44,604 nt of DNA from Candidatus Ornithospirochaeta stercoravium. GTDB lineage: Bacteria > Spirochaetota > Spirochaetia > Sphaerochaetales > Sphaerochaetaceae. The position numbers and the translations under genes are program-made. Below the pieces are notes generated by a model. It searched no databases. It saw nothing but the letters and a program-made list of their open reading frames with translations, and was not told the origin of the DNA. Position 1 is the first letter of the stretch. The number at the start of each line of letters is the position of its first letter. Shown one piece after another: positions 1 to 44,604 of the stretch. Location of the stretch: the NCBI GenBank assembly GCA_017694915.1, contig JADIMF010000073.1, positions 1 through 44,604 on the forward strand, given 5' to 3'.

Positions 1-52
1 GTCTATCTCATTAAGGGATTGGCGTCCTTTTTTCTTTTTCCGGGAGGAGCTT

Positions 53-1651
53 ATGAATAGGAAATACATCTTCGTTACAGGGGGTGTTGTGTCAGGACTT
101 GGTAAGGGAGTAAGTGCAGCAAGCCTTGGACTTCTGCTGAAGCAGAGAGGGCTGAAAGTAGCGGCTCAGAAACTTGATCCGTATCTTAATGTCGATCCGG
201 GAACGATGAGCCCGTATCAGCATGGTGAGGTCTTTGTTACTGAAGATGGAGCTGAGACGGATCTTGATCTTGGTCATTATGAGAGATTTATTGATGAGAA
301 TCTCAATAGGAAATCTAATCTGACAAGCGGCAGGGTATTCTGGAATATTCTCACAAGAGAAAGGGAAGGCGGATATCTCGGAAAGACTGTCCAGATAATC
401 CCTCATGTGACAGATGAGATTAAATCTGCAATCTATGCTGTCGGAGAGATGACAGGTGCCGATGTCGTGATTACGGAAATCGGTGGTACCATCGGTGACA
501 TAGAAAGCCAGCCATTCCTGGAAGTGGCAAGACAGCTCCGCACAGAAGTCGGTATAGGAAATTCCATGTTCATTCATGTAGTTCTTGTTCCTTATCTTGC
601 CTGCAGTGGTGAATATAAGACGAAACCGAGTCAGCATTCTGTACATGAGCTTCAAGGTATGGGAATAATGCCGGACTGCATAATCGCACGCTCTGATAAG
701 CCTCTCGATGATGATATCCTTACGAAGATAGCGATGTTCTGCAATGTTGAGAGGCGGGCTGTAATCGGCAATGAGAATATCAGTCCGATTTATGCTCTTC
801 CTTTACTGCTTCATGAACGTGGATTCGATGATTATGTGGTATCAAGGCTTTCATTGGAATGCGGTGAATGCGATCTTTCCTCCTGGCACACGGCTGTTGA
901 CAGGATGCTGTGCGAGAAGAAGCGCAAGGTGAGAATCGCGATATGCGGTAAATATGTGAAGCTTCATGATGCATATCTTTCAATCAATGAGGCACTTTAC
1001 CATGCTGCAAGCTGGAATGATGCGGAGCTTGAGCTTTCTTTCATCGACACTGAAGAGGTGGAGAAAGAGGGCGCAGGTAAATTCCTTGAGAATGTCGATG
1101 GTATCCTTGTGCCTGGAGGTTTTGGGGCAAGAGGTATCGAAGGCATGATTCAGTGCGCGCGATATGCACGTGAGCATGATATCCCTTATTTCGGTATATG
1201 CCTTGGTATGCAGATTGCAGTGATTGAGGCTGCCAGATCACTGGTTGGATTAAAAGAGGCAAATTCAAGGGAATTCGATCCAGAAGGGAAGGAATGTGTA
1301 ATCGATCTGATGGATGAACAGCGCAATATCGTGGTGAAGGGGGGCACAATGCGTCTTGGAGCTTATCCGTGTGAGATACGCAAAGGCACGCTTCTTCATG
1401 ATCTTTATGGTAAGAATCTTGTTCAGGAGCGCCACAGACACAGATATGAAGTGTCTCCCGTATTCCGGGATATGATTGCTGATAGCGGGATAGTTTTCAG
1501 TGGAATGAGTCCTGATGGAAAACTTGTCGAGGCGATGGAGAATCCTGCGTGCCGTTATTTCGTTGCAGTGCAGTCACATCCTGAATTCAAGAGCAGACCG
1601 AATAGGGTGCACCCGTTATTTGATGGATTCATCAAGGCAGCTCTGCGATGA
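53..1651 (+). CDS. pyrG: CTP synthase
   Basis: Makes CTP from UTP using glutamine-derived ammonia and ATP, the last step of pyrimidine nucleotide synthesis, in the cytosol. The 532-residue length is normal. The N-terminal synthetase domain opens with the family signature YIFVTGGVVSGLGKG and has a DPYLNVDPGTMSPYQHGEV stretch. The C-terminal class I glutamine amidotransferase domain (from about residue 295) has the nucleophile Cys383 in FGICLGMQ and the His509/Glu511 pair in SHPEF. The start follows a GGGAGGAG ribosome-binding site. Monocistronic as far as seen, and convergent with asnB across a strong hairpin. The 52 bases upstream hold only a T-rich stretch and the RBS. Confidence 0.97.
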   Translation: MNRKYIFVTGGVVSGLGKGVSAASLGLLLKQRGLKVAAQKLDPYLNVDPGTMSPYQHGEVFVTEDGAETDLDLGHYERFIDENLNRKSNLTSGRVFWNILTREREGGYLGKTVQIIPHVTDEIKSAIYAVGEMTGADVVITEIGGTIGDIESQPFLEVARQLRTEVGIGNSMFIHVVLVPYLACSGEYKTKPSQHSVHELQGMGIMPDCIIARSDKPLDDDILTKIAMFCNVERRAVIGNENISPIYALPLLLHERGFDDYVVSRLSLECGECDLSSWHTAVDRMLCEKKRKVRIAICGKYVKLHDAYLSINEALYHAASWNDAELELSFIDTEEVEKEGAGKFLENVDGILVPGGFGARGIEGMIQCARYAREHDIPYFGICLGMQIAVIEAARSLVGLKEANSREFDPEGKECVIDLMDEQRNIVVKGGTMRLGAYPCEIRKGTLLHDLYGKNLVQERHRHRYEVSPVFRDMIADSGIVFSGMSPDGKLVEAMENPACRYFVAVQSHPEFKSRPNRVHPLFDGFIKAALR

Positions 1652-1659
1652 TATTAAAA

Positions 1660-1699
1660 CAGGCAGGCCTGTACGGAATCAGAACCGTATGCCTGCCTG
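1660..1699. terminator. Bidirectional terminator between pyrG and asnB
   Basis: CAGGCAGGC pairs with GCCTGCCTG and the stem continues as TACGG/CCGTA after a small internal loop; the loop is AATCAGA. It lies between convergent stop codons, with A-rich sequence on one side and a TTATTCT stretch on the other, so it can serve both genes. Confidence 0.75.
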
Positions 1700-1704
1700 C
1701 TGCC

Positions 1705-3291
1705 TTATTCTCCGCTTTTCCCGTAGTTGGAAAGTACTCTTGCAGAAGGATCGTTAACGTGGCATCCAGGCCAGCTGCTGTTTGGCATCCAGAATCCTGG
1801 GATCATTCTATACTGCCCGGGATAAAAGTTTTCGAATATCTCCCTGTATAGAAGGGATTCGGGTGTGAATGGTCTACCTTCTTCTGGATACTTACGATAC
1901 TCAGCCTCAAGGTCTTTCCCCTCATAGTATTTTTCAGCATATGCCTTCAGATCATCGACCATGCTATGTCCTACCGCATCACTGAAAGCGGCTTTCTCCC
2001 TCCAGAGTATGTCATCAGGAAGCCAGTCACCATCTTCGAATGCTTTTCGGAGAAGGTATTTTCCATGTCCTGAACGATTCATCTTCATCTCAGGATCGAT
2101 GGAGAGAACATAGGAAGCGAAATCAAGGTCACCGAAGGGAACTCTGGCCTCAAGGCTGTTGTCGGCAATGCATCTATCGGCTCTGAGAACATCATATGCA
2201 TACAGTTCATGAACTCGCTTCAGGCTTTCCTTCTCGAACGCCTCTGCATCGGGTGCGAAGTCAGTATATTTGTACCCGAAGAGCTCATCGGAAACCTCGC
2301 CTGTAAGCAGTACTCTTACGTCTGTGTTCTCATGAATATATCTGCAGAGGAGGAACATTCCAATGCTCGCGCGTATCGTTGTTATATCATATGTCGCGAG
2401 CGCATTTATGACTTCAGGAAGAACGGTAATCACATCTTCTTCCGTCATTGTCACATTGGTATGTTCAGAGCCGAGGAACATGGCTGTCCTTTCCGCATAT
2501 TTCGAATCAATCGGATCTTTGTCCATGCCGATAGAGAATGTCCTGATTGGTTTTCCCAGTATTCTGGAAGCAATTGAGCACACAAGGGAGCTATCAAGCC
2601 CACCTGATAGCAGGAAAGCGACCGGAGTATCGGAATCGAGGCGTTTCTCAACTGCTTTTATGAGCTTTTCCCTGATGTTCTTTGTTATCTCATCTGTATT
2701 CCCGTAAGTATACTTCTTCACTTCCGAGATATCTCTGTAGCAGATGAATTCACCTCCTTTGTAGTAATGCCCTGGAGGAAATGGAATAACATCACTGCAG
2801 AATGGCGTGAGAAGGCATGCCTCGCTTGCAAACGCTATATTCCCATCTTTATCGTAACCGTAGAATAGCGGTCGTATGCCTATCGGATCACGTGCTGCTA
2901 TGAAACCGTTCTCTTTGTCATAGATCACGGTCGCGTATTCAGCATCGAGAAGAGCGAACATCTTCTCGTGGTATTTCTCATATAGATAGAGGACTGTTTC
3001 GCAGTCAGAGTCTGAATGAAATTGATAACCTTCTTCCTCTAGAGTCCTTCGTATATCCCTGAAACCATATATCTCACCGTTTGTGACACTGTACATGCCC
3101 TTGTATTCAAAGGGCTGCATCCCGCGTTCATCGATACCCATTATCGAGAGACGCTGGAACCCAAGAAAGAGATCTGAAACAGGGGAGATGACTTTTTCCG
3201 AATCGGGTCCTCTTCTCCTTGTTCTCTCCAGTATTTTCCTGATTTGAGGAAGGCCTATTGCACTTCCTTTATAAGCGAACACCGTACACAT
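1705..3291 (-). CDS. asnB: Asparagine synthetase (glutamine-hydrolysing)
   Basis: Converts aspartate to asparagine using ATP and glutamine. The 528 residues match AsnB. The catalytic Cys2 lies directly after the initiator Met (MCTVFAYKG), as class II glutamine amidotransferases need. RRRGPDSE and NGEIYG line the glutaminase site. The synthetase domain has the PP-loop SGGLDSS at residues 229-235 and a downstream TGEVSDELFGY motif. It is the last gene of the glutamate synthase operon: the start lies 8 nt past the gltB3 stop and its GAGGTG ribosome-binding site overlaps that stop codon. The pairing puts two glutamine-consuming amidotransferases under one leader. Confidence 0.95.
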   Translation of the reverse strand: MCTVFAYKGSAIGLPQIRKILERTRRRGPDSEKVISPVSDLFLGFQRLSIMGIDERGMQPFEYKGMYSVTNGEIYGFRDIRRTLEEEGYQFHSDSDCETVLYLYEKYHEKMFALLDAEYATVIYDKENGFIAARDPIGIRPLFYGYDKDGNIAFASEACLLTPFCSDVIPFPPGHYYKGGEFICYRDISEVKKYTYGNTDEITKNIREKLIKAVEKRLDSDTPVAFLLSGGLDSSLVCSIASRILGKPIRTFSIGMDKDPIDSKYAERTAMFLGSEHTNVTMTEEDVITVLPEVINALATYDITTIRASIGMFLLCRYIHENTDVRVLLTGEVSDELFGYKYTDFAPDAEAFEKESLKRVHELYAYDVLRADRCIADNSLEARVPFGDLDFASYVLSIDPEMKMNRSGHGKYLLRKAFEDGDWLPDDILWREKAAFSDAVGHSMVDDLKAYAEKYYEGKDLEAEYRKYPEEGRPFTPESLLYREIFENFYPGQYRMIPGFWMPNSSWPGCHVNDPSARVLSNYGKSGE

Positions 3292-3299
3292 ATTGCACC

Positions 3300-4016
3300 T
3301 CAGACTGCAGCGTATAGCTGGCTGTATGATTTCGATTTATCAGCTTCAATAGCCATGAAGCTGCCTTCAAGACATCGTTCAGCTGGAATTGAGAATACAG
3401 AAGCGAAGTCCGTGACTATCGGGCGGATTACTCTTTCCTTTTCCTCATCCGAGACGATGCGTTTGATGAGCTTATCTGAAAGATTCAGCGGTTCTTTCTC
3501 TGTTCTCAGATAGATTGTCCCAGCGTACATGCCATTACCGCAGAAATAACCCGTTATGTTCTTTCTTTCATAACCAAGCCCGAGAACTATGACGATTCCA
3601 CCTGCAAGATATTCACCAAGGAAGGAACCAGCTCTGCCTCCTATGACAAGGATGCTTTTCTTATCTTCATACGCCTTCATATGAACACCAGCTCTGTATC
3701 CAGCATCTCCAAGGACATAAACCCGTCCGCCTCTCATGCCATATGCCAGCGCATCTCCTGCCGATCCTTTTACAGCAAGGAGGCCAGAGTTCATCGTATC
3801 CGCTGCAGCGTCCTGCGCGTTGCCATCGACAAGAACAGTGCCTCCATCGAGGTAGGATGCAAGTGCATTTCCAGGTGTTCCTGTGACATGAAGAATCCCG
3901 TCCTTCATCCCGCAGCCTATATAACGTTCACCGAGGCATCCTGTTATGGTGATTTCCTCTCTCTCATGATTCCTGATTGCCTCTAATCCATCTTTCCTGA
4001 TATCAAATACCTTCAT
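3300..4016 (-). CDS. Glutamate synthase GXGXG-domain subunit (archaeal-type GltB3)
   Basis: A free-standing version of the C-terminal GXGXG beta-helix domain of large-subunit glutamate synthase, here 238 residues. The repeated glycine-rich turns are visible (ITGCLGERYIGCGMKDG, VTGTPGNALASYLDGG, VKGSAGDALAYGMRGG, VLGDAGYRAGVHM, VIGGRAGSFLGEYLAGG). The start is the ATG of MKVFDIRKDG, 1 nt after the gltB2 stop and 6 nt after an AGGAGA ribosome-binding site; a longer upstream reading would run inside gltB2. In the family this domain positions the glutaminase against the FMN domain. A tungsten formylmethanofuran dehydrogenase subunit C-like reading is possible by fold but excluded by context. Confidence 0.88.
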   Translation of the reverse strand: MKVFDIRKDGLEAIRNHEREEITITGCLGERYIGCGMKDGILHVTGTPGNALASYLDGGTVLVDGNAQDAAADTMNSGLLAVKGSAGDALAYGMRGGRVYVLGDAGYRAGVHMKAYEDKKSILVIGGRAGSFLGEYLAGGIVIVLGLGYERKNITGYFCGNGMYAGTIYLRTEKEPLNLSDKLIKRIVSDEEKERVIRPIVTDFASVFSIPAERCLEGSFMAIEADKSKSYSQLYAAV

Positions 4017-4017
4017 T

Positions 4018-5502
4018 TCATTCTCCTGCATATCGTATTCCGAGAATCTCGAGTTCCTTCTCATTGAGATCAACACCTCTGAGTGCCATCCTGTTTCCCC
4101 TGAGGGCTTCAATGCTGTTTATTCCCATTCCTCCCATGATTTCCTTGATCTCACGGGTCCACGCATTCACGAGATTTATAAGACGTTCAGCACCTTTCTC
4201 CGGATCGAGTCGTTTGGTAAGCTCCGGATCCTGGGTTGCAAGCCCCCATGCACATCTACCTGTATGACATGAAGCGCATATATGGCAGCCAAGAGCGCAG
4301 AGAGCTGCAGTTCCGATGGAAACGGCATCTGCACCAAGTGCTATCGCCTTGACTGCATCGGATGAGTTTCTGATCCCACCTGATGCGATGATGCTGACTC
4401 TGTCCCTTATCCTTTCCTCCCTGAGTCTCTGATCTACAGAGGCAATCGCGAGTTCAATAGGGATTCCTACATTGTCTCTTATCCGCTTAGGAGCAGCGCC
4501 TGTGCCGCCCCTGTAACCATCGATTGAGATGATATCGGCACCGCTACGGGCAATTCCGGATGCAATCGGTGCGATATTGTGTACAGCGGCGACTTTCACT
4601 ATCACGGGTTTCTGGTAATGCGTTGCTTCCTTTATCGACATGACGAGCTGTGCCAGATCCTCGATTGAGTAGATATCGTGATGCGGAGCGGGGCTGATGG
4701 CATCCAGACCTTCTGGAACCATCCTCGTCTTCGATACATCACCGATGATTTTCCTTCCAGTAAGATGGCCTCCTATACCTGGCTTTGCTCCCTGCCCGAT
4801 CTTAATCTCGATGGCAGCCGCGGTATTGAGATATGTCTCGTGTACACCGAAACGTCCGGAAGCGACCTGTACAATTGTGTTCTTCTTGAATGGATAAAGA
4901 CTCTCGTGCAATCCTCCCTCACCGGTATTCCAATAAGTCCCGAGCTTTTCAGCTGCCGCCGCAAGGGCTTTATGAACATTCAGGCTGATCGCTCCATAGC
5001 TCATAGCCGAGAACATTATCGGAGTTCTGAGCTCAAGATGCGGCGGGAGATTATCCTCGATTTTGCCATCGCTGCCTCTCTGTATCTTTTCAGGCCTCTG
5101 ACCGATGAATACTGCAGTCTCCATCGGCTCCCGGAGAGGATCGATCGATGGGTTTGTCACCTGACTTGCATTGAGAAGCATCTTGTCGAAATAAATCGGT
5201 ACATTTCTTCCCGAAGCGCCCATGGATGAGAGAAGAACGCCTCCGGTTTCTGATTGCAGAAGTATTTCCTTTATATCGTCTTCCTTGAATACGGTATTCT
5301 GCCTGAATCTGTTTTCATCCTCAGTTATCCAGAGTGCTCCTGTCGAGCAGAATGAGACACAGCGCTGACAGTCGGTGCATTTCTCATGATGGAATACAGG
5401 TGTCTTGTCATCGCCTGCGGTAATTGCTCCAAAAGAGCATTCGCGCGTGCACCTGAGACAGTTTATGCAGCTTTCGTCTTTTCTGATTCTGTATCTCCTC
5501 AT
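4018..5502 (-). CDS. Glutamate synthase FMN/Fe-S subunit (archaeal-type GltB2)
   Basis: Catalytic synthase subunit: converts 2-oxoglutarate plus ammonia to glutamate on FMN. The N-terminus is a bacterial-type ferredoxin domain with two complete [4Fe-4S] motifs (Cys12/15/18/22 and Cys42/45/48/52). The remainder is the FMN-binding TIM barrel, with GQGAKPGIGGHL, the IDGYRGGTGAAP stretch and the cysteine-rich C-ALGCHICASC-HTGRCAWGLATQ segment that holds the third cluster in glutamate synthases. The built-in ferredoxin domain, together with the absence of any gltD-type NADPH subunit here, points to reduced ferredoxin or an unlinked partner as electron source (inference). ATGA overlap with gltB1 upstream. 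Confidence 0.93.
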   Translation of the reverse strand: MRRYRIRKDESCINCLRCTRECSFGAITAGDDKTPVFHHEKCTDCQRCVSFCSTGALWITEDENRFRQNTVFKEDDIKEILLQSETGGVLLSSMGASGRNVPIYFDKMLLNASQVTNPSIDPLREPMETAVFIGQRPEKIQRGSDGKIEDNLPPHLELRTPIMFSAMSYGAISLNVHKALAAAAEKLGTYWNTGEGGLHESLYPFKKNTIVQVASGRFGVHETYLNTAAAIEIKIGQGAKPGIGGHLTGRKIIGDVSKTRMVPEGLDAISPAPHHDIYSIEDLAQLVMSIKEATHYQKPVIVKVAAVHNIAPIASGIARSGADIISIDGYRGGTGAAPKRIRDNVGIPIELAIASVDQRLREERIRDRVSIIASGGIRNSSDAVKAIALGADAVSIGTAALCALGCHICASCHTGRCAWGLATQDPELTKRLDPEKGAERLINLVNAWTREIKEIMGGMGINSIEALRGNRMALRGVDLNEKELEILGIRYAGE

Positions 5503-6593
5503 CGTTCTGCCTCCTCGTCAAGTGTGACTATCACGGCCTCTCCTCCGCGAGGAGCCCAGATTCTGTCAGGATTCTCCTCGACAACTCTGATTGCGGCTTC
5601 CTCTGAACTGAAATAAACAGTGTTTCCTTTTTCTGCCGCAACAAGGCTTCGTAGCTTGAGTCTGTCATTTAAGGCCATCATTCCTCCCCTGAATCCGACA
5701 AGAATCGAGAATGGACCTGTGATGAGGAATGATGAGAACATCTTTCTCATGTATGAAAGCCTGTTGCGCTCTTCCTCATCTTTGATTGAGATTGTTGACC
5801 AGAATGGTGCTGCGATTACCTGGGAACACTCCTTGAGAGTAAGTCCCTGCTTTCTTGTGAGATAGTCGAGGATATATGTGATAACCTCGGTATCAGTCAG
5901 AAGATTGCATGAATAACCGTACATCTCAACAGCTCTACGGTTCGCGTCATATGATGATATTTCTCCATTGTGAACAACTGTCAGATCAAGAAGCGAGAAC
6001 GGATGGGAGCCTGCCCACCATCCTGGTGTATTTGTCGGATAGCGGCCATGTGCCGTCCATGAGTAGCCTTCATACTCTTCAATGCGATAGAAATCAGCGA
6101 CATCCTCAGGGTATCCGACAGCTTTGAAAACTCCCATGTCCTTGCCGCATGAAACGACATAGGCTCCAGTTATGGAATCATTTATCCTGATTGCTGATCT
6201 GGATGTGTATTCATCCTCGTCAAGCTGGCTGTCCTGCAGGATGTGAGGAAGCGGGGTGATGAAGTATCGCCAGATCAGCGGCGCATCTGAGATTTTCGGA
6301 GTCTGTCTCACAGGAATCTTTGAGAGGTTTATTATATCAAAGCGCTTATCAAGGAATCTCTCTGTTTCCTCTCTTGCGTTCTGCGAGTCATAGAATATAT
6401 GCAGAGCAAAATAATCCTTGTATTGCGGATAGATTCCATATGCCGCGAATCCTCCTCCAAGTCCATTTGATCTGTTATGCATCACTGCAATGCTTTTCTT
6501 TATCGCCTCTCCTGTGATGCGCTTTCCGTCACGGCAGAATATACCGCTGATAGCGCATCCTGAGCTTATTCTTATTTCGCCTTCCTTCTTCAT
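5499..6593 (-). CDS. Glutamate synthase glutaminase subunit (archaeal-type GltB1)
   Basis: Class II glutamine amidotransferase that releases ammonia from glutamine for GltB2. 364 residues. The likely nucleophile is Cys13 in SSGCAISGIF, so 12 residues would have to be removed to expose it, unlike AsnB in the same operon where Cys is residue 2. Other site residues are visible in HNRSNGLGGGFAAYGIYP, HGRYPTN and VVHNGEISSYDANR. First gene of the gltB1-gltB2-gltB3-asnB operon. It starts at an ATG with an AGAGG ribosome-binding site, directly behind a leader carrying an intrinsic terminator. The division of one long glutamate synthase into three ORFs is known from archaea and Thermotogales. Confidence 0.9.
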   Translation of the reverse strand: MKKEGEIRISSGCAISGIFCRDGKRITGEAIKKSIAVMHNRSNGLGGGFAAYGIYPQYKDYFALHIFYDSQNAREETERFLDKRFDIINLSKIPVRQTPKISDAPLIWRYFITPLPHILQDSQLDEDEYTSRSAIRINDSITGAYVVSCGKDMGVFKAVGYPEDVADFYRIEEYEGYSWTAHGRYPTNTPGWWAGSHPFSLLDLTVVHNGEISSYDANRRAVEMYGYSCNLLTDTEVITYILDYLTRKQGLTLKECSQVIAAPFWSTISIKDEEERNRLSYMRKMFSSFLITGPFSILVGFRGGMMALNDRLKLRSLVAAEKGNTVYFSSEEAAIRVVEENPDRIWAPRGGEAVIVTLDEEAER

Positions 6594-6655
6594 TCCACGT
6601 CCTCTGAAAATAAAAAAAGGCGCACTAAGATCTCTCTTAGAACGCCTTTGTTCAT
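6590..6655 (-). CDS. Possible 21-residue leader ORF ahead of gltB1
   Basis: ATG AAC AAA GGC ... GTG GAA TGA is open for 21 codons. Its stop overlaps the gltB1 start as ATGA, and it runs through the whole leader terminator. It has no Shine-Dalgarno sequence, but its ATG lies exactly 6 nt after a -10-like TAAAAG, the geometry of other apparent leaderless starts in this window. It may be coincidental; composition is unremarkable and the LFLF residues come from the U-tract. Confidence 0.25.
   Translation of the reverse strand: MNKGVLREILVRLFLFSEDVE
6612..6649 (-). terminator. Intrinsic terminator (attenuator) in the gltB operon leader
   Basis: On the minus strand: AAAGGCG - CTAAGA - GAGA - TCTTAG - CGCCTTT followed by an unbroken T run, about 20 nt before the gltB1 start and downstream of the predicted promoter. 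It can only act on the gltB transcript, so it is an attenuator. With the top A-T pair open the loop is AGAGAT, a hexaloop with A at position 1 and G at position 4, as ANTAR target hairpins have. Confidence 0.8.
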
Positions 6656-6661
6656 GTGGTA

Positions 6662-6691
6662 CTTTTACGACATATCGATTGTGCTTGTCAA
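6662..6691 (-). promoter_or_regulatory. Predicted promoter of the gltB1B2B3-asnB operon
   Basis: Minus strand: a perfect -35 TTGACA, an 18-nt spacer and -10 TAAAAG (4 of 6 consensus). The predicted +1 falls at or near the ATG of the 21-codon leader ORF, giving a leader of about 60 nt that holds the attenuator. Confidence 0.55.
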
Positions 6692-6744
6692 TTGAACGTA
6701 TGGATATAGTTTGAATAAAAATGCAGATAAATGAATATTTGCTC

Positions 6745-6774
6745 TTGACTATCTCTCCTTGAATTTCCTAATAT
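6745..6774 (+). promoter_or_regulatory. Predicted promoter of the glnA-ANTAR-glnN operon
   Basis: TTGACT, 18-nt spacer, TAATAT. The first transcribed bases would be near 6781 (ATGAACAGC), giving a leader of about 60 nt containing the 6794-6825 terminator. Geometry matches the divergent gltB promoter. Confidence 0.55.
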
Positions 6775-6780
6775 TCAGCC

Positions 6781-6882
6781 ATGAACAGCAACGGCGCTGC
6801 AGATGTAGGATCTGTAGCGCTTTTTCTGTTTAGGAGGAATCATGGACGTAAGAGATATCAGAGAACTGCTGTCGGAGTATGA
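6781..6882 (+). CDS. Possible 33-residue leader ORF overlapping the glnA start
   Basis: Open from ATG AAC AGC, 6 nt after the predicted -10, through the terminator hairpin and across the glnA ribosome-binding site in the +1 frame. It stops 41 nt inside glnA. No Shine-Dalgarno sequence. Listed only because the divergent gltB leader has the same arrangement; may be chance. Confidence 0.15.
   Translation: MNSNGAADVGSVALFLFRRNHGRKRYQRTAVGV
6794..6825 (+). terminator. Intrinsic terminator (attenuator) in the glnA leader
   Basis: GCGCTGCAGAT pairs over 11 bp (one G-U) with ATCTGTAGCGC, loop GTAGG, followed by TTTTTCTGTTT. It ends 16 nt before the glnA ATG and immediately precedes the ribosome-binding site TAGGAGG. 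Its position between promoter and gene makes it an attenuator. Confidence 0.8.
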
Positions 6883-8128
6883 AATCAAGTTCATCCGTCT
6901 TGCCTTCTGCGATATTTCAGGAATACAGAAGAATATTGCGATAATGGCGGACGAGTTCGAACATGCGGTGACACATGGTGTTTCATTCGATGCATCCGCG
7001 ATAAAGGGCTTTCTGAATGTCAACGAGTCGGATCTGCTTCTTTTCCCTGATCTTGATACTTTCTCGATTCTCCCATGGAGACCTTCTGACAGAGCGGTTG
7101 CCAGATTCTACTGCTATATCACATATCCGGACAGGAGACCGTTTGAAGGCGATGGCAGATATCTGCTTTCAGAGATAGAGAAAAGAAGCGGACAGGCGGG
7201 TTACTCATTCCTTGTCGGGCCTGAATGCGAATTCTATCTTTTCGAAACCGATGATAAAGGATTCCCGACACTCACGCCTTTTGACGAGGCAGGCTATTTT
7301 GATATGGCTCCTCTGGACAGGGGCGAAAACGTAAGACGTGAAATCTGCTTTGCTCTGGAGAACATGGGACTAAAGCCTGAACGCAGCCATCATGAGCATG
7401 GACCTGGACAGAATGAGATAGACTTCCGCTGTTCATCTCCTCTGAAGGCTGCTGATGATCTTATGACATTCAAGACAGCTGTGAAGGCAATTGCACAGCA
7501 GCACGGGCTCTTTGCATCCTTCCTGCCGAAACCTCTTGAAAACGAAAGCGGAAATGGGCTCCATATCAATCTTTCCCTCTATGAGAATGCTGAGAATCTC
7601 TTTGAGAAGGAAGATCCGAAAGCGATGTCCTTCATGTCCGGGATTCTCAGGCGAATGAAGGAGATAACCCCGTTTGCAAATCCTCTTGTCTCGTCATATG
7701 AAAGACTTGGTCAGTTCGAGGCGCCTTCAACTGTTTCATGGAGTCATCAGAATAGATCGACTCTTGTACGAATACCGTATGCAGAGGGCCATGACTGTCG
7801 CATGGAAGTCAGAAGCCCTGATCCTGCTGCAAATCCATACCTCCTTATTTCCCTTCTTCTGTCTGCAGGTTTTGAGGGTATCGCAGATGAACTTGGACCA
7901 GAACTGGAAGCAGCAGGCGATATGCTCTCTTCACCGCTTTCGGAAAGGCTGCCGCTTAGCCTTTCCGAGGCGGTTGAGGAAGCCCGCAGAAGCAGCTTCA
8001 TCCGCAGGGTGATTCCGGAAAGGATTGTTGAAGGGTATCTGGAAGACAGAGAAGCTGAAGCCGCGGAGTATGAAAGGAACGGAAAGGATCATGATTATCT
8101 GATCAGCCGGTATTTCAGATTCGTATAG
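6842..8128 (+). CDS. glnA: Glutamine synthetase, type I
   Basis: Ligates ammonia to glutamate with ATP to make glutamine, feeding the divergent glutamate synthase and AsnB. 428 residues, near the short GSI-alpha length. Visible family features are LAFCDISG near the N-terminus, the metal-site stretch VGPECEFYLF, the glutamate/ATP-site segment HHEHGPGQNEIDFR, FLPKPLENESGNGLHINLSL, and NPLVSSYERL. I did not see a clear adenylylation-loop tyrosine motif (NLYDLPPEE type), so regulation is more likely transcriptional or by feedback. The start has an AGGAGGAAT ribosome-binding site just after the leader terminator. First gene of an operon with an ANTAR regulator and a second glutamine synthetase. 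Confidence 0.95.
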   Translation: MDVRDIRELLSEYEIKFIRLAFCDISGIQKNIAIMADEFEHAVTHGVSFDASAIKGFLNVNESDLLLFPDLDTFSILPWRPSDRAVARFYCYITYPDRRPFEGDGRYLLSEIEKRSGQAGYSFLVGPECEFYLFETDDKGFPTLTPFDEAGYFDMAPLDRGENVRREICFALENMGLKPERSHHEHGPGQNEIDFRCSSPLKAADDLMTFKTAVKAIAQQHGLFASFLPKPLENESGNGLHINLSLYENAENLFEKEDPKAMSFMSGILRRMKEITPFANPLVSSYERLGQFEAPSTVSWSHQNRSTLVRIPYAEGHDCRMEVRSPDPAANPYLLISLLLSAGFEGIADELGPELEAAGDMLSSPLSERLPLSLSEAVEEARRSSFIRRVIPERIVEGYLEDREAEAAEYERNGKDHDYLISRYFRFV

Positions 8129-8137
8129 GGAGTCCTT

Positions 8138-8689
8138 ATGGAAACGGTACTTGTGGTAGCAGAGCGTACCAGAGGCGACGAGATAAAGAAGCTTCTCTAT
8201 CCTGGTGGATATGCTTTCATCAGAGCGGAGAGCGAGAGAGAAGCAAGGATGAAGATCCTTGATTACCAGCTGTCGCTTGTGATTGTCGATGCAATGCTTC
8301 CAGGAAGTTCTGCGAAGGATATTTCTATTTTTGCCGCATCGCAGGAGGTTGACACGATACTTCTCCTGCCTGAAGAGCTTTTCGGACATGTCGCGGGAAT
8401 GATGATGAAATATGGGGTATATACCGCGCTCTTCAGCAGAGACAGTATCATTGCGGTGTCTTCGGCAATAAGTGTTGCGAGGGAGAAGATCAGAAGTGCA
8501 GAGGAGAAGAACCGTAAGCTTCTTATGCGTCTCAGGAATGAGAAGCTGCTGACAGAGGCCAAATGCCTTCTTGCCGGTAAGAAGGGAATGAATGAGGCTG
8601 AAGCCCATATCTATATAGAGAAGAAGGCGATGAATTGCCGTATAAGCCTTTTGGACGCGGCAATGAGTATTGTCAGGGAATTGTCATAG
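8138..8689 (+). CDS. ANTAR-domain RNA-binding antiterminator with receiver-like domain
   Basis: Predicted to bind paired hairpins in nascent leader RNA and prevent terminator formation. Residues 1-115 are a response-receiver fold: LVIVDAMLPG places an Asp51 at the phosphoacceptor position, but the acidic pair expected after strand 1 is absent (VLVVAERTR), so the receiver may be degenerate. A short helical linker (116-135) leads to the ANTAR domain (136-180) with its signature EAKCLLAGKKGMNEAEAHIY and KKAMNCRISLLDAA. It lies between glnA and glnN with gaps of only 9 nt. ANTAR proteins beside glutamine synthetase are known in clostridia (NitR, from memory). Likely targets are the two leader terminators at 6612-6649 and 6794-6825. 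Confidence 0.9.
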   Translation: METVLVVAERTRGDEIKKLLYPGGYAFIRAESEREARMKILDYQLSLVIVDAMLPGSSAKDISIFAASQEVDTILLLPEELFGHVAGMMMKYGVYTALFSRDSIIAVSSAISVAREKIRSAEEKNRKLLMRLRNEKLLTEAKCLLAGKKGMNEAEAHIYIEKKAMNCRISLLDAAMSIVRELS

Positions 8690-8698
8690 GAGGAAATC

Positions 8699-10774
8699 AT
8701 GAACGTACCTGAAATGTTTGGTTCTATGGTCTTTAATGACCATGTTATGCGAGAAATGCTTCCGAAAAAGGTATATCAATCATTACAGAATACTATGATT
8801 GAAGGCAGAGCTCTTGATGAGGATGTTGCTGATATCGTGGCATCCGCAATGAAGGAATGGGCTGTCAGCAAGGGTGCGACTCACTTCACTCATTGGTTTC
8901 AGCCGATGACTGGAATAACCGCTGAAAAGCATGACAGCTTCCTGACAGTGGACAAGAGTGGCTGTGTGATTATGGATTTCTCCGGAAAGGAACTTACGAA
9001 GGGAGAACCAGATGCTTCCAGTTTCCCTTCAGGCGGTCTCCGTGCCACTTTTGAAGCTCGTGGTTACACAGCATGGGATCCGACAAGCTACGCATTCATA
9101 AAGGATGATACGCTGTGTATTCCTACTGCATTCTGCTCGTATACAGGGCAGATTCTCGATAAGAAGACTCCGCTTCTCCGCAGTATGGATGCGATAAGCG
9201 ATGAGGCTGTAAGGGCGCTTGCTCTTTTCGGAAAACATGTAAAGAGAGTCAACGCGACAATCGGTGCAGAACAGGAGTATTTTCTTATCGATAAGAATGA
9301 TTACGCTAAGCGTCTTGATCTCAGGCTGACAGGCCGCACTCTTATCGGAGCTCCGGCAGCGAAAGGTCAGGAGATGGAGGATCATTACTTTGGTTCTATA
9401 AGACCACGAGTGAAGGCATTTATGGCAGATCTGGACGAGGAGTTATGGAAACTTGGCATAACGGCCAAGACTGAACATAACGAAGTTGCTCCATGCCAGC
9501 ATGAGATGGCTCCTATCTTTGATAATGCCAATAAGGCCACTGATGCGAACCAGCTTACGATGGAGATGATGAAGAAGGTCGCCGAGCGTCATGGCTTTGC
9601 ATGTCTTCTTCACGAGAAGCCATTTGAAGGTATCAATGGTTCAGGAAAGCACAACAACTGGGCTCTGAGTACTGATGAGGGAGAGAACCTCCTCGATCCC
9701 GGTAGGACACCGAAGGATAATGCGCAGTTCCTGCTTTTCCTGACTGCGGTCATAAAAGCTGTTGATGATTATCAGGATCTTCTGAGAATCAGTGTCGCAA
9801 GTGCTGGAAACGACCACAGGCTTGGAGCGAATGAAGCACCTCCTGCAATCGTATCGATCTTCGTCGGCGATGAGCTTGGAGCTATAATCGAGTCGATAAT
9901 AGAGGGAAAGCCATTCAAGGGCAGGGAATCATCATCTCGCCTTGATATCGGAACAAGTGTTCTTCCAAAGCTTGCCCGTGACAATTCCGACAGGAACAGG
10001 ACGAGCCCATTTGCCTTCACCGGCAATAAGTTCGAATTCCGTATGCCTGGTTCATCATTCAATATCGCATGTACCAACGTCATGCTGAACACCGCGGTTG
10101 CAGATGCACTTAAGGATTTCTGCGATGAGCTTGAGAGCGCGGAGGATTTCAGTACAGCTTTGAATACTCTCATAAAAAGGGAGCTTGAGAAACACAGGAG
10201 AATACTGTTCAACGGAAACGGATACAGCAGGGAATGGGAGGAAGAAGCAGAGAGAAGAGGTCTTTCGAATTATAAGAGGACGCCAGATGCTCTTATCCAT
10301 TACTGTGATGAGAAGAACGTCAGTCTCTTCAGACGCCACAGGGTATATACAAAGGAAGAGATGGAATCAAGGCTTGAGATATCACTGGATGAGTATCATA
10401 AGGCGATACATATCGAAGCTGTGACGATGATAGAGATGCTGCGTCGTCAGATTCTTCCTTCAGCTCTTCGTTTCTCATCAGCACTGGCTTCGTCCGTGCA
10501 GATGAAGGAGAGCATCGGAGTTGCGGCTACTGCTGATAAAGCACTCTGTGCTAAGGTAAGTGCTCTATGCGATGGGCTTCTGAAGAAGGTTGATGAACTT
10601 GATGAATGTGTTGCGTCCAGTCCCTCAGAGACTGAGAAAGCAGCTTTCTATGCAGCTGATAAGATCATTCCAGCAATGGAAGAGGCTAGGAAGCTCAGTG
10701 ACAGTATTGAGACTTTTGCCGATAAATCATACTGGCCTGTTCCGACATATTCAGAGATTCTCTTCTATGTATGA
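8699..10774 (+). CDS. glnN: Glutamine synthetase, type III
   Basis: A second, structurally distinct glutamine synthetase: a large dodecameric class found in Bacteroides, some clostridia, cyanobacteria and spirochaetes. 691 residues, within the usual range. Visible class features include the N-terminal FGSMVFNDHVMREMLPK, THFTHWFQPMTG, the catalytic GAEQEYFLID, KTEHNEVAPCQHEMAPIF, FEGINGSGKHNNWAL and NDHRLGANEAPPAIVSIF. The ribosome-binding site is AGGAGG. It is co-transcribed with glnA and the ANTAR regulator, so both glutamine synthetases should respond to the same leader. It is followed by two hairpins before the convergent nucleotidase gene. Confidence 0.97.
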   Translation: MNVPEMFGSMVFNDHVMREMLPKKVYQSLQNTMIEGRALDEDVADIVASAMKEWAVSKGATHFTHWFQPMTGITAEKHDSFLTVDKSGCVIMDFSGKELTKGEPDASSFPSGGLRATFEARGYTAWDPTSYAFIKDDTLCIPTAFCSYTGQILDKKTPLLRSMDAISDEAVRALALFGKHVKRVNATIGAEQEYFLIDKNDYAKRLDLRLTGRTLIGAPAAKGQEMEDHYFGSIRPRVKAFMADLDEELWKLGITAKTEHNEVAPCQHEMAPIFDNANKATDANQLTMEMMKKVAERHGFACLLHEKPFEGINGSGKHNNWALSTDEGENLLDPGRTPKDNAQFLLFLTAVIKAVDDYQDLLRISVASAGNDHRLGANEAPPAIVSIFVGDELGAIIESIIEGKPFKGRESSSRLDIGTSVLPKLARDNSDRNRTSPFAFTGNKFEFRMPGSSFNIACTNVMLNTAVADALKDFCDELESAEDFSTALNTLIKRELEKHRRILFNGNGYSREWEEEAERRGLSNYKRTPDALIHYCDEKNVSLFRRHRVYTKEEMESRLEISLDEYHKAIHIEAVTMIEMLRRQILPSALRFSSALASSVQMKESIGVAATADKALCAKVSALCDGLLKKVDELDECVASSPSETEKAAFYAADKIIPAMEEARKLSDSIETFADKSYWPVPTYSEILFYV

Positions 10775-10780
10775 AACAAT

Positions 10781-10811
10781 CTGCCGTAGGTGGAATATCC
10801 ATCTGCGGCAG
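10781..10811 (+). terminator. Hairpin after glnN
   Basis: CTGCCGTAGGTGGA pairs over 14 bp (two wobbles) with TCCATCTGCGGCAG around a 3-nt loop, starting 7 nt after the glnN stop. No clear U-tract follows, so it may act as a transcript-stabilising 3' end rather than a classical terminator. Confidence 0.5.
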
Positions 10812-10827
10812 AGATCTGAAACAGAAA

Positions 10828-10849
10828 CAGGGATCCTTTCAGATCCCTG
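10828..10849 (-). terminator. Terminator of the 5'-nucleotidase gene
   Basis: On the minus strand CAGGGATC - TGAAAG - GATCCCTG is followed by TTTCTGTTTC. It lies 19 nt past the nucleotidase stop. The perfect 8-bp stem could also help end the convergent glnN transcript. Confidence 0.65.
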
Positions 10850-10867
10850 CTATGACTAAGCTTTTGC

Positions 10868-12496
10868 TTATTTTACGATGTGGATACGTCCAAATGGAGC
10901 AGCGTATTCCTCGCCGATGACTCCACCGAGATAATCAGTGATATATGCCATTACAGCTTCATCAAGAGGAATTCCTGTATCGAACTTATCATCGGATGCA
11001 GCGAATGCGTAATATGTATCACCGCCTGCAGCCATGAAGTTGTTCGTAATAACAGCATATGTTGCGTTGATATCGAATGGATTGCCGTTGATGCTGTTGA
11101 TTGTGACTCTGTTGATTGAAGCAGGACCATAGTATGTTGAAGCTGGATATGTCTCAGGATTGCTGTCATACGGCTTTGTCGTATCGACTGTGAATTCGAT
11201 ACCTGCTACCTGTGGGAATCCACCGATTGCCGTAGGTGTGCTGTATGTGGATGCCTCGAGTGCTTCGAGAAGCTCTGCACCTGATACATAAACGACTGTA
11301 ATCGTATTGCCGAACGGGAGAACGGTATTGATGTCCTTTTTGGTGATGCTTCCAGCCTTTACAGATGCTCTGATTCCACCGCCGTTTACTATTGAAATAG
11401 CATAGGAATCATCGACAGTGAGGCTTCCTTCATCCTTGAGGACTGTCCACATCATGGCATCAGCTATGAGAGAACCGAGGTTCGTCTCTTCTGTCCTGTT
11501 GCCAGGATCCCTTTCACCGTTGAGATCAACAAGGGACTGAGCAAATACGATGTTGTATTCGCCATTTACCCTGTCCATGATTTCCTGTGCAAAACCAGCA
11601 ACATATGCATCTGCAGGGATGTCATAGACTGTTGTACCGTCCTCATCATGGCTTACGCTTGTAAGGAAGTTTGTCTCGATTGTCTTTGTTGCATTGTCGA
11701 TTATGATGACTCCGATGGTTGCGAAAGCTGTTCCTGTAGACTGGATAGGCTCCCCGTTCTCTCCCTCTGTCATCACAGTATGAGAGTGGCCATCGACGAT
11801 GAAGTCAAAACCAGTTGTATTTGCATAGAGATCAACAGATCTGTTCGGCTCTGATTCAGCATCTACTCCAAGGTGGGAGAGTGCGATTACGAGATCTGCA
11901 CCTGCCGCCTTGACTTCTTCGATGTTCTCCTGAGCTATTGCATAGAGCTCTTCGCCTGCTGCGAACTTAAGGCCCTTGATAAGTGCTGGATTAGCCTTTG
12001 TCTGTGCCTCAGGTGTTTCGAAGCCGATAAATGCGATATCAAGGTCGTCGCCTGTCGTTATGATGGTGTAAGCAGGGTAGATTGTGTTTCCGTCTTCACC
12101 GAATACGTCTGAGCAGATCACCTGGAATTCAGCCTTTGAAAGGTTGTCCTTGAGCTGAGCATAGCCATAATCGAATTCATGGTTGCCGAGAGTCGCCACG
12201 TCATATCCTGCTGCATTCATCATTGTGATTGCATCAAGACCTTTTGTGGTGCTTACATATGTCGTTCCCTGACTGAAATCGCCAGCATCGACAAGAATGA
12301 CATCAGCGCCCTGTGCCTCATATTCATTTCTCAGCTGTGCTATGTTCGCATAGCCTGCAACCGAACCATGAACATCATTTGAGTGGAGAATCACAGTCTT
12401 TTCTTCGAATGGCAGAACCGATGATGCAAAAACTGAGGAGAGTGCGAATACGACGAGAACTGCTACTGCAGCAAGTTTCCTCATGCCTTTATTCAT
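10868..12496 (-). CDS. Secreted 5'-nucleotidase / UDP-sugar hydrolase family protein
   Basis: Predicted periplasmic metallophosphoesterase that strips phosphate from extracellular nucleotides for nucleoside salvage. 542 residues. A signal peptide covers about residues 1-25 (MNKGMRKLAA... hydrophobic core ... SVFASS). The metal-binding motifs are in order: ILHSNDVHGS, VDAGDFSQG, TLGNHEFDYG and DGHSHT. The C-terminal 5'-nucleotidase substrate domain has NGGGIRA, LPFGNTI and TNNFMAAGGDTYYAF. The start chosen has AAGGAGG 5 nt upstream; an in-frame ATG 54 nt earlier would place 18 extra polar residues before the signal peptide. No lipobox cysteine, so it is likely soluble. UshA-type substrate range cannot be decided from sequence. 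Confidence 0.93.
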   Translation of the reverse strand: MNKGMRKLAAVAVLVVFALSSVFASSVLPFEEKTVILHSNDVHGSVAGYANIAQLRNEYEAQGADVILVDAGDFSQGTTYVSTTKGLDAITMMNAAGYDVATLGNHEFDYGYAQLKDNLSKAEFQVICSDVFGEDGNTIYPAYTIITTGDDLDIAFIGFETPEAQTKANPALIKGLKFAAGEELYAIAQENIEEVKAAGADLVIALSHLGVDAESEPNRSVDLYANTTGFDFIVDGHSHTVMTEGENGEPIQSTGTAFATIGVIIIDNATKTIETNFLTSVSHDEDGTTVYDIPADAYVAGFAQEIMDRVNGEYNIVFAQSLVDLNGERDPGNRTEETNLGSLIADAMMWTVLKDEGSLTVDDSYAISIVNGGGIRASVKAGSITKKDINTVLPFGNTITVVYVSGAELLEALEASTYSTPTAIGGFPQVAGIEFTVDTTKPYDSNPETYPASTYYGPASINRVTINSINGNPFDINATYAVITNNFMAAGGDTYYAFAASDDKFDTGIPLDEAVMAYITDYLGGVIGEEYAAPFGRIHIVK

Positions 12497-12643
12497 ATTG
12501 ACCTCCTTGTGGTCTATGCTAATGGTGAACATAGCATCGGAAATGGTCAATAATGAATATCCTGTATATTAATTATATAAGTCAGCAGTTGCAGAAGCCG
12601 TTGAAACTCTGTAAGAATTACTTATCGGAGAGGAGAGATTCCA

Positions 12644-13516
12644 ATGTTTTTACTTGAAGCTGCAGCCACAGCAGATGAAAATCAGGTTTTCATTGATACG
12701 GTTGAGGAAATCACGAACGGACTTGAGAAAGGTTTTCATATCCCGAAGATCGTCACAACGCTGCTTATTGCCGCTGCGATAATCATCGTAGCCAGGATTC
12801 TCATCGCAATAATAAGACATACAATCCTGAATTTCTCCAAGCGCAGCAAGAAATTCACTTTCATCATGGCTCAGCTTGTATGGAAGCTCTGCGCTGCTCT
12901 GATATGGATCATTGCCATTGTCGCCGTCCTTGGTGTCTTCGGTATTGACCTTACACCTGTTCTTGCAGGTCTCGGAATTACAGGTGTCGTATTAGGTTTC
13001 GCGCTTCAGGAATCCATAAGCTCGCTTTTCAGCGGAATAATGATTGCATTGAATTCGCCTTTCCGCGTCGGTGACTGGGTAGATATCGGAGATATCTCTG
13101 GTACCGTGCAGTCGATGGATCTCATGTGTGTCACACTTTCATCTGGTGACAACAAGAAGATCACGATGAACAACAAGAATGTCTGGGGCAACACGATTGT
13201 AAATTACTCTTATATCGAAAAGCGCAGACTCGATATGACAGTCACTGTCCGTTATACGGACAATCTTGAGACTGCCAAGAAAGTGATAATGGAGCTTGTA
13301 AACAGCTATCCGGAGATTCTTTCTGATCCAGCGCCTCTTGTCGAGGTTGGTTCATACAACGATTCCTCGATATCGATTTATGTGCGTCCATGGGTTAAGC
13401 CTTCCGATTACTGGCCGGTATACTGGCGCTTCAATGCCGATGTGCTGGACACACTCAGGGCCAATGGCCTTGATATGCCTTTCAATCAGATGGATGTTCA
13501 TCTTATTCAGGGATAA
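12644..13516 (+). CDS. mscS: Small-conductance mechanosensitive channel, MscS family
   Basis: Inner-membrane tension valve that releases solutes on hypo-osmotic shock. 290 residues, the size of E. coli MscS. Three membrane helices: about residues 38-60, 80-105 and the pore helix 110-137, whose Gly/Ala-rich face is visible (VLAGLGITGVVLGFALQES). The cytosolic beta domain carries the family signature NSPFRVGDWVDIGDISGTV and TLSSGDNKKITMNNKNVWG, and the C-terminal alpha-beta vestibule ends in MPFNQMDVHL. The ribosome-binding site is GAGAGGAGAG. AT-rich sequence upstream (GTATATTAATTATATAAG) supplies a -10. Alone in its transcription unit, with a hairpin downstream. Confidence 0.95.
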   Translation: MFLLEAAATADENQVFIDTVEEITNGLEKGFHIPKIVTTLLIAAAIIIVARILIAIIRHTILNFSKRSKKFTFIMAQLVWKLCAALIWIIAIVAVLGVFGIDLTPVLAGLGITGVVLGFALQESISSLFSGIMIALNSPFRVGDWVDIGDISGTVQSMDLMCVTLSSGDNKKITMNNKNVWGNTIVNYSYIEKRRLDMTVTVRYTDNLETAKKVIMELVNSYPEILSDPAPLVEVGSYNDSSISIYVRPWVKPSDYWPVYWRFNADVLDTLRANGLDMPFNQMDVHLIQG

Positions 13517-13545
13517 CTCTTAAGTATTAATATTGATAATTTCTT

Positions 13546-13570
13546 TCCCAGAAAGCAATTCTTTCTGGGA
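13546..13570 (+). terminator. Terminator after mscS
   Basis: TCCCAGAAAG - CAATT - CTTTCTGGGA, a perfect 10-bp stem followed by TTATTCAT. Lies 29 nt after the mscS stop. Confidence 0.65.
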
Positions 13571-13617
13571 TTATTCATATCCTCACACAATCTACATAAT
13601 TCTATATTCTCTTCCTT

Positions 13618-15363
13618 ATGAATGAACCAGGTAAAAGAACACTTGAAAAGATAAGGAAACTTGCAAAGTTCTTTTCTGAAAAGCATCACATTACATTGGC
13701 AAGAGCTATTTCGATGAATCCATTGAAGATGGCCAAGATTCTTTCAGGAGAGGAGAAGGTGAGCAGAGGCACGATAGTGAAGATTGCTGCTTATTTCTTC
13801 ATCCCCGCAGAGATACTCACCGATGATGACAAGGAGCTTCCGGAACTTGATACTCTTCAGATTGATGAAGACCTCCTTTCGATCCAGAGACATGATATCG
13901 AGAACGATATCGAAAGGATGAAGCAGAAGCATTTCTTCTCACGTAACTGGAAGATGATCGGTTATCGAAAAAGACTCAAGCTTGTGCTTTCTGTCCTGCT
14001 TATCACTGTTCCTCTCGTAATCTATATCCTTTTCTGCGGCTCGGAAGTCGCATTCGAAAGATATGATGACATGAGGAAATACACCATTGGCAGCGATGGT
14101 CTTGTCTACGATAAGTACGATCCGCTTCAGGCAGAGTATCATGAAATGCTGGAAGGAACATCCAAGGCAAACAATCCTGACGCCTACTATGTAGACGTGA
14201 AGGTTGGAGTAGTACTCGAGAAGATAAAGAACATAGCATCCGCTACATCTTCATATGAGGCAAGGATGCAGCTCTACTTCAAGTTCGACAAGGATGAATT
14301 CCTCAATATGTTCCATCATTACGCGAGGAACGTCCTGGCAGATCAGATTATCAATGATTACTACGCCGAGAATACGGATGATATCAGGCCGATAGGCAGT
14401 TTCTCATACTCTGAATGGCTCGATTCACATTCTGATTATTTCGAGGCTTGGTGTGAGATTCATGATTCTGAGTATTATCCGGGAGAAACGCCATCGAACG
14501 TCCTCACCGACAAGAATACGATGTTCGAAATCGGTAATGGCCAGTTCGTTGCTGATACCCTCGGCTCGATAAAATCGCTTGAGGAAGTGCAGTATTATGA
14601 TGAAGAGGGCAATCTCAGGACTCTGTGCTATCAGAAGATAAAGTTCTCCGCATCATTCGAGAAGGCTTTCGACAGCGTCCGCTATCCTCTGGATTCCGTA
14701 CAGTTCAAGATGTACATACTCCCGATCATGGATGCCGACTACATCAGATACACTCCTGATACGGATGTTGATTCAGAAGGCAACAGAATTGCTGGATTCT
14801 CTCCATACTTCGGTATCACATCAGGTTACAGACCGATAAAGACAGATAAGGCAGATTCATACACCCTCCGTCTGAATTACTACAATGCAAGCAACAATGA
14901 TCCAGCTGTAAAGTATGAGAATTCAATGCGTACTCAGCTTGAGATTATCGTAAGAGCAAACAGAGCCGGTATGTCGCTCTTCCTGCAGGCCTTCATAAAT
15001 CTCTTCAGTGTCGTAATCTGGATTATCATCGCATTCTATAGCCAGAGCTACACAGGAGAGGATAGCGTAGGAATGCTCGGAACAGGTCTTTTCGGTGTCA
15101 TATCCTCTATGCTTGTTGGTCTTTCGATGGTATCGGATGCAGGTATATTCTCGATAATAACGATGATAAACATATTCACGTTGGCCGTCATAATGATAAT
15201 GACGTATCAGGCGATAGCCGCAAAACGTGCAGCTGTCCGTAAGGATAAGGTACTTATCGCTTATAACGGCATCAAGCTCCGCATACTCTTCATAGTCCTG
15301 ACATTGGCAACGGCTGCGATGTTTGGTGTGATTCCTCTCATCGCATATATGTGGGGATATTGA
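13618..15363 (+). CDS. Five-helix membrane protein: N-terminal HTH-like region joined to a pentameric ligand-gated ion channel-like module
   Basis: No function assigned. Residues 10-70 are helical and resemble an XRE/Cro-type helix-turn-helix (LARAISMNPLKMAKILSGEEKVSRGTIVKIAAYF). A charged helix follows, then membrane segment 121-140. Residues 145-447 form a large predicted extracytoplasmic domain. Four more membrane segments follow at about 453-474, 484-504, 508-533 and 553-577. The outer domain plus four helices matches the layout of bacterial Cys-loop-type channels: DVKVGVVLEKIKNIAS with MQLYFKF, then GNLRTLCYQKIKFSASF, then RYPLDSVQFKMYI, which resembles the conserved FPxDxQ segment. An N-terminal cytosolic HTH with an uncleaved anchor would be atypical. 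No Shine-Dalgarno sequence; TATTCT ends 7 nt before the ATG, suggesting a leaderless mRNA. Alternatively an unrelated sensory membrane protein. Confidence 0.6.
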   Translation: MNEPGKRTLEKIRKLAKFFSEKHHITLARAISMNPLKMAKILSGEEKVSRGTIVKIAAYFFIPAEILTDDDKELPELDTLQIDEDLLSIQRHDIENDIERMKQKHFFSRNWKMIGYRKRLKLVLSVLLITVPLVIYILFCGSEVAFERYDDMRKYTIGSDGLVYDKYDPLQAEYHEMLEGTSKANNPDAYYVDVKVGVVLEKIKNIASATSSYEARMQLYFKFDKDEFLNMFHHYARNVLADQIINDYYAENTDDIRPIGSFSYSEWLDSHSDYFEAWCEIHDSEYYPGETPSNVLTDKNTMFEIGNGQFVADTLGSIKSLEEVQYYDEEGNLRTLCYQKIKFSASFEKAFDSVRYPLDSVQFKMYILPIMDADYIRYTPDTDVDSEGNRIAGFSPYFGITSGYRPIKTDKADSYTLRLNYYNASNNDPAVKYENSMRTQLEIIVRANRAGMSLFLQAFINLFSVVIWIIIAFYSQSYTGEDSVGMLGTGLFGVISSMLVGLSMVSDAGIFSIITMINIFTLAVIMIMTYQAIAAKRAAVRKDKVLIAYNGIKLRILFIVLTLATAAMFGVIPLIAYMWGY

Positions 15364-15383
15364 TTTCCAAAATGAGTTTACTC

Positions 15384-15416
15384 AAGGCATCCGTGAGATA
15401 TCGGGTGCCTTTTCTT
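15384..15416 (+). terminator. Terminator after the HTH/channel-like gene
   Basis: AAGGCATCCG pairs over 10 bp (one wobble) with CGGGTGCCTT around an 8-nt loop, followed by TTCTT. It lies 20 nt past the stop and touches the end of the convergent kinase gene. Confidence 0.75.
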
Positions 15417-16290
15417 ACACAAAAAGCGAGGCGTCGTAACTGGGTATTGCGCCCTTATGAGATACGACGTAGTCCGCAACGGCAGTGGCTTTGAAGAGTG
15501 CATCTGCAGGACTGAGCTTCTTCTCGTATCTGAAGAAGAGGTATGCTGCGGAAAGGCTGTCACCTGCTCCTACGGTATCGACGACATTCACATTTGAACA
15601 ATCAACATGTATAGGTTTCTCATCCTTTATGAATAGATTGGAGCCTTTCTTTCCTCTTGTAAGAAGGAGTGTTTCAACGGCAGTGTTGTCAAAAAGCCAT
15701 GATGAGAGCTCTTTCCCATCTGCTTTTTCCAGCGCAAGCATATCGGAGAGCACTTCTATCTCATCGTCATTGATCTTCAGTATTGTGGCGTTATCAAGAC
15801 AGTAGCTGAGAATGTCATCTGAGTAGAAATCCTTCCTGAGATTGATATCAACGAACACCTCTGCAGGAGCGGTCTCTCCGAGAAGCTTCTGCAGTGAGAG
15901 AAAGGATGCTGTGCTTCTCAGGGCAAGCGTACCGAAATAGATTATCGTATTGCCATCTTCTATCTCATCAATGTCATCATCATATATTCTTATCCTGTCC
16001 CATGCGGCAGGGTAGTTGAATTCGTACGTGGCGTCTTTTCCATGAAGCGTTATGTCAGCTCTTCCTGTAGGTGTGCCATCCAGCATTTCTATCATGGATG
16101 GATCGACATCAAGATCCTCTATTTCATCAAGCGCTCTTTCTCCCAGCTCATCATTGCCGACAGCGCTTATGATGGAGCTTGCACCCCCAAGCTGCCTGTA
16201 ATGAGCCGCCACATTCAGAGGCGCGCCTCCTAGTGTTGCTGTATCGCCGAAAACATCAAAGAGAATCTCTCCGAATGACAAAAGCTTCAT
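15415..16290 (-). CDS. PfkB-family carbohydrate kinase (fructokinase-like)
   Basis: Predicted ATP-dependent sugar kinase, 291 residues. The N-terminal sugar-binding motif is LGGAPLNVAAHYRQLGG and the C-terminal catalytic signature is VNVVDTVGAGDSLSAAYLF, with the base Asp in GAGD. The GAPLNVA variant and the FGEILFDVFG opening resemble bacterial fructokinases more than ribokinases. The start is the ATG after AAAGGAG; the open frame extends 139 codons further upstream, but that stretch would read through the divergent promoter region and has no kinase homology. Divergent from a polyol dehydrogenase, which would make the ketose this kinase could phosphorylate (inference). Confidence 0.88.
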   Translation of the reverse strand: MKLLSFGEILFDVFGDTATLGGAPLNVAAHYRQLGGASSIISAVGNDELGERALDEIEDLDVDPSMIEMLDGTPTGRADITLHGKDATYEFNYPAAWDRIRIYDDDIDEIEDGNTIIYFGTLALRSTASFLSLQKLLGETAPAEVFVDINLRKDFYSDDILSYCLDNATILKINDDEIEVLSDMLALEKADGKELSSWLFDNTAVETLLLTRGKKGSNLFIKDEKPIHVDCSNVNVVDTVGAGDSLSAAYLFFRYEKKLSPADALFKATAVADYVVSHKGAIPSYDASLFV

Positions 16291-16425
16291 GCTAATCTCC
16301 TTTACTGCATGGTATCTCATACGGAGATTCCTTGGAAACAGTATTTTCAAGCAGAACCCAATGTAAAGAGAAAACTTCAGGGTGATTTTGAGCTGTGGTA
16401 GAATTCTGAAGAAAAGGAGTCTGCT

Positions 16426-17466
16426 ATGAAAACCGCAGTGATGAAAGCCATAGGCAAGATAGAACTGGAAGAGCGTGAAATACCTCAGCCGAAAGAAGGT
16501 GAGGTCCTTATAAAAATCGGATATGTCGGTATCTGCGGCAGTGATGTGCATTATTTCGAGACAGGAGCGATAGGGGATTTTGTTGTAAAGCCTCCTTTTG
16601 TTCTTGGTCATGAAGCAGCCGGTACTGTCGTTGCGCTTGGTGAAGGCGTTGATTCTCTGAAGATAGGGGACAGGGTAGCAATGGAACCGGGAAAGACATG
16701 CGGTCACTGCGAATTCTGCAGAACCGGACGTTATAACCTCTGTCCTGATGTCCAGTTCTTCGCGACACCTCCGTATGATGGAGTATTTCAGGAATATGTC
16801 GCTTATGATGCTTCAATGTGCTTCAGGCTCCCTGACAATGTTTCTCTCATGGAAGGCGCATTGATAGAACCGCTTGCAGTTGGTTTTCATGCGGCGAATC
16901 AGGGAGGCGCTCATATTGGGCAGAAGGCTGTCGTCTTCGGTTCCGGTTGTATCGGCCTCATGTGTCTCCTTGCTCTGAAGGCTGAAGGTGTTACAGAAGT
17001 GTATGTCGTTGATGTGATTGATAAGAGGCTTGAAAAAGCAATGGAACTTGGAGCCGCTGGCGTCATAAACAGCAGTAAGGAAGATGCCGTGGAAAGAATC
17101 ATGGAACTTGCTGGAGGTTATGGTGTGGATCTTGCCATAGATACGGCAGGTGCAGATGTGACAATCAATCAGGGGATAAGAATGGTCAAACCAGGTGGGA
17201 CCATTGTCTGTGTCGGATACAGCAGATCAGGAAAGGTCACTCTCGATATGAGTGTCGCCTTGAATAAGGAAATCACATTCCGCACTGTATTCCGTTACAG
17301 GCATATATATCCGATGGCGATTGCCGCGGTCTCATCTGGTCTTATAAACCTCAGGAATGTCGTCACGGATACTTTCACTCTCGATGAGATACAGGAAGCT
17401 ATGATGAAGAGCGTCAATGACAAGGTTAATATAGTGAAAGCCGTCATCGAGGTCGCTGGGGAATGA
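16426..17466 (+). CDS. Zinc-dependent polyol dehydrogenase (sorbitol/xylitol dehydrogenase-like)
   Basis: Medium-chain dehydrogenase that would oxidise a sugar alcohol to a ketose with NAD+. 346 residues. Catalytic zinc ligands are visible in GICGSDVHYFE and LGHEAAG. A structural zinc site is GKTCGHCEFCRTGRYNLC. The Rossmann motif is VFGSGCIGLMCLLAL, with an acidic residue after strand 2 (VVDVIDKR) favouring NAD over NADP. The ribosome-binding site is AAAAGGAG and a TAGAAT -10 lies upstream. It overlaps the Nudix gene by 4 nt (ATGA). The divergent sugar kinase and downstream isomerase suggest a small sugar-catabolic cluster; the exact substrate is not readable. Confidence 0.88.
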   Translation: MKTAVMKAIGKIELEEREIPQPKEGEVLIKIGYVGICGSDVHYFETGAIGDFVVKPPFVLGHEAAGTVVALGEGVDSLKIGDRVAMEPGKTCGHCEFCRTGRYNLCPDVQFFATPPYDGVFQEYVAYDASMCFRLPDNVSLMEGALIEPLAVGFHAANQGGAHIGQKAVVFGSGCIGLMCLLALKAEGVTEVYVVDVIDKRLEKAMELGAAGVINSSKEDAVERIMELAGGYGVDLAIDTAGADVTINQGIRMVKPGGTIVCVGYSRSGKVTLDMSVALNKEITFRTVFRYRHIYPMAIAAVSSGLINLRNVVTDTFTLDEIQEAMMKSVNDKVNIVKAVIEVAGE

Positions 17467-17897
17467 GAAGTGTCCGAGTCAGTGCCGCTGTCATAAGAGA
17501 TGGTGATAAAATCCTTGCCGCTGAGCGAGGCTATGGTGAATACCGAGGCTTCTGGGAGTTCCCGGGAGGAAAGAGAGAAGAGGGCGAGAGCGGTGAAGAT
17601 GCAATCATAAGGGAAATAAAAGAAGAGCTCGGTGTGACGATAGAAACCGATGGATTTATTGCCACTATCGAGCATGATTACCCGGATTTTCATCTTATCA
17701 TGGACTGCTATTATGCTCATGTCGTTGAAGGTGTCATAAAAGCAAATGAACATATGGCTCTCAGATGGATTTCTGTCGATGAAATAGAGGGCCTTGAATG
17801 GCTTCCTGCAGACTGGAAGGTTCTTCCTTTTGTCAGGGAAAAAGCTATGCATCTGGAAGATTCTGAGCTAAACTCAGAACATATCCAAAAGAGGTAA
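17463..17897 (+). CDS. Nudix hydrolase, MutT/8-oxo-dGTP diphosphatase-like
   Basis: Predicted to hydrolyse oxidised or otherwise unwanted nucleoside diphosphate derivatives. 144 residues. A complete Nudix box is present: GGKREEGESGEDAIIREIKE followed by ELGV, fitting GX5EX7REUXEEXGU. The preceding FWEFPGG is typical of MutT. The C-terminal part (LRWISVDEIEGLEWLPADW) matches MutT/CTP pyrophosphohydrolase-type proteins. It is translationally coupled to the dehydrogenase by an ATGA overlap. Its place in a sugar operon may be incidental. Confidence 0.88.
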   Translation: MRSVRVSAAVIRDGDKILAAERGYGEYRGFWEFPGGKREEGESGEDAIIREIKEELGVTIETDGFIATIEHDYPDFHLIMDCYYAHVVEGVIKANEHMALRWISVDEIEGLEWLPADWKVLPFVREKAMHLEDSELNSEHIQKR

Positions 17898-17904
17898 AAA
17901 AGGT

Positions 17905-19323
17905 ATGTTAGTTGATACAAAAGCAAGGGTAGGTGTTTTCTCGATTGCACTTGGTGCATATCTTCCGCAGTTTCCATCACTGGTTCCTGAATTCAAGGCG
18001 CAGTATGAGGCTTTCAAGAAGACTCTGCCTGATACGGTTGAAATCATAGACGGTGGTATGGTCACCACGAAAGAGCAGTCCCAGGAGGCTGGAAATCTTT
18101 TCCGTGCAGCTGATGTCGATCTTGTCATCATGCAGCTTCTTACATATGCCACATCATATAATATGCTTCCGGCAGTGAAGGATCTCGATGTTCCTGTCAT
18201 TCTCGTCAATCTTCAGAAACTCAAGGCTCTCGATTATGATCATACCGATATCGCATCCTGGCTCGGAGAGGGCTATGCTTGCGGCGCAGTAGGCGAGATG
18301 GCTGCTGATCTCAACAGATACGGAAAGAGACATGCGGTCATAACCGGTGTTGTCGAGGGTGGCGATCCTGAAGCTCAGAAGGAAATCGAGGACTGGTGCA
18401 GGGCTGCACAGGTCAGGAGGAGATTCCGCGATACGAACATCGCGCAGATCGGAAGACCGTATCCTGGAATGATGGATCTTTATATCGATGAATCGAATCT
18501 CTACAGGAGAATGGGCCTTTATACAAAGCAGTTCGACTGGGAGAAGATGTGGGCGATTGCAGATAACATCACAGATGAGGATGCAATCCGCAGCAAGGCT
18601 CAGGACATCATCGACACATTCGATATCGAGGGTGGCGGCACTGTTGAGAAGGTCTGGGATATGGCTAAATATGTCGTCGCTTTTGAGAAGTGGGTCAAGG
18701 AAGAGAAGCTTGGTCTCATTGCATCTCACTACGATGGATTCGCGACAGGCAAGGCTGGCGTTCTTGACAGCATGCTTATTCCTGCATTCTCGATGCTTAT
18801 CAAACAGGGAACTGCATGTGCTGTAGAGGGTGACATGAAGGTTGCTATGGCGATGAGCATCATGAAGACAATCTCAGGAACAGGTCAGCTTGCTGAGATG
18901 TACTCTATAGATTTCAATGAAGACATTGCAATCATCGGTCACAGCGGCTCAGGAGATGCTGATATCTCAAGCAAGAAGCCGACGATGAAGATCGTGAAGG
19001 TATTCCACGGAAAGACAGGCGGCGGTTATCTTACCCAGTTCTATCCACACCTCGGACCTGTCACATATCTTGCAATAACACAGGATGGTGATGGTCACTT
19101 CAAGTTCATCGCGGCAGAGGGTGTGAATGAGGACGGAAAGATCCTTTCCTTCGGAGATACGAATATGAGAACACGCTTTACCTGCGGTGCGAAGGAATTC
19201 GTGACACGCTGGAGCGAGGCAGGTCCTACTCATCACTTTGCAGCTGGTTCCGGTCGTCATATCGATACGATCCTCAAGGTCGCGAAGATTCTCGATGTGC
19301 CTGTTGAGATAATCACAAGGTAA
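17905..19323 (+). CDS. L-arabinose/L-fucose isomerase family protein
   Basis: Predicted metal-dependent aldose-ketose isomerase, 472 residues, in the range of AraA (about 500). Family features seen are the N-terminal flavodoxin-like region (VGVFSIALGAYLPQFPSLVPEF; LVIMQLLTYATSYNM), GRPYPGMMDLYIDE, AVEGDMKVAMAMSIMKTISG and a C-terminal THHFAAGSGRHIDTI, which contains the His expected at the metal site. It is more divergent than true AraA, and no araB or araD is nearby, so another substrate is likely. The start follows AAAAAAGGT. Seven nt after the Nudix stop, so in the same operon, with a terminator hairpin after it. Confidence 0.85.
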   Translation: MLVDTKARVGVFSIALGAYLPQFPSLVPEFKAQYEAFKKTLPDTVEIIDGGMVTTKEQSQEAGNLFRAADVDLVIMQLLTYATSYNMLPAVKDLDVPVILVNLQKLKALDYDHTDIASWLGEGYACGAVGEMAADLNRYGKRHAVITGVVEGGDPEAQKEIEDWCRAAQVRRRFRDTNIAQIGRPYPGMMDLYIDESNLYRRMGLYTKQFDWEKMWAIADNITDEDAIRSKAQDIIDTFDIEGGGTVEKVWDMAKYVVAFEKWVKEEKLGLIASHYDGFATGKAGVLDSMLIPAFSMLIKQGTACAVEGDMKVAMAMSIMKTISGTGQLAEMYSIDFNEDIAIIGHSGSGDADISSKKPTMKIVKVFHGKTGGGYLTQFYPHLGPVTYLAITQDGDGHFKFIAAEGVNEDGKILSFGDTNMRTRFTCGAKEFVTRWSEAGPTHHFAAGSGRHIDTILKVAKILDVPVEIITR

Positions 19324-19341
19324 TAGGTCCAAAACAGATGG

Positions 19342-19366
19342 ATGCCGCTTTCGGGCGGCATTCTTT
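19342..19366 (+). terminator. Terminator after the isomerase-like gene
   Basis: ATGCCGC - TTTCGG - GCGGCAT followed by TCTTT, 18 nt past the stop codon. It separates the isomerase from the permease. Confidence 0.7.
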
Positions 19367-19433
19367 ATGCAAAGGCATGTCATTTTTATTGTCACTCCTT
19401 TCTCTTGTCGATATCATCACAGGGGGGAAAAAG

Positions 19434-20543
19434 ATGCTTGCTTTCATCAGAAGAGAAATTGTATTTGTCATTGCAGCTGTTGCCGCAGTAATTACGGCTT
19501 TCTTCAATCCACCATCAATGGCATGGATTGAAGGTATAGATTTCAGAACACTTGCGCTTCTTTTCTCGCTTATGGGTGTTTCGGAAGGACTCAAGAGCTC
19601 CGGATTCTTCGATGCAGCTGCAGGCAGGATGATGAAGAGCTCCGGTAGTTTCCGTACCCTGTCGTTCCTGCTTGTCGCGATAGTGTTCTTCTCTTCGATG
19701 TTCTTCACGAACGATGTATCGCTTCTGATGTTCGTCCCGTTTACCATGATGCTCTTCGATAAGGAGAAAATAGAAGAGAAATATATCATAAGGACGGTTG
19801 TCATTGAGACGATTGCGGCAAATCTCGGATCGATGACGACTCCTGTAGGCAATCCGCAAAATCTCTATATCTGTTCATTCTTCAATGTGGATGCCCCATC
19901 ATTCTTCGCAGCCATTCTCCCGTATTCAGTTGTATCTGCGTTGCTTATCGCGCTTCTATGCCGCTTGTTCCTGTGGAGGAAGGGAAGCATAACCGAAGAC
20001 GAGAGGGAAGTGAGGAAGCTCGACAAGGAAAGGACGCTTCTCTATCTTTTCTTCCTTTTCATTGCGATGCTTTCCGTGTTCCATGTAATTGATTGGAAGC
20101 TTCTTTTCATATCGGAACTTGTCATCCTCATTATCTTCGACAGGAAGATACTCCAGAGAATCGACTACATCCTTCTTCTTACATTCGTGGCCTTCTTCAT
20201 ATTCAGCGTGAATCTCAGAAGCATCGAAAGCGTCAGGACTTTCATCGAATCCCCTATGAGAAACCAGCCTGTGCTTTCCTCTGCTCTTGTATCGCAGATC
20301 ATAAGCAACGTTCCAGCGGCAATACTCCTGTCTCCATTTACCGATGATTTCAGGGGAGTGCTTATCGGAACAGATATCGGAGGCCTTGGAACACCTATCG
20401 CATCACTGGCATCCCTTATTTCGATGAAATTCTATTTCAGGAGGAAAGAAGGAAGAAAAGGAAGCTATATACTCCTTTTCACGGTACTTAACTTCGCTCT
20501 TCTTGCCGTTCTTTTCCTCATGTCATGCCTAATGCTGGAATAG
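19434..20543 (+). CDS. ArsB/NhaD/CitM-type ion transporter (IT superfamily permease)
   Basis: Integral inner-membrane carrier, 369 residues with about 10 hydrophobic segments. Two family hallmarks are visible: the first-half motif FFTNDVSLLMFVPFTMMLF and the pseudo-symmetric second-half motif QIISNVPAAILLSPF, plus GSMTTPVGNPQNLYICSFF between them. These place it with anion permeases of the ArsB/SLC13 group. The ion cannot be inferred; the NPQN element is common to many uncharacterised members. The start is set by an AGGGGGG ribosome-binding site 7 nt upstream, replacing an earlier in-frame ATG that lies in the terminator. It overlaps the convergent purine gene by 15 nt at the 3' ends. Confidence 0.82.
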   Translation: MLAFIRREIVFVIAAVAAVITAFFNPPSMAWIEGIDFRTLALLFSLMGVSEGLKSSGFFDAAAGRMMKSSGSFRTLSFLLVAIVFFSSMFFTNDVSLLMFVPFTMMLFDKEKIEEKYIIRTVVIETIAANLGSMTTPVGNPQNLYICSFFNVDAPSFFAAILPYSVVSALLIALLCRLFLWRKGSITEDEREVRKLDKERTLLYLFFLFIAMLSVFHVIDWKLLFISELVILIIFDRKILQRIDYILLLTFVAFFIFSVNLRSIESVRTFIESPMRNQPVLSSALVSQIISNVPAAILLSPFTDDFRGVLIGTDIGGLGTPIASLASLISMKFYFRRKEGRKGSYILLFTVLNFALLAVLFLMSCLMLE

Positions 20544-22358
20544 CCTTATTCCAGTGAAGCACATTGTGATTCCGAGACTGCCAGCAGCTTTTATAACATC
20601 CTCATCCCTTACGGATCCTCCGGGTTCTGCTATGTAGCTTACACCAGAGCGTGCTGCCCTGATTATATTATCGCTGAAAGGGAAGAATGCATCGGATGAA
20701 AGCGAGACTCCTTTGATCGATGAAAGATATTCCTTCTTCTCATCCTCTGTCATTCTTTCAGGCTTTTCCGAGAAATACTCCTCCCAGTGTTCAACCACAT
20801 CGATTTCAGGATATGAAGAGAGATACTGCTCAATTGCATTGTCCTTGTCATTTCGGGACATTCCTTTCCTGAACGGAAGGGAAAGGACTTTATCTGCCCG
20901 CCTTAGAAGCCATCTGTCAGCTTTGTCTCCGGCGAGGCGTGTACAGTGTATTCTCGACTGCTGACCGGCTCCGACGCCTATTGTCTGTCCGTTGTATGCA
21001 TAGCAGACAGAGTTTGAAGCTGTGTATTTAAGCGCCAGAAGCGATACAATGAGATCTCTTCTTGCAGACTCAGGTATATCCTTGTTCTCTGTAACGATAT
21101 TGCTGAATGTCGTTTCATCGGGAATCCATATGTTTCTGTCTTCCTCCAGCGTCATGCCATACAGCGTTCTTATGTCCTTGCCTTCAGGGGTATAATCCTT
21201 GTTGATAAGGATTATGGGGTATGCGCCTTTTTTCTTCTTGCTGAGTATTGCAAGAGCCTCTTCGGTGTATCCCGGTGCTATGATTCCATCTGACACTTCC
21301 TTTGCAATAAGCCGGGCAGTGCATTCATCACATGTATCCGAGAGTGAGATGAAATCGCCGAATGAGGACATTCTGTCCGTTCCCCTTGCCCTTATATAGC
21401 TTGTTGCGATTTCAGAGAGTTCTTCATCCTCCTTGATGAAATACATTCTCCTTTCCTTCTCGGAAAGAGGAACTGATACCGCCGCACCGGATGGTGATAC
21501 ATGCTTGAAAGAAGCTGCCGCAGGCATTCCGAGCGCTGTTTTCAGATCCTTTACAAGAGCATATCCGCTGAGTGCGTCGAGGAAGTTGATGTATCCAGGC
21601 TTTCCGTTAAGCACAGTCACTGGAAGCTCTCGTCCTGTTATGGATATCGAGGCATCTTTCTGGTTAGGGTTGAGCCCATATTTGAGTTTTATCGTGTTCT
21701 TTATCTCGTTCTTATTTATTATCCTTGATTCATTTCCGACAAGAACGAACAGCGAAACCCTGTTATCTGCATCAAGGGAATCCCATATAGACTTTGAAAG
21801 CTTTTCCACATCCTCCTCGGAGATATCGAGAAGGGGAGGCATGCCTGTAAATGGCGATGGAGGGTTCCCATCCTCTTCATAGGTATGAATCAGGTGGATT
21901 TTCCCTGTCACTTGAGGATATGAGAACATTTCACGCTCAGCGTCCTCTTCTCCCTTTCTGACAATACCGAGAGTGAAACTTCCATCATTATTCATGATGC
22001 CTGCGATGCGCGGTGTGAAGATTGGTGGATCCGGTTCGTATGTGCACTTCGAGAGCGATGATAGAAGATCTTCATCATCATTGATTATCGTGTTCAGGTG
22101 ATTTCCGTTGGCAGCAATGAATCTACCATCTTTTTCCGTGAAGGCTTCATATACCGTGAGATCGGTATTTCCCGTTCCCTCATCTGTGAAAGGAAGAACC
22201 GAGAGCGTTTTCCCGTCAAAACGGAATATCCTGTTTCTCGAGCCTTTGCTTCTCCCCATGATTGCGTAGATGACAACTCTCTTTCCCGTCCGGGTCATTC
22301 CCATCCCTATGATTCTTCCCGGGTATTTCCTTGCTTTGAGATAATCGGTGGCTTTCAT
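20529..22358 (-). CDS. Fused IMP cyclohydrolase (PurO-type) - AICAR formyltransferase (PurH C-terminal type)
   Basis: Catalyses the last two steps to IMP. Residues 1-195 resemble archaeal PurO, not the usual bacterial PurH N-terminal domain: YPGRIIGMGMTRTGKRVVIY, GRSKGSRNRIF, NGNHLNT and IAGIMNNDGSFTLG. Residues about 205-609 are the PurH AICAR transformylase: KYGLNPNQKDA, NGKPGYINFLDAL, the catalytic Lys-His in ASFKHVSPSGAAV, ALKYTASNSVCYA, GAGQQSRIHCTRLA and SSDAFFPFSD. The order is reversed functionally (second reaction first), as in PurH. The start chosen (MKATDYLK) has TATAGT ending 6 nt upstream and no Shine-Dalgarno sequence, so a leaderless start is likely; an in-frame ATG at 22385 is the alternative. 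609 residues. Confidence 0.88.
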   Translation of the reverse strand: MKATDYLKARKYPGRIIGMGMTRTGKRVVIYAIMGRSKGSRNRIFRFDGKTLSVLPFTDEGTGNTDLTVYEAFTEKDGRFIAANGNHLNTIINDDEDLLSSLSKCTYEPDPPIFTPRIAGIMNNDGSFTLGIVRKGEEDAEREMFSYPQVTGKIHLIHTYEEDGNPPSPFTGMPPLLDISEEDVEKLSKSIWDSLDADNRVSLFVLVGNESRIINKNEIKNTIKLKYGLNPNQKDASISITGRELPVTVLNGKPGYINFLDALSGYALVKDLKTALGMPAAASFKHVSPSGAAVSVPLSEKERRMYFIKEDEELSEIATSYIRARGTDRMSSFGDFISLSDTCDECTARLIAKEVSDGIIAPGYTEEALAILSKKKKGAYPIILINKDYTPEGKDIRTLYGMTLEEDRNIWIPDETTFSNIVTENKDIPESARRDLIVSLLALKYTASNSVCYAYNGQTIGVGAGQQSRIHCTRLAGDKADRWLLRRADKVLSLPFRKGMSRNDKDNAIEQYLSSYPEIDVVEHWEEYFSEKPERMTEDEKKEYLSSIKGVSLSSDAFFPFSDNIIRAARSGVSYIAEPGGSVRDEDVIKAAGSLGITMCFTGIRLFQH

Positions 22359-22364
22359 GTATAA

Positions 22365-22370
22365 ACTATA
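22365..22370 (-). promoter_or_regulatory. -10 element of the PurO-PurH gene, 6 nt before the start codon
   Basis: Minus strand TATAGT, then ttatac, then ATG. A TTCATC lies 17 nt further upstream as a weak -35. The spacing makes the ATG the probable first transcribed codon. Confidence 0.45.
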
Positions 22371-22445
22371 GCTTCTTATTTCCATGCGATGAAGAGCTTT
22401 TCCTGCTATATCAGAAAATATATAATCACAGCGAGAGATTGATGT

Positions 22446-24794
22446 ATGACATTAGATAATCTAGCAATAGGTGAGAGTGCCAGGCTCATAACTGTTTCTG
22501 GAGATGCCGCTTTACGCCGTCATTTCCTCGATATGGGACTGACGCCTGGAACAATCGTTACGCTTATAAAACGTGCTCCGATGGGTGATCCTCTTGAGAT
22601 ATTCGTCAGAGGATATGAACTTACTCTGAGAAAAGAGGATGCCGCAAGGATAACCTGCGAGAAGGCCGAGGCTCCGAAAGAAGCATCGAAGAAAGCCGAG
22701 CATAAGATGATCAACCATCCTCAGGTCGGTGAACCCCATACCCATAAGCCTTCAGATAAGCCGCTTATACCGGAAAGCAGACCGATAACATTCGCGCTTG
22801 CAGGTAATCAGAACTGTGGTAAGACGACGCTTTTTAATCAGCTTACAGGCTCCAATCAGCATGTAGGAAATTTTCCGGGTGTCACTGTAGACAGCAAGGC
22901 GGGAAAAATCAGGGGACACGAGGATGCGAGTGTTGTCGATCTTCCTGGTATCTACTCGCTTTCTCCTTATACGAATGAGGAGATCGTTTCCAGGGATTTC
23001 ATCCTCAAGGCAAAACCCGATGGAATCATAAACATAGTGGATGCGACGAATATTGAGCGCAATCTCTATCTCACGATGCAGCTTATAGAGCTTGATGTTC
23101 CAATTGTAATCGCTCTGAATATGATGGACGAGGTAAGGGAGAACGGCGGTACAATCGATGTGAACCAGCTTGAGTCCTCCCTCGGTGTTGCTGTCGTTCC
23201 TATATCTGCGGCAAAGAATGAAGGTGTTGAGGAGCTTATAGAGCATGCAATACATGTTGCTCGCTACAAGGAAGCTCCCGGACTCAGGGATTTCTGTCCG
23301 GCGGAGGGAAATCCGAAGGACGTTGCAATACACAGATGCCTTCATGCAATCATGCATCTGATAGAAGATCATGCAAAGCGTTCTTCTCTTCCTGTAAGAT
23401 TCGCGGCTTCAAAGCTTGTGGAAGGGGATAAGCCGATTCTCGATTCGCTTTCACTCGATGATAACGAGAAAGAAACGCTTGAACACATACTCAAGCAGCT
23501 AGAGACGGAGAGCGGAACAGATAGAGATGCCGCTCTTGCCGATGCCAGATTCAGATTCATCGAGGATGTCTGTGAGAACAGCGTCGTAAAGCCTCACGAG
23601 TCAAAGGAAAGACTCAGATCGCTCAATGCCGATAAGATCCTGACAGGAAAGTATACCGCGCTTCCTGCTTTCGTTCTTATCATGGCGGCTGTGTTCTATC
23701 TGACGTTCGGACCTGTAGGATCTTTCCTGTCGGATCTGCTTTCTCTGGGAATAGACAAGCTTACGGCTGTCGTTGATGGTGCCTTGACAGCTTATGGTCT
23801 CAATCCCATCGTTCATTCGCTTATAATTGATGGTGTTTTCGCAGGTGTCGGAAGCGTTCTGTCTTTCATGCCGATCATAGTGGTCCTGTTCTTCTTCCTC
23901 TCGATTCTTGAGGATAGCGGTTATATGGCCCGTGTTTCGTTCGTGATGGATAAACTGCTGAGAAAGATAGGTCTTTCAGGACGTAGCTTTGTGCCTATGC
24001 TCATCGGATTCGGCTGTTCTGTTCCTGCGATAATGGCAACCCGAACGCTTTCTTCCGACAGGGACAGGAAGATGACGATTCTCCTTGTTCCTTTCATGTC
24101 ATGCTCTGCGAAACTCCCGATTTACGCGCTTTTCACATATGCGTTCTTCCCGAAACACGGTGCACTTGTCATGATTTCCCTTTATGTCATAGGAATCATA
24201 ATGGGAATCCTCTTCTCTCTTGTACTTAAGCATACAGGATTCAAAGGTAATCCTGTTCCTTTCGTGCTGGAGCTCCCGAATTACCGTATGCCATCGGCTA
24301 GAACAGTTCTTCAGCTCATATGGGAGAAGACAAAGGATTTCGTCACACGTGCGTTCACGATTATATTCGTTGCGACGATCATAATCTGGTTCCTGCAGAG
24401 CTTTGATACAAGACTTAATCCTGTTGCTGATTCAGCTGACAGCATGCTTGCCGCTATCGGATCGCTTATCAGCCCGGTATTCCGTCCACTTGGATTCGAT
24501 GACTGGAGAATCTCGACTGCTCTCATTACAGGTTTCACCGCAAAGGAGAGTGTTGTAAGTACGCTTACTGTGCTCCTTGGTGGTACAGCAAGTGCGATAA
24601 GCGCATTCTTCACACCATTTTCTGCTTTCGTGTTCCTTGTATTCACTCTTCTTTATACTCCGTGTGTTGCCGCGATTGCGACAGTCAGAAGGGAGCTTGG
24701 AAGAAGATGGGCGGTCGGTGTTGTTGTATTGCAGTGCGTGATTGCATGGTGTGCGGCATTCATCGTTCACCTTATCGGAATGCTTTTCATATGA
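22446..24794 (+). CDS. feoB: Ferrous iron transporter FeoB with fused FeoA domain
   Basis: Inner-membrane Fe(II) uptake protein, 782 residues. Residues 1-72 are a FeoA SH3-like domain (LDMGLTPGTIVTLIKRAPMGDP), joined by a Lys/His-rich linker (73-112) to the G domain: G1 GNQNCGKT (120-127), G2-region GNFPGVTVDSK, G3 DLPGIYSL, G4 NMMDE, G5 SAAKNEG. The transmembrane part has the gate motif GFGCSVPAIMATRT and PFMSCSAKLPIYALF, each with the conserved Cys, and ends in TPCVAAIATVRRE. FeoA is normally a separate gene; fusion is known in some anaerobes. A TATAAT lies 20 nt before the start. I did not identify a clear Fur or DtxR box. Confidence 0.96.
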   Translation: MTLDNLAIGESARLITVSGDAALRRHFLDMGLTPGTIVTLIKRAPMGDPLEIFVRGYELTLRKEDAARITCEKAEAPKEASKKAEHKMINHPQVGEPHTHKPSDKPLIPESRPITFALAGNQNCGKTTLFNQLTGSNQHVGNFPGVTVDSKAGKIRGHEDASVVDLPGIYSLSPYTNEEIVSRDFILKAKPDGIINIVDATNIERNLYLTMQLIELDVPIVIALNMMDEVRENGGTIDVNQLESSLGVAVVPISAAKNEGVEELIEHAIHVARYKEAPGLRDFCPAEGNPKDVAIHRCLHAIMHLIEDHAKRSSLPVRFAASKLVEGDKPILDSLSLDDNEKETLEHILKQLETESGTDRDAALADARFRFIEDVCENSVVKPHESKERLRSLNADKILTGKYTALPAFVLIMAAVFYLTFGPVGSFLSDLLSLGIDKLTAVVDGALTAYGLNPIVHSLIIDGVFAGVGSVLSFMPIIVVLFFFLSILEDSGYMARVSFVMDKLLRKIGLSGRSFVPMLIGFGCSVPAIMATRTLSSDRDRKMTILLVPFMSCSAKLPIYALFTYAFFPKHGALVMISLYVIGIIMGILFSLVLKHTGFKGNPVPFVLELPNYRMPSARTVLQLIWEKTKDFVTRAFTIIFVATIIIWFLQSFDTRLNPVADSADSMLAAIGSLISPVFRPLGFDDWRISTALITGFTAKESVVSTLTVLLGGTASAISAFFTPFSAFVFLVFTLLYTPCVAAIATVRRELGRRWAVGVVVLQCVIAWCAAFIVHLIGMLFI

Positions 24795-24798
24795 TTTC

Positions 24799-24828
24799 AA
24801 GGTCTCCGGAAGGAGGCCTTTCCTTTTT
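24799..24828 (+). terminator. Terminator after feoB
   Basis: AAGGTCTCC - GGAA - GGAGGCCTT (9 bp, one wobble, GNRA-type loop) followed by TCCTTTTT, 4 nt after the feoB stop. Confidence 0.85.
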
Positions 24829-24901
24829 CGATGAAACATCATGACTTCTGTAGGTGGGCAGGATATTGAAAGCAAAGCGGGGTATAAGATGCTTGTTTTC
24901 C

Positions 24902-24930
24902 TTGACCGCGTCTGGATACTAAATTACTTT
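24902..24930 (+). promoter_or_regulatory. Predicted leaderless promoter of the TrpR-like gene
   Basis: TTGACC, 17-nt spacer, TACTTT, ending 7 nt before the ATG at 24938. No Shine-Dalgarno sequence lies between, so transcription probably starts at the ATG. Confidence 0.45.
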
Positions 24931-24937
24931 TAATAGT

Positions 24938-25276
24938 ATGGCTATAGATAAGAAATCAAAAGCAGAGGCGATAGATAAGGTGAAGGAAGCTGAGCTTGCT
25001 TTCGAGGATATAATCAATGTGTTCACTTCTGTTGAGAATGCAGAGGATATGAAGGCACTCTTCGATGATATGTTCACCACAGCAGAGATAAACGACATGG
25101 TCACAAGATGGCTTTTGATGAAGGATATCTATACAGGAAAGCCTCAGAGAGCGATTGCAAAGGACAGAAATCTGTCGCTATGCAAGATAACAAGGGGCTC
25201 CAAGATGCTAAAAAAGGAGAACGGCTTCATGCACCGTCTCCTTTCTTCCAGATATGACGATCATATACACATCTGA
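24938..25276 (+). CDS. TrpR/YerC-YecD-like DNA-binding regulator
   Basis: Small (112 residues) all-helical protein of the Trp-repressor superfamily. The core is ALFDDMFTTAEINDMVTRWLLMKDIYTGKPQRAIAKD followed by NLSLCKITRGSKMLKK, which corresponds to the TrpR helix-turn-helix (LSxxTITRGSN-type). Members of the YerC/YecD branch are of unknown ligand; there are no tryptophan genes nearby. A faint inverted repeat (ACTA...TAGT) lies between the -10 and the start, where an autoregulatory operator might be. It ends immediately next to the convergent helicase gene, with no spacer. Confidence 0.82.
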   Translation: MAIDKKSKAEAIDKVKEAELAFEDIINVFTSVENAEDMKALFDDMFTTAEINDMVTRWLLMKDIYTGKPQRAIAKDRNLSLCKITRGSKMLKKENGFMHRLLSSRYDDHIHI

Positions 25277-27106
25277 TCAGCGTCTTTTCCTGGATTTCTT
25301 CTTTTTGTCAGGGAATCTGTATCTGCCGTCCTCACCATCTCTGGTGTCGCGACCATATGGCTGGTAATCATCTTCCCAGCTCTTCCTTCTCTTTCCCTTA
25401 CCTCTGAAAGCTTCTCTTCTTCCGGCGCTCTTCTTCTTGGACTCATTCTTGGTTTCAGCCTTTGCACGTGTGACAATAGGCTTTCCCTTCATCGATCTGT
25501 CTGAGTATGCCTTGAGAATGGTCTCCGCAACAGCAAATGGCGCTGAGATGAATGATGATGTGTCATTGATCTCTATATCCCTTATATCCTCATCGCGGAT
25601 TCCTGTCTGATCGATGATGATATTGCTCAGCATGGCCTTTGTAAGACCGTCTTTCCTGCCTCTTGCGATATAGAGTCTTGTTATTCCACCTTCATCCATT
25701 GAAGGAGCCTTCGTCCTGTCAAAACGCTCCCTGTTTCTGGCTTCCTCGCGCCTTTCATGTCTCGATTTCTCTTTCTTCTTCGCGGTGGTGACCGTTATTT
25801 CCTTATAACGGTTTGCATCGAGTGTGTTCTTGTAGATTGAGGTGAGGAGGGAAGCGAAAGCCTCTTCCGCATTTCTTCCCTGAAGCACATCATGTGCGAT
25901 TTCAAGATATTCGCTCTTCGGCTCTATATCGAAGGATGAGAGAATCTCATCTTTGATTCTTTCCTTCTTTTTCTCGATGATCTCTTCTGCCGCTGGTACT
26001 TCCTCTTTTCTTATATCAGTACGTGCAGCCTTGCGGATATAAGCGAACTTCCTGGCTTCGGATGGAGTGATGAATGTGATTGCCGTTCCGTTCTTTCCGG
26101 CTCTTCCCGTTCTTCCGACTCTGTGGATGTAGATTTCCGGATCCTGTGGGATGGAGTAGTTTATGACATGCGTCAGATCCTGGATATCGAGACCTCTAGC
26201 TGCAACATCTGTCGCTACGAGAATGGAAATCTGATGCTCCTTCATCTTGTGGAGGATTGCTTCTCTTTCCCTCTGTGAGAGATCTCCATGTAGGGCTGCC
26301 GCATCGTAGCCTCTATCGTGGAGTTTCTGTCCTATCTCATCGCACTGCAGCTTTGTCCTGCAGAAAACCACACCATAGAAATCGCTTTCCCTGTCGATTA
26401 TCCTTGTGAGTGCTTCGAGCTTGTCGCTTTCACGCACCTCATAATAAATCTGATCTGTCGATAACGCCGCTGTATCCTGCTTCTGTGTCCTGATTATCTC
26501 AGGATTCTTCATGAAGGATGAAGCGAGCTTCATGATGGCAGGGGGCATTGTAGCGGAGAAGAGAAGCATTCTTCTCTTTTCAGGTACAGCCCTCAGTACT
26601 GCTTCGATATCGTCGATGAAGCCCATGTCGAGCATCTCATCCGCTTCATCAAGAACCAGGAACTCAAGCTCTGAAAGAATGAGTGATGAACGGCTTATAT
26701 GATCGAGTATACGTCCTGGAGTTCCTACGACGATTTCGACACCTCTTTTGAGTTTCCTGAGCTGCAGGCTCATTGAAGCTCCACCGTAAATCGGGGCGAT
26801 TTCAAGCCTTCTTTCTCCCCTCAGCGAGCTCATCTCCTCGCTTACCTGGCTTGCAAGCTCTCTTGTAGGTACCAGAATAAGTGCCTGTACCTTCCCGTTT
26901 TCCTTTACTGTTTCCAGGATAGGAAGCGCAAATGCCGCGGTCTTTCCCGTTCCTGTCTGTGCCTGACCAACGATCTCCGTTCCTTCCTTAAGCAGGAGCG
27001 GGATAGCCCTTCTCTGTATTTCTGTTGGTTCTTCAAATCCTTTGTTCTTAAGTGCTTCGATGGACTTATCTGTAAGTCCTAGTTCTCTGAATTCTTCAAG
27101 TGACAT
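25277..27106 (-). CDS. deaD: DEAD-box ATP-dependent RNA helicase (DeaD/CsdA-like)
   Basis: Unwinds RNA duplexes in ribosome assembly and mRNA turnover. 609 residues. Motifs in order: Q-motif (GFEEPTEIQRRAIP), Walker A AQTGTGKTAAF, PTRELASQ, TPGRILDH, DEADEML, SATMPP, DVAARGLDI and HRVGRTGRAG. After residue 440 comes a DbpA-type RNA-binding domain (ITRLYIARGRKDGLTKAML ... DIRDIEINDTSSF), then a Lys/Arg-rich tail ending KKKKSRKRR. This DbpA-like domain plus basic tail suits DeaD. No clear Shine-Dalgarno sequence; CATAAT lies 8 nt before the ATG. Divergent from an acyl-CoA synthetase. Confidence 0.93.
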   Translation of the reverse strand: MSLEEFRELGLTDKSIEALKNKGFEEPTEIQRRAIPLLLKEGTEIVGQAQTGTGKTAAFALPILETVKENGKVQALILVPTRELASQVSEEMSSLRGERRLEIAPIYGGASMSLQLRKLKRGVEIVVGTPGRILDHISRSSLILSELEFLVLDEADEMLDMGFIDDIEAVLRAVPEKRRMLLFSATMPPAIMKLASSFMKNPEIIRTQKQDTAALSTDQIYYEVRESDKLEALTRIIDRESDFYGVVFCRTKLQCDEIGQKLHDRGYDAAALHGDLSQREREAILHKMKEHQISILVATDVAARGLDIQDLTHVINYSIPQDPEIYIHRVGRTGRAGKNGTAITFITPSEARKFAYIRKAARTDIRKEEVPAAEEIIEKKKERIKDEILSSFDIEPKSEYLEIAHDVLQGRNAEEAFASLLTSIYKNTLDANRYKEITVTTAKKKEKSRHERREEARNRERFDRTKAPSMDEGGITRLYIARGRKDGLTKAMLSNIIIDQTGIRDEDIRDIEINDTSSFISAPFAVAETILKAYSDRSMKGKPIVTRAKAETKNESKKKSAGRREAFRGKGKRRKSWEDDYQPYGRDTRDGEDGRYRFPDKKKKSRKRR

Positions 27107-27231
27107 ACACCATGATTATGCCGAAGAGGTGCCTTGCAAAGCAAGCGAGGATATTTTGATATTGATAGGTCTTTTGCATAGGGTGCCCAACATGGTAAAC
27201 TCCCTTCATACACAAAGGAGAATTTCGATTA

Positions 27232-28950
27232 ATGAAGACAGTGGAATATAGGGATGCGTGGAGCTTCCTCGATCAGTATCGTGGAAAGGATTTCCAGGGC
27301 AAATGGCCGACAGTACCGGAGCTTTTCAGCCTTACAGCAAAGAGATTTCCAGATAAAACAGCTTTCAGGGCATTTGATCCGGACGTCTCTTATACGTATA
27401 AGGAAGCTCTGGATATAATGCATCGCGTATCTCGCTATCTTCATGCTGAAGGTTTCGTTAAAGGGGATAAGATTGCTGTATCAGGAAAGAACAGTCCGGA
27501 GTGGGCTCTCGCTTATTTCGCTATCATGTATGCGGGCTGTGTCACAGTTCCCCTCGATTTCACCCTTCATGATCATGAGATGGAGCATTTCATCGAGTTC
27601 GGTGATGTAAAGGCTCTTTTCATTGATTCTGACCGTATAGCTAACATCGACAAGGATGGAAAGCTCGGTATAAAGAAGTACTCTCTCGAGAAGTGCGATG
27701 GTTATGACTTCATTCTTGATCTTGATGGTCCTGCAGCGGATATCCCCCAGCAGGGTAATTCCGATGTGGCTGCCATTCTCTTCACGTCCGGTACAACAGG
27801 AATACCGAAGGGAGTAATGCTCACTAACGACAATCTTGTTTCAGACTGCTTTGAGACGCAGGCCAATCTCGATTTCTCCGATAGTGTAATCTATGCGATT
27901 CTCCCGCTTCATCATGCATATACTATGGAGGCAGTCGTATACATCTCCATAAGCATCGGAAATACTGTCGTATTCGGCCGTAAGCTTGCGATGTCGAGGA
28001 TCTTCAAGGAGATTAGGGAAGGTAATGTCACTGTCTTCATGTCGGTTCCGATGCTCTACAACAAAATGATTGCTTCTCTTATGGCAGGTGTTAAGAAGAA
28101 GGGTAGGCTGACATATGCTTTTGTCAGGACGATGATGGTTTTCTCTGGTTTCTGGCAGGCGCTTACAGGAAAGAACATAGGCAAAAAGCTCTTCAGGTCA
28201 CTTCTTGAGAAGCTCTCATTCGAGAATATCAGGGTTTGTATCTCCGGAGGTGGTCCGCTTCCTGTCTCTACATTCAGGATGTTCAATCAGCTTGGTGTGA
28301 AATTCGTGCAGGGCTACGGCCTTACGGAGGCTTCCCCGATTACCCATGTAAATCCTGTAGAGGCATTCAGGACAGCATCGGTTGGAAAGAGGTTCCCAGA
28401 CGTGGAGGTCAAGATTGTCAATCCTGACAGCGATGGAAATGGCCTTATATACATCAAGGGACCAATGGTAATGAAAGGATATTACAAGAATCCTGAGGCA
28501 ACGAGGGAAGTCCTTACCGAAGATGGATGGCTCAATACAGGGGATGTGGGTTACCAGGATAAGGATGGATACCTCTATCTTACGGGAAGAGCTAAGAGCG
28601 TCATCATAACGGAAGGTGGAAAGAACGTCTTCCCAGAGGAGATAGAGGATCAGTTCCAGCTTTACAATGAGCTTGATCAGGTCTGTGTCATAGGATATAT
28701 GGCCGATAAAGCCATGAAGAGGGAGGGTATAAGGATAATCCTCGTTCCTTCTAAGGAATATGCTGATTCCGTTGGTAATGATAAGACTGTGATTGAGAAG
28801 CATCTCAATGAACTTGTCGATAACGTCAACAGATCTCTTCAGAGCTACAAGAGGATAACAAAAGTCGATGTTTACTATTCACCGCTCCCGATGACAAGCA
28901 CGAAGAAGGTGAAGAGAAACGAAGTCGCAAAACTGTTTGAAGAAAAGTAA
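27232..28950 (+). CDS. AMP-binding acyl-CoA synthetase (long-chain fatty acid-CoA ligase-like), copy 1
   Basis: Predicted to adenylate a fatty acid and transfer it to CoA, at the inner face of the membrane. 572 residues. ANL-family motifs: P-loop LFTSGTTGIPKGVMLT, GGPLPVSTFRMF, the VQGYGLTEASP segment (A5), GWLNTGDVGYQDKDGYLYLTGRAKSVI (A7-A8) and the C-terminal catalytic Lys region TSTKKVKR (A10). AAAGGAG precedes the start at 11 nt. A paralogue of similar length lies at 32883-34595, with the same WPTVPELF/WPTIPELF opening, implying an internal duplication with possibly different chain-length preference. Could equally act in phospholipid acyl recycling. Confidence 0.88.
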   Translation: MKTVEYRDAWSFLDQYRGKDFQGKWPTVPELFSLTAKRFPDKTAFRAFDPDVSYTYKEALDIMHRVSRYLHAEGFVKGDKIAVSGKNSPEWALAYFAIMYAGCVTVPLDFTLHDHEMEHFIEFGDVKALFIDSDRIANIDKDGKLGIKKYSLEKCDGYDFILDLDGPAADIPQQGNSDVAAILFTSGTTGIPKGVMLTNDNLVSDCFETQANLDFSDSVIYAILPLHHAYTMEAVVYISISIGNTVVFGRKLAMSRIFKEIREGNVTVFMSVPMLYNKMIASLMAGVKKKGRLTYAFVRTMMVFSGFWQALTGKNIGKKLFRSLLEKLSFENIRVCISGGGPLPVSTFRMFNQLGVKFVQGYGLTEASPITHVNPVEAFRTASVGKRFPDVEVKIVNPDSDGNGLIYIKGPMVMKGYYKNPEATREVLTEDGWLNTGDVGYQDKDGYLYLTGRAKSVIITEGGKNVFPEEIEDQFQLYNELDQVCVIGYMADKAMKREGIRIILVPSKEYADSVGNDKTVIEKHLNELVDNVNRSLQSYKRITKVDVYYSPLPMTSTKKVKRNEVAKLFEEK

Positions 28951-29015
28951 TTTCAGCTGCTTGAAGGAGTTGCAGCAGAGAACGATAAATTTTGCATAAT
29001 TTCGTCTTCAACCTG

Positions 29016-29044
29016 TTGACAATTCCTTCTGTTTCTGAGATATT
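29016..29044 (+). promoter_or_regulatory. Predicted promoter of the tRNA operon
   Basis: Perfect -35 TTGACA, 17-nt spacer, GATATT -10, about 44 nt before the first tRNA. The 28951-29015 stretch upstream holds an imperfect hairpin (GCTGC...GCAGC) after the acyl-CoA synthetase stop and nothing else I can identify. Confidence 0.55.
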
Positions 29045-29087
29045 CGTTGTCGTTGAAATTGCTAGGCAACGCCAAGCTTTCCATCAT

Positions 29088-29160
29088 GGTGGAAGTAGTT
29101 CAGCGGTAGAGCGGCAGATTGTGGATCTGCTTGTCGAGGGTTCGATCCCCTTCTTCCACC
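29088..29160 (+). tRNA. tRNA-His (GTG)
   Basis: Full cloverleaf with acceptor GTGGAAG/CTTCCAC, an extra 5' G (G-1) facing discriminator C, anticodon loop TTGTGGA, and T-loop GTTCGATCC. The extra G-C pair is the tRNA-His hallmark. The 3' CCA is not fully encoded. Confidence 0.96.
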
Positions 29161-29183
29161 CAAGCTACCTCCATTGGAGGAAC

Positions 29184-29258
29184 GCGCTCTTAGCTCAGTC
29201 TGGATAGAGCGTCGGACTTCGAATCCGCAGGTCGCAGGTTCGAGTCCTGCAGGGCGCA
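29184..29258 (+). tRNA. tRNA-Arg (TCG)
   Basis: Acceptor GCGCTCT/AGGGCGC, anticodon loop CTTCGAA with anticodon TCG at 29219-29221, T-arm GCAGG-TTCGAGT-CCTGC. The first anticodon-stem pair is a T-C mismatch. Reads CGA-type arginine codons. Confidence 0.92.
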
Positions 29259-29267
29259 GCAATTTAT

Positions 29268-29340
29268 GGGCCGCTAGCTCAGCTGGTAGAGCAGCAGACT
29301 CTTAATCTGCGGGTCAAAGGTTCGATCCCTTTGCGGCTCA
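29268..29340 (+). tRNA. tRNA-Lys (CTT)
   Basis: Acceptor GGGCCGC/GCGGCTC (one wobble), anticodon stem GCAGA/TCTGC, anticodon CTT at 29301-29303, T-arm AAAGG-TTCGATC-CCTTT. Confidence 0.96.
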
Positions 29341-29347
29341 TCTCACC

Positions 29348-29427
29348 GCGAGAGTGGTGAAACTGGTATACACGCTAGTCTTAGGAACTAGTACTTCGGT
29401 GTGTGGGTTCGAGTCCCACCTCTCGCA
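29348..29427 (+). tRNA. tRNA-Leu (TAG)
   Basis: Acceptor GCGAGAG/CTCTCGC, anticodon stem CTAGT/ACTAG with anticodon TAG at 29382-29384. A short extra arm (TACTTCGGTGT) lies before the T-arm, a feature of class II tRNAs. Confidence 0.94.
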
Positions 29428-29456
29428 TACAGCCCAGACTAGAGGGTACACAATTT

Positions 29457-29528
29457 GCGGGAATAGCTCAGTGGTAGAGCTCCACCTTGCCAAGGTGGAT
29501 GTCGCGGGTTCAAGTCCCGTTTCCCGCT
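29457..29528 (+). tRNA. tRNA-Gly (GCC)
   Basis: Acceptor GCGGGAA/TTCCCGC, anticodon stem CCACC/GGTGG, loop TTGCCAA with anticodon GCC at 29489-29491. Last tRNA of the cluster, directly before a strong terminator. Confidence 0.96.
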
Positions 29529-29530
29529 CT

Positions 29531-29557
29531 AGACCTACCGGTTGGTAGGTCTTTTTT
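29531..29557 (+). terminator. Terminator of the tRNA operon
   Basis: AGACCTACC - GGTT - GGTAGGTCT, a perfect 9-bp stem followed by a run of T residues. Confidence 0.93.
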
Positions 29558-29633
29558 GTTTATTGTGTACATAATATTTGTGTAAAAATCAGTTTCATCA
29601 TCATGTAGCGGAATTATCTGTTATAATTGATAG

Positions 29634-30227
29634 ATGGAGGCAACTGGTATGCAGTATTCTGTATCATTTGTATTTGATGAACATAAAGCAACGCAGGCCT
29701 CAGCTTATCTTCTGGGGCTGAATAAAGGACGCATGAACTATATGAAGCTTATGAAGATACTTTATCTTTCGGATCGTCGATTCATATTGGATTGGGGAAA
29801 TTCGATTACAACAGATAATTATGTGTCAATGGATAATGGTCCTGTAATCAGTAGGATTTATGATTTAATTAAAGACAGCAATACTGATACTGGAACATAC
29901 TGGGCTTCATGTATTCGTACAATCGGATATGAAGTTTTTTTACAGAAGGATCCGGGCGTAGATTGTCTTAGTCCTATGGAAATGGAGATCATTGAAAGAG
30001 TTAATTCAGAATTCGAAGGTTTCAGTGAATGGGATCTTGTGGATTTCTGCCATAAAAACCTGCCTGAATGGCAAAATCCGCACGGTTCATCCATCCAGAT
30101 TAGTATTGAAGATATCCTAAGCGCAGAAAAAAAAGGTGAAGAATATAATCAGGCCATTGGTGAAATACAGCTTGCCGCAGAGATTCAGAAGAGCAATTAT
30201 TTCATGCAGAGGGCAAGAAAACTGTGA
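29634..30227 (+). CDS. Panacea-domain (SocA/DUF4065-like) antitoxin
   Basis: 197 residues matching the Panacea antitoxin domain: MNYMKLMKILYLSDRRFILDWG, SITTDNYVSMDNGPVISRIYDLI and the distal EWDLVDFCHKNLPEW. Panacea proteins neutralise many unrelated toxins encoded next to them. The start is ambiguous: the first ATG has a perfect TATAAT ending 6 nt upstream (leaderless geometry), while the ATG at 29649 has GGAGG at about 10 nt. I list the first. Its last bases overlap the next reading frame by 4 nt (GTGA), the usual coupling of a toxin-antitoxin pair. The block differs from its neighbours by position right after tRNA genes, a frequent integration area. Confidence 0.82.
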   Translation: MEATGMQYSVSFVFDEHKATQASAYLLGLNKGRMNYMKLMKILYLSDRRFILDWGNSITTDNYVSMDNGPVISRIYDLIKDSNTDTGTYWASCIRTIGYEVFLQKDPGVDCLSPMEMEIIERVNSEFEGFSEWDLVDFCHKNLPEWQNPHGSSIQISIEDILSAEKKGEEYNQAIGEIQLAAEIQKSNYFMQRARKL

Positions 30228-30622
30228 GCATTTCAGTTGGAGATACTTTTCTCTATGAAGCACCGGCAAATAAACGCCATCTTCATATCGTTGTAGAGAA
30301 GATAATCGATTCCGATACCTGTATTTGTGCATTCGTGAGTTCTATTGTATCTGGCAGATGATACGATAGGGCCTGTGTTTTGGATTCTGGTGATTGTACT
30401 TTTATTCAGCATCCTTCTTATGTTGTATATGACAAGCTTCGTTTCTTTGACATGCACCAGCTGGAAGAGATGATTTCCAATGGAATTGCAATAAAGAAGG
30501 ACCATCTTTCTGATGCTGTAATCGAGAGAATACGTAATGGTGCAATAGCATCAAAGATGACTCACAATAATTTCCGGAAATATTTCATAAAAGATTCTAA
30601 GAATCCTGAAAATGCATCTTAA
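30224..30622 (+). pseudogene. Putative toxin partner of the Panacea antitoxin, interrupted by an in-frame TGA
   Basis: Reading from the GTG that overlaps the antitoxin stop gives 45 codons (VSISVGDTFLYEAPANK ... FVSSIVSGR), then TGA at 30359-30361, then 86 more codons in the same frame (YDRACVLDSGDCTFIQHPS ... KNPENAS) to TAA. The parts on each side read as one compact domain: HLHIVVEKI, then CICAFVSSI, then ACVLDSGDCTFIQHPSYVVY is the kind of continuous beta pattern seen in small proteins paired with Panacea antitoxins. One change TGG to TGA would explain it. The distal part could start at a TTG (30380) but has no ribosome-binding site. Likely an inactivated toxin; readthrough cannot be excluded. 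Confidence 0.6.
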
Positions 30623-30634
30623 AAAGGAAATCAA

Positions 30635-31225
30635 TCATATCCTGAATTCCATTTCAATAGAAACTGAGACCTTCGGATTATCAGGAATGTACTGAATACC
30701 GCTCCTCATTGGTAGCGCACATGCTTCATTCTGTATATCCGATATTGAGATGATATCACCGAGTTCCTTGCCTGCGGCTTCTGCATAGATTTTCGCTTTA
30801 TGCATTGCATCCTTCACCGCTGCCTTTCTTGCTTTATCAAGATAATCTTGGGCCTTGGATGATGAAAGGGAAGGTGTAGATATCTCTATACCGTCTATTG
30901 CTGAGAGCGTGTTGAATACAGGAGCGATCTTGTCGATATTATGGAGGGTGAGGATTATTGATTCTTCAGCCTTCTGTCCGTGTATGATTGTACGGCCATT
31001 GCTGTATTCCTTGTCTGTGGATACGGACAATGTTCCTGTTTTTATGTCTTTCATCAGAATGGAATGCTCGTTACGTAGCTTGTCGATTACTTTGTTCACC
31101 AGTATTGACATCTTCGTAACAGCATCGCCTGTCCAGTCATCAACAGCTTCAGCCCTGATGGTGATTGTGGCTGTATCTGGAACCATTTCGATTTCAGCAT
31201 GGCCACAGACTTTGATACTTCCCAT
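30635..31225 (-). CDS. SIMPL-domain (DUF541) protein
   Basis: 196 residues of the SIMPL/oral immunogenic protein family: KVCGHAEIEMVPDTATITIRAEA at the start, AQDYLDKARKAAVKDAMHKAK AYAEAAG-type helix in the middle (KIYAEAAGKELGDIISISD), and the conserved terminal strand VSVSIEMEFRI. Most members are exported; this one lacks any signal peptide and should be cytosolic. Function unknown. Its ATG overlaps the cupin stop by one base (TGATG), so it is the third gene of the deaminase-cupin-SIMPL operon. Ends 12 nt from the convergent toxin remnant. Confidence 0.82.
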   Translation of the reverse strand: MGSIKVCGHAEIEMVPDTATITIRAEAVDDWTGDAVTKMSILVNKVIDKLRNEHSILMKDIKTGTLSVSTDKEYSNGRTIIHGQKAEESIILTLHNIDKIAPVFNTLSAIDGIEISTPSLSSSKAQDYLDKARKAAVKDAMHKAKIYAEAAGKELGDIISISDIQNEACALPMRSGIQYIPDNPKVSVSIEMEFRI

Positions 31226-31554
31226 CAGATGAGATCCTCCCGTTCTGGTGTGAAAACATCAATCAGCTCGCCTTTCTCAAGACATACAAGTGAATGCTCC
31301 GCATTGCCTGGGATATAGACTGAATCTCCTGAAGAGAGAAGGACTGTGTCACCGTTGAGCGTGAATTCAAAGCGTCCTGAAAGTACTATCGTAACCTGCG
31401 TCTGCGGATGCTTATGAGGTTCTCCTATTCCTCCTGCTTCAAAATACAGATGGCAGGTTGTCAGGTTCTTTCCATGAGCGATTGTCTTCCTTTTTGATTT
31501 ATCGCTGAGATCAAATGCTTCGATGTCTTTATCAAAGAAGTAGTTCATGCTCAT
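31225..31554 (-). CDS. Small cupin-domain protein
   Basis: 109-residue single-domain cupin. The metal-binding motif 1 is GEPHKHPQTQVTIVLSGRFEFTL (His-x-His and a downstream Glu replaced by Gln at the usual spacing) and motif 2 is GDSVYIPGNAEHSLVC. No ligand can be inferred. The start is chosen at the ATG that overlaps the deaminase stop (ATGA); an upstream in-frame ATG at 31575 would lie inside the deaminase. Part of the deaminase operon. Confidence 0.82.
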   Translation of the reverse strand: MSMNYFFDKDIEAFDLSDKSKRKTIAHGKNLTTCHLYFEAGGIGEPHKHPQTQVTIVLSGRFEFTLNGDTVLLSSGDSVYIPGNAEHSLVCLEKGELIDVFTPEREDLI

Positions 31555-32831
31555 CTTTTCAGAATATCCTCCCATCTTTCTTTTGTCTTTGAAATAGCTT
31601 CATTCTTGTCTATTGTGGTAAGTAGGCCGTGTTCTTTTACCTTCCTTCCTCTGCAGAACACCGTATCAACATTCTTCCTGTCTGCGGAGAATACGAGTGC
31701 GGATAACGGATCATTGAGAGGCGCCATGTTCACATCATCTGTATTGATCAGTGTGATATCAGCATCCTTGCCGCACTCTATGGTTCCGATACGCTTATCA
31801 AGGCCAATGGCTTTTGCCCCGTTTATCGTTGCCATTTCGAGTATGTCATAAGGAGTTGCCGCTGAAGGTGTCATCGTGCTTACAGTCTGCAGAAGCGCTC
31901 CTATGTTCATTTCCTTTATCATGGAAAGATTGTTGTTCGACGAAGCACCATCAGTTCCAAGCGCGATGTTTATGCCTTTTGCTTTCATCTCCCTTATCTT
32001 TGCAACGCCTGATGCGAGCTTCATGTTCGAGGATGGGTTATAGACGGCGGAGACATGGTTTCGGCTCAGTATATCCATATCCTCATCTGAAAGATATACG
32101 GAGTGTGCCGCATATGCAGGAACGGAGAAAGCGCCTGTCGATTCAATAAGGGCTGCCGGTGACATTCCATATGTCTTCATGCAGTCATCGTTCTCCTTCT
32201 TTGTCTCCGAGAGATGTGTGTTGAGATAGACGCCTCTTTCTTTCACCCATTCAGCTGCGACTCTGTAGCAATCCGGAGTTGCTGTATAAACGGCATGAAC
32301 AGCCGCGTCGAGACGGAACATGTCATCATCTCCGATTGCCTCAAGAATACGGGGTGAAAGGTTCTTGATTCTCCACTCGGCATCATTTCCGTCATTCATG
32401 AATGTCTGTCCAATGATTCCTCTGATACCGGCTTCCTTCACTGCCTTCACTGTTTCCCACGCATTGAAGTACATATCGGCAAAGACCGTACAGCCAGAGT
32501 CTATGAGCTCTGCGCAGCCGAGGCGCGATGACTGGTAGATATCCTCGTCATTGAGCTTGTCCTCAATCGGGAAAATCTCGGAAAGCCATGCCTGAAGATT
32601 CTCGCATGTATCCTTGTAGTTCCTCATAAGAACCATTGAAAGGTGGGTGTGGGCGTTCACGAAAGAGGGGAGTGCAATCATGCTCGAAGCATCGATTACC
32701 TCATCTGCCTTTTCTTCGATATTCTTCTCAGCTCTGGCTATCTTCCCGTCTTTTATGAGGATGTCTCCTGTAAAGAAGAAGTTCCTCTTTGTCATCGGGA
32801 TGATAAGAGCGTTCTTTATCAATGTTGTCAT
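31551..32831 (-). CDS. mtaD: Amidohydrolase: 5'-methylthioadenosine/S-adenosylhomocysteine deaminase-like
   Basis: Metal-dependent deaminase of the MtaD/TrzN/SsnA group, predicted to convert adenosine-type substrates to inosine-type products. 426 residues. Metal ligands are in NAHTHLSMVLMRN, THLSETKKE, AHSVYLSDEDMDIL and LGTDGASSNNNLSM, the latter typical of MTA/SAH deaminases. The C-terminal small beta domain (GTIECGKDADITLINTD) is complete. No Shine-Dalgarno sequence; TATATT ends exactly 6 nt before the ATG, suggesting a leaderless mRNA. It heads an operon with the cupin and SIMPL genes. Confidence 0.87.
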   Translation of the reverse strand: MTTLIKNALIIPMTKRNFFFTGDILIKDGKIARAEKNIEEKADEVIDASSMIALPSFVNAHTHLSMVLMRNYKDTCENLQAWLSEIFPIEDKLNDEDIYQSSRLGCAELIDSGCTVFADMYFNAWETVKAVKEAGIRGIIGQTFMNDGNDAEWRIKNLSPRILEAIGDDDMFRLDAAVHAVYTATPDCYRVAAEWVKERGVYLNTHLSETKKENDDCMKTYGMSPAALIESTGAFSVPAYAAHSVYLSDEDMDILSRNHVSAVYNPSSNMKLASGVAKIREMKAKGINIALGTDGASSNNNLSMIKEMNIGALLQTVSTMTPSAATPYDILEMATINGAKAIGLDKRIGTIECGKDADITLINTDDVNMAPLNDPLSALVFSADRKNVDTVFCRGRKVKEHGLLTTIDKNEAISKTKERWEDILKR

Positions 32832-32837
32832 ATGATG

Positions 32838-32843
32838 AATATA
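32838..32843 (-). promoter_or_regulatory. -10 element of the deaminase operon, 6 nt before the ATG
   Basis: Minus strand TATATT, then catcat, then ATG. The -35 region is T-rich without a clear consensus. It overlaps the T tail of the neighbouring terminator. Confidence 0.4.
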
Positions 32844-32847
32844 GCAT

Positions 32848-32876
32848 AAAAAAGCAAGAAAGGCGCCGAAGCGCCT
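32848..32876 (-). terminator. Terminator of the second acyl-CoA synthetase gene
   Basis: Minus strand AGGCGC - TTCG - GCGCCT followed by TTCTTGCTTTTTT, 6 nt past the stop. The UUCG tetraloop makes it very stable. Confidence 0.88.
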
Positions 32877-32882
32877 CTCTGG

Positions 32883-34595
32883 TTATTTTACAAGACCACG
32901 TTTGATCTTCTTTGTTGTCGTGACTTCCATCGGCTTGTCGACGAATGTCACCTTCTCGATCTTCTTGTATCCGACAAGACCTCTGTTGACCTCGGTAACG
33001 ATTCCTTCAATCTCTTTCTCAATCGCTTCCTTCGTCATGCCCTTGTCCTTGTAATACTCATCAGAAGGATAGATGACAGCTTCAATTGACTCGCAAGGAA
33101 CATCCTTCTTCTGCTGATAGCCTCGGATGAGTATCTGGTCGATCTGCTGATAAAGCTGGAACATATCCTCAATCTCTTCCGGGAATACGTTCTTTCCACC
33201 TTCTGTAACGATGATGTTCTTTGCTCTTCCTTTGAGATAGAGATAATTCTCGCTGTCGAGGTATCCGAGATCACCTGTCCTGAGATATCCTTCCTCATCG
33301 AAGAGAGCCTTGGTGTTCTCCTCATCATCAAGGTATCCACGGCAGATGTTCGGTCCCTTGACTCTGATTTCGCCAACACCTTCTGAATCCTTGTCTGCGA
33401 TTTTCATATCGATGAAGTTGAGCACTCTTCCTACAGAATCGATCTTGAAATGCTCTGGTGGATTGAGTGTGAGAATCGGAGCAGTTTCAGTGAGGCCATA
33501 ACCCTGAAGGAAGTTCAGTCCAAGCTGCTGGTACTGCTTGAATACTGTCGGTGATAGAGGACCTGCACCACAGATGAGCACCTTCGAGTGGTCAAGACCA
33601 ACTTTGGATGTGATCATCTTATCGAAGAACTTCTTGAAAGGAGCCTTTCCGAAGATCTTCTTGCACCAGCCGTTGATTATCATCAGGAATCTCACCAGTC
33701 CGTATACGAAAGGTCCTTTCGCCTTTACCTGCTTGAAGATTCCTGCAATGACCTTATTGTAGAGAAGAGGGATGCCCATGAATACCGTGACCTTTCCCAT
33801 CTTCATATCTGCAATCATCCTGGATACGATGATTCCATGTCCGAAGAGACAGTCCGCACCATGCCTGATTGTCTCAAGGAGAACTGCGGTGCAGCAGTAG
33901 CTGTGATGAAGCGGGAGAAGGGCATAGAGAACGTCGGTCTCATCTACATGCATTCCGTTAGCAGCCTGATAAACATTCGATGTTATGTTTCTGTGTGAAA
34001 GGACCGCACCTTTCTCATTTCCTGTTGTGCCTGATGTGAAGAGAATCGCGGCATCATCGAATTCTGATCTCTCGACCTTTTTCTCAAGCGGAGCAATGTC
34101 GAGATCGGAGATCTTTGGATAATCCTCGCTCTTTCCCTTGAGCATCGCAAAGCCGAGAAGCGAGTCATACCATGCTCCGCCAAGTCCCTTCATCTTCTCA
34201 AGGACATCGAAATCACAGATTGCGAATCTGACTTTCGCATACTCTGAAAGCCTCATGCATCTGTCGATGTGCATCTGGTTGTCGATAGGCACTACAATGC
34301 CACCAGCTACGAGAATAGAGAAATAACCGATTGCCCATTCAGGGCTGTTCTTTCCATTGAGGAGAACCCTGTCTCCCGCCTGGATGCCTTTTGAAACAAG
34401 AAAGGCCGCACCTTTCATGATCTTCTCATAAGCCTGCTTGTATGTCAGATCCTTCCTGTCCGGTTCGAAAACCGTAAAGCACGGACGCTCCGGAAAACGT
34501 GCCAGAGCCATTTCGAAGAGCTCTGGGATTGTCGGCCATTCGCCTTTTACGGCACCTTTGTCTCTGAATTCTTTTATTTCATCCCACGCGTACAT
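32883..34595 (-). CDS. AMP-binding acyl-CoA synthetase, copy 2
   Basis: 570 residues, paralogous to the enzyme at 27232-28950. Motifs: LFTSGTTGNEKGAVLSH (P-loop), GAGPLSPTVFKQY, LQGYGLTETAPILTL, GYLRTGDLGYLDSENYLYLKGRAKNI and VTTTKKIKRG with the catalytic Lys. Predicted to activate long-chain fatty acids at the inner membrane. AAGGA lies upstream of the start. It is monocistronic between its own promoter and a UUCG terminator. A TATAAC-N8-GTTATA inverted repeat overlaps the predicted -10, a plausible repressor site that the first paralogue lacks, so the two copies may be regulated differently. Confidence 0.88.
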   Translation of the reverse strand: MYAWDEIKEFRDKGAVKGEWPTIPELFEMALARFPERPCFTVFEPDRKDLTYKQAYEKIMKGAAFLVSKGIQAGDRVLLNGKNSPEWAIGYFSILVAGGIVVPIDNQMHIDRCMRLSEYAKVRFAICDFDVLEKMKGLGGAWYDSLLGFAMLKGKSEDYPKISDLDIAPLEKKVERSEFDDAAILFTSGTTGNEKGAVLSHRNITSNVYQAANGMHVDETDVLYALLPLHHSYCCTAVLLETIRHGADCLFGHGIIVSRMIADMKMGKVTVFMGIPLLYNKVIAGIFKQVKAKGPFVYGLVRFLMIINGWCKKIFGKAPFKKFFDKMITSKVGLDHSKVLICGAGPLSPTVFKQYQQLGLNFLQGYGLTETAPILTLNPPEHFKIDSVGRVLNFIDMKIADKDSEGVGEIRVKGPNICRGYLDDEENTKALFDEEGYLRTGDLGYLDSENYLYLKGRAKNIIVTEGGKNVFPEEIEDMFQLYQQIDQILIRGYQQKKDVPCESIEAVIYPSDEYYKDKGMTKEAIEKEIEGIVTEVNRGLVGYKKIEKVTFVDKPMEVTTTKKIKRGLVK

Positions 34596-34640
34596 AATCC
34601 TATATTCCTTCCGAGGTATTTTAGTGAATGATTACCACCG

Positions 34641-34684
34641 TATAACGATGCATAGTTATATCTTACTATCGCATGTTTTGTCAT
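34641..34684 (-). promoter_or_regulatory. Predicted promoter with overlapping inverted repeat, acyl-CoA synthetase copy 2
   Basis: Minus strand ATGACA, 18-nt spacer, TATAAC as -35/-10. The -10 hexamer is one arm of a perfect 6-bp inverted repeat TATAAC-GATGCATA-GTTATA (34641-34660), positioned where a repressor would block polymerase. No matching regulator gene is in the window. Confidence 0.4.
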
Positions 34685-34706
34685 CTATCAGAAAGAATTA
34701 GCTTAA

Positions 34707-35459
34707 TCAAGAGAAAAGAACAGGATCCGAGAGTATATCCTTCAGCTCAGGATAGACAGCGTCCGCTTTTTCACCCAGTCCTTCAATGTCTCCGGAACCT
34801 GTAAGGACAGCTACGGCATAACCGGCTTTCCCTTCCTTCGCGAATTCCATATCCACAATCGTATCGCCGACAACAGCTACTTCACTGCTTTCAAGATTAA
34901 ATTCGCTGCAAAATTCGCGGATGGCTTCAGGATTTGGTTTCTTGTGGGTAGGGGAATCTTTTGTTCTTCTGAATGAGATGTATTCAGTTATTTCCATTTT
35001 CTTCAGAAAGAGCTCTGTGGAGATATCTGTATCTGTGGTGACGATGCCTATTATGTACCCTCTGTCGTGCATTGCCTTAATGACTTCCTTCACATATGGA
35101 AACGTCATATGTTCAAGACGCTCGGAGAGGCCGAAATCCTCATGGTTGAGTATTCCTTTTACTGATTTCCAGACTCTCCATGGATTCATGCGGTAGTGGA
35201 ATGTCAGGCTGAGAACACGCAAGGTTGCGCTGAGAAGCTTGTCATGACGGAATATGATGCCATCGGGATAGGTATTGCCATCCCCATCGACTCCCACGAT
35301 ACGGCAGAAGTCGCTTATGCACTCGTTCTTCCTTTTCTCTGGCATCTTCGCCTTCGCCAGGCCTCTGGAGATCGCAGATGAAAGAACCGGTCCCCATACC
35401 TTGCCATAATCGAAGAGCGTTCCGTCCTTGTCGAGGATGATGCCCTTTATCGCTCCCAT
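34707..35459 (-). CDS. HAD-superfamily phosphatase (phosphoglycolate phosphatase-like)
   Basis: 250-residue haloacid dehalogenase-type hydrolase. Motif I LDKDGTLFDYGKVW (nucleophile and acid Asp), motif II IVTTDTD, motif III Lys in HKKPNPE, and motif IV VVGDTIVDMEFAKEGK are all present. A helical cap lies between motifs I and II, as in Gph-type enzymes. Substrate unknown. The start MGAIKGIILDKDG is preferred over an upstream in-frame ATG because motif I normally lies at the extreme N-terminus; TATTCT ends 6 nt before it and there is no Shine-Dalgarno sequence, so it may be leaderless. Divergent from the uracil-DNA glycosylase gene. Confidence 0.83.
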   Translation of the reverse strand: MGAIKGIILDKDGTLFDYGKVWGPVLSSAISRGLAKAKMPEKRKNECISDFCRIVGVDGDGNTYPDGIIFRHDKLLSATLRVLSLTFHYRMNPWRVWKSVKGILNHEDFGLSERLEHMTFPYVKEVIKAMHDRGYIIGIVTTDTDISTELFLKKMEITEYISFRRTKDSPTHKKPNPEAIREFCSEFNLESSEVAVVGDTIVDMEFAKEGKAGYAVAVLTGSGDIEGLGEKADAVYPELKDILSDPVLFS

Positions 35460-35504
35460 GGCTACAGAATATGCAAAAAACTCTCTTTTGGCTACACTCT
35501 GGAT

Positions 35505-36215
35505 ATGAGCGGCAGAATACATAGCATGATTTCACTATATAAGGCGATGAGCGAGGAGCTTTCTGCCCTCAGTCTTTCATTCGATGGAGTCATATACAAT
35601 CCGCTCGATTACGCCTGGGATAATTTTGCTGCATTTCTTGAGATGTCTCTTGAGAACACTCCGAAAACAGCATTTCTCGGTATGAATCCAGGTCCATATG
35701 GAATGACCCAGACAGGTGTTCCCTTCGGTGATATCGAGGCTGTGAAGGGTTACCTTGGGATAAATGGACAGGTGGGTAAACCTGTTGTTGAATCGGAGAG
35801 CAAGAAGATTACAGGAATGGAGACAACGCGTAGGGAAGGTTCTGGAAAAAGATTCTGGACTATGGCTGAGGCCTATGGCAGAAAGGAAGAATTCTTCTCT
35901 GTCGCTGCTGTATTGAATTATTGCCCGTTATGTTTTATCGATGGGAATACGAATATCACCCCTGATAAACTTCCCTCCGAAGACAGGAAGAAGCTCTATC
36001 CGATCTGTGACAGTTATCTGCAGCGTGCTCTCGATATCATCATGCCCTCTTCTGTGATAGCAATAGGAAGATTCTCAGAAGCCGCTCTGAAAAGGACATG
36101 GGATGGGAATATTATATTCTTTCCCCATCCTTCACCTCTCAATCCATCAGCTTCCGCTTTCTGGGATAGTGGGGATGCTCTGAATGAATTCAGGAGGATC
36201 GTGGATGCTTCTTGA
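35505..36215 (+). CDS. SMUG1-like single-strand-selective uracil-DNA glycosylase
   Basis: Removes uracil and oxidised pyrimidines from DNA in base excision repair. 236 residues. The active-site motif LGMNPGPYGMTQTGVPFGDI (residues 58-77) is nearly identical to the animal SMUG1 motif, and the distal HPSPLNP matches the second catalytic motif. TACACT ends 6 nt before the ATG and no Shine-Dalgarno sequence is present, so the first ATG is accepted as a leaderless start. It overlaps ispE by 11 nt. SMUG1-type enzymes are a minority form in bacteria, where UDG families 1 and 4 are more usual. Confidence 0.88.
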   Translation: MSGRIHSMISLYKAMSEELSALSLSFDGVIYNPLDYAWDNFAAFLEMSLENTPKTAFLGMNPGPYGMTQTGVPFGDIEAVKGYLGINGQVGKPVVESESKKITGMETTRREGSGKRFWTMAEAYGRKEEFFSVAAVLNYCPLCFIDGNTNITPDKLPSEDRKKLYPICDSYLQRALDIIMPSSVIAIGRFSEAALKRTWDGNIIFFPHPSPLNPSASAFWDSGDALNEFRRIVDAS

Positions 36216-37008
36216 GGCGAACGCGAAGATAAACATAGGACTTCTTGTAGGGAATAAACGTCCAGACGGCTATCATGATATTGAAACTATAATAGCCCGT
36301 ATCTCGCTCTCTGATTCCATCGAGGCGAAAATAAGCGAAGCCAGCGAGACTTCTGTCACGATAAAGGGGAATGAGAGGTATATCGGAGAGGGAACGGACC
36401 TGATGGAAAAAGCAGCACTTTGCTTTTCATCATGGACGGGAATCCGTTTCTCTCTGGATATCGCAATAGATAAGAGAATCCCCGTGGAAGCAGGTCTTGG
36501 AGGTGGTTCTTCCGATGCCGCGGCGATTCTCAATGCTCTCAATGAATATTTCTCATTTCCGATTAATAAAGACGCACTTGTGAAGAAATCCGTTGAGATA
36601 GGATCGGATGTCCCGTTTTTCGTATCAGGTTACAGCGGTGCGCTTGTAACGGGGAAGGGGGAAGCTGTTGCTGAGACTGCTGTTCCGCACGGCAGTCCTC
36701 TCTATTTGTTCCTTCCGAAGGAGAGAATATCCACAGGGAATGCCTATGGAAAACTCGATGCGATAAAGCGTCCGGAACGCCATCTTCCGTCTCTTTCATC
36801 TTCTTTCCCTTCTAGGATCACCCATCCAAACGATTTCGAGCTTCTATATAATGGCAGTGTTCCGTTCTCGGAAGAAGCTATGGAAAAATGTTATATATCC
36901 CTCTCTGGTTCTGGCTCATCATGGTTCCTGCTTCCGACACCAGAGCATGTTTGTGCGGTTGAAAATTTCCCCGATTATGCTATCCTCTCAGAGTACTTTG
37001 TAATTTAA
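36205..37008 (+). CDS. ispE: 4-diphosphocytidyl-2-C-methyl-D-erythritol kinase
   Basis: Phosphorylates CDP-methylerythritol in the MEP isoprenoid pathway. 267 residues. The GHMP-kinase features are ANAKINIGLLVGNKRPDGYH at the N-terminus, the ATP loop PVEAGLGGGSSDAAA, and the C-terminal SLSGSGSSWFLL. The start is set by AGGAGG 8 nt upstream; an in-frame ATG 21 nt earlier is less likely. It sits between the glycosylase (overlapping) and spoVG, 27 nt downstream, the first of several spirochaete-conserved neighbours. Confidence 0.95.
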   Translation: MLLEANAKINIGLLVGNKRPDGYHDIETIIARISLSDSIEAKISEASETSVTIKGNERYIGEGTDLMEKAALCFSSWTGIRFSLDIAIDKRIPVEAGLGGGSSDAAAILNALNEYFSFPINKDALVKKSVEIGSDVPFFVSGYSGALVTGKGEAVAETAVPHGSPLYLFLPKERISTGNAYGKLDAIKRPERHLPSLSSSFPSRITHPNDFELLYNGSVPFSEEAMEKCYISLSGSGSSWFLLPTPEHVCAVENFPDYAILSEYFVI

Positions 37009-37035
37009 AGGCATAAGCCAAGGGGACTGAGGAGA

Positions 37036-37287
37036 ATGGAAATTACAGATATCCGTGTAAGGAAGATCGACGGAAACGATAAGCTTAAAGCTTATGTTAC
37101 TGTCGCATTCGATAATGAGTTTGCTGTGCATAATATAAAGATTATTGAGTCACAGAATGGTCTTTTCATAGCAATGCCGTCGCGTACAGCTCCTGATGGA
37201 AGCTACAAGGACATCGCTCATCCTATCAGCACAGCATTCAGAGAGAAGCTTCAGGGATTGATCATAGAGGCCTACAGCAAGGCCTGA
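37036..37287 (+). CDS. spoVG: SpoVG-family nucleic-acid-binding regulator
   Basis: 83-residue Spo[22 protein letters not shown], then [18 protein letters not shown], then [22 protein letters not shown]. In Borrelia the orthologue binds DNA and RNA site-specifically. The gene order that follows, tRNA-rplY-pth-tilS, repeats the Borrelia order and supports a spirochaete source. The ribosome-binding site (GAGGAGA) is good; probably co-transcribed with ispE. Confidence 0.95.
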
Positions 37288-37290
37288 TAG

Positions 37291-37319
37291 TTGCCGAGCC
37301 TTTATCTTTCTGCTAGTTT
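37291..37319 (+). promoter_or_regulatory. Predicted promoter of tRNA-Gln
   Basis: TTGCCG, 17-nt spacer, TAGTTT, ending 9 nt before the mature tRNA 5' end. Moderate match only. Confidence 0.4.
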
Positions 37320-37328
37320 TTTAACGAT

Positions 37329-37401
37329 TGGGAAGTCGCCAAGTGGTCAAGGCACCGGTTTTTGATACCGGCATTCGGTGGTTCGAGTCCACCCTTCCCA
37401 G
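37329..37401 (+). tRNA. tRNA-Gln (TTG)
   Basis: Acceptor TGGGAAG/CTTCCCA, anticodon stem CCGGT/ACCGG, loop TTTTGAT with anticodon TTG at 37362-37364, T-arm GGTGG-TTCGAGT-CCACC. Confidence 0.96.
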
Positions 37402-37430
37402 TTGCATGCTTTTGTTTCTTTCATTATTAT
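37402..37430 (+). promoter_or_regulatory. Predicted promoter of the rplY-pth-tilS operon
   Basis: TTGCAT, 17-nt spacer, TATTAT, starting at the base after the tRNA-Gln discriminator. The 66-nt leader contains a GTGC-TTCG-GCAC hairpin (37440-37451) and ATCGG...CCGAT, which could end the tRNA transcript or act in leader control. Confidence 0.55.
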
Positions 37431-37496
37431 CTACATTCGTGCTTCGGCACTTAATGGTAATCGGCATAGACCGATGAGAGTATAAGGAGAAGTAAG

Positions 37497-38141
37497 ATGA
37501 GCAACGAGAAAAAGACGCTTAGCGCCAAGCTCAGAACTGCTGACTTCGGTTCAGCAGGATCAAGAAGACTTCTGCGTGCTGGTGAAATCCCCGCAGTTAT
37601 CTATGGAAAGTCAGAACCACTTCATGTAATCGTAAATGCACATGAGTTCATGATGAAGAAGTCCGGATTCAGCGAGTCCACTCTTATCACACTCAGCGTC
37701 GCAGGTGATGCAGATCACATGGTATTCGTAAAGTCATATCAGGAGGATCTTCTCCGCGGCTGCGTTCGCCATATCGATTTCTTCGAGGTTACAGCAGGTC
37801 ACTCAGTACGCACACATGTACGTATCGAGCTTGAGGGCAATCCAGTTGGATGCCGTCAGGGTGGTGTTCTTGATCAGGTTATCCACGAAGTCGAGATCGA
37901 GTGTCTTCCAAAGGATCTTCCGGAAGTCATCAAGGCAGATGTATCTGCTCTCGATGTCAATGAGTCTCTTCGCATCGATCAGCTTAATGTTCCAGCTGGA
38001 ATCAAGATCCACGAGGATCCTGAGGCAACAGTTGCATCTGTTAAGTTCGTCAAGGAAGAAGCAGCTCCAGCAGCAGATGATGCAGAGGCAGCAGACGCTA
38101 CTGCAGCAGCTCCGGCAGCAGACGCTACAGAGACAAAATAA
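37497..38141 (+). CDS. rplY: 50S ribosomal protein L25/general stress protein Ctc
   Basis: 5S rRNA-binding ribosomal protein of the long Ctc type, 214 residues. The N-terminal L25 domain (LSAKLRTADFGSAGSRRLLRAG EIPAVIYG pattern, residues 5-35) is followed by the TL5-type C-terminal domain (GCVRHIDFFEV, VGCRQGGVLDQVIHEVEIECLP). The protein ends in a low-complexity Ala/Asp/Thr tail (from about residue 187), longer than in model Ctc proteins. AAGGAG lies 8 nt before the start. Its stop shares one base with the pth start (TAATG). Confidence 0.95.
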   Translation: MSNEKKTLSAKLRTADFGSAGSRRLLRAGEIPAVIYGKSEPLHVIVNAHEFMMKKSGFSESTLITLSVAGDADHMVFVKSYQEDLLRGCVRHIDFFEVTAGHSVRTHVRIELEGNPVGCRQGGVLDQVIHEVEIECLPKDLPEVIKADVSALDVNESLRIDQLNVPAGIKIHEDPEATVASVKFVKEEAAPAADDAEAADATAAAPAADATETK

Positions 38142-38677
38142 TGACTGTATTCGGCCTTGGAAATCCAGGGGCGAAGTACAAGGGGACGCGGCATAACGCC
38201 GGGTTCGAGACAGTCGAAAGGATAGCAGCGCAGAAGGACATCAGGTTCCGGAAGCGCTGTTTCCGTCTCTATAGGAAAGCTGTCTTTGAGGATCTTGTGC
38301 TTATTGAGCCTCTGACTTACATGAATTCATCTGGAAACATTGCCCCTGAATGCGTCAAGGAGGGCGATACCGTCATTGTAGTCGTCGACCAGATGGATCT
38401 GCCTCCTGGAAAGATAAGGATAAGAAAGGGTGGATCATCAGCCGGACATAACGGGCTTAAGTCGATGATAGCGAATATAGGGTCTGACTTCATCCGTGTA
38501 TATATCGGAACAGGAAGACCTGACGAAGGCGTGAAGGTGATTGACCATGTCCTCACGCGTTTTTCAGATGAGGACAGGAAGAAGGTTGATGAGGCTGAGG
38601 AAAAGGCTGCGGAAGCTATCCTCAGGCTTTATGGAGGAGAGAAGCTTGAAAGCGTTGAGCAGTGGGCGAATTCCTGA
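38141..38677 (+). CDS. pth: Peptidyl-tRNA hydrolase
   Basis: Releases tRNA from prematurely terminated peptidyl-tRNA. 178 residues. FGLGNPGAKYKGTRHNAGF holds the catalytic His18 (His20 in E. coli). PLTYMNSSG binds the substrate, VVVDQMDLPPGKIRIRKGGS has the conserved Asp, and GHNGLKSM the second His/Asn site. Translationally coupled to rplY (one-base overlap) and overlapping the start of tilS, matching the tight operon seen in spirochaetes. Confidence 0.95.
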   Translation: MTVFGLGNPGAKYKGTRHNAGFETVERIAAQKDIRFRKRCFRLYRKAVFEDLVLIEPLTYMNSSGNIAPECVKEGDTVIVVVDQMDLPPGKIRIRKGGSSAGHNGLKSMIANIGSDFIRVYIGTGRPDEGVKVIDHVLTRFSDEDRKKVDEAEEKAAEAILRLYGGEKLESVEQWANS

Positions 38678-39935
38678 CGGAGTCATTATTCCGGAGGGAA
38701 AGCTGCTTGTCGCTTTCTCTGGCGGTTCTGATTCTCTTTTCCTGCTGTCCGTATTATCTGAAGCGGCAGGAGATAGAACTGAAGCTGTCTATGTCAACCA
38801 TCATCTCAGACCAGAAACAGAGCTCAGAGAGGAAATTGAGCTCAATATAAGAAATGCAGAAAGACTTAATATTCCTCTCACGATAATTAACGTCCCTGAA
38901 GGTGAGATAACAAAACTCGCAAAGGAAAAGGACTGCGGTGTTGAAGCTGCAGCGAGGGAAGTGCGATACAGACTCCTCAGGGAAAAAGCTGATAATGAGC
39001 ATTTCGACTGGATACTTACCGCACACCATAGAGAAGATCAGGCAGAAACAGTCCTGATGCGTATCCTCTCAGGATCTCCATTCACTTCATATCAGGGGAT
39101 AAGAAGAGAAGACGGAAAGATATTCCGTCCGCTTCTCTCCGTTCCGAAGAGTGAGATAATGGATTACCTCCAGCTGAGAAAGCTTGAATACTCAGAAGAT
39201 TCAACGAACAGCGATACGGATTATCTCCGGAATGATATCAGGCATAATATAATGCCGCTCATCTCGGATACTGAAAGGGATATTCTTTCCCGCATTGCGG
39301 AGAATACAGAGGCATTCAGAAACAGGATCCCATCTATAAAGATATCCGATAGGTATTTCTATAAGACACTGGATAGGAATGAATTCATCGGAGCCTTTCC
39401 GTTTCAGAAAGAAGAAGCTGTTTATTCTGTTCTTTCATCATTCGGTGAGAAGAAGAACCGTGTCTCACGCTCTCTGATTGATGATGTATGCAGTAAGGTG
39501 GAAGAGGGTAAGGGGCGTATCATTATTTCTCCTGCAGTTTTCTTCTTTACTTCAGATGAGATCAGGATCTATCCATCAATCAGTGATTTCGTAACGCTTT
39601 TCGAGAAAGATGAAGCGCGGTATAGAAATATCCTGCTTGGAGTAACTCCTCATCATGATAATCTTACTCTCAGAATAGACACTTCAAAACTTGTACCTCC
39701 TGTAATCCTCAGGACATCAAGAGAAGGAGACAGGATAATCCTTAAAGACGGAGAGAGGAAAATCTCCGATATGGAGAAGAATCTTCGCATCCCTTATTCG
39801 CTTGTCCTTGAAGACAGAAGCGGTATAAAAGCTTTCTTCTCCCGCTTTCTTGGAGGAAGAGACAGGCTTTCGCTTGATATGCTTGGCGAAGATGAAAACC
39901 CGGAATATTTCTCGGTACGTTCACTCAGCAGATGA
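38646..39935 (+). CDS. tilS: tRNA(Ile)-lysidine synthase
   Basis: Modifies C34 of the AUA-reading tRNA-Ile to lysidine. About 429 residues. The PP-loop SGGSDS lies at 25-30, followed by NHHLRPE, GVEAAAREVRY and TAHHREDQAETVLMR, all typical of TilS. The region RLSRSLIDDV through the end covers the TilS substrate-binding and C-terminal domains (RTSREGDRI, GIKAFFSRF). The start is not an ATG in my reading: TTG at 38646 has GGAGGAG 5 nt upstream; an ATG at 38631 lacks an RBS. It overlaps pth by 32 nt and its 3' end overlaps the convergent interrupted gene by 11 nt. Confidence 0.92.
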   Translation: MKALSSGRIPDGVIIPEGKLLVAFSGGSDSLFLLSVLSEAAGDRTEAVYVNHHLRPETELREEIELNIRNAERLNIPLTIINVPEGEITKLAKEKDCGVEAAAREVRYRLLREKADNEHFDWILTAHHREDQAETVLMRILSGSPFTSYQGIRREDGKIFRPLLSVPKSEIMDYLQLRKLEYSEDSTNSDTDYLRNDIRHNIMPLISDTERDILSRIAENTEAFRNRIPSIKISDRYFYKTLDRNEFIGAFPFQKEEAVYSVLSSFGEKKNRVSRSLIDDVCSKVEEGKGRIIISPAVFFFTSDEIRIYPSISDFVTLFEKDEARYRNILLGVTPHHDNLTLRIDTSKLVPPVILRTSREGDRIILKDGERKISDMEKNLRIPYSLVLEDRSGIKAFFSRFLGGRDRLSLDMLGEDENPEYFSVRSLSR

Positions 39936-40380
39936 AATGCACAGGAAACCCTCCCTGCATTGTACCTGGGAGTGGAATCATTCCATTGCGGTTGATGATA
40001 ATTTCCTTTGTTTTATCATCGAAAGATGATTGTAGATACTTAAGAAGTGTTTCCGGGTTGAATTCCTTTGAGAATGCTGTTCCGTTGTTTGCGGCAGCAA
40101 GGAGGATATGTGTACCGCCGTGCGTGATTACAGCATGCTTTTTCACAATCTTCCCTGCAAATGCGTCGATTTCATCCAGAACATCCTTTGCAAGTTTTTC
40201 CTTGTCGTACTCTTCTGTAATGTCGACATCGTAATCAATCCAGAGCTTGCGGGAGTAAGTGTTCTGGATAATCGTGTACCAGAGCCCATGCAGATTTCTT
40301 ATGTTTCCCAATGCATGTGCAATATCATTATGACCTGTTATAGCATGAGACATTATTTCTCTATCAATTTCAGCCATAAC
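39925..40380 (-). pseudogene. 3' part of a gene interrupted by the IscB element (AEP-like motifs)
   Basis: Downstream 151 codons plus stop of a gene whose first 114 codons lie at 41947-42288. Joined at the element ends, the two parts form an uninterrupted 265-codon ORF (342 + 456 nt, both multiples of three). It contains KLWIDYDVD, like the hhDhD metal motif of archaeo-eukaryotic primase folds, and AVITHGGTHILL, like their second (sxH) motif, then a terminal IPLPGTMQGGFPVHF. I do not recognise a named family; the primase-fold idea is inference from two motifs. It might still be translated alone from its internal ATG at 40377. Confidence 0.65.
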
Positions 40381-40398
40381 GTGTAGCCAAAGGGAACT

Positions 40399-40414
40399 CC
40401 TACCCTTGGGTAGG
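40399..40414. repeat. Right-end hairpin of the IscB element
   Basis: CCTACCC-TT-GGGTAGG on the plus strand, a perfect 7-bp inverted repeat. The iscB stop codon (TAG on the minus strand) lies inside one arm. Its place 18 bp inside the inferred right end fits the subterminal hairpins recognised by IS605-type transposases. Confidence 0.65.
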
Positions 40415-41647
40415 GGCGGAATTTGGTATCCTCCTTGTGTAGATTCTTGTATTTGGATGTTCCAGCAATCTTACTTTCTTCATGGATATATATTTATCCA
40501 ATGAATTGTCAGAATATCTGATATTCAGTCTTCCATCAGATTTACGAGCCGTAACAGTTCCTTCCTTTCCGTTGTAAAGAACCTTGTCGGATAGTTTGAA
40601 TCCTTTTACGAAACGCGGAGCCTGATTAGCTTGGCGTTTACCACCTTTTCTTAGCTTCTCCTTATGAAGCTTGCGATTGTGCGATCTAACCTTTCTGATA
40701 TCATATACAACATCTGTACGGATAGCTTCAGTGTTTCCTGCAATACAGAAGGCATCAATATGATGATCCTTTTCCAATCTGAGTTCGTTTCTCGTCCAAT
40801 CTGTCAGGTATCCGTAAGTATTCGATACATCGGAGTATCTGGCAGATAGCCTATCAAGAAGAAACCATCGCATCGTGTTCATCGCTGTCATTGCCTTGAA
40901 TGAAGTGAGATCGGGTTTCCCTGTATGGAGCTTTATCTTTCCGTCATGATAGTCTGTATGGCATTCATGGCAAAGCGTAATGAGATTTCCTGGGCGATCA
41001 GAACCTCCCTTGCTGCGTGGTCTTCTATGATGGACCTCAAGTTCTTTCTTTGAACCACAGTTGCGGCATTTGTATCCATCCCGGGCCTTCACGTAACGTT
41101 TCGTATTCTTATAGCCCTTCGTTTCTCCGTTCAGGTACTCCTTGCCTTCAATCTCAGGGTATTTCGCCTTCTGGATATCAAAGGAAGCGGTCTCGACGAT
41201 TATCTTCGAAATCGGGAGAATCTTATAGACATCCGCAATTACGCTCTCATGGGTGCGGATTCCGCATTCCATTGTAGGGGTAAGCCAGCCTTCCGGACGT
41301 TTCCTGTTGCTGAACCGGGGCGCTCTGTATCTTGTCTTCCTTTTTCTTCTGTCTGAACGAAGTGAACGCCTCTCAACCATAAGCTCATGTACGTCTGTTC
41401 TTGTTTTAACAACGGCACTGTAAAGCTCTTCCTTTTCCGTTGAAGCGGAAAGGCCGATATGGGCATGGCCAGCGTCTACGCCAAGGGTTACAGGCTGTAC
41501 ATTCTCTGTTGAGTCGTTAGTGAGCCTGATGGTGTAAGGCGTCCTTTTTACGACCTTGGCTTCCTTGGCTTCGATAAGATGCCTTGCCCTGCATGGGGAA
41601 GTCGGCATGAGGGGGTTCCCGTTTTTCGATTGTACGTATACCTTCAT
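40400..41647 (-). CDS. iscB: IscB RNA-guided endonuclease
   Basis: OMEGA-system nuclease, ancestor of Cas9, that uses an omega RNA to cut DNA. 415 residues. In order: PLMP domain (NPLMPTSPCRARHLIEAKEA, residues 11-30), RuvC-I with Asp58 (TLGVDAGHAHIGLS), an Arg-rich bridge helix (VERRSLRSDRRKRKTRYR), RuvC-II with Glu152 (KIIVETASFD), HNH with a CxxC pair and catalytic His207 and Asn221 (YKCRNCGS...EVHHRRPRSKGGSD...NLITLCHECH), RuvC-III with His295 and Asp298 (KDHHIDAFCIAG), and a C-terminal target-interaction region with a GTVTARKSDGRLNIRYSD strand pair. All catalytic residues are intact, so both nuclease sites should work. Start MKVYVQSKNG with GGAG 6 nt upstream; an earlier in-frame ATG lacks a ribosome-binding site. 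Confidence 0.95.
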   Translation of the reverse strand: MKVYVQSKNGNPLMPTSPCRARHLIEAKEAKVVKRTPYTIRLTNDSTENVQPVTLGVDAGHAHIGLSASTEKEELYSAVVKTRTDVHELMVERRSLRSDRRKRKTRYRAPRFSNRKRPEGWLTPTMECGIRTHESVIADVYKILPISKIIVETASFDIQKAKYPEIEGKEYLNGETKGYKNTKRYVKARDGYKCRNCGSKKELEVHHRRPRSKGGSDRPGNLITLCHECHTDYHDGKIKLHTGKPDLTSFKAMTAMNTMRWFLLDRLSARYSDVSNTYGYLTDWTRNELRLEKDHHIDAFCIAGNTEAIRTDVVYDIRKVRSHNRKLHKEKLRKGGKRQANQAPRFVKGFKLSDKVLYNGKEGTVTARKSDGRLNIRYSDNSLDKYISMKKVRLLEHPNTRIYTRRIPNSAPTQG

Positions 41648-41962
41648 GTTTCTCCAATGCGTATACAATCGCCTCTTAGAAGGCCTCCCTATACGCTGGG
41701 GTCACGGGGTCTTCCTCCCCGTCGTCCTTCGCCAATGTTATCGCGGGTTATGTATGCCGGCAGTACTGTTCCTACCCATCAGAACTGTTTAACTGCAGGC
41801 CGTAGAGCAGTGGACTAGGACGTTGGATTTTTGAATCCTTTTTATATCCACTGGTACCTATATCTTCCGCGATAACGTAGGTTTCAAAGACCTTAGGCTA
41901 GTCACCAAGGGCACAAGCCCCTAAGCTTGCTTAGCGGGTTGGTGACCTTGCTTTTCATTGAT
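41648..41962 (-). ncRNA. IscB omega RNA (about 299-nt scaffold plus 5' guide)
   Basis: The non-coding stretch between the element's left end and iscB is densely structured on the minus strand. A 10-bp long-range pairing GTTATCGCGG (41867-41876) with CCGCGATAAC (41737-41746) encloses CAGTGGA/TCCACTG (41808-41814/41847-41853) with an inner GGATT/AATCC hairpin (41825-41838). After it come ACGGGG/CCCCGT (41704-41722) and GCGTATA/TATACGC (41659-41696) with inner GCCT/AGGC. The 5' end is the three-way structure at 41901-41946. In characterised IscB systems the guide is the 5' end of this RNA, read from host DNA; here 16 nt would be minus-strand ATCAATGAAAAGCAAG (41947-41962). Guide length is assumed from OgeuIscB. 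Confidence 0.82.
41901..41946 (-). other. Left-end three-way hairpin junction of the IscB element
   Basis: Minus strand: GTCACCAA pairs perfectly with TTGGTGAC, enclosing two hairpins, CTAAGC-AA-GCTTAG and GGGC-TTGT-GCCC. It begins at the inferred element boundary, so it can be both the transposon end and the first structural module of the omega RNA. Confidence 0.7.
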
Positions 41963-42288
41963 TCGTATGCCGCAATGGAATCCGAAAGATAGATATTTGC
42001 ATAGAATACTTTTGCTTCATCAGGAATGGGCAGTCCTTCTTCATCTGTATAACCATTCTTTTCAGTGAATCGATACAGACCTGCAAGATACCTGTCGAAA
42101 TCCCTTGTCCTGATGATATCTCTGTCGAGCATCTGCGGTCTTTTCCCAAGGTTTGTATTCGTTCCTTCCGGAAGATACTTCTTCCGTGCCGCTATCGAGA
42201 TGAATGCTGTCTCATATGTTTCCCAATATGAGGGCAGTATAATGTCAAAGAATTTCCTTACTTCGTTTTCGTTATGAATAAGCTTCAT
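41947..42288 (-). pseudogene. 5' part of the gene interrupted by the IscB element
   Basis: First 114 codons, from ATG with GGGGAG 8 nt upstream (MKLIHNENEVRKFFDIILPS), through ISIAARKKYLPEGT and DIIRTRDFDRYLAGLYRF, to AAYESMKSK, where the element begins. Reading on into the element adds a short junk tail ending at 41902. The continuation VMAEIDREIMSHAITGH lies at 40380 and below. A TAATAT with TTACAA 16 nt upstream could be the promoter; transcription from it would run into the element in the sense direction and make the guide-scaffold RNA. Unknown function. Confidence 0.7.
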
Positions 42289-42392
42289 TGTGAATCTCCC
42301 CTGATTCTTAGGAAATATTACCATATTATCGTTGTCTTGTAAGGTGCCTCATAGACATTCAAGCAACCTTCAGAATGGTGTAGGATGCAGTT

Positions 42393-44465
42393 ATGTCGGA
42401 ACGTACAGAACTGAGAATTGAAGCAGAGAGTATCATTTCATTGGTATACCATTATTCATTTGATGAGGCTGAAAAGCGTATCTCCGAAATGGAAAAGGCT
42501 GAGGATGACTATCCTTGTTATGCAATAGCTGTGTGCCTGAGATACATGATGGAGGATTATAGGGATATCAATCAGATGCCTTTTTGGGATTATGAGGCAA
42601 GAATCCTGCCGGTTGATCAGTTGAATGAAGATAAGATTACGGCTTCGGAGATATGGATTCGAGTGCTTGTTTCCTGTGTGAAATCAATGACTGTTCCGCA
42701 GGATGAAAGGAAGAAGATTATCGGGAAGGTCTCTTCCCTTGTTTCTTCAGATGATATGGATATTGGTCCATATATTCTTGTCCAGAGCATGAAGGCTTAT
42801 AACAATCTCGATAGCAATCCAGGTCAGGCTGTCCGCATTCTGAAGGAATGCTATGAGAAAATGCTCGGTGTTTATGGCAAAGATGACTGGAGAGTGATAG
42901 CCGTTCTTGCTGAGCTTGCTTCAGCATATACAGATTACGATAAGCCTGAGAAAGCAATTGAAGTAGGAGAGAATGCCTATAAGGAAGCTGTCGGATATCT
43001 TGGAAAGGATGATTCTATGCTGATTATGATCCTCGATAACCTCGCTTCGGCTGCAACTGTTCTTTATAATGATGACACCAAGGGATATCCATATCTACGT
43101 GACGCATATGATATCTGCCTGAAGACGCTGGGCGCGGATAATCCGAAAAGCCTTGATATCGAAGAGGGGCTTGAAATTGCCCTGGAATACATGGGTAAAA
43201 ACGATGAAATCCTTCCTATCAAGGAAAACACGCTGGCTGTTTGCCTTGAGAAAGGAAATAAAAGAAGCCTTGCCTCTGCTTATTCATCTCTTGCTGGATC
43301 ATATCACGATAGTGACGCGAAAAAATGCGAAGAATTGTTGCTTAAGGCCTATGAGACTGCAAAGGAAGCTTGCAAGGAAGATTCTATCGTGTTTCGGCAG
43401 GTTCTTTCCCTTGTAAGATTCTATAAAGAAAAAGGAAATGAGGTGAAAGCCGATGGAATTCTCCTTGATTTCTTCATGGTTCTTGTAGATAGGTGCGGCA
43501 CTGATAGTTCCGTGGCATATATCTCATTTATTGATCTATTTGCGCAGCACTTTCAGTTCTTGCAGCTGCCGCTCTCCTTATTCAAGGCGGCGCTTTCCAG
43601 AATTGATGCGGATTCCATGCTGTATTTCACGTTGCTGACTGAGTATGCTGTACGCCTTAAGCAGAGCGGTGCGATAGATGATGCGATGGGATATTACAAG
43701 GAAGCTCTTTCATTTGCCGAAAAGCACTTCACTTCTGAATCGGAAGCGTATGCCGCCTGCCGTCTTAATATCGGTATAGCATTTGAGGCACTTGGCAACC
43801 GAAGAAGGGCTATGAGGTATATCAGGGAGTGCATTGAAATCTATCATAAGCTTGATACTCATTCAAAAGATAGCGCACTTGCTTCTTATAATCTTGGCAT
43901 CATGTATATAGATGAAGGGCGATTCGAGGAAGCAATACCCCTTTTCGAAGAAGCCCTTGCTTTCTATAAGAAAGATGGTAACAATGTGCAGGCTGCATCG
44001 TCAGCTTTCCATCTTGGGATTTCTTATCAGGAAAGCAAGAAGCTGGAAAAAGCCTACAGATGTTTTTCAGAAGCATATGCAAAGTATATTGCGGAATCTG
44101 AAGAGGAAAATGCTTTGATCTCTGAAACCCTTATTCACATGGCGACGCTGAATATAGATATGGGAAATTATCATAAAGCTCTTGAGCAGGCGAAGAAGGC
44201 ATATGATATCGATAAGGAAATCAAAGGTGAAGATTCATATACGGCCGGGTTCGATCTATATGTGGTTTCCACATCCTTCTGGTTCCTGAAACGATACGAA
44301 GAGGCCGCGAAGAATGCGATGCAGGCGATACGGATTCTTGAGAAATATGATAATGACATTCAGACGGAAGCCGCTTTCGAGGTCGCAATCGAGGCATATG
44401 AGAAGCTTGGTAAGATCAAACGCACAGAGGCCCTTCGAGAAGAGATGAGGCGACGTTTCCGATAG
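42393..44465 (+). CDS. Large tetratricopeptide-repeat protein
   Basis: 690 residues, almost entirely TPR-type helical hairpins. Clear repeats include the kinesin-light-chain-like units with NLASA and AYxIxxKxLG-type spacing (residues 150-300: VIAVLAELASAYTDYDKPEKA, LIMILDNLASAATVLYND) and canonical units near the C-terminus (ASYNLGIMYIDEGRFEEAIP, SAFHLGISYQESKKLEKAYR, TLIHMATLNIDMGNYHKALE). No signal peptide, membrane segment or catalytic domain, so likely a cytosolic scaffold. TAGGAT ends 6 nt before the ATG, with TTCAAG 17 nt further up; AGGA could also serve as a weak Shine-Dalgarno sequence. It lies between the interrupted gene (divergent) and the probable ftsH. Confidence 0.85.
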   Translation: MSERTELRIEAESIISLVYHYSFDEAEKRISEMEKAEDDYPCYAIAVCLRYMMEDYRDINQMPFWDYEARILPVDQLNEDKITASEIWIRVLVSCVKSMTVPQDERKKIIGKVSSLVSSDDMDIGPYILVQSMKAYNNLDSNPGQAVRILKECYEKMLGVYGKDDWRVIAVLAELASAYTDYDKPEKAIEVGENAYKEAVGYLGKDDSMLIMILDNLASAATVLYNDDTKGYPYLRDAYDICLKTLGADNPKSLDIEEGLEIALEYMGKNDEILPIKENTLAVCLEKGNKRSLASAYSSLAGSYHDSDAKKCEELLLKAYETAKEACKEDSIVFRQVLSLVRFYKEKGNEVKADGILLDFFMVLVDRCGTDSSVAYISFIDLFAQHFQFLQLPLSLFKAALSRIDADSMLYFTLLTEYAVRLKQSGAIDDAMGYYKEALSFAEKHFTSESEAYAACRLNIGIAFEALGNRRRAMRYIRECIEIYHKLDTHSKDSALASYNLGIMYIDEGRFEEAIPLFEEALAFYKKDGNNVQAASSAFHLGISYQESKKLEKAYRCFSEAYAKYIAESEEENALISETLIHMATLNIDMGNYHKALEQAKKAYDIDKEIKGEDSYTAGFDLYVVSTSFWFLKRYEEAAKNAMQAIRILEKYDNDIQTEAAFEVAIEAYEKLGKIKRTEALREEMRRRFR

Positions 44466-44482
44466 AGCGTCAGCCTCTGCAC

Positions 44483-44512
44483 TTGCCTATTGATGCAGAA
44501 TGAAGTTAAATT
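44483..44512 (+). promoter_or_regulatory. Predicted leaderless promoter of the last (partial) gene
   Basis: TTGCCT, 18-nt spacer, TAAATT, ending 6 nt before the ATG at 44519. No Shine-Dalgarno sequence in between. Confidence 0.45.
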
Positions 44513-44518
44513 AACGCT

Positions 44519-44604
44519 ATGGACGAAAAAGACTATAAGGAGAACGGTGAAACACCTCAGAATGAAGGTGAGAAGAAGCCCTCTCCTCAGGAAGAACCTT
44601 CTCC
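44519..44604 (+). CDS. Start of a protein with a charged N-terminus, probably FtsH (partial, runs off the window)
   Basis: Only 28 codons are visible: MDEKDYKENGETPQNEGEKK followed by PSPQEEPS, a hydrophilic Glu/Lys/Pro-rich segment. The guess that this is the FtsH AAA protease rests on position alone: in Borrelia ftsH follows tilS in the spoVG-rplY-pth-tilS run, and here only the interrupted gene, IscB element and TPR gene intervene. An acidic N-terminal extension before the first membrane helix would be compatible. Nothing catalytic is visible yet. Confidence 0.45.
   Translation, partial: MDEKDYKENGETPQNEGEKKPSPQEEPS

What the first reader, a model, noticed from the sequence alone, without database searches (positions are those of the whole stretch)
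40381..41946. Intact IscB/omega-RNA element whose removal restores a host gene in frame
The flanking minus-strand ORFs (41947-42288, 114 codons; 39925-40380, 151 codons plus stop) join without frameshift to one 265-codon ORF when 40381-41946 is removed. This defines the element at near base resolution from one genome. IscB is catalytically complete (Asp58, Glu152, His207, Asn221, His295, Asp298) at only 415 residues, so this is a compact, probably active OMEGA system in what looks like a spirochaete.
Basis: partly seen in the sequence, partly recalled or inferred. Interest (0 to 1): 0.9.

Follow-up and report, generated by a model that had tools for sequence, protein, structure and literature searches.

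The report
IscB element with portable start-signal end
A small mobile DNA element that encodes an RNA-guided DNA cutter related to Cas9 has split a gene in a gut spirochaete; its relatives often land exactly on the start codons of host genes and carry a ribosome-binding-like sequence at that end, which may explain how they avoid killing the genes they hit.

Summary
An IscB/omega-RNA (HEARO) element interrupts a 264-codon gene. Its left end is 41946, exactly position 1 of Rfam HEARO. IscB is a normal family member with the listed catalytic residues; "active" is untested.

Of 43 elements, 29 are start-like against 8% of ATGR sites in the same flanks (P about 1e-21). A second set of viral contigs shows a weaker but significant bias.

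The right end has a conserved layout: AAGGAGG, about 3 nt, two-tier hairpin, 7-9 nt, ATGR. Some IscB stop codons overlap the host start. I infer that this end replaces the ribosome-binding site it displaces; this is not shown. The window copy is an exception: it hit an internal Met codon and split the gene.

The element is a known kind. The start-codon and replacement-RBS pattern may be new, but the key papers were not readable here.

The parts
40378..41946 (-). Whole IscB/omega-RNA element, 1569 bp (corrected right end)
   Evidence: Left end = RF02033 position 1; right end from gapless orthologues and sibling elements
41721..41946 (-). HEARO / omega-RNA scaffold
   Evidence: RF02033, 119.7 bits, 1-211 of 211
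41947..41966 (-). Presumed guide: host flank directly 5' of the scaffold (AATCAATGAAAAGCAAG...); the exact guide length is inferred from known IscBs
   Evidence: Sharp scaffold boundary with unique flanks in 34 family copies
40400..41647 (-). iscB, 415 codons plus stop from the MKVYV start (an in-frame TTG start at 41668 would give 422 aa)
   Evidence: NF040563 335.5 bits; RRXRR, HNH; catalytic residues
40430..40436 (-). AAGGAGG, Shine-Dalgarno-like motif 59 nt before the junction, in the end of iscB
   Evidence: Sequence; position conserved across phyla
40387..40426 (-). Right-end two-tier hairpin: outer stem CCAAA/TTTGG, inner stem CCTACCC/GGGTAGG; the iscB stop codon lies in it
   Evidence: Fold and comparison of right ends
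40374..40377 (-). ATGG target-adjacent motif, in frame as Met115 of the host gene
   Evidence: ATG(A/G) at all sibling right ends with a recognised end
41947..42288 (-). Host gene, 5' part (114 codons)
   Evidence: Homologous to residues 1-114 of G109 orthologue
39925..40377 (-). Host gene, 3' part (150 codons plus stop); could be read from the junction ATG
   Evidence: Homologous to the rest of the orthologue

Best explanation
This is an IscB/omega-RNA (HEARO, OMEGA) mobile element without its own transposase. Shown here: both ends to the base, the empty site in relatives, an intact nuclease ORF and an intact guide-RNA scaffold. Inferred from established IscB biology: transcription coming in from the host gene makes an omega-RNA whose 5' guide is the upstream host flank; IscB with this RNA cuts alleles that still have guide + ATGG (the empty site), so repair copies the element back; a Y1 transposase acting in trans moves it as single-stranded DNA. 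Inferred from the comparison made here: the right end (AAGGAGG - 3 nt - hairpin - 7-9 nt - |ATGR) serves as a portable ribosome-binding site, helped in many copies by an IscB stop codon that overlaps or lies close to the host start codon, so that an element landing between a gene's Shine-Dalgarno sequence and its start codon leaves the gene translatable. In the window the element hit an internal ATGG, so the gene is split; its 150-codon 3' part could still be started from that Met.
For: Element and ends. Start-codon bias: 29/43 against 353/4378 background ATGR sites, P 1.3e-21; SD motif in the 5' flank, whose boundary is fixed by the RNA model or RNA end, 24/43 against 17%. Against start-plus-intergenic sites only: 25/28 against 43%, P 4.5e-7. 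Second set of viral contigs: SD 20/44 against 14.8%, start-like 10/33 against 6.7%. Host starts are true starts by family models and by empty sites at recG and recR. Right end: SD motif in 34/43 against 21.5% of body windows, read in different IscB frames, constant geometry with about 47 different outer stems. Short copies without IscB carry GGAG/GAGG directly before the ATG. Stop-start overlaps allow termination-reinitiation (PMC6728339). IsrB TAMs are NTG, NTGA, NTGG (PMC9581776).
Against: No expression or cleavage data. The hairpin is expected anyway at an IS200/IS605-type end, and 68% of shuffled right ends also form some helix there. SD-bearing ends and start-codon sites are not significantly associated over all copies (P 0.09). 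The viral set shows many copies not at starts. The window copy itself is inside a gene, with no SD in its 5' flank. No transposase in the element.
Confidence: 0.6

Rival explanations
1. Same element, but the start-codon bias is only survivorship plus an NTG-type target motif: insertions inside genes are lost, insertions that leave a transcribed guide are kept, and the right-end AAGGAGG and hairpin serve DNA transposition or IscB expression, not translation of the host gene.
For: IS200/IS605 elements need end hairpins (established knowledge); a TAM of NTG form matches start codons by itself (PMC9581776); 85% of the flanking DNA is coding; sense orientation would be favoured because the guide must be transcribed.
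Against: Start sites exceed the share expected among start plus intergenic ATGR (25/28 against 43%); the SD motif lies outside the hairpin at a constant distance and is kept in different reading frames; short copies without IscB have an SD directly before the ATG; SD-less RD49 copies are mostly not at starts.
Confidence: 0.35
2. The two flanking ORFs are separate genes and nothing was interrupted.
For: The 3' ORF begins with an ATG at the junction, as at relatives' sites where that ATG is a true gene start.
Against: Homologues in G109 and G110 run through the site as one open frame without a gap, and G085 also aligns through it.
Confidence: 0.02
3. A dead or domesticated remnant, kept for regulation of the split gene.
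For: Single copy in the assembly and no transposase in the element; no perfect second guide + TAM target in the genome.
Against: Full-length HEARO, intact IscB ORF with catalytic residues, intact right end and both halves of the host gene still open.
Confidence: 0.05

Closest known systems
HEARO RNA/ORF elements (Rfam RF02033) and IscB OMEGA systems (NCBIfam NF040563; OgeuIscB, PDB 7xht and 7utn)
   Same: Full-length HEARO scaffold, RuvC and HNH nuclease with PLMP-type start, guide taken from the 5' flank, 3' target-adjacent motif
   Different: No difference in kind. The start-codon siting and SD-bearing right end are features I have not seen described, but the founding papers were not readable here
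IsrB (OMEGA nickase), PMC9581776
   Same: Related nuclease and omega-RNA; TAMs NTG, NTGA, NTGG resemble the ATGR found here
   Different: IsrB lacks the HNH domain, which this protein has
IS200/IS605 insertion sequences with TnpA/TnpB
   Same: Hairpins near both ends, insertion next to a fixed short motif without target duplication, guide from the flank
   Different: No tnpA in this element; nuclease is IscB; the motif is 3' of the element as written
IStrons (group I intron plus insertion sequence), PMC4227781
   Same: A mobile element with a device that spares the host gene
   Different: IStrons splice out of the RNA; the device proposed here is a replacement ribosome-binding site

Membership tests
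IscB / OMEGA | IscB protein over curated cut-off | tested here: met
   NF040563 335.5 bits, cut-off 175
IscB / OMEGA | RuvC and HNH catalytic residues | tested here: met
IscB / OMEGA | HEARO / omega-RNA directly upstream, same strand | tested here: met
   RF02033 119.7 bits, 41946-41721 (-)
IscB / OMEGA | Guide-RNA-directed cleavage of DNA next to a TAM | not testable with these tools
   Only the natural junction ATGG is known
IS200/IS605-type mobile element | Precise insertion with an empty site in relatives | tested here: met
   Three orthologues gapless at 41946/40378
IS200/IS605-type mobile element | Hairpins at both ends | tested here: met
IS200/IS605-type mobile element | tnpA (Y1 transposase) inside the element | tested here: not met
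   None inside; two Y1 genes elsewhere in the genome, so only transposition in trans is possible
Start-codon-sited element with replacement RBS (group proposed here) | Insertion at a gene's start codon | tested here: not met
   Window copy is at internal Met115; 29 of 43 elements are start-like
Start-codon-sited element with replacement RBS (group proposed here) | SD - hairpin - ATGR right end | tested here: met
   AAGGAGG 40436-40430, hairpin 40426-40387, ATGG 40377-40374
Start-codon-sited element with replacement RBS (group proposed here) | Right end drives translation of the downstream gene | not testable with these tools
   Needs a reporter assay

The most novel reading that the evidence does not exclude
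HEARO/IscB elements are start-codon specialists. Their ATGR (NTG-type) target motif is the start codon itself, the guide is the displaced native leader with its Shine-Dalgarno sequence, and the right end is a hairpin-bridged or stop-start-coupled ribosome-binding site that puts the host gene back under translation. Lineages that lost the SD in that end, such as the copies in Erysipelotrichaceae RD49, would have lost the niche.
Probability: 0.4. Interest if true: 0.8.

Novelty: new member of a known kind. Interest (0 to 1): 0.55.

Why it matters
Taken alone, the window adds one more IscB/omega-RNA element with base-level ends and a clear empty site. The comparison around it offers a testable answer to how such elements persist in compact genomes: they insert where a portable translation signal can spare the gene, as IStrons do by splicing. 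It would give a reason why IscB and IsrB target motifs look like start codons, and it predicts that natural guides often contain Shine-Dalgarno sequences.

Tried and rejected
Pfam and NCBIfam name neither half of the host gene, and no phage record encodes it. An RNAalifold consensus on a MAFFT alignment of right ends failed because the stems were out of register. I replaced it by per-sequence folds with a shuffle control, which is weak because 68% of shuffles also form a helix. Element ends did not match the 31 TnpA loci I fetched, apart from a 15-nt match in one, so the mobilising transposase is unidentified. No empty site was found for the Finegoldia plasmid copy. No perfect guide + TAM target exists in the own genome; the nearest differ at two positions. 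Considered and rejected: two separate flanking genes (orthologues run through); protein-level conservation as the cause of AAGGAGG (it is read as ERR/TRR, KEV and in other frames, or lies after the stop). Weinberg 2009, Altae-Tran 2021, Kapitonov 2015 and Meers 2023 are not in the library.

Full report
What is there. It is followed by an IscB ORF (NF040563 335.5 bits; Pfam RRXRR and HNH) of 415 codons from the ATG at 41647. The assembly holds a single HEARO copy.

Ends and host gene. Homologues were found in four related genomes. The two closest related elements end in ...GGCGATTTT|ATGG and ...GGCGATTTC|ATGG, in line with ...CACGTT|ATGG here. The element is therefore 40378-41946 (1569 bp), and the interrupted gene had 264 codons. 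The frame argument alone could not tell 1566 from 1569. The host gene has no known family and is rare: 5 of 48 genomes of the genus including this one.

Relatives. HEARO hits occur in 16 of 101 family genomes. In a phylum sample of 393 genomes, all ten genomes with a hit belong to this family, which suggests entry by horizontal transfer (inference). The 5' boundary is sharp in every copy: unique flank, then GTCAA or GTCAC or a close variant. Recognised right ends abut ATG(A/G), and in cellular copies that ATG is usually a gene start. NCBIfam models place the first residues of the downstream proteins at the start of the model for RecR, LigA, RecG, NadD, AtpA, HflC, RsfS, a valine-pyruvate transaminase and an iron-transport ATPase. 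At recG, seven related genomes align colinearly across the junction; six have ATG exactly there and one is shifted by a base in the alignment. At recR, five of six aligned relatives have ATG at the junction and the sixth has GTG. Several sites are operon junctions with overlapping genes, read from the joined flanks.

Statistics. With hand-assigned ends, 29 of 43 copies are start-like (ORF of 80 codons or more downstream, in-frame stop within 40 codons upstream) against 8.1% of 4378 ATGR sites in the same flanks (P 1.3e-21). The 5' flank, whose boundary does not depend on the right end, has an SD motif at a suitable distance in 24/43 against 17% (P 1.1e-8). An automated end rule, derived from the same data, agreed with 31 of the 33 hand calls it could make. 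Against a survivorship null restricted to start-like or intergenic ATGR, cellular and plasmid copies score 25/28 against 43% (P 4.5e-7). In a second set of viral contigs, analysed with the rule fixed beforehand, the bias is weaker but present: SD in the 5' flank 20/44 against 14.8% (P 1.4e-6), start-like 10/33 against 6.7% (P 4.5e-5); with a 45-codon limit suited to short phage genes, 14/33 against 11.8% (P 1.1e-5). Copies are related to each other, so the P values overstate certainty.

Right-end anatomy. Across phyla: AAAGGAGG or AAGGAGG mostly 54-65 nt before the junction, about 3 nt, an outer stem, TTCCTC, an inner hairpin, GTTTCC, the other outer strand, 7-9 nt of mostly A/T-rich sequence, then ATGR. 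34/43 have an SD 5-mer there against 21.5% of body windows (P 1e-14). The motif is read as ERR/TRR, KEV and in other frames, or lies after the IscB stop, so it is conserved as nucleic acid. The IscB stop codon begins 2 nt before the ATG (TGATG) in 12 of the 52 right ends with a strong motif; such overlaps are known to allow termination-reinitiation (PMC6728339). HEARO-only copies of about 355-360 nt, without IscB, sit at hflC, rsfS and a transaminase gene and carry GGAG or GAGG directly before the ATG. Six copies in Erysipelotrichaceae RD49 lack the SD, and five of them are not at starts; over all copies this association is not significant (P 0.09).

Mechanism. Established knowledge supplies the RNA-guided part: upstream flank as guide, TAM downstream, cleavage of the empty site, retention by repair. 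IsrB relatives have NTG, NTGA or NTGG TAMs (PMC9581776), which match bacterial start codons. My inference is that the right end restores translation of the gene whose SD has been displaced. The alternative, survivorship with a DNA-only role for the right end, is not excluded. In the window the element is at internal Met115, with no SD in the flank, so there it splits the gene; the 3' part could be translated from that Met, which is untested.

Transposase. None in the element; two Y1 TnpA genes lie elsewhere in the genome, one beside a TnpB-like ORF. In G053 a TnpA broken into two frames follows IscB. Which enzyme moves the window element is unknown.

Novelty. The element is an ordinary IscB/HEARO member. 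I found no description of start-codon insertion or of a replacement ribosome-binding site in the papers that could be searched, but the founding papers were not held, so priority cannot be judged here.

Noticed in passing
L040 (G042:C10), L046 (G091:C65), L050 (G090:C15): HEARO-only elements of about 355-360 nt without IscB, MITE-like, at the start codons of hflC, rsfS and a transaminase gene, each with GGAG or GAGG just before the ATG.
   Followed up: partly
L130 and L131 (own genome G000:C85 and C133): Two Y1 transposase genes in the same genome, one beside a TnpB-like ORF; candidates to mobilise the IscB element in trans, but no shared ends were found.
   Followed up: partly
L097, L101, L102, L103, L106, L107 (Erysipelotrichaceae bacterium RD49): A genome with many IscB copies whose right ends lack the Shine-Dalgarno motif and mostly do not sit at start codons.
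   Followed up: partly
G091 (loci L045, L046, L065-L068): Eight HEARO matches in one same-genus genome, several at contig ends, as if the assembly breaks at recent repeats.
   Followed up: no
L044 (G053:C55): IscB followed in the same element by a Y1 TnpA split over two frames, the only IscB-TnpA pair seen in this family.
   Followed up: partly
window 29089-29529: Cluster of five tRNA genes (His, Arg, Lys, Leu, Gly) on the + strand; a Gln tRNA lies at 37328-37402.
   Followed up: no
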